Of a DNA stretch of 57,974 nt, positions 1 through 57,974 are shown piece by piece (within the stretch, counting starts at the first letter, position 1; the number at the start of each line of letters is the position of its first letter). The translations under genes were made by a program, and so were the position numbers. The notes beneath the pieces were generated by a model. That model saw only the letters and a program-made list of their open reading frames with translations, ran no database searches and was not told the origin of the DNA. This DNA is from Pseudomonadota bacterium. Lineage in GTDB: Bacteria; Pseudomonadota; Alphaproteobacteria; Acetobacterales; Acetobacteraceae. Location of the stretch: positions 1 through 57,974 of the forward strand of contig JAJZFA010000028.1 of the NCBI GenBank assembly GCA_021805565.1, written 5' to 3'.

Positions 1-296
1 TGGTGTTGCGCGACGGACGCGCCTGCCTGGACAACAACGCCGCCGAACGGGCCATGCGGCCGATCCCGTTGGGACGGAAAAACTGGCTGTTCGCCGGATC
101 GGACGCCGGTGGCGAGCGGGCCGCGGCACTCTATTCGTTGACCGAGACGGCAAAGCTCAACGGCCTCGACCCCGAGGATTATCTGCGCCAGGTGCTGGAA
201 CGGATCGCCGATCATCCTGTCAAACGGGTCCATGAATTACTGCCGTGGAACCTCGCCCAGGTCCGGGAAAGGCTGGATCGGCGGGATGCTGCCTGA
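1..296 (+). mobile_element. tnpC: IS66-family transposase, C-terminal part (cut by window edge)
   Basis: The frame is open from the window edge and ends at 294-296. The roughly 97 visible residues carry the hallmark C-terminal block of IS66-type DDE transposases: an LDNNAAERAMRPI run (with the catalytic glutamate), then GRKNWLFAGSD and GGERAAALYSL, ending in a DELLPW-like HELLPWN tail. IS66 transposases are usually about 500 residues, so four fifths lie outside the window. The element appears to face into the metal-resistance region, and another possible IS66-type start lies at the far end of the window. Confidence 0.9.
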
Positions 297-308
297 CAGG
301 GATTATAG

Positions 309-336
309 CCCCGCCTGGACCTGCTTCCAGGCGGGG
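309..336. terminator. GC-rich hairpin between the IS66 transposase and the efflux operon
   Basis: A perfect 11-bp inverted repeat (309-319 with 326-336, arm CCCCGCCTGGA) encloses a 6-base loop. It sits 13 bases after the transposase stop and before the 3' end of the convergent czcA-like gene. No clear T-run follows, so it may be a bidirectional transcription stop or part of the IS66 right end. I could not identify the IS terminal inverted repeat. Confidence 0.5.
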
Positions 337-430
337 ATCACCGGACGATTACCGACAATCGCACCACGTGCGGTTGCTGGCCTGGAGACCCGGCCCAAAC
401 CACCCCGTTCAAAGGCGACCCGCCACGCCT

Positions 431-3400
431 TCACCGGGTCGCCAAAGGCGGCTCATCCACCATCTCGTTCCCGGCGGCGGCGGCGAAACGCCCGTAGCGC
501 AGGGCCAGTATTGGAAGGACCAGCAGGTTCAGCACCGTCGAGGTCGCCAGACCGCCAAGGATCACGAGCGCCATCGGTCCCTCGATCTCGCGGCCGGCGG
601 TCCCCGTTGCGATCGCCACAGGCAGCAGGCCGAACGCCGTGACCAGAGCGGTCATCAGGATCGGGACAAGCCGCTCCGACGTGCCCAGAACCATTGTTTC
701 CAGGCTCCAGGTCATCCCCTCGATTTTCACCAGGTGGTCGTAATGCGAGATCAGCAGGATCGAGTTGCGGATCGTCAGCCCGAACAGCGTGACGAACCCG
801 ACAAGGGACCCGATCGACATCGACCCGCCGTCGATCAGGACCGCTACAACGCCGCCGACAAGCGCGAACGGCAGGTTCGCCAATACCAGCATAAGGTTGC
901 GCGGATGTCCGATCACGACCGCGAGCAGGACAAGGATGCCGATCGCGGCGATGCCAGCGTGAACAACAAGGTCCCGTTGTGCCGCCGCCCTAGCCTCCGC
1001 CGCCCCCGAAAACACGGTGTATATCCCCGCCGGAAGCGTCACGCCGGCTGCGATTTTTGTCCGTGCGGCGGCGACGAACGACGCGACATCGGTGCCCGTC
1101 ACGTTGCTGGTCACGATCTGCAGGCGGTTGCCGCTGTCGTGCAGGATAACATACCGGCCGTTGGTCGTGTAAACGTCGGCCAGGCGACGCAGCGGAATGC
1201 GCGTTCCGCCGGTGCCGCGCACCATCAAGTCCCCAACCTGTTCAGGGTCCCGCCGTGCTTTGTCGTCCAGCAGGACCACCACGTCGAAAACGCGGTTTCC
1301 GTCGAACGTCTGCGCCGCGACCGATCCCTGGAATGCCGTTTGCACCGCGTCCAGCACTTCCACCGGCGCGAACCCGAATTGCAGCAGCCGGTCGGGCCTT
1401 AAGCGCACCGCAAGCCGAGGCAATGTGGGCGTGGACTGCACCGTTACGTCGGTCGCCCCCGGCACGGTTTTCAGAACCGCGGAAATGTCCTGTGCCGCCC
1501 GGTCCATCGAGTCCAGATCCTGTCCGAACACCTTGATAACCACCTGCGCGGACGAACCGGAAATAATGTCCGCGATCCGGTCGGACAAAAAGCTTTCCAC
1601 CGAAAAAGCATAACCGGGAAACGCGGCCAGCGCGGCCCGTATGGCGTTTTGCACCGCATCGGTTCGGCCGCGGGCGGCGGGCGTCAGGTTCACGTTGAAT
1701 TCGCTGCGCTGGGGGCCCTCGGTGTCCTCGCTGTTCTCCGCCCGCCCGGCTTGTTGCGAGACGGACTGGATGTCGGGGTTTTTCAGAAGTTCCGTCGCGA
1801 CCAGGTGTCCCACGCGCATGGTTTCCCGAAGCGACGTTCCCGGAATGCCGAGCATCTGGAAGACGAAATTTCCCTCGCGGAAATCGGGCAGGAAAGAGCC
1901 GCCAAAGAAGGGGATGGCCGACGCGGCGGCAAGGCAAAGGACCGCGACGATGCCCACGACCAACCGCCTCCGGCGATCGAGGACGATCAGCGCCTTGCGA
2001 TGGCCGCGTTTGAGCCGCTGGAGATAGCCAGGCTCGTCTGTGTATTTGGCGTTTGCCAGAAGGATGAAGCACAGGGCCGGCGTCGCGGTCAGCGCAACGA
2101 ACAGCGATGCCAGGATCGCGAGCAGGGATGCGGTGGCAAGCGGCGCGAAGAAGCTTCCCTGCAACCCGCTGAGGGTCAGGACAGGCAAAAGAACAAGCGC
2201 GACCACGAAGGTTGCATAGACGACCGGGCTCCGGACTTCGAGTGTCGCGTCGAGGATGACCCGGTATGCGGAGCGGGGACGGTCGAGCCGGCGGTTCTCG
2301 CCGAGGCGGCGCCAGACGTTTTCCACATCGATGATCGCGTCGTCCACGACCAGCCCGATCGCGATGGCAAAACCGCCAAGCGTCAGCGTGTTGATCGAAA
2401 TGCCGAACCATTCGAGTACGATCAGCGCGGCGAGCAGGGACAGCGGGATGGCGGTGAAGGAGATGAAAGCCGTCCGGATGTTGAGCAAAAAGACGAACAG
2501 GATGACACCGACCAGAATACTGCCGGTAACCAGCGAGACATCGACGTTGTGAACCGCGGTCTGGATGAAGTCGGCGGCGCGAAACAGGGACGGGCTGAGC
2601 TCGATCCCCTCCTTGGCGAAGACCGGCCGGAACTCCTCCAGTGCGCGATCGACGGCCTTGGTCACCTCGACCGTATTGGCCCCGAACTGGCTGGACATTT
2701 GGACGACGATGCCTGGCTCCCCATTGACCGCCCCGTCTCCCGGCTTCGGTTGCGCCGCGTCCACGACCCGCGCGATGTCCTTGAACCGGACACTGACCCC
2801 GTCGATCTGGACGACGACGATCTCGCCGAACCGTTCGGCGGTCAGCGCCTGCCCTTCGGTCTGCACGACGATGCGCTGGCCTTGCGTCTCCACGAAACCG
2901 CCGCCGCGAACACCTGTGGCGTTGCGTGCCGCGGCGAGAACATCGCCCAAGGCCAGGCCATATTGGTTGAGCCTGTCGGGATCGACCTGAATTTGAAGCT
3001 GGCGCACGTCGCCGCCGTACACGACCGCCGCAGCGACGCCGGGCACGCCGAGCAAGCGCGGGCGAAGCGTCCAGTCCACGAACGTTCGCAGCGCCATCGA
3101 CGACAATGTGTGGGAGGTCAGGCCAACCGTAAGGAAAATGCTGGTCGCCGAGGTAAGCGGCATCATGACCGGCGGCGCGACCCCAAGCGGCAATTTGCCC
3201 GCGATCTGCGTGAGGCGCTCGCCCACAAGCTGCCGGGCGCGGTAGATGTCGGTGCCGCTTTGAAAAATGGCAGTGACGACAGACAGGCCTTGAATGGCCT
3301 GAGAGCGCAGGCTGTCCAGTCCGTTGGAGCCGTTCAGGACGGTTTCGATCGGGCTGCCGACCAGCGCCTCGACCTGTTCGGGCGACAGGCCCGGCGCCTC

Positions 3401-3553
3401 CGTCTGGACAACGACGCGAGGCGGCGCGAACTCCGGAAATGCGTCGAGTTTGGCGTTGCTCGCGGCGAAAATGCCGTAGCCGGTCAGCACACAGGCCAGA
3501 ACGACGACCACGAAGCGGAAGCGGATGGAGAACGAGACGAGGGAACGGAGCAC
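431..3553 (-). CDS. czcA: Heavy-metal efflux RND pump (CzcA/CusA family)
   Basis: Inner-membrane proton-driven pump of a tripartite efflux system that exports metal cations from the periplasm or cytoplasm. At 1040 residues it has the family's length and layout: an N-terminal helix (FVVVVLACVLTGYGI), a large periplasmic loop, a first helix bundle (about 330-500), a second periplasmic loop, and a final helix bundle. The TM4 signature reads GLVVDDAIIDVENVWRRL, which keeps the acidic proton-relay residues but matches neither the CzcA (DFGxxxDGAVV) nor the CusA (MVDAAI) version exactly, so the metal cannot be named. It is the last gene of the operon and starts 14 bases after the adaptor gene. Confidence is high for the family and low for the substrate. 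Confidence 0.93.
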   Translation of the reverse strand: MLRSLVSFSIRFRFVVVVLACVLTGYGIFAASNAKLDAFPEFAPPRVVVQTEAPGLSPEQVEALVGSPIETVLNGSNGLDSLRSQAIQGLSVVTAIFQSGTDIYRARQLVGERLTQIAGKLPLGVAPPVMMPLTSATSIFLTVGLTSHTLSSMALRTFVDWTLRPRLLGVPGVAAAVVYGGDVRQLQIQVDPDRLNQYGLALGDVLAAARNATGVRGGGFVETQGQRIVVQTEGQALTAERFGEIVVVQIDGVSVRFKDIARVVDAAQPKPGDGAVNGEPGIVVQMSSQFGANTVEVTKAVDRALEEFRPVFAKEGIELSPSLFRAADFIQTAVHNVDVSLVTGSILVGVILFVFLLNIRTAFISFTAIPLSLLAALIVLEWFGISINTLTLGGFAIAIGLVVDDAIIDVENVWRRLGENRRLDRPRSAYRVILDATLEVRSPVVYATFVVALVLLPVLTLSGLQGSFFAPLATASLLAILASLFVALTATPALCFILLANAKYTDEPGYLQRLKRGHRKALIVLDRRRRLVVGIVAVLCLAAASAIPFFGGSFLPDFREGNFVFQMLGIPGTSLRETMRVGHLVATELLKNPDIQSVSQQAGRAENSEDTEGPQRSEFNVNLTPAARGRTDAVQNAIRAALAAFPGYAFSVESFLSDRIADIISGSSAQVVIKVFGQDLDSMDRAAQDISAVLKTVPGATDVTVQSTPTLPRLAVRLRPDRLLQFGFAPVEVLDAVQTAFQGSVAAQTFDGNRVFDVVVLLDDKARRDPEQVGDLMVRGTGGTRIPLRRLADVYTTNGRYVILHDSGNRLQIVTSNVTGTDVASFVAAARTKIAAGVTLPAGIYTVFSGAAEARAAAQRDLVVHAGIAAIGILVLLAVVIGHPRNLMLVLANLPFALVGGVVAVLIDGGSMSIGSLVGFVTLFGLTIRNSILLISHYDHLVKIEGMTWSLETMVLGTSERLVPILMTALVTAFGLLPVAIATGTAGREIEGPMALVILGGLATSTVLNLLVLPILALRYGRFAAAAGNEMVDEPPLATR

Positions 3554-3567
3554 TGGTTAGATCCCGT

Positions 3568-4902
3568 TCACTTGCCGCGCTCGCTGGCTTCCCGTTCTTC
3601 GGACCCCGGCGCTTCGTCTGCATCGCCGGAAGGAATCTGCGATTTGAACACTTCGGACAGCACGGTTTGCGCACCCACGACGACCACCCGGTCGCCGGGT
3701 TTAAGACCGCCGGAGACGAACCAACCGGCATCCGTGGGATGGTCCGTCGCGATCTCGCGCTGCTCGAAGGTCTCGGCCTCGGTTTTGACGAAAACGAGCG
3801 CGGAGCCGGAATACCGCACCACCGCCTCTCGCGGCACAATCACCCCCACCGAGGGCTGCTCCTCGCTCGGTATATACGCAATGACCGCCTGGCCCGGCCG
3901 GAGCGCAAAACCGTCCGCATGCACTTGGATCAGAAGAGTCTCGCCCTGCGTCCTGGGGTCCACCCCGACGCTCGCGACGCGTTCGCCCGTCAGCGGATGG
4001 TCGTCGTGCCCCAGAACCAGGACCGTCGCCGGCCCGTGTTGACTGGCGGCGGGATCGCCGGCCGGCAGCACGACCCGCGCGAGCGCCGTTTCGAACTGCG
4101 TCACCTGCAAGATGGCTTGCCCGCTTTCGACCGATTCGCCCGGTTGGGCTGTTACCGCGACAACCTCGCCGCCGCGATCGATCCGCATCGGCAGCGGTCC
4201 GGTCGGCCCGGTGGCAGCCTTCATCGAATCGGCGATCAGGCGTTCGTTGTCTTGTGCCGCCTGAAGTTTCGCCTGAAGCGATTTCAGAGCGACCTCGGCA
4301 TCCTGGCGCACGCTGTCGGACACGATCTTGCCGTCCGTATTAAGGCTTTTGGCGCGCTGATAGGCGAGTCGCGCGGCACCCAGCGCGGCGGTCGTGGCAA
4401 CCACATCCGCATGAGCGGTGCCCAGGCGGGAGGCCAGATCGACGCGCTCGAACGGCACCACGCGCGGCTCGATGGCGCCGATCGTGTCGCCCTTTTGCAG
4501 CCGCGACCCCAAACCCGGCCATGGGCGATGGTCGGGAACGCTGACAACACCGGCCACGGGCGCCCGTACCGTAAAAGACGCCGACGGATCGTCCTGGATC
4601 GCCCCATAGGCACGGTGTTGCGGTTGCCACGCGACGGCGGCAAGCGTTTTGGTTTTGATGGCCGCGGCGCGCTGAGCGGATTGTTCCAGGTGCAGGGCGA
4701 TCATCCCGTCCGGCGTCCGGAAAACGCCCTTGCGCTCCGCCGCTTCGCCGCCAGCGGTATCGCCAGTGCCGGCAGGCTGCGCTGCGACGGCGGGTTCCGG
4801 TTCGCTCCGGCGGGCAGTGTCGATCAGCGCCCAGGCGACTTCGCCAACCGCTAAAGCCGCGAGCAGAGCAAAGGTGGCATAGCGCCGGACGGGCTGGATC
4901 AT
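3568..4902 (-). CDS. czcB: RND efflux periplasmic adaptor (CzcB/HlyD family)
   Basis: Membrane-fusion protein of 444 residues that links the RND pump to the outer-membrane channel. One N-terminal helix (YATFALLAALAVGEVAWALI) anchors it. A barrel-sandwich (lipoyl-like) half follows at about 120-160 (FTVRAPVAGVVSVPDHRPW), then a helical hairpin (about 175-230) and the second half-motif with beta-barrel domains (GGEVVAVTAQPGESVESGQAILQV). The tail is acidic and poorly conserved. It starts 2 bases after the stop of the TolC-like gene, so the three genes are one transcription unit and probably translationally coupled. No histidine-rich metal-binding N-terminus is seen. Confidence 0.92.
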   Translation of the reverse strand: MIQPVRRYATFALLAALAVGEVAWALIDTARRSEPEPAVAAQPAGTGDTAGGEAAERKGVFRTPDGMIALHLEQSAQRAAAIKTKTLAAVAWQPQHRAYGAIQDDPSASFTVRAPVAGVVSVPDHRPWPGLGSRLQKGDTIGAIEPRVVPFERVDLASRLGTAHADVVATTAALGAARLAYQRAKSLNTDGKIVSDSVRQDAEVALKSLQAKLQAAQDNERLIADSMKAATGPTGPLPMRIDRGGEVVAVTAQPGESVESGQAILQVTQFETALARVVLPAGDPAASQHGPATVLVLGHDDHPLTGERVASVGVDPRTQGETLLIQVHADGFALRPGQAVIAYIPSEEQPSVGVIVPREAVVRYSGSALVFVKTEAETFEQREIATDHPTDAGWFVSGGLKPGDRVVVVGAQTVLSEVFKSQIPSGDADEAPGSEEREASERGK

Positions 4903-4904
4903 GG

Positions 4905-6329
4905 TCAGGTCGCTCCCTCGACATCGACGACGGGTGCCAGGGGAATTGGCGGAAGCGGTGCTTCTCCGCCCAACGGACGCTGCACCGCGTCTTCCAGTAG
5001 CCCCAAAGCTGTTTGCGCCCGGACCAGCGCATCCAGGCGGCCTCGCTCCGTCAGCGCGCGTTGCAGTCGCGCGGCGCCGAGCGACAGGCTGTCACCCTGT
5101 CCGGTGTCGAACAGACGTTGCGCGGCGTGTTCCTGCCGGCGGGCAAGGGTTAGCGCGGCATCCACATCCGCCAGCGCCGATGTCGCACCCACATACTGCG
5201 CTAAAGCCCGGTCGGCCTCCTGAATGGCGTGCTCTTGCAGCGTAACAAACTGGGTCGCGGCCTGTTTGCGTTGCGCGGCCGCTTCCGCGATCGGACCCTG
5301 ATTTTGGTCGAACACCGGAAGGGGAATACTAAAGCCGAGCGTGTAGAAATTCGCTCGTTCCTGATACTGATAGCTCGGCCCAAGATGAATGTCGGGATAT
5401 TGCTTGGCCACTTCGAGCTGGAGCGCACTTTCGGCCGCCGCATAGAAGGCAAGCGCGGCCTGTAAATCCGCCCGGTCGAGCAGACCGGTTTTGCGGGTAT
5501 CGTCAAGTAACACCCCGGCGCTGTCCGGTAGCCGGTCGAACCCCGGCCAGGCGATGGCAATTCCATCCAGTGCGGAGGCCGGTACGCCGAGCGCCAAGGC
5601 CAGCGCGCTTTTCGCGTCGATGACGGCACTGCCGGCGACCTTCGCGGCCAGCCGGGCATCGAGTACCGCCGCCCGCGCGCCGAACACGGTGGGCGCCGCG
5701 GCCTGTCCCGCCGCCAGGCTTTTTTCGAGAAGGGCCAGCAGCGCGGATTGCAGGCTCTCCTCGGTTTGCCGGAGTGCGAGGGTGCGTGTCGCGGCGAGAT
5801 AAGCCACCAGACCGGATCGGACATTGCCCCGGACCGACCAGCGCGCGTTGAGGAGGTCGTAGGCCCTTGCCGCCGAAAGATGGCGTGCCTGCGCCATCCG
5901 ATAGCCGCGCTTGCCGGCCGTTTCGATCGGGATGTCGAAGGTCGGGCCGACGATGGAGTTGAGAAAGCCCGTTCCCGCCAGTCCGGTTTCGTGGCTGGGA
6001 CCGATCGCGATTGCGGGGTTCGGGATCGTCCCCGCCACGATTTCGGCGGCGGACGCGAGGCCGACGCGGTCGCGCGCCGCCTGAATGTCCGGATTGTAGA
6101 ACATCGCGACCAGGGTGAGCGCGCCGAATCCAAAACGCCCTGGACCGGTTGGATTGTCCGGCGGTGCATTGGCGGCAATGTACGCTTGAAGCCGCGGGTC
6201 GCCGAACGATCGCTGCCGAAAAGCGGCTTCGGTTTGTACGGGATCGATCGGCCGGGCCACGTAGGCTGTGCATCCGGCGAGAACCGCCAACCCGACGAGC
6301 GTTCCTGTTCTACCTGTGGCATTGGCCAT
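4905..6329 (-). CDS. czcC: TolC-family outer-membrane lipoprotein (CzcC-like)
   Basis: Outer-membrane channel of the CzcCBA system. I chose the ATG at 6329 because the protein then begins with a signal sequence and a lipobox (LVGLAVLAGC, Cys about 20); the open frame upstream codes for an unlikely basic stretch. The 474 residues contain the two OEP repeats of long helices typical of the family, for example FGFGALTLVAMFYNPDIQAARDRV in the first and a DLQAALAFYAAAESALQLEVAKQYPDI helix in the second. It is the first gene of the operon. The 546 bases upstream hold no metal regulator gene, so control is either by an unlinked regulator or by ArsR next door (untested). Confidence 0.9.
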   Translation of the reverse strand: MANATGRTGTLVGLAVLAGCTAYVARPIDPVQTEAAFRQRSFGDPRLQAYIAANAPPDNPTGPGRFGFGALTLVAMFYNPDIQAARDRVGLASAAEIVAGTIPNPAIAIGPSHETGLAGTGFLNSIVGPTFDIPIETAGKRGYRMAQARHLSAARAYDLLNARWSVRGNVRSGLVAYLAATRTLALRQTEESLQSALLALLEKSLAAGQAAAPTVFGARAAVLDARLAAKVAGSAVIDAKSALALALGVPASALDGIAIAWPGFDRLPDSAGVLLDDTRKTGLLDRADLQAALAFYAAAESALQLEVAKQYPDIHLGPSYQYQERANFYTLGFSIPLPVFDQNQGPIAEAAAQRKQAATQFVTLQEHAIQEADRALAQYVGATSALADVDAALTLARRQEHAAQRLFDTGQGDSLSLGAARLQRALTERGRLDALVRAQTALGLLEDAVQRPLGGEAPLPPIPLAPVVDVEGAT

Positions 6330-6875
6330 AAGTGCGGCGGCGCGCCGGAAAAGTTGCCGGATCGAACACGGGTTAAGGGGGTGTTCGATGCCGCGATCCG
6401 GCGCGATAATCGCATGACCAGCCCTGACGGATCGCCTGCTCATGAGCCGATCCGGGATCGTCGCTTATTGGCTTTCCGGCGACAACGCGCGGCGGGTTCA
6501 CGGGGGGGAAAGTGCGGCTTGCACGTGGATACGGCGATGGGGGGCACAGGCGCTAATTGCGGGGACGGAATCGGCTGCGTGGGTCTGGCGTGCCGCGGTG
6601 ACGATGTTGCCGAATATCCTGGCTGGACCATGGCGATGCCTACATCCGCCTGCGGATAGAGGACGCACGGGACCATGCTCGAAGCGCTCGTTTCATACCG
6701 CTCCGATATTGAACCTCACTATGTCTGGCAAGGGCATGTACCTTTTTCCGGCGGCTCCGGCACCCTCGATACAAATAGCTTTTTACCCATGTCGGGCTGC
6801 CGGGCTGGCCATACGACGAACGCCAAGGCGGCGGCGCCCCATCGGCCTGCCGATCCGGTCAGGTCGCAGCCCCGC
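6330..6875. other. Non-coding stretch upstream of the efflux operon
   Basis: About 550 bases lie between the czcC-like start and the end of the next minus-strand gene. Open frames here have no recognisable motif and no good ribosome site. The stretch 6690-6790 is less GC-rich than its surroundings. The promoter of the czcCBA operon should lie here, but I see no convincing -35/-10 pair, operator or riboswitch. Confidence 0.4.
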
Positions 6876-7268
6876 TTAATCCATATTTTCCCGCAGTTCG
6901 TCGATCGTATCGCTAATGGAAGACTTTATATCGTCGGCCGAATCGCCTTTGGAGATCTGACCGCCAAGCGTATCGAATAGAATCGAAAGTTCATGCGCCT
7001 CTTTCTTGCTGATGCCTAGTTCGGCGCTGGACCAGCTTGTCTTTGCTTTGTCATACGCTTGGCGCGCTTCCTGGGCGTTTCCGGCGGCATATGCCGTGCC
7101 GGCTGCCTGGAGCGATTGGATCGCGTCGCCGAGCTGCTGGCGCGTCTGCGGCGACGCGGCGTTGGCAACGGTTCCCCATCCGCCGACGGTCAGGCCGATC
7201 GCGAGGCCGGCCGTCAATAACAGAGACTGAATGGAAGTCTTTCCGCTGCCTTGTTTCGGGACAATCAT
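6876..7268 (-). CDS. Small exported helical protein, function unknown
   Basis: A 130-residue protein. I chose the ATG at 7268 because AGAGGA lies just upstream and the product then begins with a clean Sec signal peptide (about 33 residues, cleavage near VANA-AS). The mature part is predicted to be all helical, with a repeat-like rhythm (LQAAGTAYAAGNAQEARQAY) that resembles helix pairs in periplasmic metal- or iron-uptake accessory proteins. The resemblance is only in style; I do not recognise the family. It lies between the heavy-metal efflux and arsenic operons on the same strand, so a role in metal stress is possible but unproven. Confidence 0.7.
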   Translation of the reverse strand: MIVPKQGSGKTSIQSLLLTAGLAIGLTVGGWGTVANAASPQTRQQLGDAIQSLQAAGTAYAAGNAQEARQAYDKAKTSWSSAELGISKKEAHELSILFDTLGGQISKGDSADDIKSSISDTIDELRENMD

Positions 7269-7382
7269 CGAATCCTCTTCGCCGTTCAGGCGCCACACCG
7301 CGTAAATCCAATATATCGTTTCACATATTCACCCCAATCGCGCTTTCCGGCAATAGGTTATTTGCCAGCAATCCGTTCCGCG

Positions 7383-7802
7383 TCAGATCGGTCGCTCGGC
7401 AACAGGGTTCCCGTCTTCTTTGAGAAAACCGGGCGGCAGCGGCGCGTCCAGCAGGTCCAGAACCGTTTCCGATGGCCGGCACAAACGCGCGCCCTTGGGG
7501 GTGACGACGATCGGCCGGTTCATCAGGACAGGGTGTTGCCTGATCGCGTCCAGCAAAGCGTCGTCGGACAGGGCAGGGTCGTCCAGCCCCAGCGCCACAA
7601 AAGGCGTGCCCTTTTGGCGCAGAATGGCACGCAGAGGGACACCCATGCGCTTGACCAAATCCAGTATCTCGCCGCGATCCGGCGGCGTTTTAAGGTATTC
7701 GATCGTAACCGGTTCGGTGCCGGTCGCGCGGATCGTTGCCAGGGTGTTGCGCGACGTGCCGCAGGCCGGGTTGTGGTAAATCGTTACGGAACCGGCCATC
7801 AC
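7383..7802 (-). CDS. arsC: Arsenate reductase, glutaredoxin-dependent
   Basis: Reduces arsenate to arsenite in the cytoplasm with glutathione and glutaredoxin, making the substrate for the Acr3 pump. The 139 residues match the plasmid R773 ArsC type throughout: the active-site loop HNPACGTSRN (catalytic Cys13), EYLKTPP, a LGLDDPALSDD segment, and NRPIVVTPKGARLCRPSE with the arsenate-binding arginines. It overlaps the acr3 stop by 4 bases (7799-7802), which suggests coupled translation, and is the last gene of the arsenic operon. A decayed second copy lies at 9727-10023. Confidence 0.96.
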   Translation of the reverse strand: MMAGSVTIYHNPACGTSRNTLATIRATGTEPVTIEYLKTPPDRGEILDLVKRMGVPLRAILRQKGTPFVALGLDDPALSDDALLDAIRQHPVLMNRPIVVTPKGARLCRPSETVLDLLDAPLPPGFLKEDGNPVAERPI

Positions 7803-8866
7803 GCGGCACCTCGCTCATACCAGCCACGGGTTCGCCGGACGATCGCGACCACGGACAGCATCGTCGGAACCTCGATCAACACGCCGACGACGGTTGCCAG
7901 CGCAGCGCCGGACTGGAATCCGAACAGGGCGATGGCGGTCGCGACGGCCAATTCAAAGAAGTTGCTGGCCCCGATCAGGGCGGACGGCCCCGCAACGCAC
8001 CACGCCACACCCGCTCGGCGGTTCAGCGCGTAGGCCAGCCCGGCGTTGAAATAGACCTGGATCAGGATCGGCACCGCCAGCAACAATATTACCAAAGGTT
8101 GGGCGATGATTTGCTCGCCTTGCAGGCCGAACAGCAGCACCAGCGTGGTCAGCAGCGCCACCAGGGATACGGGACCGAGCACGCCGAGTGTTCGTGTCAG
8201 GGTGGCCGGGCCTTGGCGCAGCAATGTCCGGCGCCAGAGTTGCGCGACGATGACGGGCACGACGATATACAGCACCACCGACAGGATCAGCGTGCCCCAG
8301 GGCACGGTAATGGAGGACAGTCCGAGCAGCAGGCCCACCAGGGGTGCGAAAGCGACGACCATGATGGTGTCGTTCAGCGCGACCTGGCTGAGGGTGAAAT
8401 GCGGTTCGCCGTCCAGCAGGTTCGACCACACGAACACCATGGCCGTGCAGGGCGCGGCGGCCAACAGGATCAGGCCCGCGATGTAGCTGTCCACCTGGCC
8501 GGCTGGGAGCAGCGGGCGGAACAGCCAGCCGATGAAGATAGCGCCCAGCAGCGCCATGCTGAACGGCTTGACCAGCCAGTTGACGCCCACGGTAACGGCG
8601 ATGCCGCGCCAGTGCGCGCGTACCTGCCCGAGGGCTGCCAGATCGATTTTGAGCAGCATGGGCACGACCATCAGCCACACCAGCGCGGCGATCGGCAGGT
8701 TGACCTGTGCGATCGTGAGGTTGCCGAGTGCGTGGAACGAGGCCGGAAAGATCCGGCCCAGGCCAATGCCGGCGACGATGCACAGTGCCACCCACAAAGT
8801 CAGCCATCGCTCGAACACACCCATCGCGGGAACGGCGGGACGGATGGCGGCTTGTGTCGCACTCAT
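7799..8866 (-). CDS. acr3: Arsenite efflux permease, Acr3 family
   Basis: Inner-membrane exporter of arsenite with about ten transmembrane helices. I chose the ATG at 8866, which overlaps the stop of the upstream arsI gene (ATGA, 8863-8866) and gives 355 residues, the normal family size. Two diagnostic sites are present: the essential cysteine in the TM4 motif APCTAMVFVWSNL, and ASNFFELA in TM9 with its conserved glutamate. Often annotated arsB, but the sequence is Acr3 and not the E. coli ArsB family. It works together with ArsC directly downstream. Confidence 0.95.
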   Translation of the reverse strand: MSATQAAIRPAVPAMGVFERWLTLWVALCIVAGIGLGRIFPASFHALGNLTIAQVNLPIAALVWLMVVPMLLKIDLAALGQVRAHWRGIAVTVGVNWLVKPFSMALLGAIFIGWLFRPLLPAGQVDSYIAGLILLAAAPCTAMVFVWSNLLDGEPHFTLSQVALNDTIMVVAFAPLVGLLLGLSSITVPWGTLILSVVLYIVVPVIVAQLWRRTLLRQGPATLTRTLGVLGPVSLVALLTTLVLLFGLQGEQIIAQPLVILLLAVPILIQVYFNAGLAYALNRRAGVAWCVAGPSALIGASNFFELAVATAIALFGFQSGAALATVVGVLIEVPTMLSVVAIVRRTRGWYERGAA

Positions 8867-9339
8867 GCCGGCGTGCCCGCGAGGCCGCCGCAACACGCGG
8901 ATTGCGGGGTTTCAGCGGTGACATGGACGGAAGCTGTGGTGCGGATCGCGCCCAAATCGGCGCTGTCGCCGTAAACCGTGCTTTCGCCGGTTGTCAGGAA
9001 CGTTTCCCACGCCAGGCCTTGCGGGTCGGCGATCCAGGACTTCTCGGATTGCGCGTAGCAACAAGTGGTGGCGCCTTCGTCGAGGACCGGACCGCCCGCT
9101 TGCCGCAGCCGGTCGTGGACAGCCTGAAGTTCGTCCCGCGTTTCCACCTGGATACCGAGATGATCGAGTCCGGCCACCCCGCCGTGTGTGCTTATGGCGA
9201 AGTTCACACGCGGATCGTCGAGCATCCACTTCGCGTAATCCGCTTTCGCGACGGCCGGTTCGGCGGCGAACAAGGTGGAGTAGAACCGGATCGATTGGGC
9301 CAGATCGCCGACCGAGACATGGACGTGCAGGCGCTTCAT
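8863..9339 (-). CDS. arsI: ArsI/CadI-family VOC metalloenzyme, probable C-As lyase
   Basis: ArsI enzymes are Fe(II)-dependent dioxygenases that split the carbon-arsenic bond of methylarsenite and aromatic arsenicals; CadI is a cadmium-linked relative. The 158-residue frame from the ATG at 9339 has the vicinal-oxygen-chelate pattern: HVHVSV at the N-terminus, a metal-ligand His near residue 60 (LDHLGIQVE) and a WETF glutamate near 115. The substrate-binding cysteine pair lies at residues 93-94 (TTCCYAQSEKSW). A second CC pair lies at the C-terminus. The start overlaps the arsR stop and the stop overlaps the acr3 start by 4 bases each. The arsenic operon context favours ArsI over CadI. Confidence 0.88.
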   Translation of the reverse strand: MKRLHVHVSVGDLAQSIRFYSTLFAAEPAVAKADYAKWMLDDPRVNFAISTHGGVAGLDHLGIQVETRDELQAVHDRLRQAGGPVLDEGATTCCYAQSEKSWIADPQGLAWETFLTTGESTVYGDSADLGAIRTTASVHVTAETPQSACCGGLAGTPA

Positions 9340-9695
9340 TGGCGTATGCCTTTTGCTTTGGATGTAACGAGCGACGTTGTGTCGCAGACCCCGATGCCGC
9401 AGGCGCTGGCATCGCCCTGGCAGCAATTCTCGGTCAGGTAGGCGAGCAGACTGTTCATCGCATCGTATGCCGCCGCGTAGATCAACGAGCGGCTTTCCCG
9501 CCGGAACGTGATCAACCCGGCGTGGCGAAGCTGGTTGAGATGGAAGGACAGTGTGGCCGAGGGCAGTCCCAGCCGCTCGCCGATGTGGCCGGCCGGTAAG
9601 CCTTCGGTACCCGCCTGGACCAGCAGGCGAAACACGTCGAGCCGGGTATCCTGGGCGAGCGCGGCGAGTGCCGCTATGGCATCCTGTTTTTCCAT
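9336..9695 (-). CDS. arsR: ArsR-family arsenic-responsive repressor
   Basis: Winged-helix repressor of 119 residues, first gene of the operon. The DNA-binding region covers about residues 20-72 (GERLGLPSATLSFHLNQLRHAGLI). It lacks the ELCVCDL metal motif of the E. coli plasmid protein. Instead it has Cys91, Cys92, Cys99 and Cys104 near the C-terminus (NCCQGDASACGIGVC), like the Acidithiobacillus-type ArsR whose As(III) site is a C-terminal cysteine triad. It should bind the near-palindrome just upstream and release it when arsenite or methylarsenite binds. Confidence 0.93.
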   Translation of the reverse strand: MEKQDAIAALAALAQDTRLDVFRLLVQAGTEGLPAGHIGERLGLPSATLSFHLNQLRHAGLITFRRESRSLIYAAAYDAMNSLLAYLTENCCQGDASACGIGVCDTTSLVTSKAKGIRQ

Positions 9696-9697
9696 AG

Positions 9698-9713
9698 TTC
9701 CATATATATAGAA
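9698..9713 (-). promoter_or_regulatory. Probable ArsR operator/promoter
   Basis: An A/T-only core in a near-palindrome (TTCCATATATATAGAA on the plus strand) lies 3-18 bases before the arsR start codon, in otherwise GC-rich DNA. Its position and symmetry fit an autoregulatory ArsR operator overlapping the promoter -10 and ribosome-binding region. I infer the role from position; no experimentally defined site was compared. Confidence 0.5.
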
Positions 9714-9726
9714 TTATTGTCGTCGA

Positions 9727-10023
9727 TCAAGCTTTGTCTCGAGCCGGCGTGCGTTCCCCGCGGCGGCAAAACAGGATCGGGGATTGTCTGATCGCATCCG
9801 CCAAGGCGTTGTCGGACAGGGCAGGGTCGTTAAGCCCCAGGGTCGCGAACGGTGTCCAGTTTTGGCGCGGAATGGCGATACCAGGGGCGCCCATTCGCGG
9901 GGCCATATTCTTTAGTCTGGTGCGGTTCGGCAGCGTTTTGAAGTATTCGATTACGACCGGTTCGGTATCAATCGCGCGGATCGTCGCCAGGGAGTTGCGC
10001 GATGTGTGGTGGGCGGGTGGCAT
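9727..10023 (-). pseudogene. Decayed second arsenate reductase (catalytic Cys lost)
   Basis: The frame aligns with the intact ArsC at 7383-7802 along much of its length: HTSRNSLATIRA, TEPVVIEYFKTLP, RMGAPGIAIPRQ, and TPFATLGLNDPALSDNAL. The active-site Cys-Gly is replaced by His-His (PAHHTSRN), the first nine residues are missing, and the C-terminal half after SPILF is unrelated (the NRPIVVTP and LCRPSE motifs are gone). It therefore cannot reduce arsenate by the known mechanism. It lies on the same strand upstream of arsR and looks like the relic of a duplicated arsC. Confidence 0.8.
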
Positions 10024-10150
10024 TGAAGAGTGGCCGTTCTTCCGGATAGAGCGTGCTGGAGAACACTTCGCAACCCGCCCATCGGTCTTTCCAGACTTAC
10101 GCCGGTTATCGTTCTTGACATATTTCCTATAATAATCTAAATTTCAAGGA

Positions 10151-10900
10151 ATGAAAACCTCACCCCCACCCCGTTCGGCCATCGACCTCATGCCGACGCT
10201 GTATTATCAGCTCGTCTATACCCTTATGGACATGCTGCCGCCGCCGCTGGATGACACGCCCGCCGGAGTACGGGCCAGGAATCTGACCGCCATCGCCAAG
10301 ATCGCATCGTTGGCCCCGGTCAACGCCGATGAGGCCGATATCGCCAGCCACTGCATCGCCTCCCGCGCCCAGACCGAGGAAATGCTGCGCCTGGTTCGCA
10401 AGAACGACCGCGACCCCGAATCGATGGTAAAATTGAACAAGCAGTACGCCTCGATGATGCGGCTGTGGATGTCGGTTCACGCTCGGCTGCGGCAGGTGCA
10501 GGCGGAGCGCCGCAAGCGCGATGCCGATCCCGTGACGGAGAACGAGGACGCCTGGGCACGGTATATCGCCGAACGATCGATGCTGGATGTGGTGCTGGCG
10601 CAGCCAGACGCCGAACCGGCCGAACCGGTGCGGCCGCAACCGGCGCCGGAGGCGGTACCGCTTACCCGTCCGGCGGCGGCTTCGGCGGCTGGGCCGGCAG
10701 CGACTCCGGGGGAATCCATCCCACAAAATGAGATAAATTCTCATGACGTGGCTTTTGAGACGTGGTTGAATGCCCACCTCGCGACCCTGGGGACCGGCGG
10801 ACCAGGCGAAACGGACATGAGCCGGTTTCTGTTCAGCGCGGCTCGGCCAACCCCGCAAGGGGCCGGAACGGAAGGAAAGCCAAAGACAAACCGGCAGTAA
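10151..10900 (+). CDS. Hypothetical protein with Pro/Ala-rich linker
   Basis: A 249-residue soluble protein without signal peptide or membrane helix. The N-terminal 150 residues are helical (LYYQLVYTLMDMLPPPLDD, then MVKLNKQYASMMRLWMSVHARLRQVQAERRKR). A low-complexity linker of Glu, Pro and Ala follows (about 155-190), then a short C-terminal piece (DVAFETWLNAHLATL). I do not recognise the family. The purine-rich AAGGA abuts the ATG with no spacer, so the true start may be the ATG at 10190 (MPTLYYQLV) or the gene may be weakly expressed. Repeats of the structured intergenic family follow it. Confidence 0.6.
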   Translation: MKTSPPPRSAIDLMPTLYYQLVYTLMDMLPPPLDDTPAGVRARNLTAIAKIASLAPVNADEADIASHCIASRAQTEEMLRLVRKNDRDPESMVKLNKQYASMMRLWMSVHARLRQVQAERRKRDADPVTENEDAWARYIAERSMLDVVLAQPDAEPAEPVRPQPAPEAVPLTRPAAASAAGPAATPGESIPQNEINSHDVAFETWLNAHLATLGTGGPGETDMSRFLFSAARPTPQGAGTEGKPKTNRQ

Positions 10901-11049
10901 TACCAGCGGCCGCAGGTCTTGACTCTTCCGGAAGCGGCCGTCCCCCTGTATGCGCCGGGTTGGCAGGCGACGGCGCGGGAAACAAAGACGATGCCGGAGG
11001 GTACTGTTTCTGGCTGTTGGTAAAGGGACATGCCCGGCGCCAAAATCCC

Positions 11050-11151
11050 AAACGGCCATCTCCGGACAGGCCCTGGGAGGCCGCCCGTTCAAACAACGGG
11101 TTACGGCACGTTCGACGCCGCAACCAGACGCGATCGTTGCCGGGCGCGCCC
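11050..11151 (-). repeat. Structured intergenic repeat, copy 1 (diverged)
   Basis: Read on the minus strand this segment begins CCGGCAACGATCGC and continues with GCGTCGAACGTGCCGTAAC, matching the first half of the copy at 20862-20968. It is a diverged member placed head-to-tail with copy 2 at 11152-11262. The boundaries are approximate. Confidence 0.6.
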
Positions 11152-11262
11152 TAACGCAACGCTGGCAAATACGTGCGTCAGCACGCCAGTAAAATTGCCT
11201 TGCAAAACATGAGCTTGGGGATTGCTCGACGCTGTCGCTTTGGCGATCGTTGCCGGGCAATC
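11152..11262 (-). repeat. Structured intergenic repeat, copy 2
   Basis: On the minus strand it runs from GCCCGGCAACGATCGCC, through AAGCTCATGTTTTGC, to a hairpin with the inner stem GTGC-TGAC-GCAC flanked by CTGGC/GCCAG and ending GTTGCGTTA. It is nearly identical in its 3' half to copy 4 at 20969-21082. It starts directly after the stop of the LLM oxidoreductase gene. Confidence 0.85.
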
Positions 11263-11263
11263 T

Positions 11264-12304
11264 TTAAGCGCGGAACCCCTTGAACGCGCTGGGAATCGCC
11301 TGGATCGCCGCGATTGTGTCGCGCCGTGTCGCGGCGGGCGTGCCGGGCGCGAAGTCCAGCGAAACGGTATCGACGATGCCGCCATAGCGCTTTTCGATCG
11401 CCGCTGGCAGATCGTCGTAGGTCGCGCGGGCGACGAACAGGTCCAGCACGTCGTCGGGCACCTGTGCCGCCATGTGCGACCACTCGCCCTGTTTGGACAT
11501 CGCCGTCAGTTTCACGCCCAGATCGCCCACGCCGTGCAAATCGAACACGCCGCGATAGGCGGGGGTGGACCCGTAAAAGGCGACGCGATACCGGGCCTTT
11601 TCGGCGGCTGCGTTGACGGTGGCCTTATCGGGTCCGGTGGCGATGAAGCCGCCGCCGGAGATTTCGAAATTGCCGAAGGATTTGCCGGCAGCGGTCAGGT
11701 CTTCGGCCAGCAGCGGCCGCAACACCGTTTCCACGTAGTCGCGGGTGGCAAAACTGTGCAGCCTGACGCTGTCGGCGACTCGCGCGGCGGTCTTCAGCAT
11801 CAGCGGCCCTACGGCGGCCATCGCGATGGGCGGCAGCGGAAGGCCTTGCGGGCCGGGCGAGAATTCCGGCGTCATCAGCGAAAAATTGTAGTATTTGCCT
11901 TGGTAATTCAGCTTCTCGCCGGTTTCCCAGCAGCGGAAGATGGCGCGCAGGGATTCCACATATTCGCCCAGGCGGGCGGCGGGCGCGATCCATGGCACGC
12001 TGAACCGGCGTTCGTTATGGGCTTTGACCTGGCTGCCCAGCCCGACGACGAAGCGGCCTTTCGAATGCCGGTGGATGTCCCAGGCCTGATTGGCGATCAC
12101 CATCGGGCTGCGCGGGAAGGCGATCGCCACCGACGGCACCAGGGCCACCCGTTCGGTGGCCAGCGCGGCGAAAGCCAGCGGCGCGAACGGATCGTGTTTC
12201 AGTTCGCTGGCGGTCACGGCATCGGCGCCGTCGTCCTCCGCCTGACGGGCGGCGGCGGCGCAGGCGCGCCAGTCGGCGACCGGCAGTCCTATCGAAACGC
12301 GCAT
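11264..12304 (-). CDS. LLM-class (luciferase-like) oxidoreductase, probably F420- or flavin-dependent
   Basis: A 346-residue TIM-barrel protein of the bacterial luciferase-like family. Supporting blocks: the N-terminal strand MRVSIGLPVADW, ERVALVPSVAIAFPRSPMVIANQAWDI (typical of strand 3/4), a GRFVVGLGSQVKAHNERRF cofactor-loop segment, and GPLMLKTAARVADSVRLH. The pattern resembles the F420-dependent subgroup found in actinobacteria and some proteobacteria. The substrate is unknown. AGGGGG lies 7 bases before the ATG. It stands alone on the minus strand between hypothetical genes. Confidence 0.85.
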   Translation of the reverse strand: MRVSIGLPVADWRACAAAARQAEDDGADAVTASELKHDPFAPLAFAALATERVALVPSVAIAFPRSPMVIANQAWDIHRHSKGRFVVGLGSQVKAHNERRFSVPWIAPAARLGEYVESLRAIFRCWETGEKLNYQGKYYNFSLMTPEFSPGPQGLPLPPIAMAAVGPLMLKTAARVADSVRLHSFATRDYVETVLRPLLAEDLTAAGKSFGNFEISGGGFIATGPDKATVNAAAEKARYRVAFYGSTPAYRGVFDLHGVGDLGVKLTAMSKQGEWSHMAAQVPDDVLDLFVARATYDDLPAAIEKRYGGIVDTVSLDFAPGTPAATRRDTIAAIQAIPSAFKGFRA

Positions 12305-12429
12305 TGTTATCCCCCTGAATGCAGTGTCAGCCCTGTTTGCATCGTGCCCGGTCCGGCTGCAATCGCCGCGCTTATCGCGGAGCCGGCATGGTTGGCGTCC
12401 GGCGGCTCGGGCCAGCGGCCCCTGCCGCG

Positions 12430-13149
12430 TCAGCCGATGCCGAGCGACTCGTCGTCGCCGGCAACCAGTTCGCCTTCGATCTCATACCCGCCATCGAACG
12501 GGCCGGATTCGTCCAGGTCTGGGCTGTCCAGGTCTGGGTTGTCCAAGTCCGAGACCTCGAACATCGAGCCAATCGCGGCTTCCCCGAATCGTTCCCGCAC
12601 GAACCGCGTCCGGCGGCGGATCTCGGAACTGGATTCGGACGGACCGGGTATGTATAAAACCTTGCCGTCCAATCCCATCCGGGACACGTAATCGGTCTCC
12701 GCCGGAACCACATCGCCGAACAGCCGTTCCAGTTCGGTAAACTCCCGGGGCTGGGTAAACCCGTTGCCCTCGGCCCAGGCGGCCGCGTCCCGCAGCAGTT
12801 TCCGGGCCTCTTCCGGCGCGGCCCGGCCGCCGGCGTCGGCCGCGTTTTGTGCTTCCAGAATAAATTCGGCCTTTTCTCGGTCGGCTGTGCGGAAATGTGT
12901 GTCCTTCACTCCCAGGCAGAATGTATCGAGCATAAAGATCGCGATATGCTGTTGTTCCGGCGATACGCCCCGCACGAGGGTGATGGTGCCCATGCCGTTC
13001 TTGAACAGCCCCGCCGATATCAGGCACTCCAGGATTGGCTGCCGAGCGGCTTGGCGGATGCGGCCGCCGAGGCTGTTGGCGGCGACTTCGATTTTTCGCT
13101 TCGCGGCGACGACGATCTTCCGTTTTGCCGCTTTCGTTGCCTTTTTCAT
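12430..13149 (-). CDS. Conserved-looking hypothetical protein with acidic repeat tail
   Basis: I chose the ATG at 13149, giving 239 residues. The first 25 residues are very basic (KKATKAAKRKIVVAAKRKIE), reminiscent of nucleic-acid binding tails. The middle has the striking segment GMGTITLVRGVSPEQQHIAIFMLDTFCLGVKDTHF, which I recall from uncharacterised bacterial proteins in which a similar FLVDxxCLGVKD run recurs. The C-terminus is acidic and carries three copies of a five-residue unit (DLDNP, DLDSP, DLDES), encoded by a 15-base tandem repeat near 12525-12565. Function unknown; the charged ends suggest binding to nucleic acid or a protein partner. Confidence 0.75.
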   Translation of the reverse strand: MKKATKAAKRKIVVAAKRKIEVAANSLGGRIRQAARQPILECLISAGLFKNGMGTITLVRGVSPEQQHIAIFMLDTFCLGVKDTHFRTADREKAEFILEAQNAADAGGRAAPEEARKLLRDAAAWAEGNGFTQPREFTELERLFGDVVPAETDYVSRMGLDGKVLYIPGPSESSSEIRRRTRFVRERFGEAAIGSMFEVSDLDNPDLDSPDLDESGPFDGGYEIEGELVAGDDESLGIG

Positions 13150-13393
13150 TGCCGGGTTGCGTGCCACTGCCGGGTCCTTACCTGTATGTGCAGGATTTCC
13201 GCTTAGTCCATCTGCCCGAGTCGGTGGAACCCCCGCGCGCCATACGGTGCGAACAGAGTCCGTCTGGCCGGTCGCTCCGCGCATTACGGAAGCCCACGGC
13301 CGGATAAACCGGCGGAAGTGCTGGCGGCCATGCGGGACAGGGCGATGCGATCGCCGATGGCGCCCAACCCGCCAACGGCGTAAAACCGGCGGC

Positions 13394-14146
13394 ATGGAAT
13401 GGGATGCCCCAGCGATCGTTCTCGCCGTCCGGCCCTATGGCGAAAGCGACGCGATCGCCACCGTCATGACGCAAGCGCACGGGCTGCATCGCGGACTGGT
13501 TCGCGGTGGCGCCTCGCGCGGCAAGGTTGCGACGTGGCAGCCCGGTAATATGCTTCAGGTGCAATGGACCGCGAAACTATCCGACCAGCTTGGCGGCTTC
13601 GCCGGCGAGACGATCCATGCCGGCGCCGCCCATGCCATGCAGGACGCGATGGCCCTGGCGATGCTGACCGCATTATGTGCCGTCGCCGAGGGCGCGCTGC
13701 CCGAACGCGAACCGCTGCCGCATATTTTCGCTGGCCTGTTGCATCTGATTCCTCGCCTGCCGCTGGGCGAGTCGCTGCTGACCGATCTTGTCCTGTGGGA
13801 ACTGACCGTGCTGTCCGGCCTCGGTTATGGCCTGGATTTGTCGGCCTGCGCGGTCACCGGGCGCACCGATGGCCTGACCCGCGTGTCGCCGAAAACCGGC
13901 CGGGCGGTGACGGACGAAGGCGCGGGGGTATGGGCCGGGCGGCTGCTGCCGTTGCCGGGATTCCTGACCGGATCGGCCCCGCCGGATCGCGCGGGGTGGC
14001 GGGACGGGCTGCGCCTGACCGGGTATTTCCTGGCGCGCGATGCGTTCGGGCACCAACATCGCCCGCTGCCACAGGCGCGCACAATGCTATACGACCGAGT
14101 CTCCGCCGCCGCCGAAAAGGACACAGTGACCGAAAATGCCGGATGA
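13394..14146 (+). CDS. recO: DNA repair protein RecO
   Basis: Mediator of RecF-pathway recombination that helps load RecA onto SSB-coated single strands. The ATG at 13394 gives 250 residues with the RecO layout: an OB-fold N-terminus ([38 protein letters not shown]), then the helical domain ([40 protein letters not shown]). The zinc-cysteine cluster is reduced, as in many alphaproteobacteria. The end overlaps the parC start by 11 bases, so the two genes are probably cotranscribed. Confidence 0.9.
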
Positions 14147-16355
14147 TCTTGCTGGCCTGATACAGAATGTCGATCTGAAGGACGCGCTGGCGGAGCGTTA
14201 TCTGGCCTATGCGCTGTCCACCATCATGTCGCGGTCGCTGCCGGATGTGCGCGACGGGCTGAAACCGGTTCACCGGCGGCTGATCTACGCCATGCATCAA
14301 CTGAAGCTGGACCCGGCGGCCGGCTTCAAGAAATGCGCCCGCGTGGTCGGCGACGTGATGGGCAAGTATCACCCGCATGGCGACGCCTCGATCTACGACG
14401 CCATGGTCCGCATGGCGCAGGATTTCGCCGCTCGGTATCCGCTGGTGGAAGGCCAGGGCAATTTCGGCAACATCGATGGCGATAACCCCGCCGCCATGCG
14501 CTACACGGAAGCGCGTTTGACCCTGGTCGCCAGCGCCATGCTGGCGGGCATCGATGAGGACGCGGTGGATTTCCGCCCGACCTACGATGGGGAAGAATCC
14601 GAACCCGTGGTGCTGCCGGGGGCCTTCCCCAACCTGCTGGCCAATGGCGCGGCCGGCATCGCGGTCGGCATGGCCACATCCATCCCGCCGCACAATGCCG
14701 GGGAGATTTGTTCGGCCGCGATCCATCTGATCGGGAACCCGGCGGCGACCACGGCCGATCTGCTGGCGCATATGCCGGGCCCCGATTTTCCGACCGGCGG
14801 CGTGCTGGTGGAAGACCCGGCCGCGATGCTGACCGCCTATGAAACCGGTCGCGGCGGTTTCCGCCTGCGCGCGAAGTGGGAACGTGTGGATGGCAAGCAC
14901 GGTACCTGGCAGATCGTGATTTCGGAAATTCCGTATCAGGTGCAGAAATCCCGGCTGATCGAGCAGGTCGCTCAGTTGATGGAAGACAAGAAGCTTCCGC
15001 TCCTTGGCGACATCCGCGACGAAAGCAGCGACATTGTCCGGCTGGTGCTGGAACCGAAAACCCGCACCGTCGATGCGAACCAGTTGATGGAAACCGTGTT
15101 TCGCGCCACCGCGCTGGAAACCCGTTTCCCGCTGAACATGAACGTGCTGGACGCCACCCGCACGCCGCGGGTGATGGGCCTGACCGAGGTCATCCGCGGT
15201 TGGCTCGACCATCGTCACGACGTTCTGGTGCGCCGGTCGAGCCATCGCCAGACCGCGATCGAGCGACGGGTGGAGGTGCTGGACGGCTATTTGCTGGTCT
15301 ATCTCAATCTTGACGAGGTGATCCGCATCGTCCGCGAGGAAGAACATCCCAAACCCAGGCTGATCGAGCGGTTCAGCCTGACCGATGTTCAGGCCGAGGC
15401 GATCCTGAACATGCGCCTGCGCAGCCTTCGCAGGCTGGAGGAGATGGAAATTCGCAAGGAACACAAGGCCTTGTCGAAAGAATTGAAAGACCTGCGGGCC
15501 TTGCTGAGCGACGACAGGCTGCGGTGGGCGCGGATTACCGAAGAACTGGAGGATACGCGTAAGAAGTTCGGCGCCGGTTCGCTGGGCACACGGCGCACCG
15601 AACTCGGGTCGGTGCCGGCGGCGGTGGATATCGACACCGATGCGTTCGTGGAACGCGAGCCGATCACCGTGATTTTGTCGGACAAGGGCTGGATCAGGGC
15701 GATCAAGGGCGCTGTCGCGGAACCGGCCGACCTGAAATTCAAGGAAGGCGACAAGCTGCGGCTGTTGCTGCCGTGTCAGACCACGGATCGCCTGACGTTA
15801 CTGGCGACCAACGGCAAGGCGTTTACGCTGAAAGCCGCCGATCTGCCGCGCGGCCGGGGCGATGGGCAGCCTTTCCGCCTGCTGGCCGAACTGGCGAACG
15901 AGGACGATATCGCCGCGCTGTTCGTCGCGGCGGAGGGAACGCGGTATCTGATCGCGTCCAACACCGGGCGCGGCTTTATCGTTCCCGCCGCCGAACTTCT
16001 GGCGGAGAAACGCACCGGCAAGCAGGTGCTGAATCTGAAACCGAAGGAGGAAGCCGCGCTGTGCGTCGCGGCCGTTGGCGACCACGTTGCCATCATTGGC
16101 GAGAACCGGCGTTTGCTGGTGTTCCCGCTGGATCAGGTGCCGGAAATGGCGCGCGGGGCGGGTGTAATCCTGCAACGCTATAAAGACGGGGCATTGTCGG
16201 ACATCAAGATATTCCGACTCGCCGACGGACTAACGTGGAAACTGGGCGACCGGGTCCGCACCGAAACCGATCTGCGCCCATGGCTGGCCGAACGCGGCAC
16301 CGCTGGCCGGATGCCGCCGAACGGGTTTCCGAAGCTGCCGAAATTCAGTCCCTGA
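14136..16355 (+). CDS. parC: DNA topoisomerase IV subunit A
   Basis: Breaks and rejoins DNA to unlink replicated chromosomes, with ParE as ATPase partner (not in the window). The 739 residues contain the breakage-reunion core ([20 protein letters not shown]) with active-site Tyr123 in [11 protein letters not shown], and a C-terminal beta-pinwheel from about residue 490. It is shorter than GyrA and has no GyrA box (QRRGGKG), so I call it ParC. At the quinolone-sensitive position (Ser80 in E. coli ParC) it has Ala84 in [10 protein letters not shown]. The last bases of the gene are copied 1.6 kb downstream (see the direct repeat). Confidence 0.93.
16337..16353. repeat. 17-bp direct repeat, left copy (end of parC)
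   Basis: GCCGAAATTCAGTCCCT, the last codons of parC, occurs again exactly at 17959-17975. A 17-base exact match in the same orientation is not expected by chance. The two copies bound a segment of about 1.6 kb with a decayed gene and an atypical gene. Confidence 0.8.
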
Positions 16356-16399
16356 CCGAAGCCTCTCTCGAGAACGCTTCCGGATCGGACGATAAGTCG

Positions 16400-16610
16400 A
16401 TGATCGCATCGATGCGGAAAATTATGTTGATCGAAGCCGCTACCGCGATCCTCGGCAATATCGCGGTGGGCGACTACGCCCGTGTCGCCGCCGGCTCGGA
16501 GTGCTGGGGTCGGTGTCACCGCACGTCACGGTGGCGGGAGTACCGCAAAATTGTCCGCATCGTCGAGATCGACGAGCCGTGCCGTTGGATGGATCAAACG
16601 GTCAACGATC
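16400..16610 (+). pseudogene. cysE: Serine acetyltransferase (cysE) C-terminal remnant, frameshifted
   Basis: Three pieces in two frames reconstruct the CysE hexapeptide-repeat C-terminus: ATAILGNIAVGDYARVAAGS, then (after a shift) GVLGSVSPHVTVAGVP, then (shifted back) KIVRIVEIDEPCRWMDQTVND. These correspond to the family consensus GAGAxILGNIxVG-ARVAAGSVVLxxVPPHxTVAGVPAKIV and the DEPxxxMDQ tail. The catalytic N-terminal part is absent and no start codon makes sense. CysE makes O-acetylserine for cysteine synthesis; this copy cannot. Confidence 0.75.
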
Positions 16611-16783
16611 TGGCGTGCAGTCTTTCAGTTACATGATCTGACCGTTGCCGCGTAGTAGATTGATGCGGCTATCCGTTTCGCATCGGAACGGCTCGGTGGC
16701 ATGATGAGCCGGCGCCGCAAGGATATAAGCCTTGATGAAAAGAGAGAGGCTCAGCGTGTAACTCCGGTGCAATAAGGTGAATC

Positions 16784-16789
16784 TATAAT
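16784..16789 (+). promoter_or_regulatory. Possible -10 element, leaderless start
   Basis: A perfect TATAAT lies 7 bases before the ATG of the following gene, so transcription would begin at or next to the start codon. No Shine-Dalgarno site is seen in the usual place, which fits a leaderless mRNA. The -35 region is weak. Confidence 0.35.
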
Positions 16790-16795
16790 GTCGGC

Positions 16796-17842
16796 ATGAC
16801 GACAATTTCGAGATTGGGAGTGTGGGTTAACCGGCGTTCGATCTGGATACTACTATTTGGCTTGGTAACGCCGATTGTGCCAGCATCAGCCACTGGTCTC
16901 TCGGGGACTTATGTCGGCAAGAGCAACAATGACGCCTTCTTGGTTCAGATTGTCGAGGCCCCCGATGGACAACTGACAGGACGTTATGAACAAGTCGTGC
17001 TCCAGCCCACCGGAGAAATCGACGACATGAATGCGTCCATCACAGGTGCGTCGGACGGGCAGACCGTAGTAGTTACGATCAAGCCGAGCGTGCTCTTATC
17101 GAGTAGTATGGCGGCCTCCGGCACTATTGAGGGGGGGGTTCTGCACCTCACAGGTGGCGGTAACGGGAGCAATCTGACTCTCAATCTAATCAGGTCGGAT
17201 GAAGCCGCGTTTCGCGAGCAGACTGCTGCTCTGACGGAGCAAGCTCGACAGATCAACGACGCTCGCGCTCGGCGCGAAGCCGCACAACACCAGGCACAGG
17301 TCGTTGCCACTGAACTCGCGGCCCTTCAAAGTCTGACTAAGCAGATAATTGCTTTCACAACGAAAGCTGACGTGGACTTGCCGAAGTTTTCATTGGTAGA
17401 GCAACGGTACAAAAATATTACAGCACGTATGCGCAACGCGCTATCGCGTGAGCGATCGATTTATGGAGATTGGCAGGCATCCGTAGCACGCAGCCAGCTT
17501 TCAGTTGCGATCAATCAGATTTCGATTCAAGGAACCCAACTTCATTGGAGTGTAGAATCCGAGAGAGAGGACTTTGCAACTACGGCGCGGGAATTGGCCC
17601 CGGAAATCATGGCCGCGAGCCAGCGTTGTCATCGGGCGCATGTAGTAACTGCCAGCAATCCGGCTCCCGTAGGCAACGAGGCCTGGAATTCGGCTTGCGT
17701 GGGCGTTTTGGATGCCGCACAGAATTTTCAGCAACGACTTTCGGATTTACGCAAAGCGTTCGCCGATATCGAAGCAGTCTGGAACACAGAGAATCGTAAA
17801 GAAGTCGAGATTGTTCGAGCCTCGGACATAGCAGTTCAATGA
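16796..17842 (+). CDS. Exported hypothetical protein, lower GC than surroundings
   Basis: A 348-residue protein with a long N-terminal signal region (SIWILLFGLVTPIVPASA, cleavage near residue 32). The first mature domain (about 33-135) is beta-rich (LSGTYVGKSNNDAFLVQIVEA, GRYEQVVLQPTGEI, GTIEGGVLHLTGGG) and looks like a small lipocalin-like or barrel fold. A long coiled-coil-prone helix follows (EQTAALTEQARQINDARAR), then a helical C-terminal domain with two cysteines (RCHRAH, NSACVG). I do not recognise the family. The DNA is visibly richer in A/T than its neighbours and sits between 17-bp direct repeats, so I infer horizontal acquisition. Confidence 0.7.
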   Translation: MTTISRLGVWVNRRSIWILLFGLVTPIVPASATGLSGTYVGKSNNDAFLVQIVEAPDGQLTGRYEQVVLQPTGEIDDMNASITGASDGQTVVVTIKPSVLLSSSMAASGTIEGGVLHLTGGGNGSNLTLNLIRSDEAAFREQTAALTEQARQINDARARREAAQHQAQVVATELAALQSLTKQIIAFTTKADVDLPKFSLVEQRYKNITARMRNALSRERSIYGDWQASVARSQLSVAINQISIQGTQLHWSVESEREDFATTARELAPEIMAASQRCHRAHVVTASNPAPVGNEAWNSACVGVLDAAQNFQQRLSDLRKAFADIEAVWNTENRKEVEIVRASDIAVQ

Positions 17843-17958
17843 GCGAAGACCCGATTTCGAGATTAAACAAATGATGAACTAGGATTTCCCCGATGAGATG
17901 TAAGCAGCGGAACTGCACGATTGCGGATCGTTGAAAGACATCCGCGCGATCATCACCG

Positions 17959-17975
17959 GCCGAAATTCAGTCCCT
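17959..17975. repeat. 17-bp direct repeat, right copy
   Basis: An exact copy of the 3' end of parC (16337-16353) in non-coding DNA. The stretch around it (17843-18128) holds no gene that I can support. The pair resembles the footprint of a site-specific insertion or a duplication that carried in the gene at 16796. Confidence 0.8.
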
Positions 17976-18128
17976 AATCCGGGGGCATTTCCTGGCGTTA
18001 CCGCTCTGGCCGGATCTGCGAGCTGAGCGCAAACGGCACGACGCGACTGCCGGCCCGGCGGCGCCCGGTTGGTGTTTCCGCCCAATCCAGGTTATGGACT
18101 GGCGGAATCACGGAAGGGCCGATCACCA

Positions 18129-19100
18129 ATGCGAAAACGGCTTTTGTTCGCGTCGGCGATCGCCATCGGGTTGAGCACCGGCGCGCGCGCGGAAACGTCC
18201 TGGACGGTGCCCGATCCGGACACGCTGCCCGGCGATACGTTCGGCCGCACTGTCCGCCAGGGCCGCGACCTGATCGTCAGGACGTCGTCGCTGATCGGTC
18301 CCGATGCGACGGACCCGGCCAAGCGGTATGCCGGCAGCGGCCTGGATTGTCAGTCGTGCCATCTGAATGCCGGCACGCAGCAATCCGGCCTGCCGCTGGC
18401 CGGTGTCTGGGGTGTCTTTCCGGCCTATATCGCGCGCGAAAACACGGTCCGCACGCTGGCGGACCGGATCAACGGCTGCATGAAACGCAGCCTGAATGGC
18501 AGGTCATTACCGGTGGACAGCCCGGAGATGACGGCCATGCTGACCTATATCCGCTTTATCAGCGCGGGCGAGCAGGTGGGCAAATCGTTGGACGGACGCG
18601 GCACGCCGCCGGTTCCGCTGCCCGCGAAACCCGCCGATCCGGTGCACGGACAGCAGGTTTTCGCCGCGACCTGCGCTGTGTGCCACGGGGCCGATGGCCA
18701 GGGCCAGCGCCTGGACGCCGCCGAAACCAAACAGTCGGGTCGCCGGTATCGCTTTCCGCCGCTGTGGGGGCCCGACAGTTTCAACGACGGCGCCGGCATG
18801 GCTCGGGCAATAACCGCCGCCCGTTTCGTGCACGCCAATATGCCGTTCGGAACGACGTTCGAGACGCCTGTTCTGGCGGTTGGCGATGCGTTCGACGTTG
18901 TGGCGTATATCGGCACCCAGCCCCGGCCGCACATGGACAATCTGGAAGCGGATTTCCCGGATCGCGCCCGCAAGCCGGTGGACGCGGCTTACCCGCCCTA
19001 TGTCGGCCCGTTTCCGCCGGACCAACATCGTTTAGGTCCGTGGTCGCCCATCCAGGCCTGGATCGATTCCGGAAAAGTCGCCGTCAAAACCGTTAACTGA
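18129..19100 (+). CDS. tsdA: Diheme cytochrome c, probable thiosulfate dehydrogenase (TsdA type)
   Basis: TsdA enzymes couple two thiosulfates to tetrathionate in the periplasm and pass electrons to cytochrome carriers. The ATG at 18129 gives 323 residues with a signal peptide ending GARA. Heme 1 binds at C74-QS-C77-H78 and heme 2 at C182-AV-C185-H186. Between them lies RINGCMKRSLNGR, whose Cys117 matches the rare cysteine axial ligand that marks TsdA, followed by LPVDSPEMTAMLTYIRF, also typical. The next two genes follow on the same strand, the last coupled by ATGA. I am confident of the family; direction and partners are inferred. Confidence 0.85.
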   Translation: MRKRLLFASAIAIGLSTGARAETSWTVPDPDTLPGDTFGRTVRQGRDLIVRTSSLIGPDATDPAKRYAGSGLDCQSCHLNAGTQQSGLPLAGVWGVFPAYIARENTVRTLADRINGCMKRSLNGRSLPVDSPEMTAMLTYIRFISAGEQVGKSLDGRGTPPVPLPAKPADPVHGQQVFAATCAVCHGADGQGQRLDAAETKQSGRRYRFPPLWGPDSFNDGAGMARAITAARFVHANMPFGTTFETPVLAVGDAFDVVAYIGTQPRPHMDNLEADFPDRARKPVDAAYPPYVGPFPPDQHRLGPWSPIQAWIDSGKVAVKTVN

Positions 19101-19116
19101 CAATGGGGACAAGAAC

Positions 19117-19881
19117 ATGCTGACACCGCGCCGCCAAAGCCTGAAAACCCTCGGCCTTGCGTTGGCCGCCGTTGGAACGGCCGCCGCCGCGCCGAACGCG
19201 GCGTTGATGCCGGCCGGAGCGGCGACGCTGGACGCGCTGACCGCAAAGCTGGCCGCGTTGCCGCGCAGGCGGGATTTCAAAGCCGCACCGATGATTCTGG
19301 ACGATCGCGATCAGTGGGACGCCGAGGCGCTGGATGCCGTGCTGCACTATGCGGGCGGACCGAAGCAATGCTGGAACAATACCGATCTGCACGGCCCGTG
19401 GCTCAATGTCATGCGCAATGCGATGAACACCGAGGTCTGGTCGTTCGGACACCCCGAATTCCTGTGCGTGTCGGCGACTCACGGTTTGGCCCATTTGGCG
19501 CTGTACGACGACGCGATGTGGGATAAGTACGGGTTGGCGAAACTGGCCGGCGGGAACACGACAACGAACAGCTTCGTCGCCGCGCCGCCGGCCGCGGACG
19601 CCGATCCGAAGGATTTCCAAAACCCCAAGGGGCCGTTTTCGTCCGCCGCCACCAGTATCCAGATGCTGCAACGCCGGGGCGCGGTTTTCCTGGCCTGCCA
19701 TAACGCGGTCTGGGAACTGGCAAACCGCCTGACGGCGTCCGATGCCAACACGGACAGGCTATCGACCGATGCGCTGTGCGCCGAACTCAGCAACCATTTG
19801 ATCCCCGGTATCGTGCTGACCCCCGGCGCGGTCGGCACCCTGGCCGAACTCGCCAAGGCCGGGTTTTCGTACGCGCAATGA
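19117..19881 (+). CDS. Exported DsrE-like protein of the thiosulfate operon
   Basis: A 254-residue protein with a signal peptide (RRQSLKTLGLALAAVGTAAAA) that may use the Tat or Sec route. The C-terminal third (AVFLACHNAVWELANRL, then LIPGIVLTPGAVGTLAELAKAGFSYAQ) matches the layout of periplasmic DsrE/DsrF-like proteins, where a conserved Cys (here in LACHNAV) precedes a VPAGV-like strand and a GYAY-like tail. DsrE relatives carry or transfer sulfur. The N-terminal half (HYAGGPKQCWNNTDLHGPWLNVMRNAM) is unfamiliar. It starts 16 bases after tsdA, so a role next to thiosulfate oxidation is likely. Confidence 0.7.
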   Translation: MLTPRRQSLKTLGLALAAVGTAAAAPNAALMPAGAATLDALTAKLAALPRRRDFKAAPMILDDRDQWDAEALDAVLHYAGGPKQCWNNTDLHGPWLNVMRNAMNTEVWSFGHPEFLCVSATHGLAHLALYDDAMWDKYGLAKLAGGNTTTNSFVAAPPAADADPKDFQNPKGPFSSAATSIQMLQRRGAVFLACHNAVWELANRLTASDANTDRLSTDALCAELSNHLIPGIVLTPGAVGTLAELAKAGFSYAQ

Positions 19882-20855
19882 GATATTCGGTTGGTCCGGC
19901 TGTTCTGGCCGCGTTTCTGTGCTGTGCTGCCGCCCCACCCCCCAATTCTCCGGCTGGCAGGCTGGATGCGGCGGAGGCCGAGTATCCGCCCTGGCAAAAC
20001 GGCCGGAACGACGACGCGACGCAACGCGGGCTGGCGTTCACCGTGCCGCCGATGGACGATATGGCGGACTTTCATGGCAGTCTGGATAATCCGGCGCTGG
20101 TGCTGTACGCGTCGGGCAACTATTTCTTCGCCATGGCCGGCCTGGTCCGGGCGTTCGAGGATGCCAATCCGGCGTGGCGGGGCAGGGTGTTCTACGAAAC
20201 CCTGCCGCCCGGCCTGTTGCTGAAACAACTCGCGGCGGGCGGCACGGTCACGTCCGGCAACCTGACCTTCACCGTGAAGCCAGACGTGATGATGGCGGAA
20301 CAACGGGCCAGCGAGGAACAGGTAAAAACCGGGCTATTGTCCGAGCCGGTCGTTTCTTTTGCGACGAACGACCTGACGATCATGGTGCCCGCCGGCAATC
20401 CCGCCCGGATTACCGGCCTTGCCGATCTGGGGCGCCCCGGTCTGGCCGCGATCATGCCCAACCCGGCGTTCGAGGGCGTGGCCCGGCAAATCCGCGCTTC
20501 CCTGGCAAAGGCGGGCGGCGAGGATCTGGCGAAAGCCGTGTATGAAACGAAAGTCGCGGCCGGCACCACCATTCTGACTCGGATTCATCACCGGCAGACT
20601 CCGTTGCTGCTGATGCAGGGGCTGGGGCAGGCGGGAGTGACATGGCGATCCGAGGCGATCTTTCAGGAACGCCAGGGCAATCCCATCGCGCATGTCGATA
20701 TTCCGGCGGACCAAAATACGCGGGCGATTTACAGCGCCGCGCCGGTGTCCGGCGCGCCCCATCCGGACGCGGCGAAGGCGTGGCTGGCGTTTATCCAATC
20801 CGATGCGGCCTTTGCCGAACTGGCACCGTTCGGGTTTCAGCGGTTCGCGCGATAG
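19878..20855 (+). CDS. Periplasmic solute-binding protein (ModA-like fold)
   Basis: The ATG at 19878 overlaps the previous stop (ATGA), and the 325-residue product begins with a signal sequence (VGPAVLAAFLCCAAA). Family-type features: LVLYASGNYFFAMAGLVRAFED near the start (the ASGN strand-loop of type II binding proteins), a KPDVMMAEQRAS segment, VSFATNDLTIMVPAGNPARITGLADL (hinge region), and a C-terminal YSAAPVSGAPHPDAAKAWLAFIQS. This is the pattern of molybdate/tungstate or sulfate-type binding proteins. No permease or ATPase gene lies nearby, so it may be an orphan receptor, or deliver an oxyanion for the neighbouring sulfur enzymes. Confidence 0.75.
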   Translation: MRYSVGPAVLAAFLCCAAAPPPNSPAGRLDAAEAEYPPWQNGRNDDATQRGLAFTVPPMDDMADFHGSLDNPALVLYASGNYFFAMAGLVRAFEDANPAWRGRVFYETLPPGLLLKQLAAGGTVTSGNLTFTVKPDVMMAEQRASEEQVKTGLLSEPVVSFATNDLTIMVPAGNPARITGLADLGRPGLAAIMPNPAFEGVARQIRASLAKAGGEDLAKAVYETKVAAGTTILTRIHHRQTPLLLMQGLGQAGVTWRSEAIFQERQGNPIAHVDIPADQNTRAIYSAAPVSGAPHPDAAKAWLAFIQSDAAFAELAPFGFQRFAR

Positions 20856-20861
20856 GCGGGT

Positions 20862-20968
20862 TTAGGGCATGTCCGGCAATTATCACGGCGTCGAGCGTGC
20901 CCTAAGCTTTTGTTTGGGCGTGCGGCTTTATGGGCGTGCGGGTGAACCGATTGCCGATGCTGCCCTTA
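20862..20968 (+). repeat. Structured intergenic repeat, copy 3
   Basis: Runs from GGGCATGTCCGGCAATTATC through GTGCCCTAAGCTTTTGTTT to GATGCTGCCCTTA, directly after the binding-protein gene. It aligns with copy 4 in the same direction, forming a tandem pair. Its outer stem pairs GCGGC with GCTGC. Confidence 0.75.
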
Positions 20969-21082
20969 GGCCATGCCCAACAACTATCGCTTCGGATTGC
21001 GGTGTCGGGCATGCCCTAAGCTCATGTTTTGCTCGGCAACTTTGCTGGCGTGCTGACGCACTTATTTGCCAGCGTTGCCTTA
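20969..21082 (+). repeat. Structured intergenic repeat, copy 4
   Basis: Shares AAGCTCATGTTTTGC and the GTGCTGACGCAC hairpin with copy 2. The outer stem is GGCAAC with GTTGCC and the next is GCTGGC with GCCAGC. Its last three bases form the stop codon of the convergent enoyl-CoA hydratase gene. Confidence 0.85.
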
Positions 21083-21853
21083 CCGCCCCGGCCAGACCGG
21101 GGCACGTTTGGCGATGAACGCGGCGCGCCCCTCGGCGGCATCCTGGGTCAACGCCAGGGTTCCGATTTGCGCCTCCATGAACACCGCCGACTGATCGAAA
21201 TTCAGTTGTTCGGTCACGCGCATCGCGTATTTGCCGCGCCGTATCGCCGTCGGGCTTTTGTCCAGCAACCGCGACAGCAGCCAGTCCAGTTTAATATCCA
21301 GGTCCGCTGGTGGAACGACGTAATTCAGCAGGCCGATTTCCAACGCCTCCGCCGCCGTTATCGGTTCCCCGGTCAGCGCCATTTCGTACAGCTTCCGCGA
21401 CGGAATCAGCCGTTGCAGTACCGCCATGATCTGCATCGGAAACACGCCGATTTTGACTTCGGGCGTACCGAACCGCGCGGTATCCACGCCGATGGCCATG
21501 TCGCACATGCCCAGCATCCCCATGCCGCCGGCCATGGCGTGTCCGTTCACCCTGGCGATCAGCGGTAGCGTCAGGTCGCGAGCCTGTTTCATCATCCGGA
21601 CGAAGGACAGGCCCACCTTCGAATAGTCGTACTGAAACGAACCGGATCCCGCCGAAAGATCGGCTCCGGCGCAAAACGCCTTGTCGCCCGCTCCGGTCAG
21701 CACCACCGCCCGCACCTCCGGATCGGCCGCGGCCGCGGCCAGCCCGGCCGAGATCGCCTCGGTCACCGCGTCGTTCATCGCGTTGCGGCGTTCCTCGCGG
21801 TTGATGGTAATCCACTGCACCATCCCGCGCCTTTCGGCCAGAACCTCGTTCAT
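21080..21853 (-). CDS. Enoyl-CoA hydratase/isomerase family protein
   Basis: Crotonase-fold enzyme of 257 residues from the ATG at 21853. It has the oxyanion-hole motifs (VVLTGAGDKAFCAGADLSA and GHAMAGGMGMLGMCDMAIG) and the FGTPEVKIGVFP stretch. It is adjacent to, and overlaps by 4 bases, the upstream HMG-CoA lyase gene, which suggests a branched-chain amino-acid (leucine) or related CoA-thioester pathway. The catalytic glutamate pair is not clearly the classic one, so the exact reaction is open. Its stop codon is contributed by the adjoining repeat. Confidence 0.88.
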   Translation of the reverse strand: MNEVLAERRGMVQWITINREERRNAMNDAVTEAISAGLAAAAADPEVRAVVLTGAGDKAFCAGADLSAGSGSFQYDYSKVGLSFVRMMKQARDLTLPLIARVNGHAMAGGMGMLGMCDMAIGVDTARFGTPEVKIGVFPMQIMAVLQRLIPSRKLYEMALTGEPITAAEALEIGLLNYVVPPADLDIKLDWLLSRLLDKSPTAIRRGKYAMRVTEQLNFDQSAVFMEAQIGTLALTQDAAEGRAAFIAKRAPVWPGR

Positions 21854-22806
21854 GCGTGCGCACCCCGGCGATACTGGCTCAGGCTGCCGCCGTGCATGAT
21901 CTTGCCGGGCAGCGTGTGCCCTACGATCTCCTCGGCCATCCGGGCGCAGTCGATCAGGGCGTCGAGGTCGATGCCGGTTTCGATGCCCATTTCCGCGCAC
22001 ATGAAGGCAAGATCTTCGGTGCAGATATTGCCCGCCGCGCCCTTGTGTCCAGCGAACGGGCATCCGCCAAGGCCGGCACAGGAACTGTCGAAACCGTCGA
22101 TGCCCATCTGCAATCCCATCAGCGCATTAGCCAACCCGGTGCCGCGCGTGTCGTGCAGGTGCAGCGCCAGCCGCAAATCGGGCCAGGTGTCGCGCACCAA
22201 CCCCACCACGCGTTGAATACCGGCCGGCGAGGCCCAGCCGACCGTGTCGGCCAGCCGAACGCGGTCCAGTGCAATGCCGAATTCGTCCGCCAGCGCCAGC
22301 AGCGAACCCACACAGTCGCGCACCGTCTCCGGCGCGACCGCGCCTTCGAAGTTGCAGCCGAAACAGGTCATGACAATGGCGGACTCCACGGCGATTCCGC
22401 GATCGCGGAAGAACGCCAGTTGCCGGCGCTGTTCGGTCAGCGTTTCGGCATTGTCCTTGTTGGTGTTGCGGATGGAGAACGTGTTCGACGCGCTCATTTG
22501 CAGGTGGCCGGCGATGTGCAGCGGCGTTTTCACCGCCTGTTCATACCCGCGCAGGTTGAGCGCGAGGGCACTGTACTGCACATTCGGCCGCTGACGGATC
22601 GACCGCGCCACGTCCGCCGCATCCGCCATGCCGGGCACGCGGCGCGCATCGACGAACGACACGCACTGCACGTCGCGCAGTCCGGTTTCCGCCAGCGCCT
22701 CGCAAAACCGCACTTTGTCCGCGGTGGCGATGGGGCCGGGTTCGATCTGGAATCCCTCGCGGGGGCCTTCCTCGTGAATGACGACGCGTTTGGGCAGGTC
22801 GGTCAT
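21850..22806 (-). CDS. Hydroxymethylglutaryl-CoA lyase family protein
   Basis: The ATG at 22806 gives 318 residues of the HMGL-like TIM barrel. Key blocks: EEGPREGFQIE (strand 1, substrate Arg), LHLHDTRGTGLANALMG (metal His), and AGLGGCPFAGHKGAAGNICTEDLAFMC, which holds the catalytic-loop cysteine and the signature of the lyase family. It would split HMG-CoA into acetoacetate and acetyl-CoA in leucine breakdown, though citramalyl-type or other HMG-like substrates are possible. It is coupled by a 4-base overlap to the hydratase downstream. Confidence 0.9.
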   Translation of the reverse strand: MTDLPKRVVIHEEGPREGFQIEPGPIATADKVRFCEALAETGLRDVQCVSFVDARRVPGMADAADVARSIRQRPNVQYSALALNLRGYEQAVKTPLHIAGHLQMSASNTFSIRNTNKDNAETLTEQRRQLAFFRDRGIAVESAIVMTCFGCNFEGAVAPETVRDCVGSLLALADEFGIALDRVRLADTVGWASPAGIQRVVGLVRDTWPDLRLALHLHDTRGTGLANALMGLQMGIDGFDSSCAGLGGCPFAGHKGAAGNICTEDLAFMCAEMGIETGIDLDALIDCARMAEEIVGHTLPGKIMHGGSLSQYRRGAHA

Positions 22807-22871
22807 GGCGTTGTTCCTCGCAGTGAACGCCATGATGCCCGCCGGAACGAGGATCGGCAAATGCCTGGGTT

Positions 22872-24305
22872 CTACTTCACCGTCGCCACCCGCAGCGCAT
22901 TGGTCGTGCCGGCCTGACCGAATGGCACGCCCGCCGTCACCACAATCTCGTCCCCGTGTTTCGCGAATCCCTCGGTGATCGCGACCCGCCCCGCTCGGCT
23001 CACCGCCTCCGTCATCGAATGCACGTCCGGCGTCACCACCCCGTGAACCCCCCATACCACCGCCATCAACCTGGCGGTCGCCTGATTCGGCGTAAGCCCG
23101 ATAATTGGCGATACCGGGCGTTCGCGCGCCACCCGCAACGCCGTGATCCCCGACGCGGTGTATGCCACGATCGCCTTCGCCCCGATGGTCAATCCCACCT
23201 GCGCCGAGGCCGCGGCGATCGCATCGGCCGCGTTCTGTTCGGGCGGCGCGCGCGACGCGTCCATCAACGCGCGCCAGCCGGCATCTTGCTCCACCCTTGC
23301 CACGATGCGGTCCATCATATTGACCGATTCATACGGATATTGCCCGGCCGCGGTTTCGCCCGACAACATCACCGCGTCGGCGCCGTCGAACACGGCCGTT
23401 GCCACATCCGATGCCTCGGCGCGAGTCGGGGCAGGGGCGCTGATCATGCTCTCCAGCATCTGAGTCGCCACCACCACCGGTTTGCCCAGCGCGCGCGCCA
23501 GCCGGACGATGCGCTTCTGCGCCAGCGGCACTTCCTCGGGCGGCAATTCCACCCCAAGATCGCCGCGCGCGACCATCACGGCGTCGGTCAGCGCCAGGAT
23601 TTCCTCCAGATTGTCCAGCGCCTGCGGCTTTTCCAGCTTCGCCATCACCCAGCAGCGCCCCGCGATCAGCCGCTTGGCCTCCACCACATCCTCCGGCCGC
23701 TGCACGAACGACAGGCCGATGTAGTTGGCGCCTTGGGAGACAGCGAATTCCAGGTCCGCGCGATCTTTTTCGGTCAATGCCGGAATTGGCAGGACCACGT
23801 CGGGCACGTTGACGCCTTTCCGGTCGGATAGCGGGCCGCCGACAACGACCTCGGTTTCCAGCGCATCGCCGCGCTTGTGCACCACCCGCAGGCGCAACTT
23901 GCCGTCGTCCAGCAGCAGGGTGGACCCGATCGAGGCGGCCTCGATAATCTCCGGATGCGGAAGACTGACACGCTGGGCATTCCCCGGCGTTGGGTTCAGG
24001 TCCAGCCGGAATGTGTGGCCGGTTTGCAAATGCACGCGGCCGCCGCCGAAGGTGCCGACCCGCAGTTTTGGCCCCTGCACGTCGGCCAGAATGCCGATCG
24101 GGCGGTCGAATTTGGCTTCCAGTTCCCGGATCGTGGCGAAGCGGGCGGCGTGGTCTTCGTGCGTGCCGTGGGAGAAATTCAGCCGGAACACGTCCGCGCC
24201 GGCCTGGAACAGCCGGGTCATGACCTCCAGCGACGAACTGCTGGGGCCGAGCGTGGCGATGATTTTGGTTCGGCGGCGACGGCGCATTTTGGGGCGGACA
24301 GTCAT
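22872..24305 (-). CDS. pyk: Pyruvate kinase
   Basis: Last step of glycolysis: phosphoenolpyruvate plus ADP gives pyruvate and ATP. The 477 residues match family length and motifs: KIIATLGPSSSSLEVM at the N-terminus, NFSHGTHEDH, a KLEKPQALDNL segment with the catalytic lysine, MVARGDLGVELPPEEVPLAQK, and ATQMLESMISAPAPTRAE. It is followed upstream on the same strand by glycerate kinase, an arrangement common in alphaproteobacteria that metabolise glyoxylate or tartronate. Confidence 0.95.
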   Translation of the reverse strand: MTVRPKMRRRRRTKIIATLGPSSSSLEVMTRLFQAGADVFRLNFSHGTHEDHAARFATIRELEAKFDRPIGILADVQGPKLRVGTFGGGRVHLQTGHTFRLDLNPTPGNAQRVSLPHPEIIEAASIGSTLLLDDGKLRLRVVHKRGDALETEVVVGGPLSDRKGVNVPDVVLPIPALTEKDRADLEFAVSQGANYIGLSFVQRPEDVVEAKRLIAGRCWVMAKLEKPQALDNLEEILALTDAVMVARGDLGVELPPEEVPLAQKRIVRLARALGKPVVVATQMLESMISAPAPTRAEASDVATAVFDGADAVMLSGETAAGQYPYESVNMMDRIVARVEQDAGWRALMDASRAPPEQNAADAIAAASAQVGLTIGAKAIVAYTASGITALRVARERPVSPIIGLTPNQATARLMAVVWGVHGVVTPDVHSMTEAVSRAGRVAITEGFAKHGDEIVVTAGVPFGQAGTTNALRVATVK

Positions 24306-24380
24306 GGGCGATATCCTGGTGTTTGGCGCACACCATGCGTCACCCGCGCCGGGTTTGCCATCCCTGGGGGAAACCGGCGA

Positions 24381-25670
24381 TCAGGCAATCAGTATCGCCC
24401 TGACATCGTTCACATTGGTCAATGTCGGACCGGTGACGATCGTGTCGCCGAGCGCCTCGAAGAAGCCATGGCTGTCATGGGCGGCGAGCATTGCCCGCGC
24501 GTCCAGGCCTAGCGCGCGGGCGCGGGCGATCGTGCCGGGCGTCAAAATCGCGCCGGCGATGGTATCCATGCCGTCGATGCCGTCGGTATCGCCCGCCATG
24601 GCCCAGATGCCGGCCACCCCGTCCAGGGCGATGGTAAGACCGAGCAGAAACGTGGTGTTGCGGCCGCCGCGGCCTGCCGGGGTTCCGCGCAGCGTAACCG
24701 TGGTTTCCCCGCCGGACAGCAGCACCGCCGGGGCACCCAGCGGCTGGCCGTGGGCGCGCACCGACCGGGCGATACCGGCCATCAGCGTGCCCATGCCGGC
24801 GGCCTCGCCTTCCAGGGCGTCGCCCAGGATCAGCGGTGTCAGGCCCAGCGTCCGGGCTTTCGCCGCCATGGCGTCCAGCGCCATTATCGGCGTGGCGATC
24901 AGGCGGAAATCGGTGTCCGGCAGGCTGCCGGGCTTGGGCGTTTCGTCGTCGTCGCGCGCCAGGCGGGCCGCGACCGCCGGCGGCGGCACGATTCCGTATC
25001 GGCGCAGCACATCCCGCGCCTGTGCGAAGGTCGAGTCGTCCGGAACGGTGGGACCGGACCCGATCGTCGCCGGATCGTCGTTCGGCACGTCGCTGATCGC
25101 CAGCGTGACCACCCGCGCGGGTGCGGCGGCGGCGGCGAGGTGCCCGCCCTTGATAGCGGACAGATGTTTCCGGACGGCGTTCATTTCGGAAATGTTGGCC
25201 CCGCACGCCAGCAGCGACCGGTTGATCGCCTGTTTGTCGGCCAGCGTCAGTCCCGGCACCGGCGCGGCCAGCAGCGCGGAGGCCCCGCCCGACATCAGCG
25301 CAATGACCAGATCGTCCTGGCCAAGGCCCCGCACGCGCTCCAACAATCGCAGCGCGCCGCGTTCGCTGTTGCCGTCGGGGACGGGATGGGACGCCTCGAT
25401 GACCTGGATACGCCGGGTCGGCACGGCGTGCCCATATCGGGTGACGACGGTGCCCTCCATCGCCACGTCCGGCCACGCATCTTCCAACGCGGCGGCCATG
25501 ACAGCGGCCGACTTTCCACCGCCCACGACGATGCAGCGGCCCGATACCGGCTTGGGCGGCAGATACCGGACCAGCACGGCGCGCGGATCGGCCGCGGCAA
25601 CGGCCGTATCGAACAAGGCGCGCAACGCGGCCCGTGCCGTGGCGTCCGTCCAGGCGATATCCGGGGGCAT
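24381..25670 (-). CDS. ttuD: Glycerate 2-kinase (TtuD/MOFRL family)
   Basis: The ATG at 25670 gives 429 residues, the standard length of the DUF4147 plus MOFRL family. Signature blocks: VVGGGKSAAVMAAALEDAW, VIEASHPVPDGNSERGA, LMSGGASALLAAP, EMNAVRKHLSAIKGG (catalytic lysine), and the MOFRL part (LLSGGETTVTLRGTPAGRGGRN). The family is often annotated hydroxypyruvate reductase, but characterised members phosphorylate D-glycerate to 2-phosphoglycerate. The next gene is pyruvate kinase, so the pair would carry glycerate towards pyruvate. Confidence 0.93.
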   Translation of the reverse strand: MPPDIAWTDATARAALRALFDTAVAAADPRAVLVRYLPPKPVSGRCIVVGGGKSAAVMAAALEDAWPDVAMEGTVVTRYGHAVPTRRIQVIEASHPVPDGNSERGALRLLERVRGLGQDDLVIALMSGGASALLAAPVPGLTLADKQAINRSLLACGANISEMNAVRKHLSAIKGGHLAAAAAPARVVTLAISDVPNDDPATIGSGPTVPDDSTFAQARDVLRRYGIVPPPAVAARLARDDDETPKPGSLPDTDFRLIATPIMALDAMAAKARTLGLTPLILGDALEGEAAGMGTLMAGIARSVRAHGQPLGAPAVLLSGGETTVTLRGTPAGRGGRNTTFLLGLTIALDGVAGIWAMAGDTDGIDGMDTIAGAILTPGTIARARALGLDARAMLAAHDSHGFFEALGDTIVTGPTLTNVNDVRAILIA

Positions 25671-25759
25671 CGTCCGATTCCCTACAATTTGCGGCGCGGA
25701 GTATGGCGAAGCGGGGCGGAACGCGCCATGTTGCGCCGGACCAAGCACAGGAGACACCG

Positions 25760-26071
25760 ATGTCCGCTCCAGACCTCGACGCCGCGACCCGCACGGAACT
25801 GGAAGCCGCCGCCTTCCGGCGCCTTGTGGCGCATCTGCGCGAACGATCCGACGTGCAGAACATCGATATGATGAATTTGGCCGGGTTCTGCCGGAACTGC
25901 CTCAGCCGCTGGTACCGCGAAGAAGCGGCAACACAGGGGATTACCATCGCGGACCCGGACGCCCGGGAAATCGTGTATGGCATGCCGTACAAGGAATGGC
26001 AGGCGAAACACCAGTCCGAAGCGTCCGCCGAACAGAAGGCGGCGCTCGCCAGGTCGCATCCCGGACACTGA
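25760..26071 (+). CDS. DUF1244 family protein
   Basis: A 103-residue protein from the ATG at 25760. It matches the small DUF1244 family common in alpha- and gammaproteobacteria: MMNLAGFCRNCLSRWYREEA, followed by DPDAREIVYGMPYKEWQAKHQ. Two cysteines spaced FCxxC and the following Arg/Trp suggest a metal or nucleotide site, but no function is known. Divergent from the glycerate kinase gene with an 89-base gap. Confidence 0.9.
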   Translation: MSAPDLDAATRTELEAAAFRRLVAHLRERSDVQNIDMMNLAGFCRNCLSRWYREEAATQGITIADPDAREIVYGMPYKEWQAKHQSEASAEQKAALARSHPGH

Positions 26072-26132
26072 TCGTGGCGCGGCGGCGCCGGGGTCGATGC
26101 GCCGTCGCGCGTGCAGGGATCATTCAAGGTCT

Positions 26133-26240
26133 TGTCCGGCCACGATTGCTACGGGATGCGGGGCCGGATACGCCCTGATCTTATGTTTTGACGGGCAGCT
26201 TGGCCGGCGTTCCTAGGTGGGTTTTGACGGCGCTGCGTTA
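26133..26240 (+). repeat. Structured intergenic repeat, copy 5
   Basis: Begins TGTCCGGCCACGATTGC, contains GATCTTATGTTTTGAC, and ends GGCGCTGCGTTA. The outer stem here is GCAGC with GCTGC where copy 4 has GCAAC with GTTGC, so both sides changed together. It lies 14 bases before the acuI start, so it may lie in that gene's 5' untranslated region. Confidence 0.75.
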
Positions 26241-26253
26241 ACAGGAGGCAAGG

Positions 26254-27249
26254 ATGGCTGACTTCAAGGCGCTGATTTTGCGCGAGGCAGAGGCTGGCAC
26301 GATTGCAGCCGGGATCGAGACCCTTGCCGAGTCGGCGCTGCCGCCGGGCGACGTGACCGTCGCGGTGGACTATACCACCGTGAATTATAAGGACGGCCTG
26401 ATCCTTCAGGGCCTGGGGCGCCTTGTCCGGAAATACCCTCATATTCCTGGTATCGATCTCGCCGGAACGGTGGAAACATCGGAGTCCGGCCGGTTCAAGC
26501 CGGGCGACAAGGTCATCCTGACGGGCTGGCGCTTCGGCGAACTGCACTGGGGCGGCTTCGCGCAAAAGGCGCGGGTGAACGCCGATTGGCTGGTGCCGCT
26601 GCCGCCGGAACTGACCACGGCCCAGGCAATGGCGGTCGGCACCGCCGGGTTTACCGCGATGCAGTCCGTGCTGGCGCTGGAACGGCACGGGCTTCGCCCC
26701 GGCGACGGCGAGGTTCTGGTCACCGGGGCGGCGGGCGGCGTTGGCAGCGTTGCGATCGCGATCCTGCACCGGCTGGGCTATCGCGTCGCGGCTTCCACCG
26801 GCCGGCCGGCGGAACATGCGTATTTGAAAGACCTGGGCGCCGAAACCATCGTGGAACGCGCCGCCCTTGCCGAACCGGCATTGAAACCGCTCGATCGCGA
26901 GCGTTGGGCGGGCGCGATCGACTCGGTCGGTGGAACAACGCTGGGGATGGTGCTGACCCAGTTGCGTCACAGCGCGTCGGTCGCCGCTGTCGGCAACGCG
27001 GGCGGGATCGATCTTAAAACCACCGTCCTGCCGTTCCTGTTACGCGGCATCAACCTGCTGGGTATCGATTCTGTAACGTTACCGTTTGAGGAACGCGCGG
27101 AGATCTGGCGCCGGGTCGCCCGCGACCTGCCGCTCGATAAGTTGGATGCGATGACGGGCCGGGCGGGATTAGCGGATGTGCCGGACCTGGGGCGAAGGAT
27201 CCTGCAAGGCGGCGTGCGTGGCCGGATGGTGGTCGATGTGAACGGGTGA
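26254..27249 (+). CDS. acuI: Acrylyl-CoA reductase-like MDR oxidoreductase (YhdH/AcuI)
   Basis: NADPH-dependent enzyme of the zinc-free medium-chain reductase family; AcuI reduces acryloyl-CoA to propionyl-CoA. The 331 residues contain VNYKDGL, the conserved IPGIDLAGTV, GDKVILTGWRFGELHWGGFAQKARV (family signature), the Rossmann loop VTGAAGGVGSVAIAIL and a LLRGINLLGIDSV segment, all as in the YhdH/YhfP group. AGGAGG lies just upstream. It is monocistronic. Confidence 0.92.
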   Translation: MADFKALILREAEAGTIAAGIETLAESALPPGDVTVAVDYTTVNYKDGLILQGLGRLVRKYPHIPGIDLAGTVETSESGRFKPGDKVILTGWRFGELHWGGFAQKARVNADWLVPLPPELTTAQAMAVGTAGFTAMQSVLALERHGLRPGDGEVLVTGAAGGVGSVAIAILHRLGYRVAASTGRPAEHAYLKDLGAETIVERAALAEPALKPLDRERWAGAIDSVGGTTLGMVLTQLRHSASVAAVGNAGGIDLKTTVLPFLLRGINLLGIDSVTLPFEERAEIWRRVARDLPLDKLDAMTGRAGLADVPDLGRRILQGGVRGRMVVDVNG

Positions 27250-27651
27250 TCGCGGTTATCCTCGGGTCGCATGCCTGGTTCGGCGGCGACGGTAGTGAAC
27301 TGGTCCAGATGCGTACGAGGGGTCAAATATGGTGGTTCAAGCCAGATGAGGCGGCCTTCGCTGCCTTCGATAGGGAACCATCTGCATAAAATGCTCTCTC
27401 GACGAACGGTTCGTGTCCACAACTTGTGAGCGTCGCATTATACTAACCCGCTGAATGAGTGACCCATTGGGATCGGCGCCGTATCGTCATGGCGGGCGAC
27501 GGCCCGCCATCCACGGGTTGAGTTGTCGGGGCAAAAGGCATGGTTGCCGATCTGCATCGGCATGACGGCCGGACGCCGCCAGAGGGTCTGCCCTTACGCC
27601 GATGGGTATGAGTAGCGGGATTTGCCCAGGGTTACCGGGATGGGATGCCGG
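27250..27651. repeat. Intergenic region with REP-like sequence and small hairpin
   Basis: The 400 bases hold no supported gene. At 27438-27467 lies TTATACTAACCCGCT and a following ACCCAT, matching 25 of 30 positions of the REP-like unit at 37278-37307. A perfect hairpin follows (27489-27497 with 27502-27510, arm ATGGCGGGC). The area may be where the defence cassette downstream joined the chromosome. Confidence 0.55.
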
Positions 27652-28737
27652 TCAAACGTGATTGATCGGCGACTCTAACACATAGCGATTGACGTGTTTT
27701 CGGAAGGTCTCTGCGATAAGTTTGCCGAGCTTAACCGGGACGGCATTGCCGATTTGGCGTCCGATGAGATCGAAGCGAATTTTTTGATCGTTCCGGACGA
27801 ATTTATAGTCGGCGGGAAATGTCTGAAGCATAGCCGCTTCGCGCAAGGTGATTGCACGGTCCTGCTCAGGGTGCCCAAATCGGCCGTTTCCATAGCCGAA
27901 GCACTGCGTCGTTATCGTTGGCGCCGGTTCGTCCCATTCCATCCGTCCGTAGACGCTAGGGAAGGTGCCACCTGTCGATTTGCGATGGCACGCGGCGCGC
28001 AGGGACGGGTCCCAGTCTCTCCAGGTACCGCCAGGCTTGGATGCCCGGATGCGCCGCAGATTGAGTTCGCTCAGCCGGCAGGCGGCGTGGAGCTTATCCG
28101 ATGGATCGGCCTCTCCAGCGCGCAATCTAGGAAGATGGGCGATCGTCTCGCGGACAGTCGCCTTTGGGACGTCCCGCGGCTGTAGGGCAAGCCCCTCGGG
28201 ACCGAGCCGCGAAGCAAGCAGCACCAGACGTTTTCGGGTCTGCGGCACGCCGATGGATGCACACTCCACTGTTGACCATGTGACGTAGTAGCCCGTCAAG
28301 CCTTCGAGGAAGGACCCAAACACCGAATGTTGCTGCACGGCAGAAACATTTTCCATTGTTACAAGATGCGGCTGCAGTTCTTTCACTAGCCGGCCGAAAC
28401 TTTGCACGAGGTCCCAGTCCGAATCACCTCGTTCGGTCCGTCCCGTGCGGCTGTAAGTGGAGAAGGGCTGACATGGTGCACATCCTGCGAGGACTTGGAT
28501 ATCGGACGCGCCAAAGAGCCTCCTGATAGCGGTTGCGCTCAGGTTCTTCACGTCGGCTGACAGGAATGCGGCGGCGTTGTTGTTCTCATACGGATAACGG
28601 CATGCCTCGTCGACATCGATACCGGCAGCTACGTTGATGCCGCCGCGGATCAGCCCGTGGGTCAGGCCACCTATCCCGCAGAACAGGTCAACCGCCGCGA
28701 TCCGCGGCTTTCCCATGAATTCTGCCTTGCCACTCAT
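27652..28737 (-). CDS. DNA (cytosine-5) methyltransferase
   Basis: Methylates C5 of cytosine in a specific DNA sequence. The 361 residues contain the ordered motifs: I (VDLFCGIGGL), IV (GCAPCQPFSTYS with the catalytic Cys), VI (MENV), VIII (QTRKRLVLLAS) and X (GRQIGNAVPVKLGKLIAE). The target-recognition region (about 190-280) is short. It is the third gene of a DUF262-HEPN-methyltransferase operon, overlapping the HEPN gene by 4 bases (ATGA). No type II restriction enzyme gene is adjacent. Lower GC than the housekeeping genes suggests acquisition. The target sequence cannot be read from the protein. Confidence 0.94.
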   Translation of the reverse strand: MSGKAEFMGKPRIAAVDLFCGIGGLTHGLIRGGINVAAGIDVDEACRYPYENNNAAAFLSADVKNLSATAIRRLFGASDIQVLAGCAPCQPFSTYSRTGRTERGDSDWDLVQSFGRLVKELQPHLVTMENVSAVQQHSVFGSFLEGLTGYYVTWSTVECASIGVPQTRKRLVLLASRLGPEGLALQPRDVPKATVRETIAHLPRLRAGEADPSDKLHAACRLSELNLRRIRASKPGGTWRDWDPSLRAACHRKSTGGTFPSVYGRMEWDEPAPTITTQCFGYGNGRFGHPEQDRAITLREAAMLQTFPADYKFVRNDQKIRFDLIGRQIGNAVPVKLGKLIAETFRKHVNRYVLESPINHV

Positions 28738-29477
28738 TCTGCATACGCCGGACGCTTTTCTGGAATTAGGTATTCGTGCGCGTCAACGAAAGAAACGAAT
28801 TGCAAGACGACCTGCCGCATGTAGGCGGCAGTCCTGTTCGTGATATCGCGCAGATCGCTTACGGTGACATTGTCGCCGCACTCGGCGAAGGATATCGAGC
28901 CGTGCGCGAGCTTGTTTCGCATATCTTTGACGAGGCCAAGCGGTCCGAAATCGTTCCGGACCTTCCGTTTGATCGAGATTTGAACCGCCTTATCCACTTG
29001 CAGCGTGAATCCCAGGCGTTTCACAACCTTCTCGATCGCGTTATCATCCCAGTTGCCCCCGCCGCCCCTTTCCACACTGAATCCGGCTATCGGCAGTGCG
29101 TCGACCAAGTGTTTACATAGACCGAGTGCGTCGTCCAACCGGCTCTCGTACGTCAAATCGATGTGTGTCCTGGCCATTACCCGGACCCATTCGCGTTGCA
29201 ACGAGGCGTTCAGGTCTCCTGGCATCCAACTTCCTTTTTTAAGGGTTGCTTCGGTCACCCAACTCAGGCAACCGACGACTGTGGACTCCACTAGGTTATA
29301 GAGTTGCAGGAACACGCCGGAGTAGAGAATCCGTTGCTGACGCGTAGAAATGGCGTGATCGGACGAAGCGAGACGCGGGATGCCTGACTGCGCTGCCGTC
29401 TCGATCGCTTCGAGCAATTGCAGGTAATCGATGATCTCCTCCAGGCGCTCCTCGAATGAAACGGTGAGCTGATCCAT
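28734..29477 (-). CDS. HEPN-domain protein (MAE_28990/MAE_18760-like)
   Basis: A 247-residue protein whose layout fits the HEPN family linked to restriction and toxin systems. It begins with a helical segment (FEERLEEIIDYLQLLEAIE), has LQLYNLVESTVVGCLSWVTEA, and near residue 190 carries MRNKLAHGSISFAE, the RNxxxH catalytic motif of HEPN ribonucleases. HEPN proteins often cleave RNA when a partner senses infection. It lies 2 bases after the DUF262 gene and overlaps the methyltransferase start, so it is made together with both. Confidence 0.8.
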   Translation of the reverse strand: MDQLTVSFEERLEEIIDYLQLLEAIETAAQSGIPRLASSDHAISTRQQRILYSGVFLQLYNLVESTVVGCLSWVTEATLKKGSWMPGDLNASLQREWVRVMARTHIDLTYESRLDDALGLCKHLVDALPIAGFSVERGGGGNWDDNAIEKVVKRLGFTLQVDKAVQISIKRKVRNDFGPLGLVKDMRNKLAHGSISFAECGDNVTVSDLRDITNRTAAYMRQVVLQFVSFVDAHEYLIPEKRPAYAE

Positions 29478-29479
29478 TT

Positions 29480-30550
29480 TCAGCCCTCCAAAAGTCTATC
29501 GGTAACGAATTTGATGCGGTTCCTCAGGCTCTCGACCGCATTGGCGCCGTCAGCCCCCGTGATATCGATGAAGGCTGCGCTTTCGAGCCAGGATAAAACG
29601 TCTGGGTTGTCGGCCCCAAGCCGAGGCCTCTCCTTCAACGCTAGATAGCTACCGATCGCGATAGCTTCGAACCGTGCGCGCGGCGTGGCGTTTGCTCTGG
29701 CTCTGCGCCCAAACCCATAAGGATAGACGCGCGCAACGAAACTGACCATTGCAGCGAATCGCGCCCGGTAATCTGACTCAAGCGAAGGATCCGATTCGAA
29801 CGCTGTGTTCGCGCGCTTCGCGTAGTTGAAAATGAATTCGGCGACGCGGTCCTTATACCCCTCAAATCCCTCCGTGTATGCGAAGAACCTGATCACCAGC
29901 TCCTCTCGCTCGCGCTGGTTAACCTTGCCATCCGACATGGGCGCGAGAGCCACGAACTCCGGGTCCTTCGCGAGTTCGACGACGAGGCTCATGAATGGAC
30001 CGCCGAGCGCCCCTCGCCTGACCTCCGCTGGCTTCGGTATCTTACTACCCGTATTGATCCTATCGAACATCTCGAAGCGTGCTTGTTCGTCCGCATGTTC
30101 GTTGAGCACGATCCCGCGGATCGAGCGGTTGCGTATTTTCTTCTGACGGTTTTCAGGCAGGTCGGCGAACGTGAAGTTCGAAAGCTTCGGCAACCATTCG
30201 AGTTCAGTAAGGCGCAAGCCGCCAAGAATGAACTCCTGGATGCTGCGGAGACGTTGCGATCCATCGACGATCTCCAGATTACCGTTCGGCATCTCCCAGA
30301 AAAATAGAAAGGGTATCTGCAACCCGACGATCAGGGACTCGATGAACCTAGACTTGCGCTTGGGTTCCCAGGTGAAAGCGCGCTGATACGGCGGAATCTC
30401 GAAATCACCGTTCTGCATCTTCATCGCCAGCAACTCGATGGTGTACTCGTTCAGGTAGTAGTCGACTTTCCGTGACTGCTCCACAATTTCGTTTTCAGCC
30501 GCCTCCCTCATCGGGTCGGTGATCTCGATCTGAGCGGTTGTTGTTCTCAT
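29480..30550 (-). CDS. DUF262 (GmrSD N-terminal-like) protein
   Basis: A 356-residue protein with the DUF262 signature: FEIPPYQRAFTWEPKRKSRFIESLIVG at about 50-76 and the DGSQRLRSI motif near 97, matching the DGQQR nucleotide-handling motif of this ParB/sulfiredoxin-like fold. GmrS and related defence proteins use this fold as an NTP-dependent nuclease or regulator. It lacks the C-terminal DUF1524 HNH nuclease usual in GmrSD, so nuclease activity, if any, must come from the fold itself or from the HEPN partner. First gene of the cassette, with A/T-richer DNA than its surroundings. Confidence 0.85.
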   Translation of the reverse strand: MRTTTAQIEITDPMREAAENEIVEQSRKVDYYLNEYTIELLAMKMQNGDFEIPPYQRAFTWEPKRKSRFIESLIVGLQIPFLFFWEMPNGNLEIVDGSQRLRSIQEFILGGLRLTELEWLPKLSNFTFADLPENRQKKIRNRSIRGIVLNEHADEQARFEMFDRINTGSKIPKPAEVRRGALGGPFMSLVVELAKDPEFVALAPMSDGKVNQREREELVIRFFAYTEGFEGYKDRVAEFIFNYAKRANTAFESDPSLESDYRARFAAMVSFVARVYPYGFGRRARANATPRARFEAIAIGSYLALKERPRLGADNPDVLSWLESAAFIDITGADGANAVESLRNRIKFVTDRLLEG

Positions 30551-30566
30551 TAGGCCGTTGGCTTTC

Positions 30567-30766
30567 TCAGATCGGAATGTCCGGCATTGATAATGCCCGG
30601 CGGCGTCGAGCCGCGTCTATAGGGGTGAATGCCGGGGCGTCGCCATAAAGTCTCTTCGCGCGGTTGACCAGTGGGATCAGGGCCCCCGTTTGGAAAAGCT
30701 TACCAGGGTACAGAAATGCCCGGCCATGCGGGGACACAATCAGGCCAAGTGGCTTCCAGTCGCGGC
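30567..30766 (-). pseudogene. Possible gene remnant ahead of the defence cassette
   Basis: After the SDR stop codon one frame stays open to 30567 and encodes a plausible C-terminus (KPLGLIVSPHGRAFLYPGKL, then PLVNRAKRLYGDAPAF). The residue make-up is protein-like, but there is no start or ribosome site and I do not recognise the family. It may be the 3' end of a lost first gene of the cassette or of the gene into which it inserted. Confidence 0.3.
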
Positions 30767-31471
30767 CTAAGCCCTGACCAGCGCTCCGTTCCGCACTTCC
30801 CCCGGCAGGCACAGCGCCGCCAGCGCGGGCGCCACCGTGTCCGGTCCCGGTAGCGCGGTGCGATCCTCGCCGGGAAAAGCGTTCGACCGCATGCGAGTCG
30901 CCACGACGCCCGGATCGAACAGATTGACCCGCAGGTTCGAAATGGCGGCTTCCTGCGCCCAGGTCAGCACGAGATGCTCCATCCCCGCCTTCGTCGCCCC
31001 CATCGCGCCCCAATAGGCCCGTGGCTCGCGCGCCCGGCTTTCGGTCACGAACACCGCTCGGCCGGCCGGTGCCGCGCGCAGCAGCGGATCGCAGGTGCAG
31101 ATCAGCCGCCACGCGGCCGACAGGTTCACCGCCACAACGTCCGCCCAGTCATCCGGCAGGATATGGGCCACCGGAGTCAGCCGCCCCAGCGCCCCGGCAT
31201 TGTGCACCAATACATCCAGGCGGCCGAAACGCTGCAACAGGGTGGGTCCGATCGCATCGATCTGTCCGCCCTCGCGCAAATCCAGCGGCAGGATGGTGGC
31301 TTGTCCCCCCACGGCCCGGATCGCATCGTCGGTTTCCTCCAACCCGCCCTGCGTGCGCGCGGTTATCACCACACGGGCGCCAAGCCGCCCCAGTTCGTTG
31401 GCGGCGGCCGCACCGATGCCGCGACTGGCACCGGTAACAAGGGCAATGCAGCCGTCCAGCGGGCCTGACAT
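30767..31471 (-). CDS. Short-chain dehydrogenase/reductase
   Basis: A 234-residue Rossmann enzyme. NAD(P)-binding motif: LVTGASRGIGAAAANEL; then LDVLVHNAGALG and catalytic-type Ser/Tyr-Lys region FVTESRAREPRAYWGAMGATKAGMEHLVL. The active-site motif reads YxxxxxxK (Tyr-Trp-Gly-Ala-Met-Gly-Ala-Thr-Lys), one of the variants seen in YciK-like members rather than the strict YxxxK. The ATG at 31471 shares one base with the purF stop (TGATG), so it is coupled to purF. Substrate unknown. Confidence 0.88.
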   Translation of the reverse strand: MSGPLDGCIALVTGASRGIGAAAANELGRLGARVVITARTQGGLEETDDAIRAVGGQATILPLDLREGGQIDAIGPTLLQRFGRLDVLVHNAGALGRLTPVAHILPDDWADVVAVNLSAAWRLICTCDPLLRAAPAGRAVFVTESRAREPRAYWGAMGATKAGMEHLVLTWAQEAAISNLRVNLFDPGVVATRMRSNAFPGEDRTALPGPDTVAPALAALCLPGEVRNGALVRA

Positions 31472-32961
31472 CACCGGCCCTCTGCCAGCAGGCTAAGCTG
31501 CCGGTCGGCGTTATCCTGCTGGTCGGGCAGAGCAATCGGATAGTCGCCGGTAAAGCAGGCGTCGCAGTAATACGGTTTCGCCGGGTCGCGGCCGGTCTTG
31601 CCCAGTGCCCGATACAGCCCGTCGATGGAAATGAACGCCAGGCTGTCCGCACCGATCAGCCTGGCCATTTCCTCAACACTGTGATTGGCCGCCAGCAGCT
31701 TGCCACGCTCCGGCGTGTCGATTCCGTAAAAACAGGAGTGCGTCGTGGGCGGCGACGATATCCGCATATGCACTTCCTTCGCGCCAGCCGCCCGCACCAT
31801 TTCCACGATCTTCTTGCTGGTGGTGCCGCGCACGATCGAATCGTCCACCAGAACCACCCGCTTGCCTTCCAGCACCGGCCGGTTGGCGGAATGTTTCAGT
31901 TTCACCCCCAGATGCCGGATGTGATCGGTCGGTTCGATAAAGGTGCGGCCGACATAATGATTGCGGATGATCCCAAGCTCGAACGGAATGCCGCTTTCCT
32001 TGGAATACCCCATCGCGGCGGGAACGCCCGAATCGGGCACCGGCACGATCACGTCGGCGGGGACGCCCGCCTCGACCGCAAGTTCGGCGCCGATGCGTTT
32101 GCGCGCATCGTAAACCGGCATGCCTTCCATCACGGAGTCGGGCCGGGCGAAATAGATATATTCGAAGACGCAAAAGCGTTCCTTCTGGCGGCCGAACGGT
32201 TTGATACTGTGGACGCCCAGGTCGTCGATGACCACGATCTCCCCCGGTTCCACATCGCGAACGAAATCCGCGCCGACGATATCCAGCGCGCAGGTTTCGC
32301 TGGCCAGCACCCAGCCGCCGGTGCCCTCGGATCCGATGCGCCCGAGGATCAGCGGCCGCACCCCCAGCGGGTCGCGCACGCCCATCAGCGCCTCATTCGA
32401 CAGCGCGACCAGCGAATAGGCGCCCACCACCTGCTTCAGTGCGTCGATCAGCCGGTCCACCACGGTGGAATACAGGCTGATGGCGATCAAATGGATAAAC
32501 ACTTCCGAATCCGTCGTGGACTGGAACAAACACCCGCGGCGAACCAGCGCCCGGTGCAGGATATGGGCATTGGTTAAATTGCCGTTATGCGCGACCGCGA
32601 AGCCGCCGAACTCGAAATCCGCGTATAGCGGCTGGACATTGCGCAGGATCGTATCGCCGGTGGTGGCATAGCGGTTGTGGCCGATGGCGATCCGGCCGGG
32701 CAGTTTCTCGATCACCCTGGCGTCGCCGAAATTGTCGCCCACCAAACCCATGCCGCGATGGGAGTGAAAGCGGGCGCCGTCGAAGCTGGTAATGCCGGTG
32801 GCTTCCTGGCCGCGATGCTGCAGCGCGTGAAGACCGAGCGCGGTGACGGCCGCGGCGTCTGGGACGTTCCAGATGCCGAAAACACCGCATTCCTCATGCA
32901 GCGTGTCGTCGTCGGACATTTGCCGGGCTGGATCGCTGATGGTCGGGTTGCTGAAAGCCAT
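31471..32961 (-). CDS. purF: Amidophosphoribosyltransferase
   Basis: First committed step of purine synthesis: PRPP plus glutamine gives phosphoribosylamine. I chose the ATG at 32961, with GGAG about nine bases upstream. The N-terminal amidotransferase has the catalytic Cys in HEECGVFGIWN after a short propeptide of about 25 residues, and HALQHRGQEATGI. The PRPP site is VVLVDDSIVRGTTSKKIV, and an ATHSCFYGIDTP-like TTHSCFYGIDTPERG follows. Length (496) is normal. It lies 12 bases after cvpA, the classic cvpA-purF order. Confidence 0.96.
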   Translation of the reverse strand: MAFSNPTISDPARQMSDDDTLHEECGVFGIWNVPDAAAVTALGLHALQHRGQEATGITSFDGARFHSHRGMGLVGDNFGDARVIEKLPGRIAIGHNRYATTGDTILRNVQPLYADFEFGGFAVAHNGNLTNAHILHRALVRRGCLFQSTTDSEVFIHLIAISLYSTVVDRLIDALKQVVGAYSLVALSNEALMGVRDPLGVRPLILGRIGSEGTGGWVLASETCALDIVGADFVRDVEPGEIVVIDDLGVHSIKPFGRQKERFCVFEYIYFARPDSVMEGMPVYDARKRIGAELAVEAGVPADVIVPVPDSGVPAAMGYSKESGIPFELGIIRNHYVGRTFIEPTDHIRHLGVKLKHSANRPVLEGKRVVLVDDSIVRGTTSKKIVEMVRAAGAKEVHMRISSPPTTHSCFYGIDTPERGKLLAANHSVEEMARLIGADSLAFISIDGLYRALGKTGRDPAKPYYCDACFTGDYPIALPDQQDNADRQLSLLAEGR

Positions 32962-32973
32962 CGGTGACAACTC

Positions 32974-33558
32974 CTATTCGCGGCCGGGCTGCTGGCCGGT
33001 GGCCCGGCCTTGCGGGGTGGCGTGCAGCAGGTCTTCCACGGTGACATCGCGTCCCGCCGGCGGCGGGACGAGCGTGTGCGGACGGTACGGTTCGGGCAAC
33101 TGATCGCGGACCCAGCGTGCGGCCTCATAGGCCGGGGTCAATGTGCGGGCACGCAGCACCGCCTGTGGCCAGCGTTCGATCGGAAATACCATCTGTCCCA
33201 GGATATAGGCGATGACCACCACCGCCGCACCCCGCGCAAGACCGAATAGCAGACCCAGCGTGCGATCGATGCCCCCCAGCGCCGATTGCCGGACCAGCCG
33301 GCCCAGCAGGCCGGCGGCGATCAGCAACACGATCAGGCTGACCAGGAACACCACGATAAAGCTGACCGGATCGACCCAGTCGGGCCTGGAAAACCATCCG
33401 CTCACGACAGGACGCATCGACGGCAACCCGGCGATCGCCGCCGCCACGGCCCCCGCCCAGGCGCCGATGCCCAGAATTTCGCGCACGAAGCCGCGTAGAA
33501 AGGCCAGCAGGCCGGACACCGCCACCAGCCCCAGAACCGCCAGATCGACCCACGTCAT
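32974..33558 (-). CDS. cvpA: CvpA family membrane protein
   Basis: The ATG at 33558 gives 194 residues with four membrane helices: WVDLAVLGLVAVSGLLAFLRGF, LGIGAWAGAVAAAIAGL, PVSFIVVFLVSLIVLLIAAGLLG and LGLLFGLARGAAVVVIAYIL. The RGFVREI motif after helix 1 is typical. CvpA was named for colicin V production in E. coli and is more generally linked to envelope stress tolerance. The C-terminal tail is hydrophilic and Pro-rich. Confidence 0.92.
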   Translation of the reverse strand: MTWVDLAVLGLVAVSGLLAFLRGFVREILGIGAWAGAVAAAIAGLPSMRPVVSGWFSRPDWVDPVSFIVVFLVSLIVLLIAAGLLGRLVRQSALGGIDRTLGLLFGLARGAAVVVIAYILGQMVFPIERWPQAVLRARTLTPAYEAARWVRDQLPEPYRPHTLVPPPAGRDVTVEDLLHATPQGRATGQQPGRE

Positions 33559-33840
33559 ATTTTCGCCATCTGGCCACCGCCGCACATGAAGCGGGGTTAT
33601 CGGCCCCAAGGCGCCCGCCGCCAAGCCGATCATGCGTTCTTTTTATCGGAATCGGCGACAGTGCCCGCCACCGGACCCGCGCGGGAGCCGATTTTTCCTT
33701 CGCGCCGGTCATGCAGGGCCAACGCCGGCCCATCGTTGCTTTTGGGCGGCCAAGCCACCGGAGCAGGCCAGTCCGCACCGCGCTGTTGCGTCCGTTCGGC
33801 GGATACGCTTTTCTGCTGGTATTCCAGCCGGAGCCATCCG

Positions 33841-34677
33841 ATGCGCGTCAGCGTGATGCAAATGAATCCCGGCGCCGACAAGCCGGATAATATCGCCCAG
33901 GCCCGCCGCCTGATCGAGCAGGCGGTGGCGCAAGACCGCCCCGATATCGTCAGTCTGCCCGAAGTCTGGGATTCGCTTGGCGGCGACCGGTCTGCCCGCA
34001 TGGCCAACGCGGAAACACTGCCGGCCAAAGGCTCCAACGACTCCGGCGGACCGGCCTACGAGTTCATGCGCGAGATCGCCAGACAGGCGAAAGTCCACGT
34101 CCACGGCGGCTCCATCATCGAACAAGGCCCGGAAAAACTGTTCAATACCACGGTGGTCTTCGATCCGGACGGGCAGGAAATCGCGCGTTATCGCAAGATG
34201 CATCTGTTCGACATCGTCGCCCCCGACGGCACCGGCTACCGCGAAAGCAACAGCTATGGCGCCGGCGACGAGGTCGTCACCTATCAGGCCGGTGGGATAA
34301 CGGTCGGCTGTGCCATTTGCTACGACGTTCGCTTTCCCGATCTGTTCTGGACGTTGCGGGAACGCGGCGCCGAAGCGATTTTTCTGCCCAGCGCCTTCAC
34401 CCTGGCAACCGGCAAGGACCACTGGGAGGCGCTGATCCGCGGCCGAGCGATCGAGACGCAGTGCTGGTTCGCCGCCCCCGCCACGTGGGGCAGGCATCTG
34501 GAAGGCAAGGGCGATCCGCGATTCACCTATGGCCACTCCATGGTGGTCGATCCATGGGGTCAGGTTGTTGCCCGCGTGTCCGACGGCACCGGCTGGGCGA
34601 CCGCGCGGATCGATCCCAGCCTGACCGCAAAAATCCGCCGCGACATGCCCGTGTTGGAACACAGGAAGCGCGTTTGA
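33841..34677 (+). CDS. Carbon-nitrogen hydrolase (Nit1/omega-amidase-like)
   Basis: Nitrilase-superfamily amidase of 278 residues from the ATG at 33841. Catalytic triad: Glu41 (SLPEVWD), Lys119 (RYRKMHLFD) and Cys160 ([13 protein letters not shown]). The C-terminus ([20 protein letters not shown]) is also characteristic. The pattern is that of the branch that repairs deaminated glutathione or hydrolyses alpha-ketoglutaramate. It overlaps the next gene, NAD kinase, by 4 bases. Confidence 0.92.
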
Positions 34678-35486
34678 GCGACCCCGTCTCCGAACCGCCC
34701 GTTGCCGCGGACCGTGTCTATCTCAGCGGTCAAATCGCTTTCGTCGCCTCGTCCGCCCGCATCGCCCTGGATGCGCGGGCAAAATTGATGGCGCTCTATG
34801 GGGAATGCGATTTGTCTCGGGCCGCCGTCGTGGTGGCGTTGGGCGGCGATGGGTTCATGCTGGAAACCATTCATCAGGTTCTTGCCCTGAACGTTCCGGT
34901 CTATGGCATGAACCGCGGTTCGGTGGGCTTTCTGATGAACACCTACACCGAAGACGATCTGCCGGGCCGCCTGTCGCGTGCCCAGGCCGCCGAACTGCAT
35001 CCGTTACGCATGCACGCCATCACCGCCACGGGTTCGGTCGAGGAGGCGCTCGCGTTCAACGAGGTCAGTCTGTTGCGGCAGCTTCGTCAGGCGTCGAAAA
35101 TCCGCATATCGGTGGATGGCCGGGTGCGGCTGGAGGAACTGTCCTGCGATGGCGTGCTGATCTCCACCCCCGCCGGATCGACGGCCTATAACCTGTCGGC
35201 GCATGGCCCCATCGTGCCGCTGTCGGCGAATTTGTTGCCGATGACCCCGATCAGCGCTTTCCGCCCCCGCCGCTGGCGCGGCGCGTTGCTGCCCAGTTCG
35301 GCGGACGTGTTGTTCGAGGTTCTGGAAGCCGACAAACGCCCCACCGCCGCCGTGGCCGACTTCACCGAAGTCCGCGACGTGGTGTCGGTTGCTGTCAGCG
35401 AAGACCGGTCGGTGGCCGTCACCGTTTTGTTCGATCCCGACCGAAGCCTGTCGGAAAGAATAATCGCGGAACAGTTTACGGTGTAA
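34674..35486 (+). CDS. nadK: NAD kinase
   Basis: Phosphorylates NAD to NADP. A TTG at 34674 overlapping the previous stop (TTGA), with AGGA a few bases ahead, gives 270 residues and fits the family N-terminus; no ATG in frame would keep it intact. Motifs: [13 protein letters not shown] (GGDG), [21 protein letters not shown] and [23 protein letters not shown]. The downstream end keeps the [12 protein letters not shown] segment typical of alphaproteobacterial enzymes. Confidence 0.95.
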
Positions 35487-35685
35487 GGGGCGTTTGCATC
35501 GATTCATACATCCCGGTGAGACTGCCCACCCGGCGGTTTAGGTCTTTGGACACACTGTCTTGGCGATTATTAGGTTGCACATGCCGCGGCCTGGGGGTTA
35601 GATTTTTCAGAAGTAAAAGATCTGGCGGCGGCCTTGGGCCGCTATAGCCGGGCAACCATACGCCCTGGAAGAAACGGAACCGCCA

Positions 35686-36333
35686 ATGGAACTTTATGCC
35701 GATCCGATCACCGTGAACTGTCGGAAGGTCGTTGCCGGCCTCGACCTCATCGGTGCATCTTACACACTAAAACATGTCGATTATTTTAAAAGCGAACAAA
35801 AATCGCTCGCCTACATGGCGCTTAACCCGAACGCGGCGCTGCCTGCCCTGGTGGACGGCGATTTCGTGCTGTGGGAATCCAACGCTATCTTGCAATATGC
35901 GGCGGATAAGTCCGGCAACGCGCGTGCCTATCCGGCCGACCTGCGCACCCGCGCCGATATCAACCGATGGTTGCTTTGGGAAGCCGCAACATGGTTTCCG
36001 GTCTGCTACACATATCTTGTGGAAAACTGCGTCAAGCCCTTGTTGCAGGCCGAACCGGACCAGTCCGTGCTCGATGCCCAGGCCGAGACCTTTCACAAAC
36101 TGGCCGGCATTATCGATGTTCGGCTGGCAAACAGCCGCTTCATCGTCGGTGACGTGCCGACCATCGCCGATATCGCGCTCGCCGCACCGATGCATTTGCA
36201 TCCGTTTCAGAAGCTACCGCTCGGTACACATTCCCATCTGAAACGCTGGATGACCGAAAATATCGAAACCCTGCCGTGCTGGGAGCGTTCCTTCGTCGGC
36301 GAAGGCTTTACCCGTGAACGAAAGGCAGCTTAA
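35686..36333 (+). CDS. Glutathione S-transferase family protein
   Basis: A 215-residue protein with the thioredoxin-like N-terminal domain (MELYADPITVNCRKVVAGL; LNPNAALPALVDGDFVLWESNAIL, with the cis-Pro and the ES glutathione-binding pair) and a helical C-terminal domain (IVGDVPTIADIALAAPMHL, the N-capping box). The likely catalytic residue is the Asn or Cys of TVNCRK. Its stop shares a base with the start of the next gene, so the two are coupled. Confidence 0.9.
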   Translation: MELYADPITVNCRKVVAGLDLIGASYTLKHVDYFKSEQKSLAYMALNPNAALPALVDGDFVLWESNAILQYAADKSGNARAYPADLRTRADINRWLLWEAATWFPVCYTYLVENCVKPLLQAEPDQSVLDAQAETFHKLAGIIDVRLANSRFIVGDVPTIADIALAAPMHLHPFQKLPLGTHSHLKRWMTENIETLPCWERSFVGEGFTRERKAA

Positions 36334-37160
36334 TGGATACCGGCATGGCACCCCGAACCGTGCATGCGGCGGTGAACTATACTGTCGATAATGGCCGGCC
36401 CCCCGACTACTACTTCTACGAACCCGGCCCCGGCGTCGAACTCAACCCGCCGGGAACCGACCCGCGCATCATGCCGATCGCCGACGGCTGGGCCATGGCC
36501 GATCGGTTCGACGTGGACCGCGAGGGCTTTATACTCAAGCCATTCGAACAAAGTTTTTCCGGTTTCGGCGACGATTCCGCCGTGAAGTCGGTTTTCTACG
36601 ATCAGGTGACCGATTTCGTGAAGCGCCATACCGGAGCGAAGCGCGTCGTGATCTTCGATCATACGGTGCGCAAGCGCCTGCCTGCCGACCTTAATCAACA
36701 AACGACTGTCAACCGCCCGGCCGTGTTGCTGGTTCATAGCGACTACACCGTTGCGTCCGGCCCGCAGCGGGTTCGCGAAATCGTGCCGGACGACGCCGAG
36801 GCATTGTTGGAAAATCGTGTTGCATTCTACAATGTCTGGAAACCGCTTTACGATGTCGTGGAGGAATTGCCGCTTGCGATGATCGATGCGTCCAGCCAGG
36901 CGGAGGCCGATCTGTTACGGATGGACCTGAAATATCGCGAACGTACCGGCGAAATCTACGTCTTGCGCCACTCGGACGCCCATCGCTGGTGGTATTTTCC
37001 GCGTATGACCCCGGATCAGGCCTTGCTGATCAAGACCTATGACTCCGAAACCGACGGGCGCGCCCGTTTCGCCGGTCATTCGGCCTTCGAAGATCCGACT
37101 TCGCCGCCTGACGCAAAGCGGCGCGAAAGTATCGAAGTCCGCACGATGGCGTTTTTCTGA
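36333..37160 (+). CDS. CmcJ/NvfI-family oxidoreductase
   Basis: A 275-residue protein related to the CmcJ/NvfI group of Fe(II)- or 2OG-type dioxygenase-like enzymes that includes fungal tailoring enzymes. Supporting stretches: VHAAVNYTVDNGRPPDYYFYEPG at the N-terminus, RVVIFDHTVRKR, PAVLLVHSDYTVASGPQRV (His and Asp as metal-ligand candidates), FYNVWKPLYDVVEELPLAMIDA, and WWYFPRMTPDQALLIKTYDS. The start shares a base with the GST stop (TAATG). Small-molecule detoxification or tailoring is the likely role; the substrate is unknown. Confidence 0.8.
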   Translation: MDTGMAPRTVHAAVNYTVDNGRPPDYYFYEPGPGVELNPPGTDPRIMPIADGWAMADRFDVDREGFILKPFEQSFSGFGDDSAVKSVFYDQVTDFVKRHTGAKRVVIFDHTVRKRLPADLNQQTTVNRPAVLLVHSDYTVASGPQRVREIVPDDAEALLENRVAFYNVWKPLYDVVEELPLAMIDASSQAEADLLRMDLKYRERTGEIYVLRHSDAHRWWYFPRMTPDQALLIKTYDSETDGRARFAGHSAFEDPTSPPDAKRRESIEVRTMAFF

Positions 37161-37277
37161 TTGCCGGCCGGCGTTCGGCCCGATCGCCGGGACCGGGCGC
37201 CTGTTGGACAAATTTTATCAAACGATGTGCCACACCGATGCGTTCATGGTTGAACCGGATCGCGAGTGTTCGCATTT

Positions 37278-37321
37278 TATACCAACCCGCTTAAAGGCGG
37301 ACCCATGAAGAATGGGTCCGC
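37278..37321. repeat. REP-like palindromic unit
   Basis: TTATACCAACCCGCTTAAA leads into a perfect 10-bp hairpin (37297-37306 with 37312-37321, arm GCGGACCCAT, 5-base loop). The unit matches 27438-27467 at 25 of 30 positions. Confidence 0.65.
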
Positions 37322-37376
37322 GCGGCTCGGTATCGGTCTTTTTTTGGCGCGCCGCCGCCCTCCAACCCGGCGCGCG

Positions 37377-37427
37377 ATACCAACCGGCGGAAAGGATGGA
37401 AAGGTCATCCTTTCCGCCGGTTGGTAT
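37377..37427. repeat. Perfect 22-bp inverted repeat with 7-base loop
   Basis: The arms 37377-37398 and 37406-37427 are exact reverse complements; the left arm begins ATACCAACCGGCGGAAAGG. The arm's first ten bases resemble the neighbouring REP-like unit, so both are probably one family. A transcript would form a very stable hairpin; no T-run follows it. Confidence 0.8.
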
Positions 37428-37573
37428 CACGTAGTGAAAAGCTCCAAGCCTGGCCTGGGCAAACCTGGAATGTGCCGTCGGGTCGTCAGCCTTGCGGTGC
37501 GTGGTTAAACGGATATGTTCTCGATTGCCCTATATGTGCGGATTGCGTCCGCGATCCGGTGCTGCAATAGCGG

Positions 37574-37683
37574 TGTAAGGGTGACATTGGCATTAAGTGC
37601 TTCAGTGCGCCGATAAAGCTGCCCTCTGGAACAAGGACTTAGGCCATGTCCGACGTCGCAGGCCGAAAAGATAATTGCCGGGC
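37574..37683 (-). repeat. Structured intergenic repeat, copy 6 (diverged)
   Basis: On the minus strand it runs from GCCCGGCAATTATC through GACATGGCCTAAGTCC and GGCAGCTTTATCGGCG to a GTCACCCTTACACCG end, with family identity over most of its length. Together with the two inverted repeats it fills the 585 bases between the oxidoreductase and amidohydrolase genes, which otherwise hold no gene. Confidence 0.7.
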
Positions 37684-37745
37684 GACCGTCCGCCATTCCT
37701 AGGACCGTCGATACCATTCTGTCAGCCAGCCGAACGGAGTATGTC

Positions 37746-38945
37746 ATGCCAGCCAACGATCTGCTGTCCGCCCTGAAAGTCTATGAACCGGAACTGATCG
37801 CGATCCGTCAGGATATCCACCGCCATCCAGAGGTCGGGTTCCAGGAAACCCGCACCGCCGCGCTGGTGGCCGGACGCCTGCGCGCCTGGGGCCTCGAGGT
37901 TACCGAGGGTATCGCGAAAACCGGTGTGGTCGGCACGCTGAAAGGCCGCCGGCCGGGACAGCGCGCCATCGGTCTGCGCGCCGATCTGGATGCCCTCCAT
38001 ATTCAGGAAGTGCCCGGCCGGCCGCACGGGTCCACCATCGCGGGGAAGATGCACGCATGCGGGCATGACGGTCACACCGCCATGCTGCTGGGTGCGGCAC
38101 GGTATCTGGCGGAGCATCCGGACGAGTTCGGCGGCTCCGTCGCCTTCATCTTCCAGCCGGCCGAGGAAGGTCTCGGCGGCGGCCGCGAAATGGTCAATGA
38201 AGGCCTGTTCGACCGGTTTCCGGTCGATGCGGTGTACGGCATGCACAATATGCCGGGTATTCCGGCGGGCGAATTCCGTACGCGCACCGGGCCGTTCCTG
38301 GCCGCCAGCGATTCCTGGGCGGTAACGTTCGAAGGCACCGGTGGGCATGGTGGCGCGGGCGCGCATCTGGCGACCGATACCACGCTGGCCGCGGCGCAGT
38401 TCCTGATGGCCATACAGACCATCGTCAGCCGCAACGTGCCAGCGGCCGAGACCGCTGTGGTCAGTGCCGGGTCGATCCATGGCGGCGATCCGGCCTCTCC
38501 CAACATCATGCCGTCGCGGATCGCGATCGCCGGCACGGCACGATCCTACAAACCCAGGATCCGCGACCTGATCGAACGCCGCCTGAACGAAATCGCTCAG
38601 ACTCAGGCTGCCGTGTTCGGCTGTTCGGCGGAGGTCGTCTATGATCGGCGCTATCCGCCTTTGGTCACGCACGCCGAACAGACGGCCATTTCCGTCGCCG
38701 CCGCATCCGCGTTGGTGGGGGCCGCTAACGTGGAACCCAACACCGGGCCATCGACCGGGTCGGAAGATTTTTCCTTCATGCTGCAAGCCCGCCCAGGCGG
38801 TTTTATCATGATCGGCAACGACAAAGCCAACGGCGATCCGGTGCATCACGTCCATACCCCGGGCTATGATTTCAATGACGAAATCCTGACCCTGGGTTCG
38901 GCTTACTGGGTTCAACTGGTTCGCACCGAACTGGCGGCGGCCTGA
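37746..38945 (+). CDS. M20-family amidohydrolase (hippurate/N-acyl-amino-acid hydrolase type)
   Basis: Zinc- or manganese-dependent amide hydrolase of 399 residues. Metal-site motifs: RQDIHRHPEVGFQE at the N-terminus, GLRADLDAL, KMHACGHDGHTAMLLGAARYL, FIFQPAEEGLGGGREMVNEGL and a C-terminal GSEDFSFMLQARPGGF. The lid domain is normal (EGTGGHGGAGAHLATDTT). Such enzymes release amino acids from N-acyl or indole-type conjugates. Confidence 0.94.
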   Translation: MPANDLLSALKVYEPELIAIRQDIHRHPEVGFQETRTAALVAGRLRAWGLEVTEGIAKTGVVGTLKGRRPGQRAIGLRADLDALHIQEVPGRPHGSTIAGKMHACGHDGHTAMLLGAARYLAEHPDEFGGSVAFIFQPAEEGLGGGREMVNEGLFDRFPVDAVYGMHNMPGIPAGEFRTRTGPFLAASDSWAVTFEGTGGHGGAGAHLATDTTLAAAQFLMAIQTIVSRNVPAAETAVVSAGSIHGGDPASPNIMPSRIAIAGTARSYKPRIRDLIERRLNEIAQTQAAVFGCSAEVVYDRRYPPLVTHAEQTAISVAAASALVGAANVEPNTGPSTGSEDFSFMLQARPGGFIMIGNDKANGDPVHHVHTPGYDFNDEILTLGSAYWVQLVRTELAAA

Positions 38946-39072
38946 ACCGGACGCGGCGCGCCCCGGCAGCGAAGTGGGGGCATGCAGCGGGCATGCCGGC
39001 TTGGGCACGGTTGAAAGCTTCCGCCACATCGCTATCATTGCATTCGCTTCTACCATCGGACAAGGGATCACA

Positions 39073-39285
39073 ATGCCGCAGGGCACGACCGCGACAACCG
39101 CCCCCGTGGCGGCACCGACCGAAATCATCCACGTGGATTCGCGCACCGTGGCATGCGATGGCGGCGACGGTGCCCTGGGCCATCCACGGGTCTTTCTGCG
39201 CATACAGGGCGAACAGACGATGTGTCCGTACTGCTCCCGCGTGTACATCCTGAACGCGGGAGCCGGTCACGCCAGCGGACATTGA
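39073..39285 (+). CDS. Zinc-finger protein, CHCC/NDUFS6-like
   Basis: A 70-residue protein from the ATG at 39073. It matches the alphaproteobacterial homologue of the complex I accessory subunit NDUFS6: a first Cys (VACDGGDGALGHPRVFL, with His), then MCPYCSRVYIL. Cys, His and the CPYC pair make a zinc site. Its stop codon overlaps the proposed non-standard polA start by one base. Confidence 0.85.
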   Translation: MPQGTTATTAPVAAPTEIIHVDSRTVACDGGDGALGHPRVFLRIQGEQTMCPYCSRVYILNAGAGHASGH

Positions 39286-42070
39286 CATCTCGCCGGCCGG
39301 CCAGCACGAACCCGGAACGGCGGTTCGGACCCCGCATCTGATCCTGATCGACGGGTCGGGTTTCATCTTCCGGGCGTTCCACGCCCTGCCGCCGATGACC
39401 CGGCCCGACGGAACACCGGTCAACGCGGTGTTCGGCTTCACCAACATGCTGGCTCGGTTGCTAAAGGATCATGTTGGCACCCACATCGCCGTCATTTTCG
39501 ACGCCGGGCGCCTGACCTTCCGCAATCGTCTCTACGAAGCCTACAAAGCGCACCGCCCTCCGGCGCCGGAGGAACTGGTTCCGCAATTTCCCCTGGTGCG
39601 CGAAGCGACGGAAGCGTTTGGCGTGCCGGCGATCGAACTGGCCGACTGGGAAGCCGACGACCTGATCGCGGCCTATGCCCGAGCCGGGACCGACGCTGGG
39701 ATTCGGATCACGATCGTATCGTCGGATAAGGATCTGATGCAGTTGATCCGGCCGGGCGTCGAGATGCTCGACCCGATCAAGCAGAAGACGATCGGTCCCG
39801 CCGAGGTGATGGAGAAATTCGGCGTTACCCCGGACAAGATGGCCGAGGTCCAGGCGCTGATCGGCGATACCGCCGACAATGTGCCCGGCGTGCCCGGAAT
39901 CGGCCCCAAGGGCGCCGCGCAACTGATCGCCGAATTCGGCGACCTGGAGGCGGTGCTGGCCGCCGCGCCGGCCATGAAACCGTCCAAGCGCCGCGACATG
40001 CTGATCGAACATGCCGCCAAGGCCCGGATTTCCCGCGAGCTTGTGCTGCTGCGGGAGGATACCCCGCTGCCCATTCCATTGTCGGAGCTTGTGCAGCGCG
40101 ACGCCGACCGCCCGGCGCTGGTGGCGTGGCTCGCTCGGCAGGGCTTCCGCAGCACGATCTCCCGTCTGGGGCTGGACCTGCCCGCCGAAACCGCATCCGA
40201 ACCGCCACTGCCCGCCGGCCCCGGCACGCCGGCCGAACCGGACCAGCCTCCGGCCGCCGAATCGGGCTTCGGCCCCTACCACGCCGTTACCACGCCGGAC
40301 GCTTTGCGGCAGTGGGTGCACGAGGCAAAAGCCGCTGGCCGCGTCGCGCTGGATACCGAAACCGACGGGCTGGACACGATGCGCGCCAGACTGATCGGCC
40401 TGTCGCTCGCCACCGCCGCCGGCCGCGCCTGCTACGTTCCGCTTGGACACGAAGTGCTTGGCGAGCAGATGCAACTGGCCGGTGCCATCGAGGTGCTGGG
40501 GCCTTTGCTGACCGACCCGTCGGTGCTGAAAATCTTCCAGAATGCCAAGTTCGACATGATGGTGCTGTCGCGCGCCGGCTTTCCGGTGCCGGCGCCGGTC
40601 GATGACACCATGCTGATATCCTACGCGCAGGACGCCGGGCTGCACGGCCACGGTTTGGACGAGCTATGCCAGCTTCACCTCGGTCATACGCCGATCAGCT
40701 ATGACGACGTCACCGGCACCGGCCGCAATCGGCTGCCTTTCGCGCAGGTTCAGATCGATCGCGCCACCGCCTACGCGGCCGAGGACGCCGATGTCGCGCT
40801 GCGCCTGTGGGACGCGCTGAAGCCCCGCCTGCGGCTGAATGGCGGGCTGGCCCTGTATGAGCAGATCGAACGCCGCCTGCTGCCCATCCTGCTGGATATG
40901 GAATGCGCCGGGATCAAGGTCGATGCCGGCGACCTGCGCCGGATGTCGGTGGACTTCGCCGCCCGCATGGCGGTGATGGAGCAGGATTGCCATCGCCTCG
41001 CCGGCCATCCGTTCAATGTCGGCAGTCCGAAGCAACTGGGCGAAGTGCTGTTCGACGAGCAGCAACTGCCGGGTGGCAAACGGATGAAAACGGGCGCCTG
41101 GGGCACCGATTCATCGGTATTGCAAGCGCTGGCGGATCAGGGCCACGACCTGCCCACCCGCATTCTGGAATGGCGGCAACTGGCGAAACTGAAATCGACC
41201 TACGCCGATGCGCTGGTCACCGATATCAACCCGGAAACCGGCCGGGTCCACACCAGTTTCGCCATGGCCATCGCGTCCACCGGACGGTTATCCTCGACCG
41301 ATCCCAATTTGCAGAACATCCCGATCCGGACGGAGGAAGGCAGCCGCATCCGGCACGCTTTCATCGCCGAACCCGGCCACGTTCTGGTCAGCGCCGATTA
41401 TTCGCAGATCGAACTGCGCCTGCTCGCCCATGTCGCCGACTTGCCGGTGCTGAAGGAAAGCTTCGCGAACGGCGAGGATATCCACGCGCGCACCGCCAGC
41501 GAGGTTTTCGGAATCCCGATGGAAGGGATGGACGCGAACACCCGCCGCCGGGCCAAGGCGATCAACTTCGGCATTATCTATGGTATTTCCGGTTTCGGGC
41601 TGGCGCGCCAGCTTGGCATCGGACCCGGCGAGGCGAAGGGCTACATCGATCGTTACTTCGAACGCTATCCCGGCATCCGCATCTATATGGAACGCACGAA
41701 AGAGGAGGCGCGTATCAAGGGATATGTCGTCTCGCCATTCGGCCGCCGCTGCTGGGTTCCCGGTATCGCCGACAAGAACGGCGCCAAACGCGCCTACGCC
41801 GAACGTCAGGCGATCAACGCGCCATTGCAGGGCGGCGCCGCGGATCTGATCAAACGCGCGATGGTGCGGTTGCCGGCCGAACTGAAAGCGGAAGGACTGC
41901 GATCGCGGCTGTTGTTGCAGGTTCACGACGAATTGCTGTTCGAGGCGCCGGAGCATGAAGCTGCACAACTGGCGGCGCTGGCCAAGCGCGTCATGGAGGG
42001 CGCGGCGGTTCTTTCCGTGCCGCTGCTGGTTGAAACCGGCATCGGCAAGACCTGGGCGGAGGCGCATTAA
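39281..42070 (+). CDS. polA: DNA polymerase I (start uncertain)
   Basis: Repair and Okazaki-fragment polymerase. The first in-frame ATG (39395) would cut off HLILIDGSGFIFRAFHALPP, the conserved start of the 5' nuclease. The frame is open back to a TGA at 39251 with no ATG, GTG or TTG, so I infer a rare ATT start at 39281 (929 residues, normal length); CTG at 39338 is an alternative. Domains: 5' nuclease (WEADDLIAAYA, GDTADNVPGVPGIGPKGA), 3'-5' exonuclease with acidic residues kept (LDTETDGLD, NAKFDMMV, YAAEDADVAL), so proofreading should be active, and polymerase (DYSQIELRLLAH, RRRAKAINFGIIYG, LLQVHDELLFE). Confidence 0.92.
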   Translation: MDISPAGQHEPGTAVRTPHLILIDGSGFIFRAFHALPPMTRPDGTPVNAVFGFTNMLARLLKDHVGTHIAVIFDAGRLTFRNRLYEAYKAHRPPAPEELVPQFPLVREATEAFGVPAIELADWEADDLIAAYARAGTDAGIRITIVSSDKDLMQLIRPGVEMLDPIKQKTIGPAEVMEKFGVTPDKMAEVQALIGDTADNVPGVPGIGPKGAAQLIAEFGDLEAVLAAAPAMKPSKRRDMLIEHAAKARISRELVLLREDTPLPIPLSELVQRDADRPALVAWLARQGFRSTISRLGLDLPAETASEPPLPAGPGTPAEPDQPPAAESGFGPYHAVTTPDALRQWVHEAKAAGRVALDTETDGLDTMRARLIGLSLATAAGRACYVPLGHEVLGEQMQLAGAIEVLGPLLTDPSVLKIFQNAKFDMMVLSRAGFPVPAPVDDTMLISYAQDAGLHGHGLDELCQLHLGHTPISYDDVTGTGRNRLPFAQVQIDRATAYAAEDADVALRLWDALKPRLRLNGGLALYEQIERRLLPILLDMECAGIKVDAGDLRRMSVDFAARMAVMEQDCHRLAGHPFNVGSPKQLGEVLFDEQQLPGGKRMKTGAWGTDSSVLQALADQGHDLPTRILEWRQLAKLKSTYADALVTDINPETGRVHTSFAMAIASTGRLSSTDPNLQNIPIRTEEGSRIRHAFIAEPGHVLVSADYSQIELRLLAHVADLPVLKESFANGEDIHARTASEVFGIPMEGMDANTRRRAKAINFGIIYGISGFGLARQLGIGPGEAKGYIDRYFERYPGIRIYMERTKEEARIKGYVVSPFGRRCWVPGIADKNGAKRAYAERQAINAPLQGGAADLIKRAMVRLPAELKAEGLRSRLLLQVHDELLFEAPEHEAAQLAALAKRVMEGAAVLSVPLLVETGIGKTWAEAH

Positions 42071-42151
42071 CCTCGCGATGGCGCCTGCCGCTTGATCGGC
42101 CGCGCCGCCGGTCCATACTGCCCAATCAGCGCCACACAAAGGATCGTCCCC

Positions 42152-43336
42152 ATGCCCGAAGCCCTGCCGACCGCGAAGCCCGAGGAAGTCGGTCTCAGTC
42201 AGGTCGCGCTTGACCGGCTTACAACCGCACTGAACGAACGGGTTGCCAGCGGTCATATTCCTGGTGCCGTCGCGCTGATCGCGCGTCACGGAAAGGTAGC
42301 ATACTATCAGGGCTTCGGCCGTCAGGACCCCGCCGGCGACAAGGCAATGGGGACCGATGCCATCTTCCGCATCTATTCCATGACCAAGGCGATCGTATCG
42401 GTCGCCGTCATGATGCTGTGGGAAGAAGGCCGCCTGCTGCTGAGCGACCCGATCGGCAAATTCATTCCCGCTTTCAACAATACCAAGGCGGGCGTCATCG
42501 CCGGCGACAGCTATACCCTGGCGGCGCTGAAATCCCCCATCACGGTCCAGGACCTGCTGCGCCACACGTCCGGCCTGACCTATGAATTCCGGGGCAACGG
42601 CCCGATCCACAAGGCCTATGCCGAGGCCCGCATTGCCCGCCTGAAGCAGACCAACGCCGATCAGGTGGACGAACTCGCCCATTTGCCGCTGCTGCACCAA
42701 CCCGGCACGGTCTGGGAATACAGCCGCTCCACCGATGTTCTCGGGCGGCTCGTGGAAGTTGTCTCCGGCCAGACCCTCGGCGCGTTCCTGTCCGAACGCA
42801 TTCTGGTGCCGCTGGGTATGACCGACACTGGATTTTCGGTCCCCCACGTCCACCAGTCCCGCATCGCCGAGGCCTTCGCCAAGGACCCCGAGACCAACAC
42901 CGACGTTGCCCTGCTGGATATCCGCCGTCCGGCGATGTTCGAATCCGGCGGTGGCGGCCTGGCCGCGACCACGATGGACTACGCCCGCTTCCTTGCGATG
43001 CTCCTCGGCAACGGCCGTCTGGGGTCCACCCGCCTGCTTGGCCGCAAGACCGTGGAACTGATGACATCGGATCACCTGGGCACCATCGCCGGGCCGCCCG
43101 ATCTGCTGCCGCCCGGACACGGATTCGGACTGGGCTTCGCGGTTCGCAAACAGGCCGGGATGGCGCCGTTCCCAGGCTCCGTCGGCAGTTACTACTGGGG
43201 CGGCGCGGCCGGCACGACGTTCTGGGTCGATCCCGCCGAACGGCTTTACGCGGTGCTGATGATCCAGGCGCCCATTCAGCGGGAACACTACCGGGTGCTG
43301 TTCCGCGATCTGGTTTACGCCGCGGTCGCCGATTGA
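42152..43336 (+). CDS. Serine hydrolase, beta-lactamase/EstB-like
   Basis: A 394-residue class-C-like penicillin-fold hydrolase from the ATG at 42152, with no signal peptide. Catalytic SxxK is SMTK in FRIYSMTKAIVSVAVMMLWEEG; the second motif is YSR in WEYSRSTDVLGRLVEVVSG, as in esterases of this fold. A VPHVHQSRIAEAF and a C-terminal YWGGAAGTTFWVDP (the KTG-equivalent region) complete it. More likely an esterase or amidase than a beta-lactamase, because signal peptide and KTG are missing. A related protein lies at 48775. Confidence 0.9.
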   Translation: MPEALPTAKPEEVGLSQVALDRLTTALNERVASGHIPGAVALIARHGKVAYYQGFGRQDPAGDKAMGTDAIFRIYSMTKAIVSVAVMMLWEEGRLLLSDPIGKFIPAFNNTKAGVIAGDSYTLAALKSPITVQDLLRHTSGLTYEFRGNGPIHKAYAEARIARLKQTNADQVDELAHLPLLHQPGTVWEYSRSTDVLGRLVEVVSGQTLGAFLSERILVPLGMTDTGFSVPHVHQSRIAEAFAKDPETNTDVALLDIRRPAMFESGGGGLAATTMDYARFLAMLLGNGRLGSTRLLGRKTVELMTSDHLGTIAGPPDLLPPGHGFGLGFAVRKQAGMAPFPGSVGSYYWGGAAGTTFWVDPAERLYAVLMIQAPIQREHYRVLFRDLVYAAVAD

Positions 43337-43547
43337 CAGCGCTGCCGCCCGCAAAGGGCGGCGTCCGGTTGAGGCATTGCGGTATTGCCGTCCGGGTCTG
43401 TGAGGCCTGCGATACGCCGGTTGCTTGAGTCGCGGCCGGCGACCGTACCGACGAAAAGGATCGGGGGCAGGGGCGCGATGCCAAACAAGCGAACCGCGTG
43501 ACGGCCGGTCGATCTTCGCCCGTTTCGTGTCCAGCCGGCAGCCAGCC

Positions 43548-44297
43548 TCACACCACGCTGGTCAGACCGCCATCCACATAGATAATCTGCCCGTTCACAA
43601 AATCCGACGCGGCCGACGCGAGGAAAATCGCCGCGCCCGCCAGTTCTTCCACCCGGCCCCAGCGCCCGGCCGGCGTCCGCTTGCACAACCAGTCGGAAAA
43701 CGCCGGATCGGCCACCAGCGCCGCTGTCAGTTCCGTCTCGAAATAACCGGGTCCGATCCCGTTCACCTGCAACCCATGTCTGGCCCAGTCGGCGCACATG
43801 CCCTTGGTCAGCATCTTCACCGCCCCCTTGCTCGCCGCGTAGGGCGCGATGCCCGGTCGCCCGAGTTCGCTCTGCACCGAACAGATATTGACGATCTTGC
43901 CCCGCTTGCGGGCGATCATGCCCCGCGCCACGGCCTGCGCCACGAAAAACACGCTGTCCAGATTGGTGCGCATCAGTTCGTGCCATGTCGCTTCGGGAAA
44001 ATCCTCCAGCGGTGCCCGGCGCTGAATGCCGGCGTTGTTGACCAGCACATCCAGCGCGCCCAACCGGCCGATAGCGTCGTTCACGGCGGCGCAATCGGTG
44101 ACGTCGAACGGCGCGGTTTCCACCGCGATGCCGTCCCGGCGCAGCACGCCGGCCGCGGATTCCAGCTTTGCGGCATCGCGTCCGTTCAGCACCACCGCCG
44201 CGCCGGCCGACCCCAGCGCTCGGGCCAGGGCAAAGCCGATCCCCTGGCTGGATCCAGTGATCAGGGCACGCCGCCCGGTCAGATCGAACAGTGTCAC
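43548..44297 (-). CDS. idnO: SDR oxidoreductase, gluconate 5-dehydrogenase-like
   Basis: NAD(P)H-dependent reductase of the IdnO type, 249 residues. I chose a GTG at 44297 because AAGGAG lies nine bases ahead; the TTG further upstream abuts that site. Motifs: ALITGSSQGIGFALARALG, LDVLVNNAGIQRRAPLED, the catalytic ICSVQSELGRPGIAPYAASKGAVKMLT (Ser, YxxxK), and VNGIGPGYFETELT. Divergent from idonate dehydrogenase, which shares the 107-base spacer, so the pair probably interconverts L-idonate, 5-keto-gluconate and D-gluconate. The substrate is inferred from context. Confidence 0.88.
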   Translation of the reverse strand: MTLFDLTGRRALITGSSQGIGFALARALGSAGAAVVLNGRDAAKLESAAGVLRRDGIAVETAPFDVTDCAAVNDAIGRLGALDVLVNNAGIQRRAPLEDFPEATWHELMRTNLDSVFFVAQAVARGMIARKRGKIVNICSVQSELGRPGIAPYAASKGAVKMLTKGMCADWARHGLQVNGIGPGYFETELTAALVADPAFSDWLCKRTPAGRWGRVEELAGAAIFLASAASDFVNGQIIYVDGGLTSVV

Positions 44298-44404
44298 GCC
44301 GTACAACTCCTTAAACCGTCTGGACCCGCCCAGGTCCTGCCGTTAAGCGTAACCGCCGGACATCGAACCATACAACCGGTTAGACTCCACGGGGAGAAAC
44401 CGCC

Positions 44405-45442
44405 ATGCGCGCCGCCATCATCCACGCCCCGCACGACCTGCGCGTGGAAGAAACTCCCGAACAGCCCTTCGGCCCGAACGACGTGAAAATCCGAGTCGCG
44501 GCTGGCGGTATTTGCGGATCGGACCTGCATTATTACCATCATGGCGGGTTCGGCACGGTGCGCATCCGCCAGCCAATGATCCTGGGCCATGAAATCGCCG
44601 GCACCGTTATCGCGGCGGGCGCCGACGTTACGACCGTCGCACCCGGCGACACGGTTGCCGTCAATCCCAGCCTGCCTTGCGGCGTTTGCCGGTATTGTCT
44701 GGACGGCCAGTCCAACCACTGCCTGGACATGCGCTTTTACGGCAGCGCCATGCGCATGCCGCACGTTCAGGGCGGCTTTCGCGAGGAACTGGTTTGCGAC
44801 CGGTCGCAGGCCATTAAACTGCCGGCCGGCACCGACCTGACGGAGGCAGCATTCGCCGAACCGCTGTCTGTCTGCCTGCACGCTGCCCGTCAGGCCGGTT
44901 CGTTGCTGGGCAAACGGGTGCTGGTCACCGGCACCGGCCCGATCGGTGCCCTGCTGATCATGGTTGCCCGTCACGCCGGCGCGCGCGAAATCGTGACCAC
45001 CGACCTGCTGGACCCGCCGCTGGCGGTGGCGGCGAGAATCGGCGCCGACCGAACCATCAACACACGATCCGACCCGGCCGCGCTGGACGCTTACGCCGCC
45101 GGCAAGGGCACGTTCGACGTGGTGTTCGAGGCGGCCGGTGCCGCGCCCGCCCTGGCCGCCGCCATTGCGGTCGCGCGCCCCGGTGCCACCATCGTTCAGG
45201 TCGGCAACAACGCCGATGCGGCGCCCACCGTGCCGTTAAATCTGCTGCTCGCCAAGGAAATCGCGTTGCGCGGCACCTTCCGGTTCCATGAGGAATTCGC
45301 CTGGGCGGTGGACTTCATTGCCGCCCGCCGCATCGATGTTCGCCCGCTGCTGACCGGTGTCGTACCGCTGGCGGAGGCTGTGCGGGCGTTCGATCTCGCC
45401 ACCGACCGGTCCCGGTCGATGAAGGTGTTGCTGGCGTTTTGA
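44405..45442 (+). CDS. idnD: L-idonate 5-dehydrogenase-like zinc alcohol dehydrogenase
   Basis: A 345-residue medium-chain dehydrogenase. Catalytic zinc ligands: ICGSDLHYY (Cys) and GHEIAGTVI (His-Glu). The structural zinc loop is CGVCRYCLDGQSNHC (four Cys). The HHGGFGTVRIRQPMILGHE and YGSAMRMPHVQGGFREELVC segments are typical of IdnD rather than general sorbitol dehydrogenases. The Rossmann motif is VTGTGPIGALLIMVARH. A clear GGGGAG lies 8 bases before the ATG. Confidence 0.92.
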   Translation: MRAAIIHAPHDLRVEETPEQPFGPNDVKIRVAAGGICGSDLHYYHHGGFGTVRIRQPMILGHEIAGTVIAAGADVTTVAPGDTVAVNPSLPCGVCRYCLDGQSNHCLDMRFYGSAMRMPHVQGGFREELVCDRSQAIKLPAGTDLTEAAFAEPLSVCLHAARQAGSLLGKRVLVTGTGPIGALLIMVARHAGAREIVTTDLLDPPLAVAARIGADRTINTRSDPAALDAYAAGKGTFDVVFEAAGAAPALAAAIAVARPGATIVQVGNNADAAPTVPLNLLLAKEIALRGTFRFHEEFAWAVDFIAARRIDVRPLLTGVVPLAEAVRAFDLATDRSRSMKVLLAF

Positions 45443-45561
45443 TCGCGCCGGTCGTCGTGCAGCCTATATCGCGGCGCACGCGCCGGCGTTAGAAGACGCT
45501 TCGCGACCCGGGGCTGTTTCGTTCAACCACCGCGCCCCTTTCACCCGACCGGAGACGTTCC

Positions 45562-46071
45562 ATGAAACACTGGACCCTTGCCCTTCTGCTTGGCACCACC
45601 CTGCTGGGCGCCTGTTCGACCGCCGATGATTCCAAAACCGCCAATGGATCGGGCGGCACCGGCAGCGGAGCGGACAACGGTTCGGGCGGTTCCGGCAGGC
45701 CGGGCCATGCCGTGCCTGGCAGTCAGGAAGACCTGGCGCAATCTGCCGTCGACCGGATATTTTTCGAGACCGACCGCAACAGCCTGACGTCCCAGGCGGC
45801 GGCAACGCTCGACCATCAGGCCGCGTGGCTGCAACAATATCCCCAGGTCAATGTCTGGGTGGCCGGCAATTGCGACGAGCGCGGGACCGAAGAATACAAC
45901 CTTGCACTTGGACAGCACCGAGCGAATGCCGATCGCGATTATTTGGTGGCACATGGTGTTCAGCGGAGCCGGATCGAGACCATCAGCTATGGCAAATCCC
46001 GTCCGATCGATGCGGCTTCGACCCCGGAGGCATGGGCGCAGAACAGAAACGCGATCACGTCGGTGCGATAA
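45562..46071 (+). CDS. pal: Peptidoglycan-associated lipoprotein (Pal/OmpA family)
   Basis: Outer-membrane lipoprotein of 169 residues that binds peptidoglycan and the Tol system. Signal peptide and lipobox LLGAC (Cys18), then a Gly/Ser-rich linker (about 28-52), and the OmpA-like domain: VDRIFFETDRNSLTSQA, VWVAGNCDERGTEEYNLALGQHRANADRDYL, ISYGKSRPI and the final NRNAITSVR, typical of acetobacteria. The usual tolB/tolQ neighbours are not here. Confidence 0.94.
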   Translation: MKHWTLALLLGTTLLGACSTADDSKTANGSGGTGSGADNGSGGSGRPGHAVPGSQEDLAQSAVDRIFFETDRNSLTSQAAATLDHQAAWLQQYPQVNVWVAGNCDERGTEEYNLALGQHRANADRDYLVAHGVQRSRIETISYGKSRPIDAASTPEAWAQNRNAITSVR

Positions 46072-46229
46072 CCTCTGGCTTTGACGCCTGGAAGGGCGGG
46101 CTGGGGTGGTTATTATATCTTAATGGTAATAAAAAGTCCGCGACACGGGCTATCGCGGCCCATCGCGAAGCCGGATGAAATAATATGAAATCGGGCCTTA
46201 CGTTAACCGTCTGGTAACTGTTTGGCATC

Positions 46230-48659
46230 ATGATGATTTCCCTAACGAAGGGGATTTTCATGATCCGGCTTATCGGATGCATCGCCGAGGATCATGACCC
46301 AAGGTTGATCATTCTCGCCTGCATGCTGTGTGTTTTGGCGGCAAACACCAGCGTAAGTCTGCTGGGTGGCCGTCGCGACGATAGTCGCCGTCAGCGTGCC
46401 CTCCGTTCCGCCGGGGCCGTTCTGGCGCTTGGTATTGGTGTGTGGGCGACCCATTTCATCGGAATCCTTGCCTACCGCCCCGACTTATCCATCGGTTTCG
46501 ATGGCCCGCTTTGCGTTTTGTCGCTAATCCTGGCGATTGCCGTGATCGCCGCCGCCTATACGATCGTGTCAAAGGATGACGCCACGAGGCTGCGGATCGC
46601 CGCCAGCGGGGTCATCCTGACCGCCGGAGTCGGCGCCATGCATTTTGCCGGCATGCAGGCCACGCTGATGCCGGGAACAGTCCATTACGATCTGCCGGTT
46701 GCCGCCGCGGGCCTGGGATTGGGCGCCCTGTTCGCCGTTGCCGCCATGGCAATGCTAAAGCGGCGGCGCAATGGCTGGGCAACCGTGTTTTTGACGCTGA
46801 CGGTGGTCTTCATCCATTTCATCGGCATGGGTTCGATGACGCTGGATCTCGCGGATACAATTCCGGTCGCGGCGATCGGAGTTCCACGGTCCGAACTCGC
46901 CCTCGCCGCCGGCGTGGCCGCCTTGCTGGTCATCTCGCTTACGCTGGCCGCATCCTGGTTCGACCGGCATGTCGCCAGCCGGTTTGCCCGGGAAGCAAGG
47001 CGGTTCAGAACGCTCGCCGATACCACCTTCGAGGGGCTTATTTTTGAGCATAACGGCCAGATCGTCGATACCAATCGTGCGATGTGCGAGCTGGCCGGCG
47101 CGGAGGCCGCATCGCTGATCGGCCGGCCTTTGTCGGCCCTGCTGCCGGGGGTGTGCCCTGGGCGAAGCGATCACGGCAGTTCCGTCGAATGCGTTGTGCA
47201 AAGGCCGGACGGCCGCACGGTCACCGTCGAAGTGCTGTGGCGGAGCGGCCCGGACCAGGGCGAGCGCGTGGTGGCGGTTCGCGACATCTCCCACGAAAAA
47301 GCCATCGAGGGCCGGATCGAGCGGATGGTTCGGTTCGATCCGCTGACCGGCCTGGCGAACCGGGAATTGTTCGATGAGCTATTGCACAAAGCTATTGCTA
47401 TGTCCGACCGGACCGCCGTCGGACTTGCGCTGCTGTACATCGATCTCGACCGGTTCGAGAGCATCGACGAAGACCTTGGACATGTCGTGGCGGAAGAGGT
47501 TCTGATCCAGACCGCCCGGCGGCTGACCGCGACGGTTCGCGAGACAGATACTGTCGCACGGGTCGGCCGCGACGAATTCGCGATCATCCAGTCGCTGGTC
47601 GATCAACCCGGCGGGGCGGCGGCCCTGGCCGACCGGATCGTCGCCGAGATCGTGCTTCCCCTGGCGATCGACGGTCACGCGATTTCGGTGACCGCGAGTG
47701 TCGGCGTCGCGTTGTATCCTGCGAACGGGACACGGGCGGCCGATCTGATCAAGAACGCCGTCCTGGCCGTGCGTCAGGCAAAGCATGACGGCCGCGGCCG
47801 CTGGCGGTATTTCGAGCCGGGCATGGACCTGCTGCTGCGCAAGAAGCGATCGCTGGAGCACGATCTGCGTATCGCGCTGAGGGACGACGAATTCAGCCTG
47901 AACTTCCAGCCGTTCGTCGAGACCGCGACCCTGAATGTCGTCGGCTATGAGGCACTGCTGCGGTGGGATCACCCCGAACGGGGCCGTATTTCGCCCGCCG
48001 ATTTTATCCCGCTCGCCGAGGAATGCGGCCTGATCGTCCAGATTGGAAGCTGGGTGCTGTCTGCCGCCTGCGCCGAGGCCATGTCGTGGGACGAGCCGCT
48101 GATCGTTTCGGTCAATCTGTCGCCGGCCCAGTTCCTGCAGCCAGGCATCGTGAACACGGTGGCGGATGTGTTGCAGCAAACCGGCCTGCCGCCCAACCGG
48201 CTGGAACTGGAGATCACCGAGGGCACCCTGATGGAAGACACCCAGAATGCTCTCGAAATTCTGACATCCCTCAAGGCGCTTGGCCTGAAAATCGCGATGG
48301 ACGATTTCGGGACCGGCTATTCCAGCCTCGGTTATCTGCGAAAATTTCCGTTCGACAAGATCAAGATCGATCGCAGCTTCATCAGCGACGTGGAAGACGA
48401 TACGGAAGCCGAAACCATCGTGCAGGCGATCATCGCCATGAGCCGGAGCCTGCGGCTGGATGTCACGGCCGAGGGCGTGGAAACCAAGCAGCAACTGTCC
48501 ATGCTGCGGGCCCTGGGCTGCAATTATGCGCAGGGCTATTTGCTGGGCCGCCCGCGCAGCGCCGGCCAACTCGATCTGCATGGCGGCAAACAGCGGTGGA
48601 TGGTCATCGACCATGCCGGGTCGCGCGTGGTAACGTCGCCAGCCGCGCGATCCGCATAA
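46230..48659 (+). CDS. Membrane sensor with MHYT, PAS, GGDEF and EAL domains
   Basis: An 809-residue c-di-GMP signalling protein. The N-terminal 250 residues hold seven helices with MHYT-type motifs (THFIGILAY, MHFAGMQA, IHFIGMGSM), a fold thought to bind copper and sense oxygen, CO or NO. A PAS domain covers about 250-375. The GGDEF domain (about 375-540) is altered: the signature reads GRDEF, and DLDRFESIDEDLGH lacks the usual FK and ND, so diguanylate cyclase activity is doubtful. The EAL domain has its catalytic residues (GYEALLRW, VNLSPAQF, DDFGTGYSSLGYLRKFP, AEGVET), so phosphodiesterase activity is expected. Start: ATG at 46230, or ATG at 46260 with a good hydrophobic start. Confidence 0.92.
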   Translation: MMISLTKGIFMIRLIGCIAEDHDPRLIILACMLCVLAANTSVSLLGGRRDDSRRQRALRSAGAVLALGIGVWATHFIGILAYRPDLSIGFDGPLCVLSLILAIAVIAAAYTIVSKDDATRLRIAASGVILTAGVGAMHFAGMQATLMPGTVHYDLPVAAAGLGLGALFAVAAMAMLKRRRNGWATVFLTLTVVFIHFIGMGSMTLDLADTIPVAAIGVPRSELALAAGVAALLVISLTLAASWFDRHVASRFAREARRFRTLADTTFEGLIFEHNGQIVDTNRAMCELAGAEAASLIGRPLSALLPGVCPGRSDHGSSVECVVQRPDGRTVTVEVLWRSGPDQGERVVAVRDISHEKAIEGRIERMVRFDPLTGLANRELFDELLHKAIAMSDRTAVGLALLYIDLDRFESIDEDLGHVVAEEVLIQTARRLTATVRETDTVARVGRDEFAIIQSLVDQPGGAAALADRIVAEIVLPLAIDGHAISVTASVGVALYPANGTRAADLIKNAVLAVRQAKHDGRGRWRYFEPGMDLLLRKKRSLEHDLRIALRDDEFSLNFQPFVETATLNVVGYEALLRWDHPERGRISPADFIPLAEECGLIVQIGSWVLSAACAEAMSWDEPLIVSVNLSPAQFLQPGIVNTVADVLQQTGLPPNRLELEITEGTLMEDTQNALEILTSLKALGLKIAMDDFGTGYSSLGYLRKFPFDKIKIDRSFISDVEDDTEAETIVQAIIAMSRSLRLDVTAEGVETKQQLSMLRALGCNYAQGYLLGRPRSAGQLDLHGGKQRWMVIDHAGSRVVTSPAARSA

Positions 48660-48774
48660 CGTCGGCCTAGCCTCTTCCCATTTGCATACCAGACACGATC
48701 TCCATCGAACCGTCATCGATTTGTCCGCGGACGGGCAAACATCGTAGGATCTGGCAGTTTGGAGGCATTCCATA

Positions 48775-49953
48775 ATGCATCGTACGCGAAAGGCGGCGGT
48801 CATCGACAGTGTGCTGGCCGCGTCTGTCGGGCCGGCTAAAATCGCCGGTCTGGTGGCTGCCGCGGCCAGCGACAGCGGTGTGATCTATCAATCTGCTTTC
48901 GGGCGCCGGGATGCATCCCTGCCGCCGCCGATGACGACCGATTCGATTTTCCGGATTGCATCGATGACCAAGACGATCACCGCCGCCGCCGCAATGCAGA
49001 TGGTCGAGCAGGATAAACTGTCGCTTGACCAGCCAGCCAAGGACATTTTTCCCCTGCTCGCCGCCACCAAGGTTCTGCTCGGATTCGATGCCAATGGCAT
49101 TCCCCTCATGCGATCCCCGCGCACCCCGATCACTCTGCGCAACCTGCTGACCCACACCGCCGGGTTCGTTTACGATACCTGGAACGAAGAACTGAACCGC
49201 TATGCCGCGCTTACCGATCTTCCCGCCTGCCGCACCGGACGGCTGGAAGCGCTGACCGCCCCGTTGAACTTCGACCCAGGGGAGCGTTGGGAATACGGTA
49301 TCAATATCGATATCGTCGGCCGCATGGTGGAACTGGCGAGCGGCCTCGATCTCGAAACCTACATGCAACGGCATATCTTCCAGCCGCTCGGTATGTCCGA
49401 CACAAGCTTCATCCAGCGTCCGGAGTGGGACAATCGTCTGACGGCGATCCACGCCCGTCAGGCCGATGGATCGCTGCACCCGATGCCCCAGGCGCCAGCC
49501 GTGACCGGGCGGGAATTCTTCCCCGGCGGCGGAGGGCTGTTCGCCACGGCGCCGGATTACCTGCAATTCCTGCGCGCGCTGATGAACGGCGGGGAACGCG
49601 GCGGCAACCGCATCCTGCAGCCGGAAACCGTGGCGCTTATGTTTCAGAACCACATTGGCGATCTGGAGGTGCGTCCGCTGCCCACCTTCAATCCGGCGCT
49701 GTCCAATCCTGTCGATCTGTTTCCCGGCATGGTGAAGAAATGGGGCCTGAGCTTCCTGATCAACACCGAACCCGGCCACGCCGGGCGCAGTGCCGGCAGC
49801 GTGGCGTGGGCGGGTTTGAACAATACATATTATTGGCTGGACCCAGCGAAGAAGGTCGCCGGTGTCTTGATGACTCAAACCTTGCCGTTCGCGGACCCAA
49901 CCGTGCTCGACACTCTGGATGCGTTCGAACGTGTGGTTTACAATGGGGTGTGA
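48775..49953 (+). CDS. Serine hydrolase, beta-lactamase family
   Basis: A 392-residue protein with the same fold as the gene at 42152 but clearly different in sequence. SxxK is SMTK in FRIASMTKTITAAAAMQMVEQ; the second motif is YGI in WEYGINIDIVGRMVELASG; and VAWAGLNNTYYWLDPAKK occupies the third motif. A GREFFPGGGGLFATAPDYLQFLRAL segment is typical of EstB-like esterases. No signal peptide, so it is probably a cytoplasmic esterase. The two genes are 5.4 kb apart and I see no sign of a recent duplication. Confidence 0.9.
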   Translation: MHRTRKAAVIDSVLAASVGPAKIAGLVAAAASDSGVIYQSAFGRRDASLPPPMTTDSIFRIASMTKTITAAAAMQMVEQDKLSLDQPAKDIFPLLAATKVLLGFDANGIPLMRSPRTPITLRNLLTHTAGFVYDTWNEELNRYAALTDLPACRTGRLEALTAPLNFDPGERWEYGINIDIVGRMVELASGLDLETYMQRHIFQPLGMSDTSFIQRPEWDNRLTAIHARQADGSLHPMPQAPAVTGREFFPGGGGLFATAPDYLQFLRALMNGGERGGNRILQPETVALMFQNHIGDLEVRPLPTFNPALSNPVDLFPGMVKKWGLSFLINTEPGHAGRSAGSVAWAGLNNTYYWLDPAKKVAGVLMTQTLPFADPTVLDTLDAFERVVYNGV

Positions 49954-50097
49954 TCGCGTCCGGCGTCGAACCTAGCCGTTGGGCGCCGTCGCCCGCGACC
50001 GAACCGCGATTCCGGCGCCGGATCGCTTTCCGAGTTGACCCGCAAAGCGGGGGACACTAGATAAGCGCCCTTCCGGCGATCGCTGCCGGGGCTCTGT

Positions 50098-50172
50098 TCG
50101 GGAGTAGCTCAGCGGTAGAGCAATCGGCTGTTAACCGATCGGTCGTAGGTTCGAATCCTACCTCCCGAGCCA
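50098..50172 (+). tRNA. tRNA-Asn (anticodon GTT)
   Basis: Complete cloverleaf: acceptor TCGGGAG pairs with CTCCCGA, D arm AGCTCAGCGGTAGAGC, anticodon stem ATCGG/CCGAT with loop CTGTTAA (anticodon at 50130-50132), T arm GTAGGTTCGAATCCTAC, discriminator G and an encoded CCA. The 3' end overlaps the stop-codon end of the convergent gene at 50158. Confidence 0.97.
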
Positions 50173-51234
50173 TTGCGGTTCTACTGTTTGGCGGGCGTTC
50201 GCCAAGTAGGTCTGGCGTTGAATTTCGGCCGCATCGCTGTGAAAGAACGTCAACAATACGTATCGATGGCCATACGTGACCGGTGCGGCGGCGTGCAATA
50301 CCGCTGTCGAGAAAATGGCTCCGCCACCCGCTGGCGGCTCATAACCATGGTCGTTGTATTCGGGAAACTGTAAAAACCCGCCCTGATAGTCCCCGGTGTT
50401 CAGGTTTACCGACAACGCGAACTGCCGGAATGCCACGTTATCGGCCGTGTTGTCGCGGTGACGGTGGAACCAGCCAGCGCCGGCATCGTAGCGCGACACC
50501 AAAATGCGGTCTGTATGCGTTACCTGTACCTGAAAAGCCTTCGCGATTTCGGGCGCGCAGCGGGCCAGCAGCAGCGTCTGTAGAACCCGGTGGAGGTCTT
50601 CGTGTGGGTCGATCGGCATGTCGCGCCGGCATTTCTTGTCATGGTCCACGACGCTGCAACTATTACCCGCCGCGTCGATGCGCGCGATTTCGCCGTCGAT
50701 GGCCGGACCGCGCTCGAATCGGCCGATCAGGTCCTTGCACATCGCGGGCGGCAGCAGATTCGGCAGCATGATCGCGGGCGCGGGCTGGCACACCATGCGC
50801 GGCGCTTCGTTCGGCAGGGTATCGAGGCAATCCAGGCAAGCGGCGACCGGATCGGCCGCCAGTGCGGGATCGGTTCGCGACGCGAGCCGCGCATTGCGGT
50901 CGATCACCAGCACCGCCGCATCGTGTGCCCCGATGCCGCAACGCGCCAGAAACGCGCCGCAATCCACGATGCGGACCCCTCCCGCGAGACCGTCGCATAG
51001 CCATAGCGGGTTATCGTCCACCAAAAGCAGCACATCGGCATTGCGTCCGGAAAACAGGTCCAGCCGTGACGCGAAGGCGCCGATGGCGGGGCGCAGGCCG
51101 GCGACCGCTTCGGCCCCGGCCAGGATCAGCACCGCCGCCCGGCCATATTGTTCTTCGGAGGAATAAAACGTCTGGACCGAATCCATGCCGTAACAGGGCG
51201 GCAGTCGGTCGCCGGCCGAAACAATGGCGTTCAT
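50158..51234 (-). CDS. Redoxin-like plus 2OG-Fe(II) oxygenase fusion
   Basis: A 358-residue protein in two parts. Residues 1-150 resemble a peroxiredoxin-type fold (GDRLPPCYGMDSVQTFYSSEEQYGRAAVLILAGA), with Cys14 but not in the usual TxxC context, so activity is unclear. Residues 150-358 are a prolyl-4-hydroxylase-like dioxygenase: H259-R-D261 in WFHRHRDN, H314 in VLHAAAPV, and the 2OG-binding R324. Fe(II) ligands are thus complete. The ATG overlaps the stop of the FkbH-like gene by 4 bases, so they are coupled. The last residues lie inside the tRNA-Asn gene on the other strand. Confidence 0.82.
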   Translation of the reverse strand: MNAIVSAGDRLPPCYGMDSVQTFYSSEEQYGRAAVLILAGAEAVAGLRPAIGAFASRLDLFSGRNADVLLLVDDNPLWLCDGLAGGVRIVDCGAFLARCGIGAHDAAVLVIDRNARLASRTDPALAADPVAACLDCLDTLPNEAPRMVCQPAPAIMLPNLLPPAMCKDLIGRFERGPAIDGEIARIDAAGNSCSVVDHDKKCRRDMPIDPHEDLHRVLQTLLLARCAPEIAKAFQVQVTHTDRILVSRYDAGAGWFHRHRDNTADNVAFRQFALSVNLNTGDYQGGFLQFPEYNDHGYEPPAGGGAIFSTAVLHAAAPVTYGHRYVLLTFFHSDAAEIQRQTYLANARQTVEPQWLGR

Positions 51235-53351
51235 GCGGCGGCTCGCTCCGGATGGGGCAGGGTCCAGATGCCGTCCCCGGTTTCGGTAAATCCGTTGTCG
51301 CGATAGACGTGCCGCACCGGCAGATTGCGGCCGGTCGGCACGATCGTCGCCGACAGGCCGGGCACCGACCGGACGATTTCGGCCAGCAAGGCGCGTTCGC
51401 CGCCCAGGCCGATGACGCGGCAGCTCAATACCAGATTTTGGATGGTTCCCGCCGCGATTACCGCCGCGCCGACCAGGCCGTGATCGGTCAGGCGATCGCG
51501 CATGCGCAGGATGAACAGGCCCTGGGCGGCCGCGGCGGCCGACAGATCTGGCAACGTAAAGACGCGGCCGGTCGCGTTGAACTGAGTGGTGCGGGCCAGC
51601 AATTCCTGGACACGTTCCAGCACCGGAGCGGTCGCGGTTTCCCGCGTGGGCCGCTCGACCGTGGCGACCACGTTTAGGGAGGCGACGAAGGCCGCGTCGT
51701 CGCCGAACGCGGCGCGCATCCTGGCATGATCGCGTTGCGCCTTGACCAGATCGCTCCGCGCACCGGCTTCCTGGGTTATGCGAACCGGTTGCAGGCTGGG
51801 GTCTGTCAGCAAGGTGCGCCGTAGCGAGAACAGGTCGTCGCCGAGTACCGCGACATCTGGAAGGGCCTGGCGCACGCGTTCACGCTCCCGGGGGCTGTCG
51901 TCGATGAACACGAAGGCGCTTGGGGGAAATCCGAGTTCGGCGGCGATGGACGCGATATTGGCGGCCTTGTCGTCCCAGCCGATCCGCATGGCGGCAAAAT
52001 GATCCGGCAGCAGCAGCCGGTGGCGCGGGTAGGCCTGGGTATAGCGCCACAGCGCGCGCACCGTGGCTTCATCGTTCTTGCTGACGCAGGCCAGCAGAAT
52101 GCCGCGCCGGCGCAACGTGCGCAGCGCCTCATGAATGCCGAAATACAGGCCGATATAGGAATTGGGGCCGCCAATTTCGGGCGACCAGGCGAAGGGACTG
52201 CCGGTTTCGGCCAGAACGCCGGGCCACAACACACCGTCGAGATCGACGATCACGCATTTCTTTTGATTCAGGCCCAGTACGATGCTGAGTGTGTCCATAT
52301 GTACACGCGCCATCGCGGCTTCCCGGCGATAGGGGTCGCCGCCGACGCTGGCGGCCAGCGATTCCATATTGGGGAACTGGTTGTGCACCGCGGCCAGTTC
52401 CGCGGCCGGCCGTTGCAGCATCCAGCCAGAGGAGCCGAAATGGGTGAACGACACCAGCCCATCGTCCAGCAAAGCCGCGCTGCCGGCGGCGTTCAGCGTG
52501 GCGGCGACATCCACCAGATGTACATCGGAAAAGTCTTCCACCGCCCGCGCCAGCGCCAGATTGGCGGCCCTGAAGCGGTTGCGGTGGCTGTGGATGCCGC
52601 GATCGGCGAATCCCAGCGGTTGCAGGGTGGGTTCCGGCAGGCCGTCGATCAGGATCGGCGCGGGTGTTATGGCCCGCAGCTTCGTCACCATGGCGGTTAC
52701 CGCCTGGACATAAACGGCCGCCGGATCGCCGTTATGGTGTTCGGGGTCGCCGGTCGCGATGGCGTGGCGGGCCTGGAGGGCACCGACGATGATCGCGTCG
52801 TGGGGGCGGTCGCGGGCCAGTTCGGTGTCGGCGGCGAACGACGCGGCGGCCCGCAGGTCTATTCCGCGTCCGGCCGCGTCCCGGCGCAGGAAATCGGTTT
52901 CCATCTGCACGTCGCAGTCCCCGAGCAGAAGGATGTCGAGGCGGCGTTGGAAGGCGGCGGGTTCGGTAAGGGTGTGCGGCGATTGAACCGACCAGTACGG
53001 GTGCGATCCTTCCATCCGGACGCGGCGGTAGCGGTCGAGCTGGGTGGCGGGGTCGGTGCCTTGTAGGTCGCGGACGACGGCGGCGTGTTCGGCATCGGGC
53101 GGCAGATCGGTCAGGATACCGCGGTCTTTCAGCGTGTCGGCGCAGGCGCGAATGGTGGCTTGGTCTGTCCCCAGCATGCAGGCCAGAACGGGTAGCGCGG
53201 CGGCTAGATCGCGCGGTTCATCGAACCATGCGATCAGCCGGGCGACATCGGGGGTGACGGTGACGCGAGCCTGGCTGACGGCATGCACGGCTATCGCGCT
53301 GGCGGAGGTCAGGTCGAACACATGGACGAAAGCGGATCGGCGCAGGGACAT
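51231..53351 (-). CDS. FkbH-like HAD-IIIC protein with N-terminal winged-helix-like domain
   Basis: A 706-residue protein. About 25-85 looks like a winged-helix domain (VTPDVARLIAWFDEP, DTLKDRGIL). A long middle region (135-340) resembles the SGNH-like part of FkbH proteins (DILLLGDCDVQMETDFLRR). The HAD domain begins near 366: D370-L-D372-G-V-L-W-P-G, then VSKNDEATV and VFIDDSPRERERV, so the phosphatase residues are kept. The C-terminal 140 residues look like a GNAT fold (LFILRMRDRLTDHGLVGAAVI). FkbH enzymes load glycerate onto acyl carrier proteins, but no ACP or polyketide gene is near. First gene of a two-gene operon. Confidence 0.85.
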   Translation of the reverse strand: MSLRRSAFVHVFDLTSASAIAVHAVSQARVTVTPDVARLIAWFDEPRDLAAALPVLACMLGTDQATIRACADTLKDRGILTDLPPDAEHAAVVRDLQGTDPATQLDRYRRVRMEGSHPYWSVQSPHTLTEPAAFQRRLDILLLGDCDVQMETDFLRRDAAGRGIDLRAAASFAADTELARDRPHDAIIVGALQARHAIATGDPEHHNGDPAAVYVQAVTAMVTKLRAITPAPILIDGLPEPTLQPLGFADRGIHSHRNRFRAANLALARAVEDFSDVHLVDVAATLNAAGSAALLDDGLVSFTHFGSSGWMLQRPAAELAAVHNQFPNMESLAASVGGDPYRREAAMARVHMDTLSIVLGLNQKKCVIVDLDGVLWPGVLAETGSPFAWSPEIGGPNSYIGLYFGIHEALRTLRRRGILLACVSKNDEATVRALWRYTQAYPRHRLLLPDHFAAMRIGWDDKAANIASIAAELGFPPSAFVFIDDSPRERERVRQALPDVAVLGDDLFSLRRTLLTDPSLQPVRITQEAGARSDLVKAQRDHARMRAAFGDDAAFVASLNVVATVERPTRETATAPVLERVQELLARTTQFNATGRVFTLPDLSAAAAAQGLFILRMRDRLTDHGLVGAAVIAAGTIQNLVLSCRVIGLGGERALLAEIVRSVPGLSATIVPTGRNLPVRHVYRDNGFTETGDGIWTLPHPERAAA

Positions 53352-53410
53352 GGATGCGGACTTCGCGCGGTGGTGTCGTTGCGTTGTCGCAGGTATTTCT
53401 TACCAGATCG

Positions 53411-54823
53411 TTAACGCGCGTTTGGTTGATGTGGGGGGGCGGATTTCGAGTTTGGTTTGGCGCCGCCGCATGGGTTGTTCGCCAGGGGGGGGGAGTGGCC
53501 GGGCCGTTTGGGGGGCGGCTTCGGTACGGCGATGCTGTCGTTTCTTACCAGAAATTCAGCCGAAGTACGCAATGAAGTCCCTGGATCGGCGCCATAGCGT
53601 GCGATCATCGGCTCAAAAGCGCGCAGAACCACTGTTGTCAGGAATCCGCTAGAAAAGCCGGCCAGCATATTGGGAATGAGTTTGGCCAGCGGGAAAACGT
53701 AAACCTCGGCGCGGGCACCAAGCAGGATGACCAGTGCGAATTCGGTCGAGGTCCGGGCGATGGCAGCGACAAGCCCGAGAAAGCAATAGCCCAGCGCCCA
53801 GCGCGGCAAGTACCGGACGAGCGGAACTCCGAGATCGATCACGATGCCGGGCGCGGTATGTTTAAGCACCTCCAGCAAACCGAGCCGCCCGTCGCCTTGC
53901 ATGAAGCCGATGACACCCATGATCGACCCGACGGCGGTGGCGCCCCAGCGCGCGTGGGTCAGTCGGGCCGCCAGCACATACAGCGGGAACAGGACGACAA
54001 GTTTGTAGCCCGACGCAAACGGAATTCCGGGAAATATTTTGATGAACTTGAGGGAGGCCATGCAAAGGGCGATACCCGTCACAACCGCGACGTCCCTGGC
54101 GAGTTTCGCATCGAACGGCTGTCCGTCCGCCGGAACCGGGACCGCGCTGGCGCGATCGATATTGCGCTCGATAATGTCAACGATGAAGCTGACATCGCCG
54201 CCCACGACCTGCCGCACGATTGTTCGGAAACCGGGTCCGGGCGGTGTCTGGTTTTGGTTACCACCCCGGCCCTTGCCGCCGCCGCTTCCGCGCGGCCGGT
54301 CGCGGACCTGATCCAGCAAATTAAGGGTGCGATCGAGCGAATACACGAAGATCGGCGGTAGCCTGAACGATTCCAGGCCGGCCACCAGATCGCGACCGTT
54401 CCCCCCAAGGCGCACCAACGCCGATGCCAGCAGAAGCGTGGCGATTTGCAGGCACATCAGCCCGGCGCGATCGATCCCGCTTAGGTTCAGGGTCAATGTC
54501 CAATGAAGAAAGGACAGGGGCAAAACCAGGACCCGCGTCCGCGGGCCCGGCGTGTCGGGGGGAAGCACTGTGTATAAAATGAATAAAAATGCGAACAGCC
54601 ATTTGAAACGCGCCAACGGGCGCAATACCGCCGCCAATCCGGCGCGGGCGCGCAGTAAAAGCACGATCTGCAAAGCCAGCAGCAGGGCAAGCCCGATCCA
54701 CTGGCCCCAGCGCACCTGGATGACCGACGGCAGAAGGAAGATCGCCGCCGTGACGCCCAGCAAATAGAATACCTTCCCGCGCCCGGCCATGGATCGGTCG
54801 TGCTTTGGATCAGGGCTGTTCAT
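53411..54823 (-). CDS. Membrane protein resembling a fused ECF-transporter T and S component
   Basis: A 470-residue protein; the ATG at 54823 is preceded by GGAAGGGG. The N-terminal half (about 15-190) has five to six helices and the T-component pattern (IDRAGLMCLQIATLLLASALVRLGG, then DLVAGLESFRLPPIFVYSLDRTLNLLDQV). A Gly-rich, basic linker follows (about 190-215). The C-terminal half (about 255-435) has six helices resembling S components (FASGYKLVVLFPLYVLAARL, VLKHTAPGIVIDLGVPLVRYL). No ATPase gene is next to it. It is divergent from the molybdenum storage genes and shares their upstream region. I infer a role in molybdate or tungstate uptake; the substrate is not proven. Confidence 0.7.
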   Translation of the reverse strand: MNSPDPKHDRSMAGRGKVFYLLGVTAAIFLLPSVIQVRWGQWIGLALLLALQIVLLLRARAGLAAVLRPLARFKWLFAFLFILYTVLPPDTPGPRTRVLVLPLSFLHWTLTLNLSGIDRAGLMCLQIATLLLASALVRLGGNGRDLVAGLESFRLPPIFVYSLDRTLNLLDQVRDRPRGSGGGKGRGGNQNQTPPGPGFRTIVRQVVGGDVSFIVDIIERNIDRASAVPVPADGQPFDAKLARDVAVVTGIALCMASLKFIKIFPGIPFASGYKLVVLFPLYVLAARLTHARWGATAVGSIMGVIGFMQGDGRLGLLEVLKHTAPGIVIDLGVPLVRYLPRWALGYCFLGLVAAIARTSTEFALVILLGARAEVYVFPLAKLIPNMLAGFSSGFLTTVVLRAFEPMIARYGADPGTSLRTSAEFLVRNDSIAVPKPPPKRPGHSPPLANNPCGGAKPNSKSAPPHQPNAR

Positions 54824-54910
54824 GACGCGATCCCCTTCCAAGGACAGGGCTTGGAGCACACAGGTTCGGATAATGTCAGATTAGCCGCCGCCCTGGAACG
54901 CCGCCCCAGC

Positions 54911-54967
54911 CGTTATACGCATCCCCGAATTCGGGGATGAAATTCGTTAGGCCGACAACCATATAAC
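54911..54967. promoter_or_regulatory. Divergent promoter region with a perfect 20-bp palindrome
   Basis: The palindrome CATCCCCGAATTCGGGGATG (54920-54939) lies between outward-facing TATAAC elements: 54917-54912 on the minus strand (towards the membrane gene) and 54962-54967 on the plus strand (towards mosB). Position suggests an operator controlling both genes. It is not a standard ModE site. -35 elements are weak. Confidence 0.55.
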
Positions 54968-55005
54968 CAGCTGTGCGGCATAATTTAAGTGGGGAAACCG
55001 AGGCG

Positions 55006-55821
55006 ATGGGCGACCTGACCGTGGACCAGATGCTGGCAAGTATGCTGGGTGGCACCAGCCAGACCGACGAACATGAGATGGCGCGTTTGGACACCCAGCC
55101 GGTTGTGTCCATTCTGCCCGACGCGAACATGCTTAAGATCGGCGGTCAAAGTTTCATCGATCGCGGGCGAGTCGCGGTTTTCCCGCTGATCGAGGAGATC
55201 GTGGCGAACCTTCCGCGCCACAAAATGATTATCGGCACAGGTGCGGGGACACGGGCGCGGCAGGCTTACAGCGTCGGTCTCGATCTCGGCATGCCGACCG
55301 GGGTATTGAGCGTTCTTGGGTTTTTCGTTGCGATCCAGAACGCGAAGATGATCCATTATCTGCTCGCCAAGCACGGCATTCCCTCGATCGAACCCGCACA
55401 GTTCGCGCAGATGCCGCTGTATCTTGCCGAACGCCAGGCCTGCGTTTGCGTTGGTATGCCGCCATATTCGTATTGGCAGCCCAATCCGGAGGTTGGCCGC
55501 ATCCCGCCCAATCGCACCGACACCGGCTGCTATTTGATCAGCGAGGTGCTGGGCGCGAAATCGATGATCTACATCAAGGATGAGGAAGGGCTGTACACCG
55601 CCGATCCGAAGAAAGATCCGCAAGCGCGGTTCATTCCGAAGATTACGGTCGAGGAGATGGAGGCGATGGACCTGGGGGATCTCGTGCTGGAACGCAACGT
55701 TCTGCAACTCATGAAAACCGCCAGGAATCGCCGTTCGGTACAGGTTATTAACGGGCTTGTGCCCGGCAATCTGACGCGCGCGCTGAATGGCGAACATGTC
55801 GGCACCATCATTACCGCTTGA
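55006..55821 (+). CDS. mosB: Molybdenum storage protein beta-like subunit (amino-acid-kinase fold)
   Basis: MoSto from Azotobacter is a hexamer that stores about a hundred Mo atoms as polyoxomolybdate, using ATP. The 271 residues (ATG at 55006, GAGG upstream) fit the beta subunit as I recall it: ILPDANMLKIGGQSFIDRGRVAVFPLIEEIVA, MIIGTGAGTRARQAYSVGLDLGMPTGVL, MPPYSYWQPNPEVGRIPPNRTDTG, IYIKDEEGLYTADPK and QVINGLVPGNLTRALNGEHVGTIITA. A cytoplasmic protein. It ends 17 bases before the alpha-like gene. Confidence 0.92.
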   Translation: MGDLTVDQMLASMLGGTSQTDEHEMARLDTQPVVSILPDANMLKIGGQSFIDRGRVAVFPLIEEIVANLPRHKMIIGTGAGTRARQAYSVGLDLGMPTGVLSVLGFFVAIQNAKMIHYLLAKHGIPSIEPAQFAQMPLYLAERQACVCVGMPPYSYWQPNPEVGRIPPNRTDTGCYLISEVLGAKSMIYIKDEEGLYTADPKKDPQARFIPKITVEEMEAMDLGDLVLERNVLQLMKTARNRRSVQVINGLVPGNLTRALNGEHVGTIITA

Positions 55822-55838
55822 ACGGAAGGTCCGGAATT

Positions 55839-56708
55839 ATGGAACAATCCAGTCACGATCCGGCTTTGCCGGACAGCGCGTCCGATCTTAGGCCCGACAC
55901 GCGCCACCATGTCCATTCGATGCTGATGCGCGAAAGCCTGCTCGATAAGGGGGTAATGGCGGCAACCGAGTTGCCGGTTATGCGCATGCTGCCGTTTTGC
56001 CACGTCGTCAAAGTGGGCGGACGGTCGATCATCGATCAGGGCAAGTCCGCCACCTATCCGCTGGTGGAGGCGATTACCGGTGCGTTGCGGAACTTCAAGC
56101 TGGTTATCGGCACCGGCGGCGGTGTTCGCGCCCGCCATGTCACCGCGATCGCCATGGATCTGGGTTTGCCCACTGGCGTCCTGGCGCAATTGCGCATGAT
56201 CGATGCGCTCGGGAACGCACATTTGCTTGGTACGTTGCTCGCGCCGCAAGGCGTGGTGGCGATTCCACCGGAAATACTTGGTCATATGCTGCCGTTCTTC
56301 ATCCACGCCTCGCCGGGCGTGATCTGCAATGGCGACCCGCCGTTCTCGCTGTGGGAGCATACCCCCGCTGCCGGGCGAATCCCGCCGCATCGAACCGATT
56401 CCGGCATGTTCCTGCTCGCCGAATGCTTTGGTTGCGCGACTTACACAATGATCAAGGATGTCGATGGGTTGTACGATTCGGATCCGAAATCCAATCCCGA
56501 AGCGAAATATATTAGTAAGATAACGGTTGCCGCATTGCGGGAACGCAATTTGAAGACCTTGCCGTTCGACCGGGTGCTGATCGATCTTCTAGCCAACGCC
56601 CGGCAGATGAAGCGTATCCAGATCGTCAACGGGCTGAAGCCGCATTTGCTGGAACCGGCCCTGCGCGGTGAACATGTTGGGACGATGATCGTCAGGGACG
56701 AATCCTGA
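55839..56708 (+). CDS. mosA: Molybdenum storage protein alpha-like subunit
   Basis: A 289-residue partner of the previous protein. I chose the ATG at 55839 over an upstream TTG. Family blocks: MLPFCHVVKVGGRSIIDQGKSATYPLVEAI, IGTGGGVRARHVTAIAMDLGLPTGVLAQL, AAGRIPPHRTDSGMFLLAECFGCATYTMIKDVDGLYDSDPK and QIVNGLKPHLLEPALRGEHVGTMIV. The loop that in the Azotobacter alpha subunit carries a His cluster (PPYHHHE) reads PPFSLWEH here, more like the beta subunit. It probably forms the hexamer with mosB. Confidence 0.9.
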   Translation: MEQSSHDPALPDSASDLRPDTRHHVHSMLMRESLLDKGVMAATELPVMRMLPFCHVVKVGGRSIIDQGKSATYPLVEAITGALRNFKLVIGTGGGVRARHVTAIAMDLGLPTGVLAQLRMIDALGNAHLLGTLLAPQGVVAIPPEILGHMLPFFIHASPGVICNGDPPFSLWEHTPAAGRIPPHRTDSGMFLLAECFGCATYTMIKDVDGLYDSDPKSNPEAKYISKITVAALRERNLKTLPFDRVLIDLLANARQMKRIQIVNGLKPHLLEPALRGEHVGTMIVRDES

Positions 56709-56810
56709 TGCAACCTCGGGCGCCGTGTCTGGCGCCTGCCGTGAAAAAGCGAAACTGGATGGATTATCCAAGACCGCTTACCGCGTAGCCTGCCCCGGAA
56801 GGCCAGCAGA

Positions 56811-56849
56811 TAGACATAATCGCCGCGAACGGGTGTATAATATTCGCGG
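56811..56849 (+). promoter_or_regulatory. Promoter with operator-like palindrome before the MFS gene
   Basis: TATAAT at 56836-56841 sits inside an inverted repeat (CCGCGAA at 56823-56829, TTCGCGG at 56843-56849). TAGACA at 56811-56816 is a fair -35 with a 19-base spacer. A repressor binding the repeat would block the promoter. Confidence 0.5.
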
Positions 56850-56908
56850 ATACAGTCCGGCATGCCGGAAAAACAAGGCGCGCACAGACGCGCCAGGGGA
56901 GGAACGCA

Positions 56909-57811
56909 ATGGAGTCGACGTTGATCGCCACGCCCGCGTCCGAGATCACGGCTCGGTTGGACCGTCTGCCAATGACCCGGCATATGTGGATGCTCGTTTT
57001 GCTGATATCGCTGGGCGGCTGGTTCGATACGTATGCCATCTTCCTGACCGGCTCCATCGCGCCCGGCATGTTCGCCGATAAGATATTCACTCCAACCACG
57101 GTTTCGCTTTTCGGCTTCACCGGACTCGCGTCGTTCATCGCCGCGCTGTTCGCGGGCCTGTTCGTTGGCACAATGTTTTTCACCCGCGCAGCCGACCGTT
57201 TCGGGCGCCGCACCGTCTTCACCTATTCCCTGGTCTGGTACTGTATCGCCACCCTGGTCATGGCGTTCCAGTACACGCCGAACGGCGTCAATCTGTGGCG
57301 TTTCATCGCCGGCATCGGCATCGGCGTGGAACTCGTCACCGTCGATACTTTCATCTCCGAACTCGTGCCCAAACGGGCGCGCGGCAAGACCTTCGCCATT
57401 CAGCAGTCCATCGGCTTTATTCCGGTTCCGTTGGTCGCTTTGCTCGCCTGGGTTCTCAACCCGATGGCGCCGTTCGGCCTGTCCGGCTGGCGCTGGGTGG
57501 TCATCATCGGGTCCGTTGGCGCGATCGTCGTCTGGTTTGTTCGCCTCAAGCTGCCGGAATCGCCACGCTGGCTCGCCCAACAAGGGCGCGTGGATGAGGC
57601 CGACCGTATTATGCGCGCCATCGAAACCAAGGTGGCCGCCCAGTCTGGCCGCCCGCTGCCGGCGCCGGAACCGCCGGTGGCCGAAGATCCGCGCCGGGGA
57701 ACGCTGTCCGAGATATTCAATCCGGCCTACCGAAGCCGTACAATCATGCTGTCGGTGGCCAATTTTTTCTCGACCATCGGGTTTTACGGTTTCGCGAACT
57801 GGGTACTTTGA
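56909..57811 (+). pseudogene. MFS transporter, truncated after seven helices
   Basis: The 300-residue frame starts with a good GGGAGG site and matches sugar/metabolite MFS carriers: helices 1-6, with the loop-2 signature ADRFGRRTVFTYSLVW, then GIGIGVELVTVDTFISELVPKRARGK, the usual central loop (LPESPRWLAQQGRVDEADRIM), and helix 7 (VANFFSTIGFYGFANWV), where the frame stops. Family members have about 450 residues and twelve helices, so the second half is missing. Sequence after FANWV is unrelated to the family, so an insertion or rearrangement interrupts the gene. The product is probably inactive. Confidence 0.75.
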
Positions 57812-57974
57812 GAAAATCACATTCCCGCCTCGTGGCCTGAATTTTTCGACTTGACATGGCGATCGTTCGTCGAATCGATGGGACTCCACCGAATCGAGCG
57901 AGTGGGAAGGCGAAATGACAGAGCCAGTTCGTCACGTAACCGTATGTCCGGATGATGGCTGACCGGATCGTTGG
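57812..57974 (+). mobile_element. Possible 5' end of an IS66-type element
   Basis: After the MFS break, an ATG at 57917, preceded by GGAAGG, begins MTEPVRHVTV, which resembles the N-terminus of the small OrfA/TnpA protein of IS66 elements. The frame then stops after about 15 residues, so it is decayed or misread. The IS66 transposase at the other window edge makes this plausible. No terminal inverted repeat was identified. Confidence 0.4.

Follow-up and report, generated by a model that had tools for sequence, protein, structure and literature searches.

What is a membrane protein that resembles two parts of an ECF transporter doing beside genes for molybdenum storage (MoSto)? We addressed this question in a 57,974-nucleotide stretch of alphaproteobacterial DNA (hereafter the window), which is one whole contig (C36) and in which the neighbourhood to the right of mosA ends after 1.3 kb. 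On the minus strand, an open reading frame running from an ATG (53411..54823) encodes a 470-residue, single-chain EcfT-like/S-component-like membrane protein, which we refer to as ECF-TS (an alternative GTG start at 54859 would yield 482 residues). Divergent from it, on the plus strand, lie a mosB-like gene (55006..55821, 271 residues) and a mosA-like gene (55839..56708, 289 residues), with 182 bp between the two facing ATG codons, in agreement with the ~180-bp gap of the initial annotation. The mosB product matched the MoSto beta subunit 2ogx_B at 298.6 bits (E 3.6e-88), while the mosA product scored 223.6 bits (E 3.4e-65) with 2ogx_B and 198.7 bits with 2ogx_A and is therefore nearer to beta than to alpha; the two products are 42% identical to each other. 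The window thus carries adjacent mosB and mosA homologues of the AA-kinase fold. The answer that we favor, with a probability of roughly one half, is that ECF-TS is the single-chain ECF-type unit of a Mo/W uptake-and-storage module, capturing the anion for a docked MoSto-like cage.

The N-terminal half of ECF-TS (residues 1-172; 54308..54823, minus strand) is T-component-like, with four long membrane helices, a beta hairpin, and then two helices. It matched the CbiQ/EcfT family model TIGR02454 over residues 28-160 at 23.8 bits, short of the cut-off of 111.8, and a Pfam scan of the window's ECF-TS itself gave no match. A profile built from 23 relatives matched the solved EcfT 4hzu_T at E 8e-8, and two of the scanned relatives exceeded the 25 bits that Pfam requires for CbiQ (P0122 at 39.7, P0137 at 32.9), with P0186, P0195, and the L008 protein scoring below it and four others unmatched. 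ECF-TS accordingly has the membrane scaffold that forms the N-terminal two thirds of EcfT.

The C-terminal half (residues 239-411; 53591..54109, minus strand) has six membrane helices in the predicted structure (pLDDT 86, pTM 0.81), as expected of the S-component fold, and its 14 top structural matches in VIA-align, on which our structural verdict is based, were solved S components. Sequence searches with this half returned no match to S components, and Foldseek on the first ECF-TS model gave no significant E-value (best 0.05, 5edl). Structure prediction against EcfT and S components was the test that the initial annotation had set for its claim of a T-like and an S-like half in one chain, and the claim held: the predicted fold is likely EcfT-like in the N half and S-component-like in the C half.

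Conservation is concentrated in the S half. All 12 columns that are invariant in 105 relatives lie there (P265, G272, K274, P280, G299, G310, G312, G315, E318, G326, D330, and R357), a further six residues (K259, K262, R292, R313, K321, and H322) are conserved in more than 90% of them, and the T half is less conserved. An orientation with the N terminus inside fits most loop charges, the S1-2 loop being the exception, and places K259, K262, K274, R313, K321, H322, and R357 in the outer half of the S domain, which is where S components bind their ligands. Such an outer basic cluster would suit an oxyanion.

An S-type domain might alternatively serve as a molybdate sensor that controls a Mod/Wtp importer or MoSto loading and carries no ion itself. 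The S-component fold is indeed used by receptors, and an AXXXA motif in helix 1 of S components, which mediates EcfT docking, is described as typical of the transport-competent ones (PMC11109136). This motif occurs at 252-256 in only 39 of the 105 relatives, in line with a sensor, although the window's ECF-TS does have it and a small-xxx-small pattern at 246/250 is found in 91 of the 105. Moreover, ECF-TS has kept its T-like half, which the receptor combinations in the available part of PMC11109136 do not have, and a signalling domain is absent from its chain. We thus consider a sensor improbable.

Between the two halves, the protein departs from EcfT. The Gly-rich linker of the initial annotation is present (a Gly/Arg-rich stretch of low pLDDT at about residues 173-198; 54230..54307, minus strand), but it sits within the EcfT arm region rather than exactly at the T/S border, between predicted helices 157-174 and 199-207, where EcfT has its cytoplasmic arms. 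Aligned over 105 homologues, the region 172-198 is 42% Gly and carries a net positive charge in 95 of them. It is followed, at the place of the EcfT coupling arms, by residues 199-238 (54110..54229, minus strand), predicted as two short helices (199-207 and 212-227). In EcfT proteins, the ATPases are engaged through a pair of long coupling helices that bear A-R-G/S type motifs. We found no family-wide ATPase-coupling motif in the T half or arm region of the 105 relatives, AR[GSHA] being present in the arm region of 42. EcfT family matches to ECF-TS end before the coupling helices, and the structural alignment of the T half extends to residue 184-186 in two rows. Hence, the C-terminal third of the T half, with the EcfT coupling arms, is not recognisable.

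An ATPase was likewise not seen nearby. We found no ABC ATPase among the products of the seven genes at 48.8 to 57.8 kb (ECF-TS and MosAB included), no EcfA/A' pair of the kind that completes an ECF transporter was seen next to ECF-TS, and a ModC-like query against the window gave a sole match at E 0.72. The divergent intergenic region (54824..55005) contains a 20-bp perfect palindrome at 54920-54939, with the 14-bp core CCCCGAATTCGGGG; we dropped this palindrome as a candidate Mo-regulon operator since the window's genome holds no other exact copy of the core. A scan of the gap for promoters and terminators found none.

To see how far ECF-TS keeps company with MoSto, we scanned a genome collection with two short peptide patterns, which will miss variants, and obtained 17 loci from 16 genomes, one MAG contributing both L011 and L017. 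Together with the window's genome and three further Bradyrhizobium, this gave 20 ECF-TS genomes, 19 of which contain MoSto homologues; the one that does not, G400, comprises just 2.6 Mb. In 16 of the 20, ECF-TS and MoSto shared a contig and lay within 14 kb of each other, namely, in the window, seven Bradyrhizobium (gaps of 5.0-13.8 kb), and eight distant loci (L006, L008, and L010-L015). In these eight, a mos gene directly follows ECF-TS on the same strand, and in five its most upstream start candidate overlaps the ECF-TS stop by four bases (three of the five also allow later mos starts). In G389 and G393, ECF-TS and MoSto are on separate contigs whose ends and order are compatible with a neighbourhood, while in G391 they are truly apart; in L007, L009, L016, and L017, no mos gene was present within the retrieved locus. 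The linkage spans Pseudomonadota, Myxococcota, Nitrospirota, and one Cyanobacteriota MAG. Against this, the background was sparse: With 4 to 9 top candidates scored in each genome, so that misses are possible, 385 genomes at class level yielded one with ECF-TS and one with MoSto, both being the window's own, which was also the single MoSto genome among 398 at phylum level. No relative turned up among viral contigs, phages, and plasmids with the window's ECF-TS as query.

Since these samples contained no other MoSto genome, MoSto without ECF-TS is known from Bradyrhizobium and Azospirillum. MoSto was found on 10 Azospirillum plasmids, the two inspected having no ECF-TS alongside, which indicates that MoSto does not always need ECF-TS. 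Among 265 Bradyrhizobium genomes, scored in the same way and with the same possibility of misses, MoSto occurred in 64 and ECF-TS in 8, all 8 within the 64 (hypergeometric 8e-6, with relatedness ignored). On a profile that was built from ECF-linked MoSto and therefore favors that subfamily, MosB reached 420-438 bits in precisely these 8 genomes and at most 375 in the remaining 56.

A tree of 57 MoSto sequences, independent of that profile, showed the same split, with MosA and MosB of the alphaproteobacterial rows each separating into two types. It included seven of the eight ECF-bearing Bradyrhizobium and seven other-type Bradyrhizobium loci (from 6 of the 56 MoSto-only genomes, plus a second copy in G387); the MoSto of G389, whose mosA reads in two frames, was excluded here and from the ligand-residue alignment. 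On this midpoint-rooted tree, for which the tool warned of long branches meeting, the ECF label changed 2 times, compared to 15.7 in shuffles (L026 and L027 were labelled ECF as their genomes have ECF-TS, though not adjoining). The Azospirillum proteins fall in the other type, and one of them scores 470 bits against Azotobacter MosA. By sequence, then, the window's MosB and MosA belong to a MoSto subfamily separate from the Azotobacter-like type. Taken together, the survey and the tree indicate that MoSto occurs without ECF-TS, and ECF-TS scarcely without its own type of MoSto.

The two types also differ at the metal site. Azotobacter MoSto holds octamolybdate through His156 and Glu129 (PMC4504029). 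These two residues and His140, His157, and His158 are kept in all nine Azotobacter-like MosA and in none of the eight window-type MosA, whereas window-type MosB has a Glu at aligned column 129 in 8 of 8 and no His at 156. Among the rows from the distant loci, 9 of the 20 unfused and all 4 fused ones retain His156, and none retains Glu129. The storage chemistry of the window-type pair may therefore differ, and the residues do not settle Mo versus W. Nor does nitrogenase appear to be the common reason for ECF-TS and MoSto: nifD was present in 7 of the 8 Bradyrhizobium with ECF-TS and in 3 of the 4 MoSto-only Bradyrhizobium tested, and a search of the window's genome and the 11 distant genomes, several of these being incomplete MAGs, did not find it.

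Genes for known Mo/W importers were frequent companions. They occurred in the ECF-TS gene block firmly in 11 of the 20 genomes and weakly in 2 more; in the other seven, the window's included, none were seen at the ECF-TS locus. In Bradyrhizobium, mosB-mosA share one block with a WD40-repeat gene and the importer genes; ECF-TS adjoins this block in G386, G1018, and G974, and stands divergent behind RND-type genes in G385, G387, G388, and G973 (in G389, over two contigs). Curated cut-offs were passed by modA, modB, and modC of G385 and by modA and modB of G386, to which the mod genes of G387, G388, G389, G973, and G1018 are 70-95% identical. Elsewhere, wtpABC (L006) or a fused modA-modB with a ModC-like ATPase (L008) lies upstream of ECF-TS, and mod genes lie before ECF-TS in L014 and behind mosAB in L011. 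The weak cases are G974 (WtpA/WtpB-like genes, all under cut-off) and L010 (a general permease model over cut-off, TupB below it at 128.9 bits, and an ATPase that is not specific). The neighbourhood survey called for in the initial annotation thus bore out a linkage to mosAB that extends across phyla and, at many loci, takes in Mo/W importer genes as well. Vitamins or Ni/Co are the usual ECF cargo, and ECF-TS could in principle carry such a compound and stand beside mosAB by chance. The repeated linkage to MoSto and to Mo/W importers over Pseudomonadota, Myxococcota, Nitrospirota, and a Cyanobacteriota MAG, together with the fusions described below, largely refutes this, and we give it hardly any credence.

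The RND-type genes, which lie directly upstream of ECF-TS in the same direction in five Bradyrhizobium (and in part in the retrieved stretch of a sixth), could point to an overflow exporter that empties MoSto or the cytoplasm at Mo/W excess. An RND query in the other loci searched found nothing but a weak match (23%) in L017, the conserved basic residues map to the outer half, and S components are, to our knowledge, importers; a release valve is thus very improbable.

Fusions occur on both sides of ECF-TS. In L008, a single MAG, an ATPase and ECF-TS share one frame with no stop between them, and the ATPase part scores 221.5 bits as modC (below the cut-off of 285) versus 103.4 for the ECF ATPase model. 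Four protein clusters join ECF-TS to a following MoSto domain in one chain (P0175, P0176, and P0195 with one member sequence each, P0188 with five). The MoSto domain stands at the end where the window's protein has a C-terminal tail (residues 412-470; 53414..53590, minus strand) that is predicted with low confidence from about residue 420. Three of these fusions entered the MoSto tree, where P0175 and P0188 grouped with the gene of L011 that comes immediately after ECF-TS.

The L008 fusion bears on two alternatives. ModC normally has a regulatory domain after its ATPase part, and ECF-TS of L008 follows a short ATPase part at just this place, which would suit the sensor considered above. It would also suit a conventional molybdate/tungstate ECF importer whose ATPase pair would be a borrowed ModC or WtpC, with MoSto a mere downstream consumer. 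Borrowing would account for the ATPase fusion, scoring best as modC, and for the modC/wtpC neighbours in many loci, and the window's genome has one ModC above the family cut-off, together with ModB on contig C64, away from the locus, and no CbiQ-family match that we could find. Against it stand the unrecognisable coupling arms and the occurrence of the ATPase fusion in one MAG versus MoSto fusions in four clusters, a comparison that is not strict as the searches differed. We regard borrowing as possible, if unlikely.

In the uptake-and-storage module that we favor, the S half would bind molybdate or tungstate in its basic pocket at the outer membrane face, and ECF-TS would release the anion on the cytoplasmic side, to a MoSto-like (alpha-beta)3 cage that is docked there, such that the metal would be caught at the membrane and bypass the free cytoplasmic pool. 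Hand-over to a docked cage would account for the MoSto fusions, the tight operons, and the lack of recognisable ATPase arms. Metal loading of Azotobacter MoSto costs ATP (PMC6448029), and the likeliest candidates for the energy source would be ATP-driven loading by the MoSto-like cage or a shared ModC/WtpC-type ATPase. A stronger version, which we consider doubtful, is a storage-coupled ECF transporter that has lost its own ATPases and in which ATP-driven mineralisation in the docked cage pulls molybdate or tungstate through ECF-TS; a soluble mineral-storing ATPase would then replace the energy-coupling module. For the dedicated molybdate/tungstate importer proposed in the initial annotation, the fold and the mosAB linkage speak in favor, while the full modABC or wtpABC often found alongside, the unrecognisable EcfT arms, and a MosA without Glu129 and His156 do not. 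The complete modABC or wtpABC in several loci means that redundancy with an ECF-TS importer needs explaining.

We found in the open-access literature no ECF system for molybdate or tungstate, as the initial annotation had stated, and no single-chain T-S protein, membrane partner of MoSto, or description of this family. PMC13119186, in which ECF and molybdate are mentioned, concerns a cobalt system, and a statement in PMC6448029 holds MoSto to be without known homologues in databases. The ECF-TS/MoSto pairing and its fusions suggest an undescribed way of Mo or W uptake and storage. If so, metal import and mineral storage would be joined in one complex, ECF chemistry would extend to oxyanions, and a second MoSto subfamily would exist outside nitrogen fixation. 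The proposal is open to direct testing, as its partners are encoded together and, in some cases, fused.

Among known systems, ECF-TS resembles ECF transporters (EcfT plus S component, as in CbiMNQO or EcfAA'T with RibU, ThiT, PanT, or FolT) in an N half with a profile match and a weak structural match to EcfT, and in a C half with a structural match to S components. It differs from them in combining T and S in one polypeptide, in the Gly/Arg-rich linker and short helices that stand where EcfT has its arm region, and in its linkage to Mo/W genes with no EcfA pair seen beside it. Like the MosAB of Azotobacter vinelandii (PDB 2ogx), the window encodes two adjacent paralogous subunits of the AA-kinase fold; unlike it, the pair falls in a separate subfamily, its MosA is without Glu129, His140, and His156-158, and nifD was not found in the genome. 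With ModABC/WtpABC, ECF-TS shares a presumed substrate, a gene block, and, once, part of a chain, yet it comes from a different membrane protein family and has no binding protein of its own. Finally, as in the 5TMR histidine kinases (PMC11109136), an S-type fold forms one domain of a longer chain, but its partner in ECF-TS is a T-like half, in some cases with a storage protein as well, instead of a kinase.

ECF-TS, the single-chain EcfT-like/S-component-like membrane protein, was found joined to a subunit of the molybdenum storage protein (MoSto) in natural fusion proteins, which make up the protein clusters P0175, P0176, P0188 and P0195, one of them named as Vulcanimicrobiaceae.

In all eight Bradyrhizobium genomes that carry ECF-TS, a WD40-repeat gene lies between mosB and the importer genes, as seen at positions 15567-17501 of locus L022; in L002 (13910-16153), the WD40 assignment was made by Pfam. 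Directly 5′ of the ECF-TS gene, five Bradyrhizobium genomes (loci L022, L023, L024, L048 and L005) carry two RND-type genes and, likewise directly 5′, another conserved gene, whose product is 427 aa long in L022. The RND-type gene in L001, from Bradyrhizobium erythrophlei, belongs to the AcrB family according to Pfam, and a gene near ECF-TS in this locus (L001:12491-13627) has MoeA domains, which relate to molybdopterin synthesis.

Within the window, a minus-strand gene at 51231-53351 encodes a 706-aa protein with HAD-like and GDSL-like stretches, both under the Pfam cut-offs, and is adjoined by a 358-aa ORF on the same strand (50158-51234) with only a weak oxygenase match. An MFS sugar-transporter-like ORF (56909-57811; Pfam Sugar_tr, match 3-217 of 452) ends after 300 aa, with the contig end 163 bp further on, and is either a truncated gene or an artefact of that end.

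The mosA of Bradyrhizobium genome G389 (L025:6851-7661) may be broken or mis-sequenced, because its reading is split over two frames. Bradyrhizobium genome G387 contains both MoSto types, on contigs C106 (locus L055) and C79, where one is linked to ECF-TS and the other is not.
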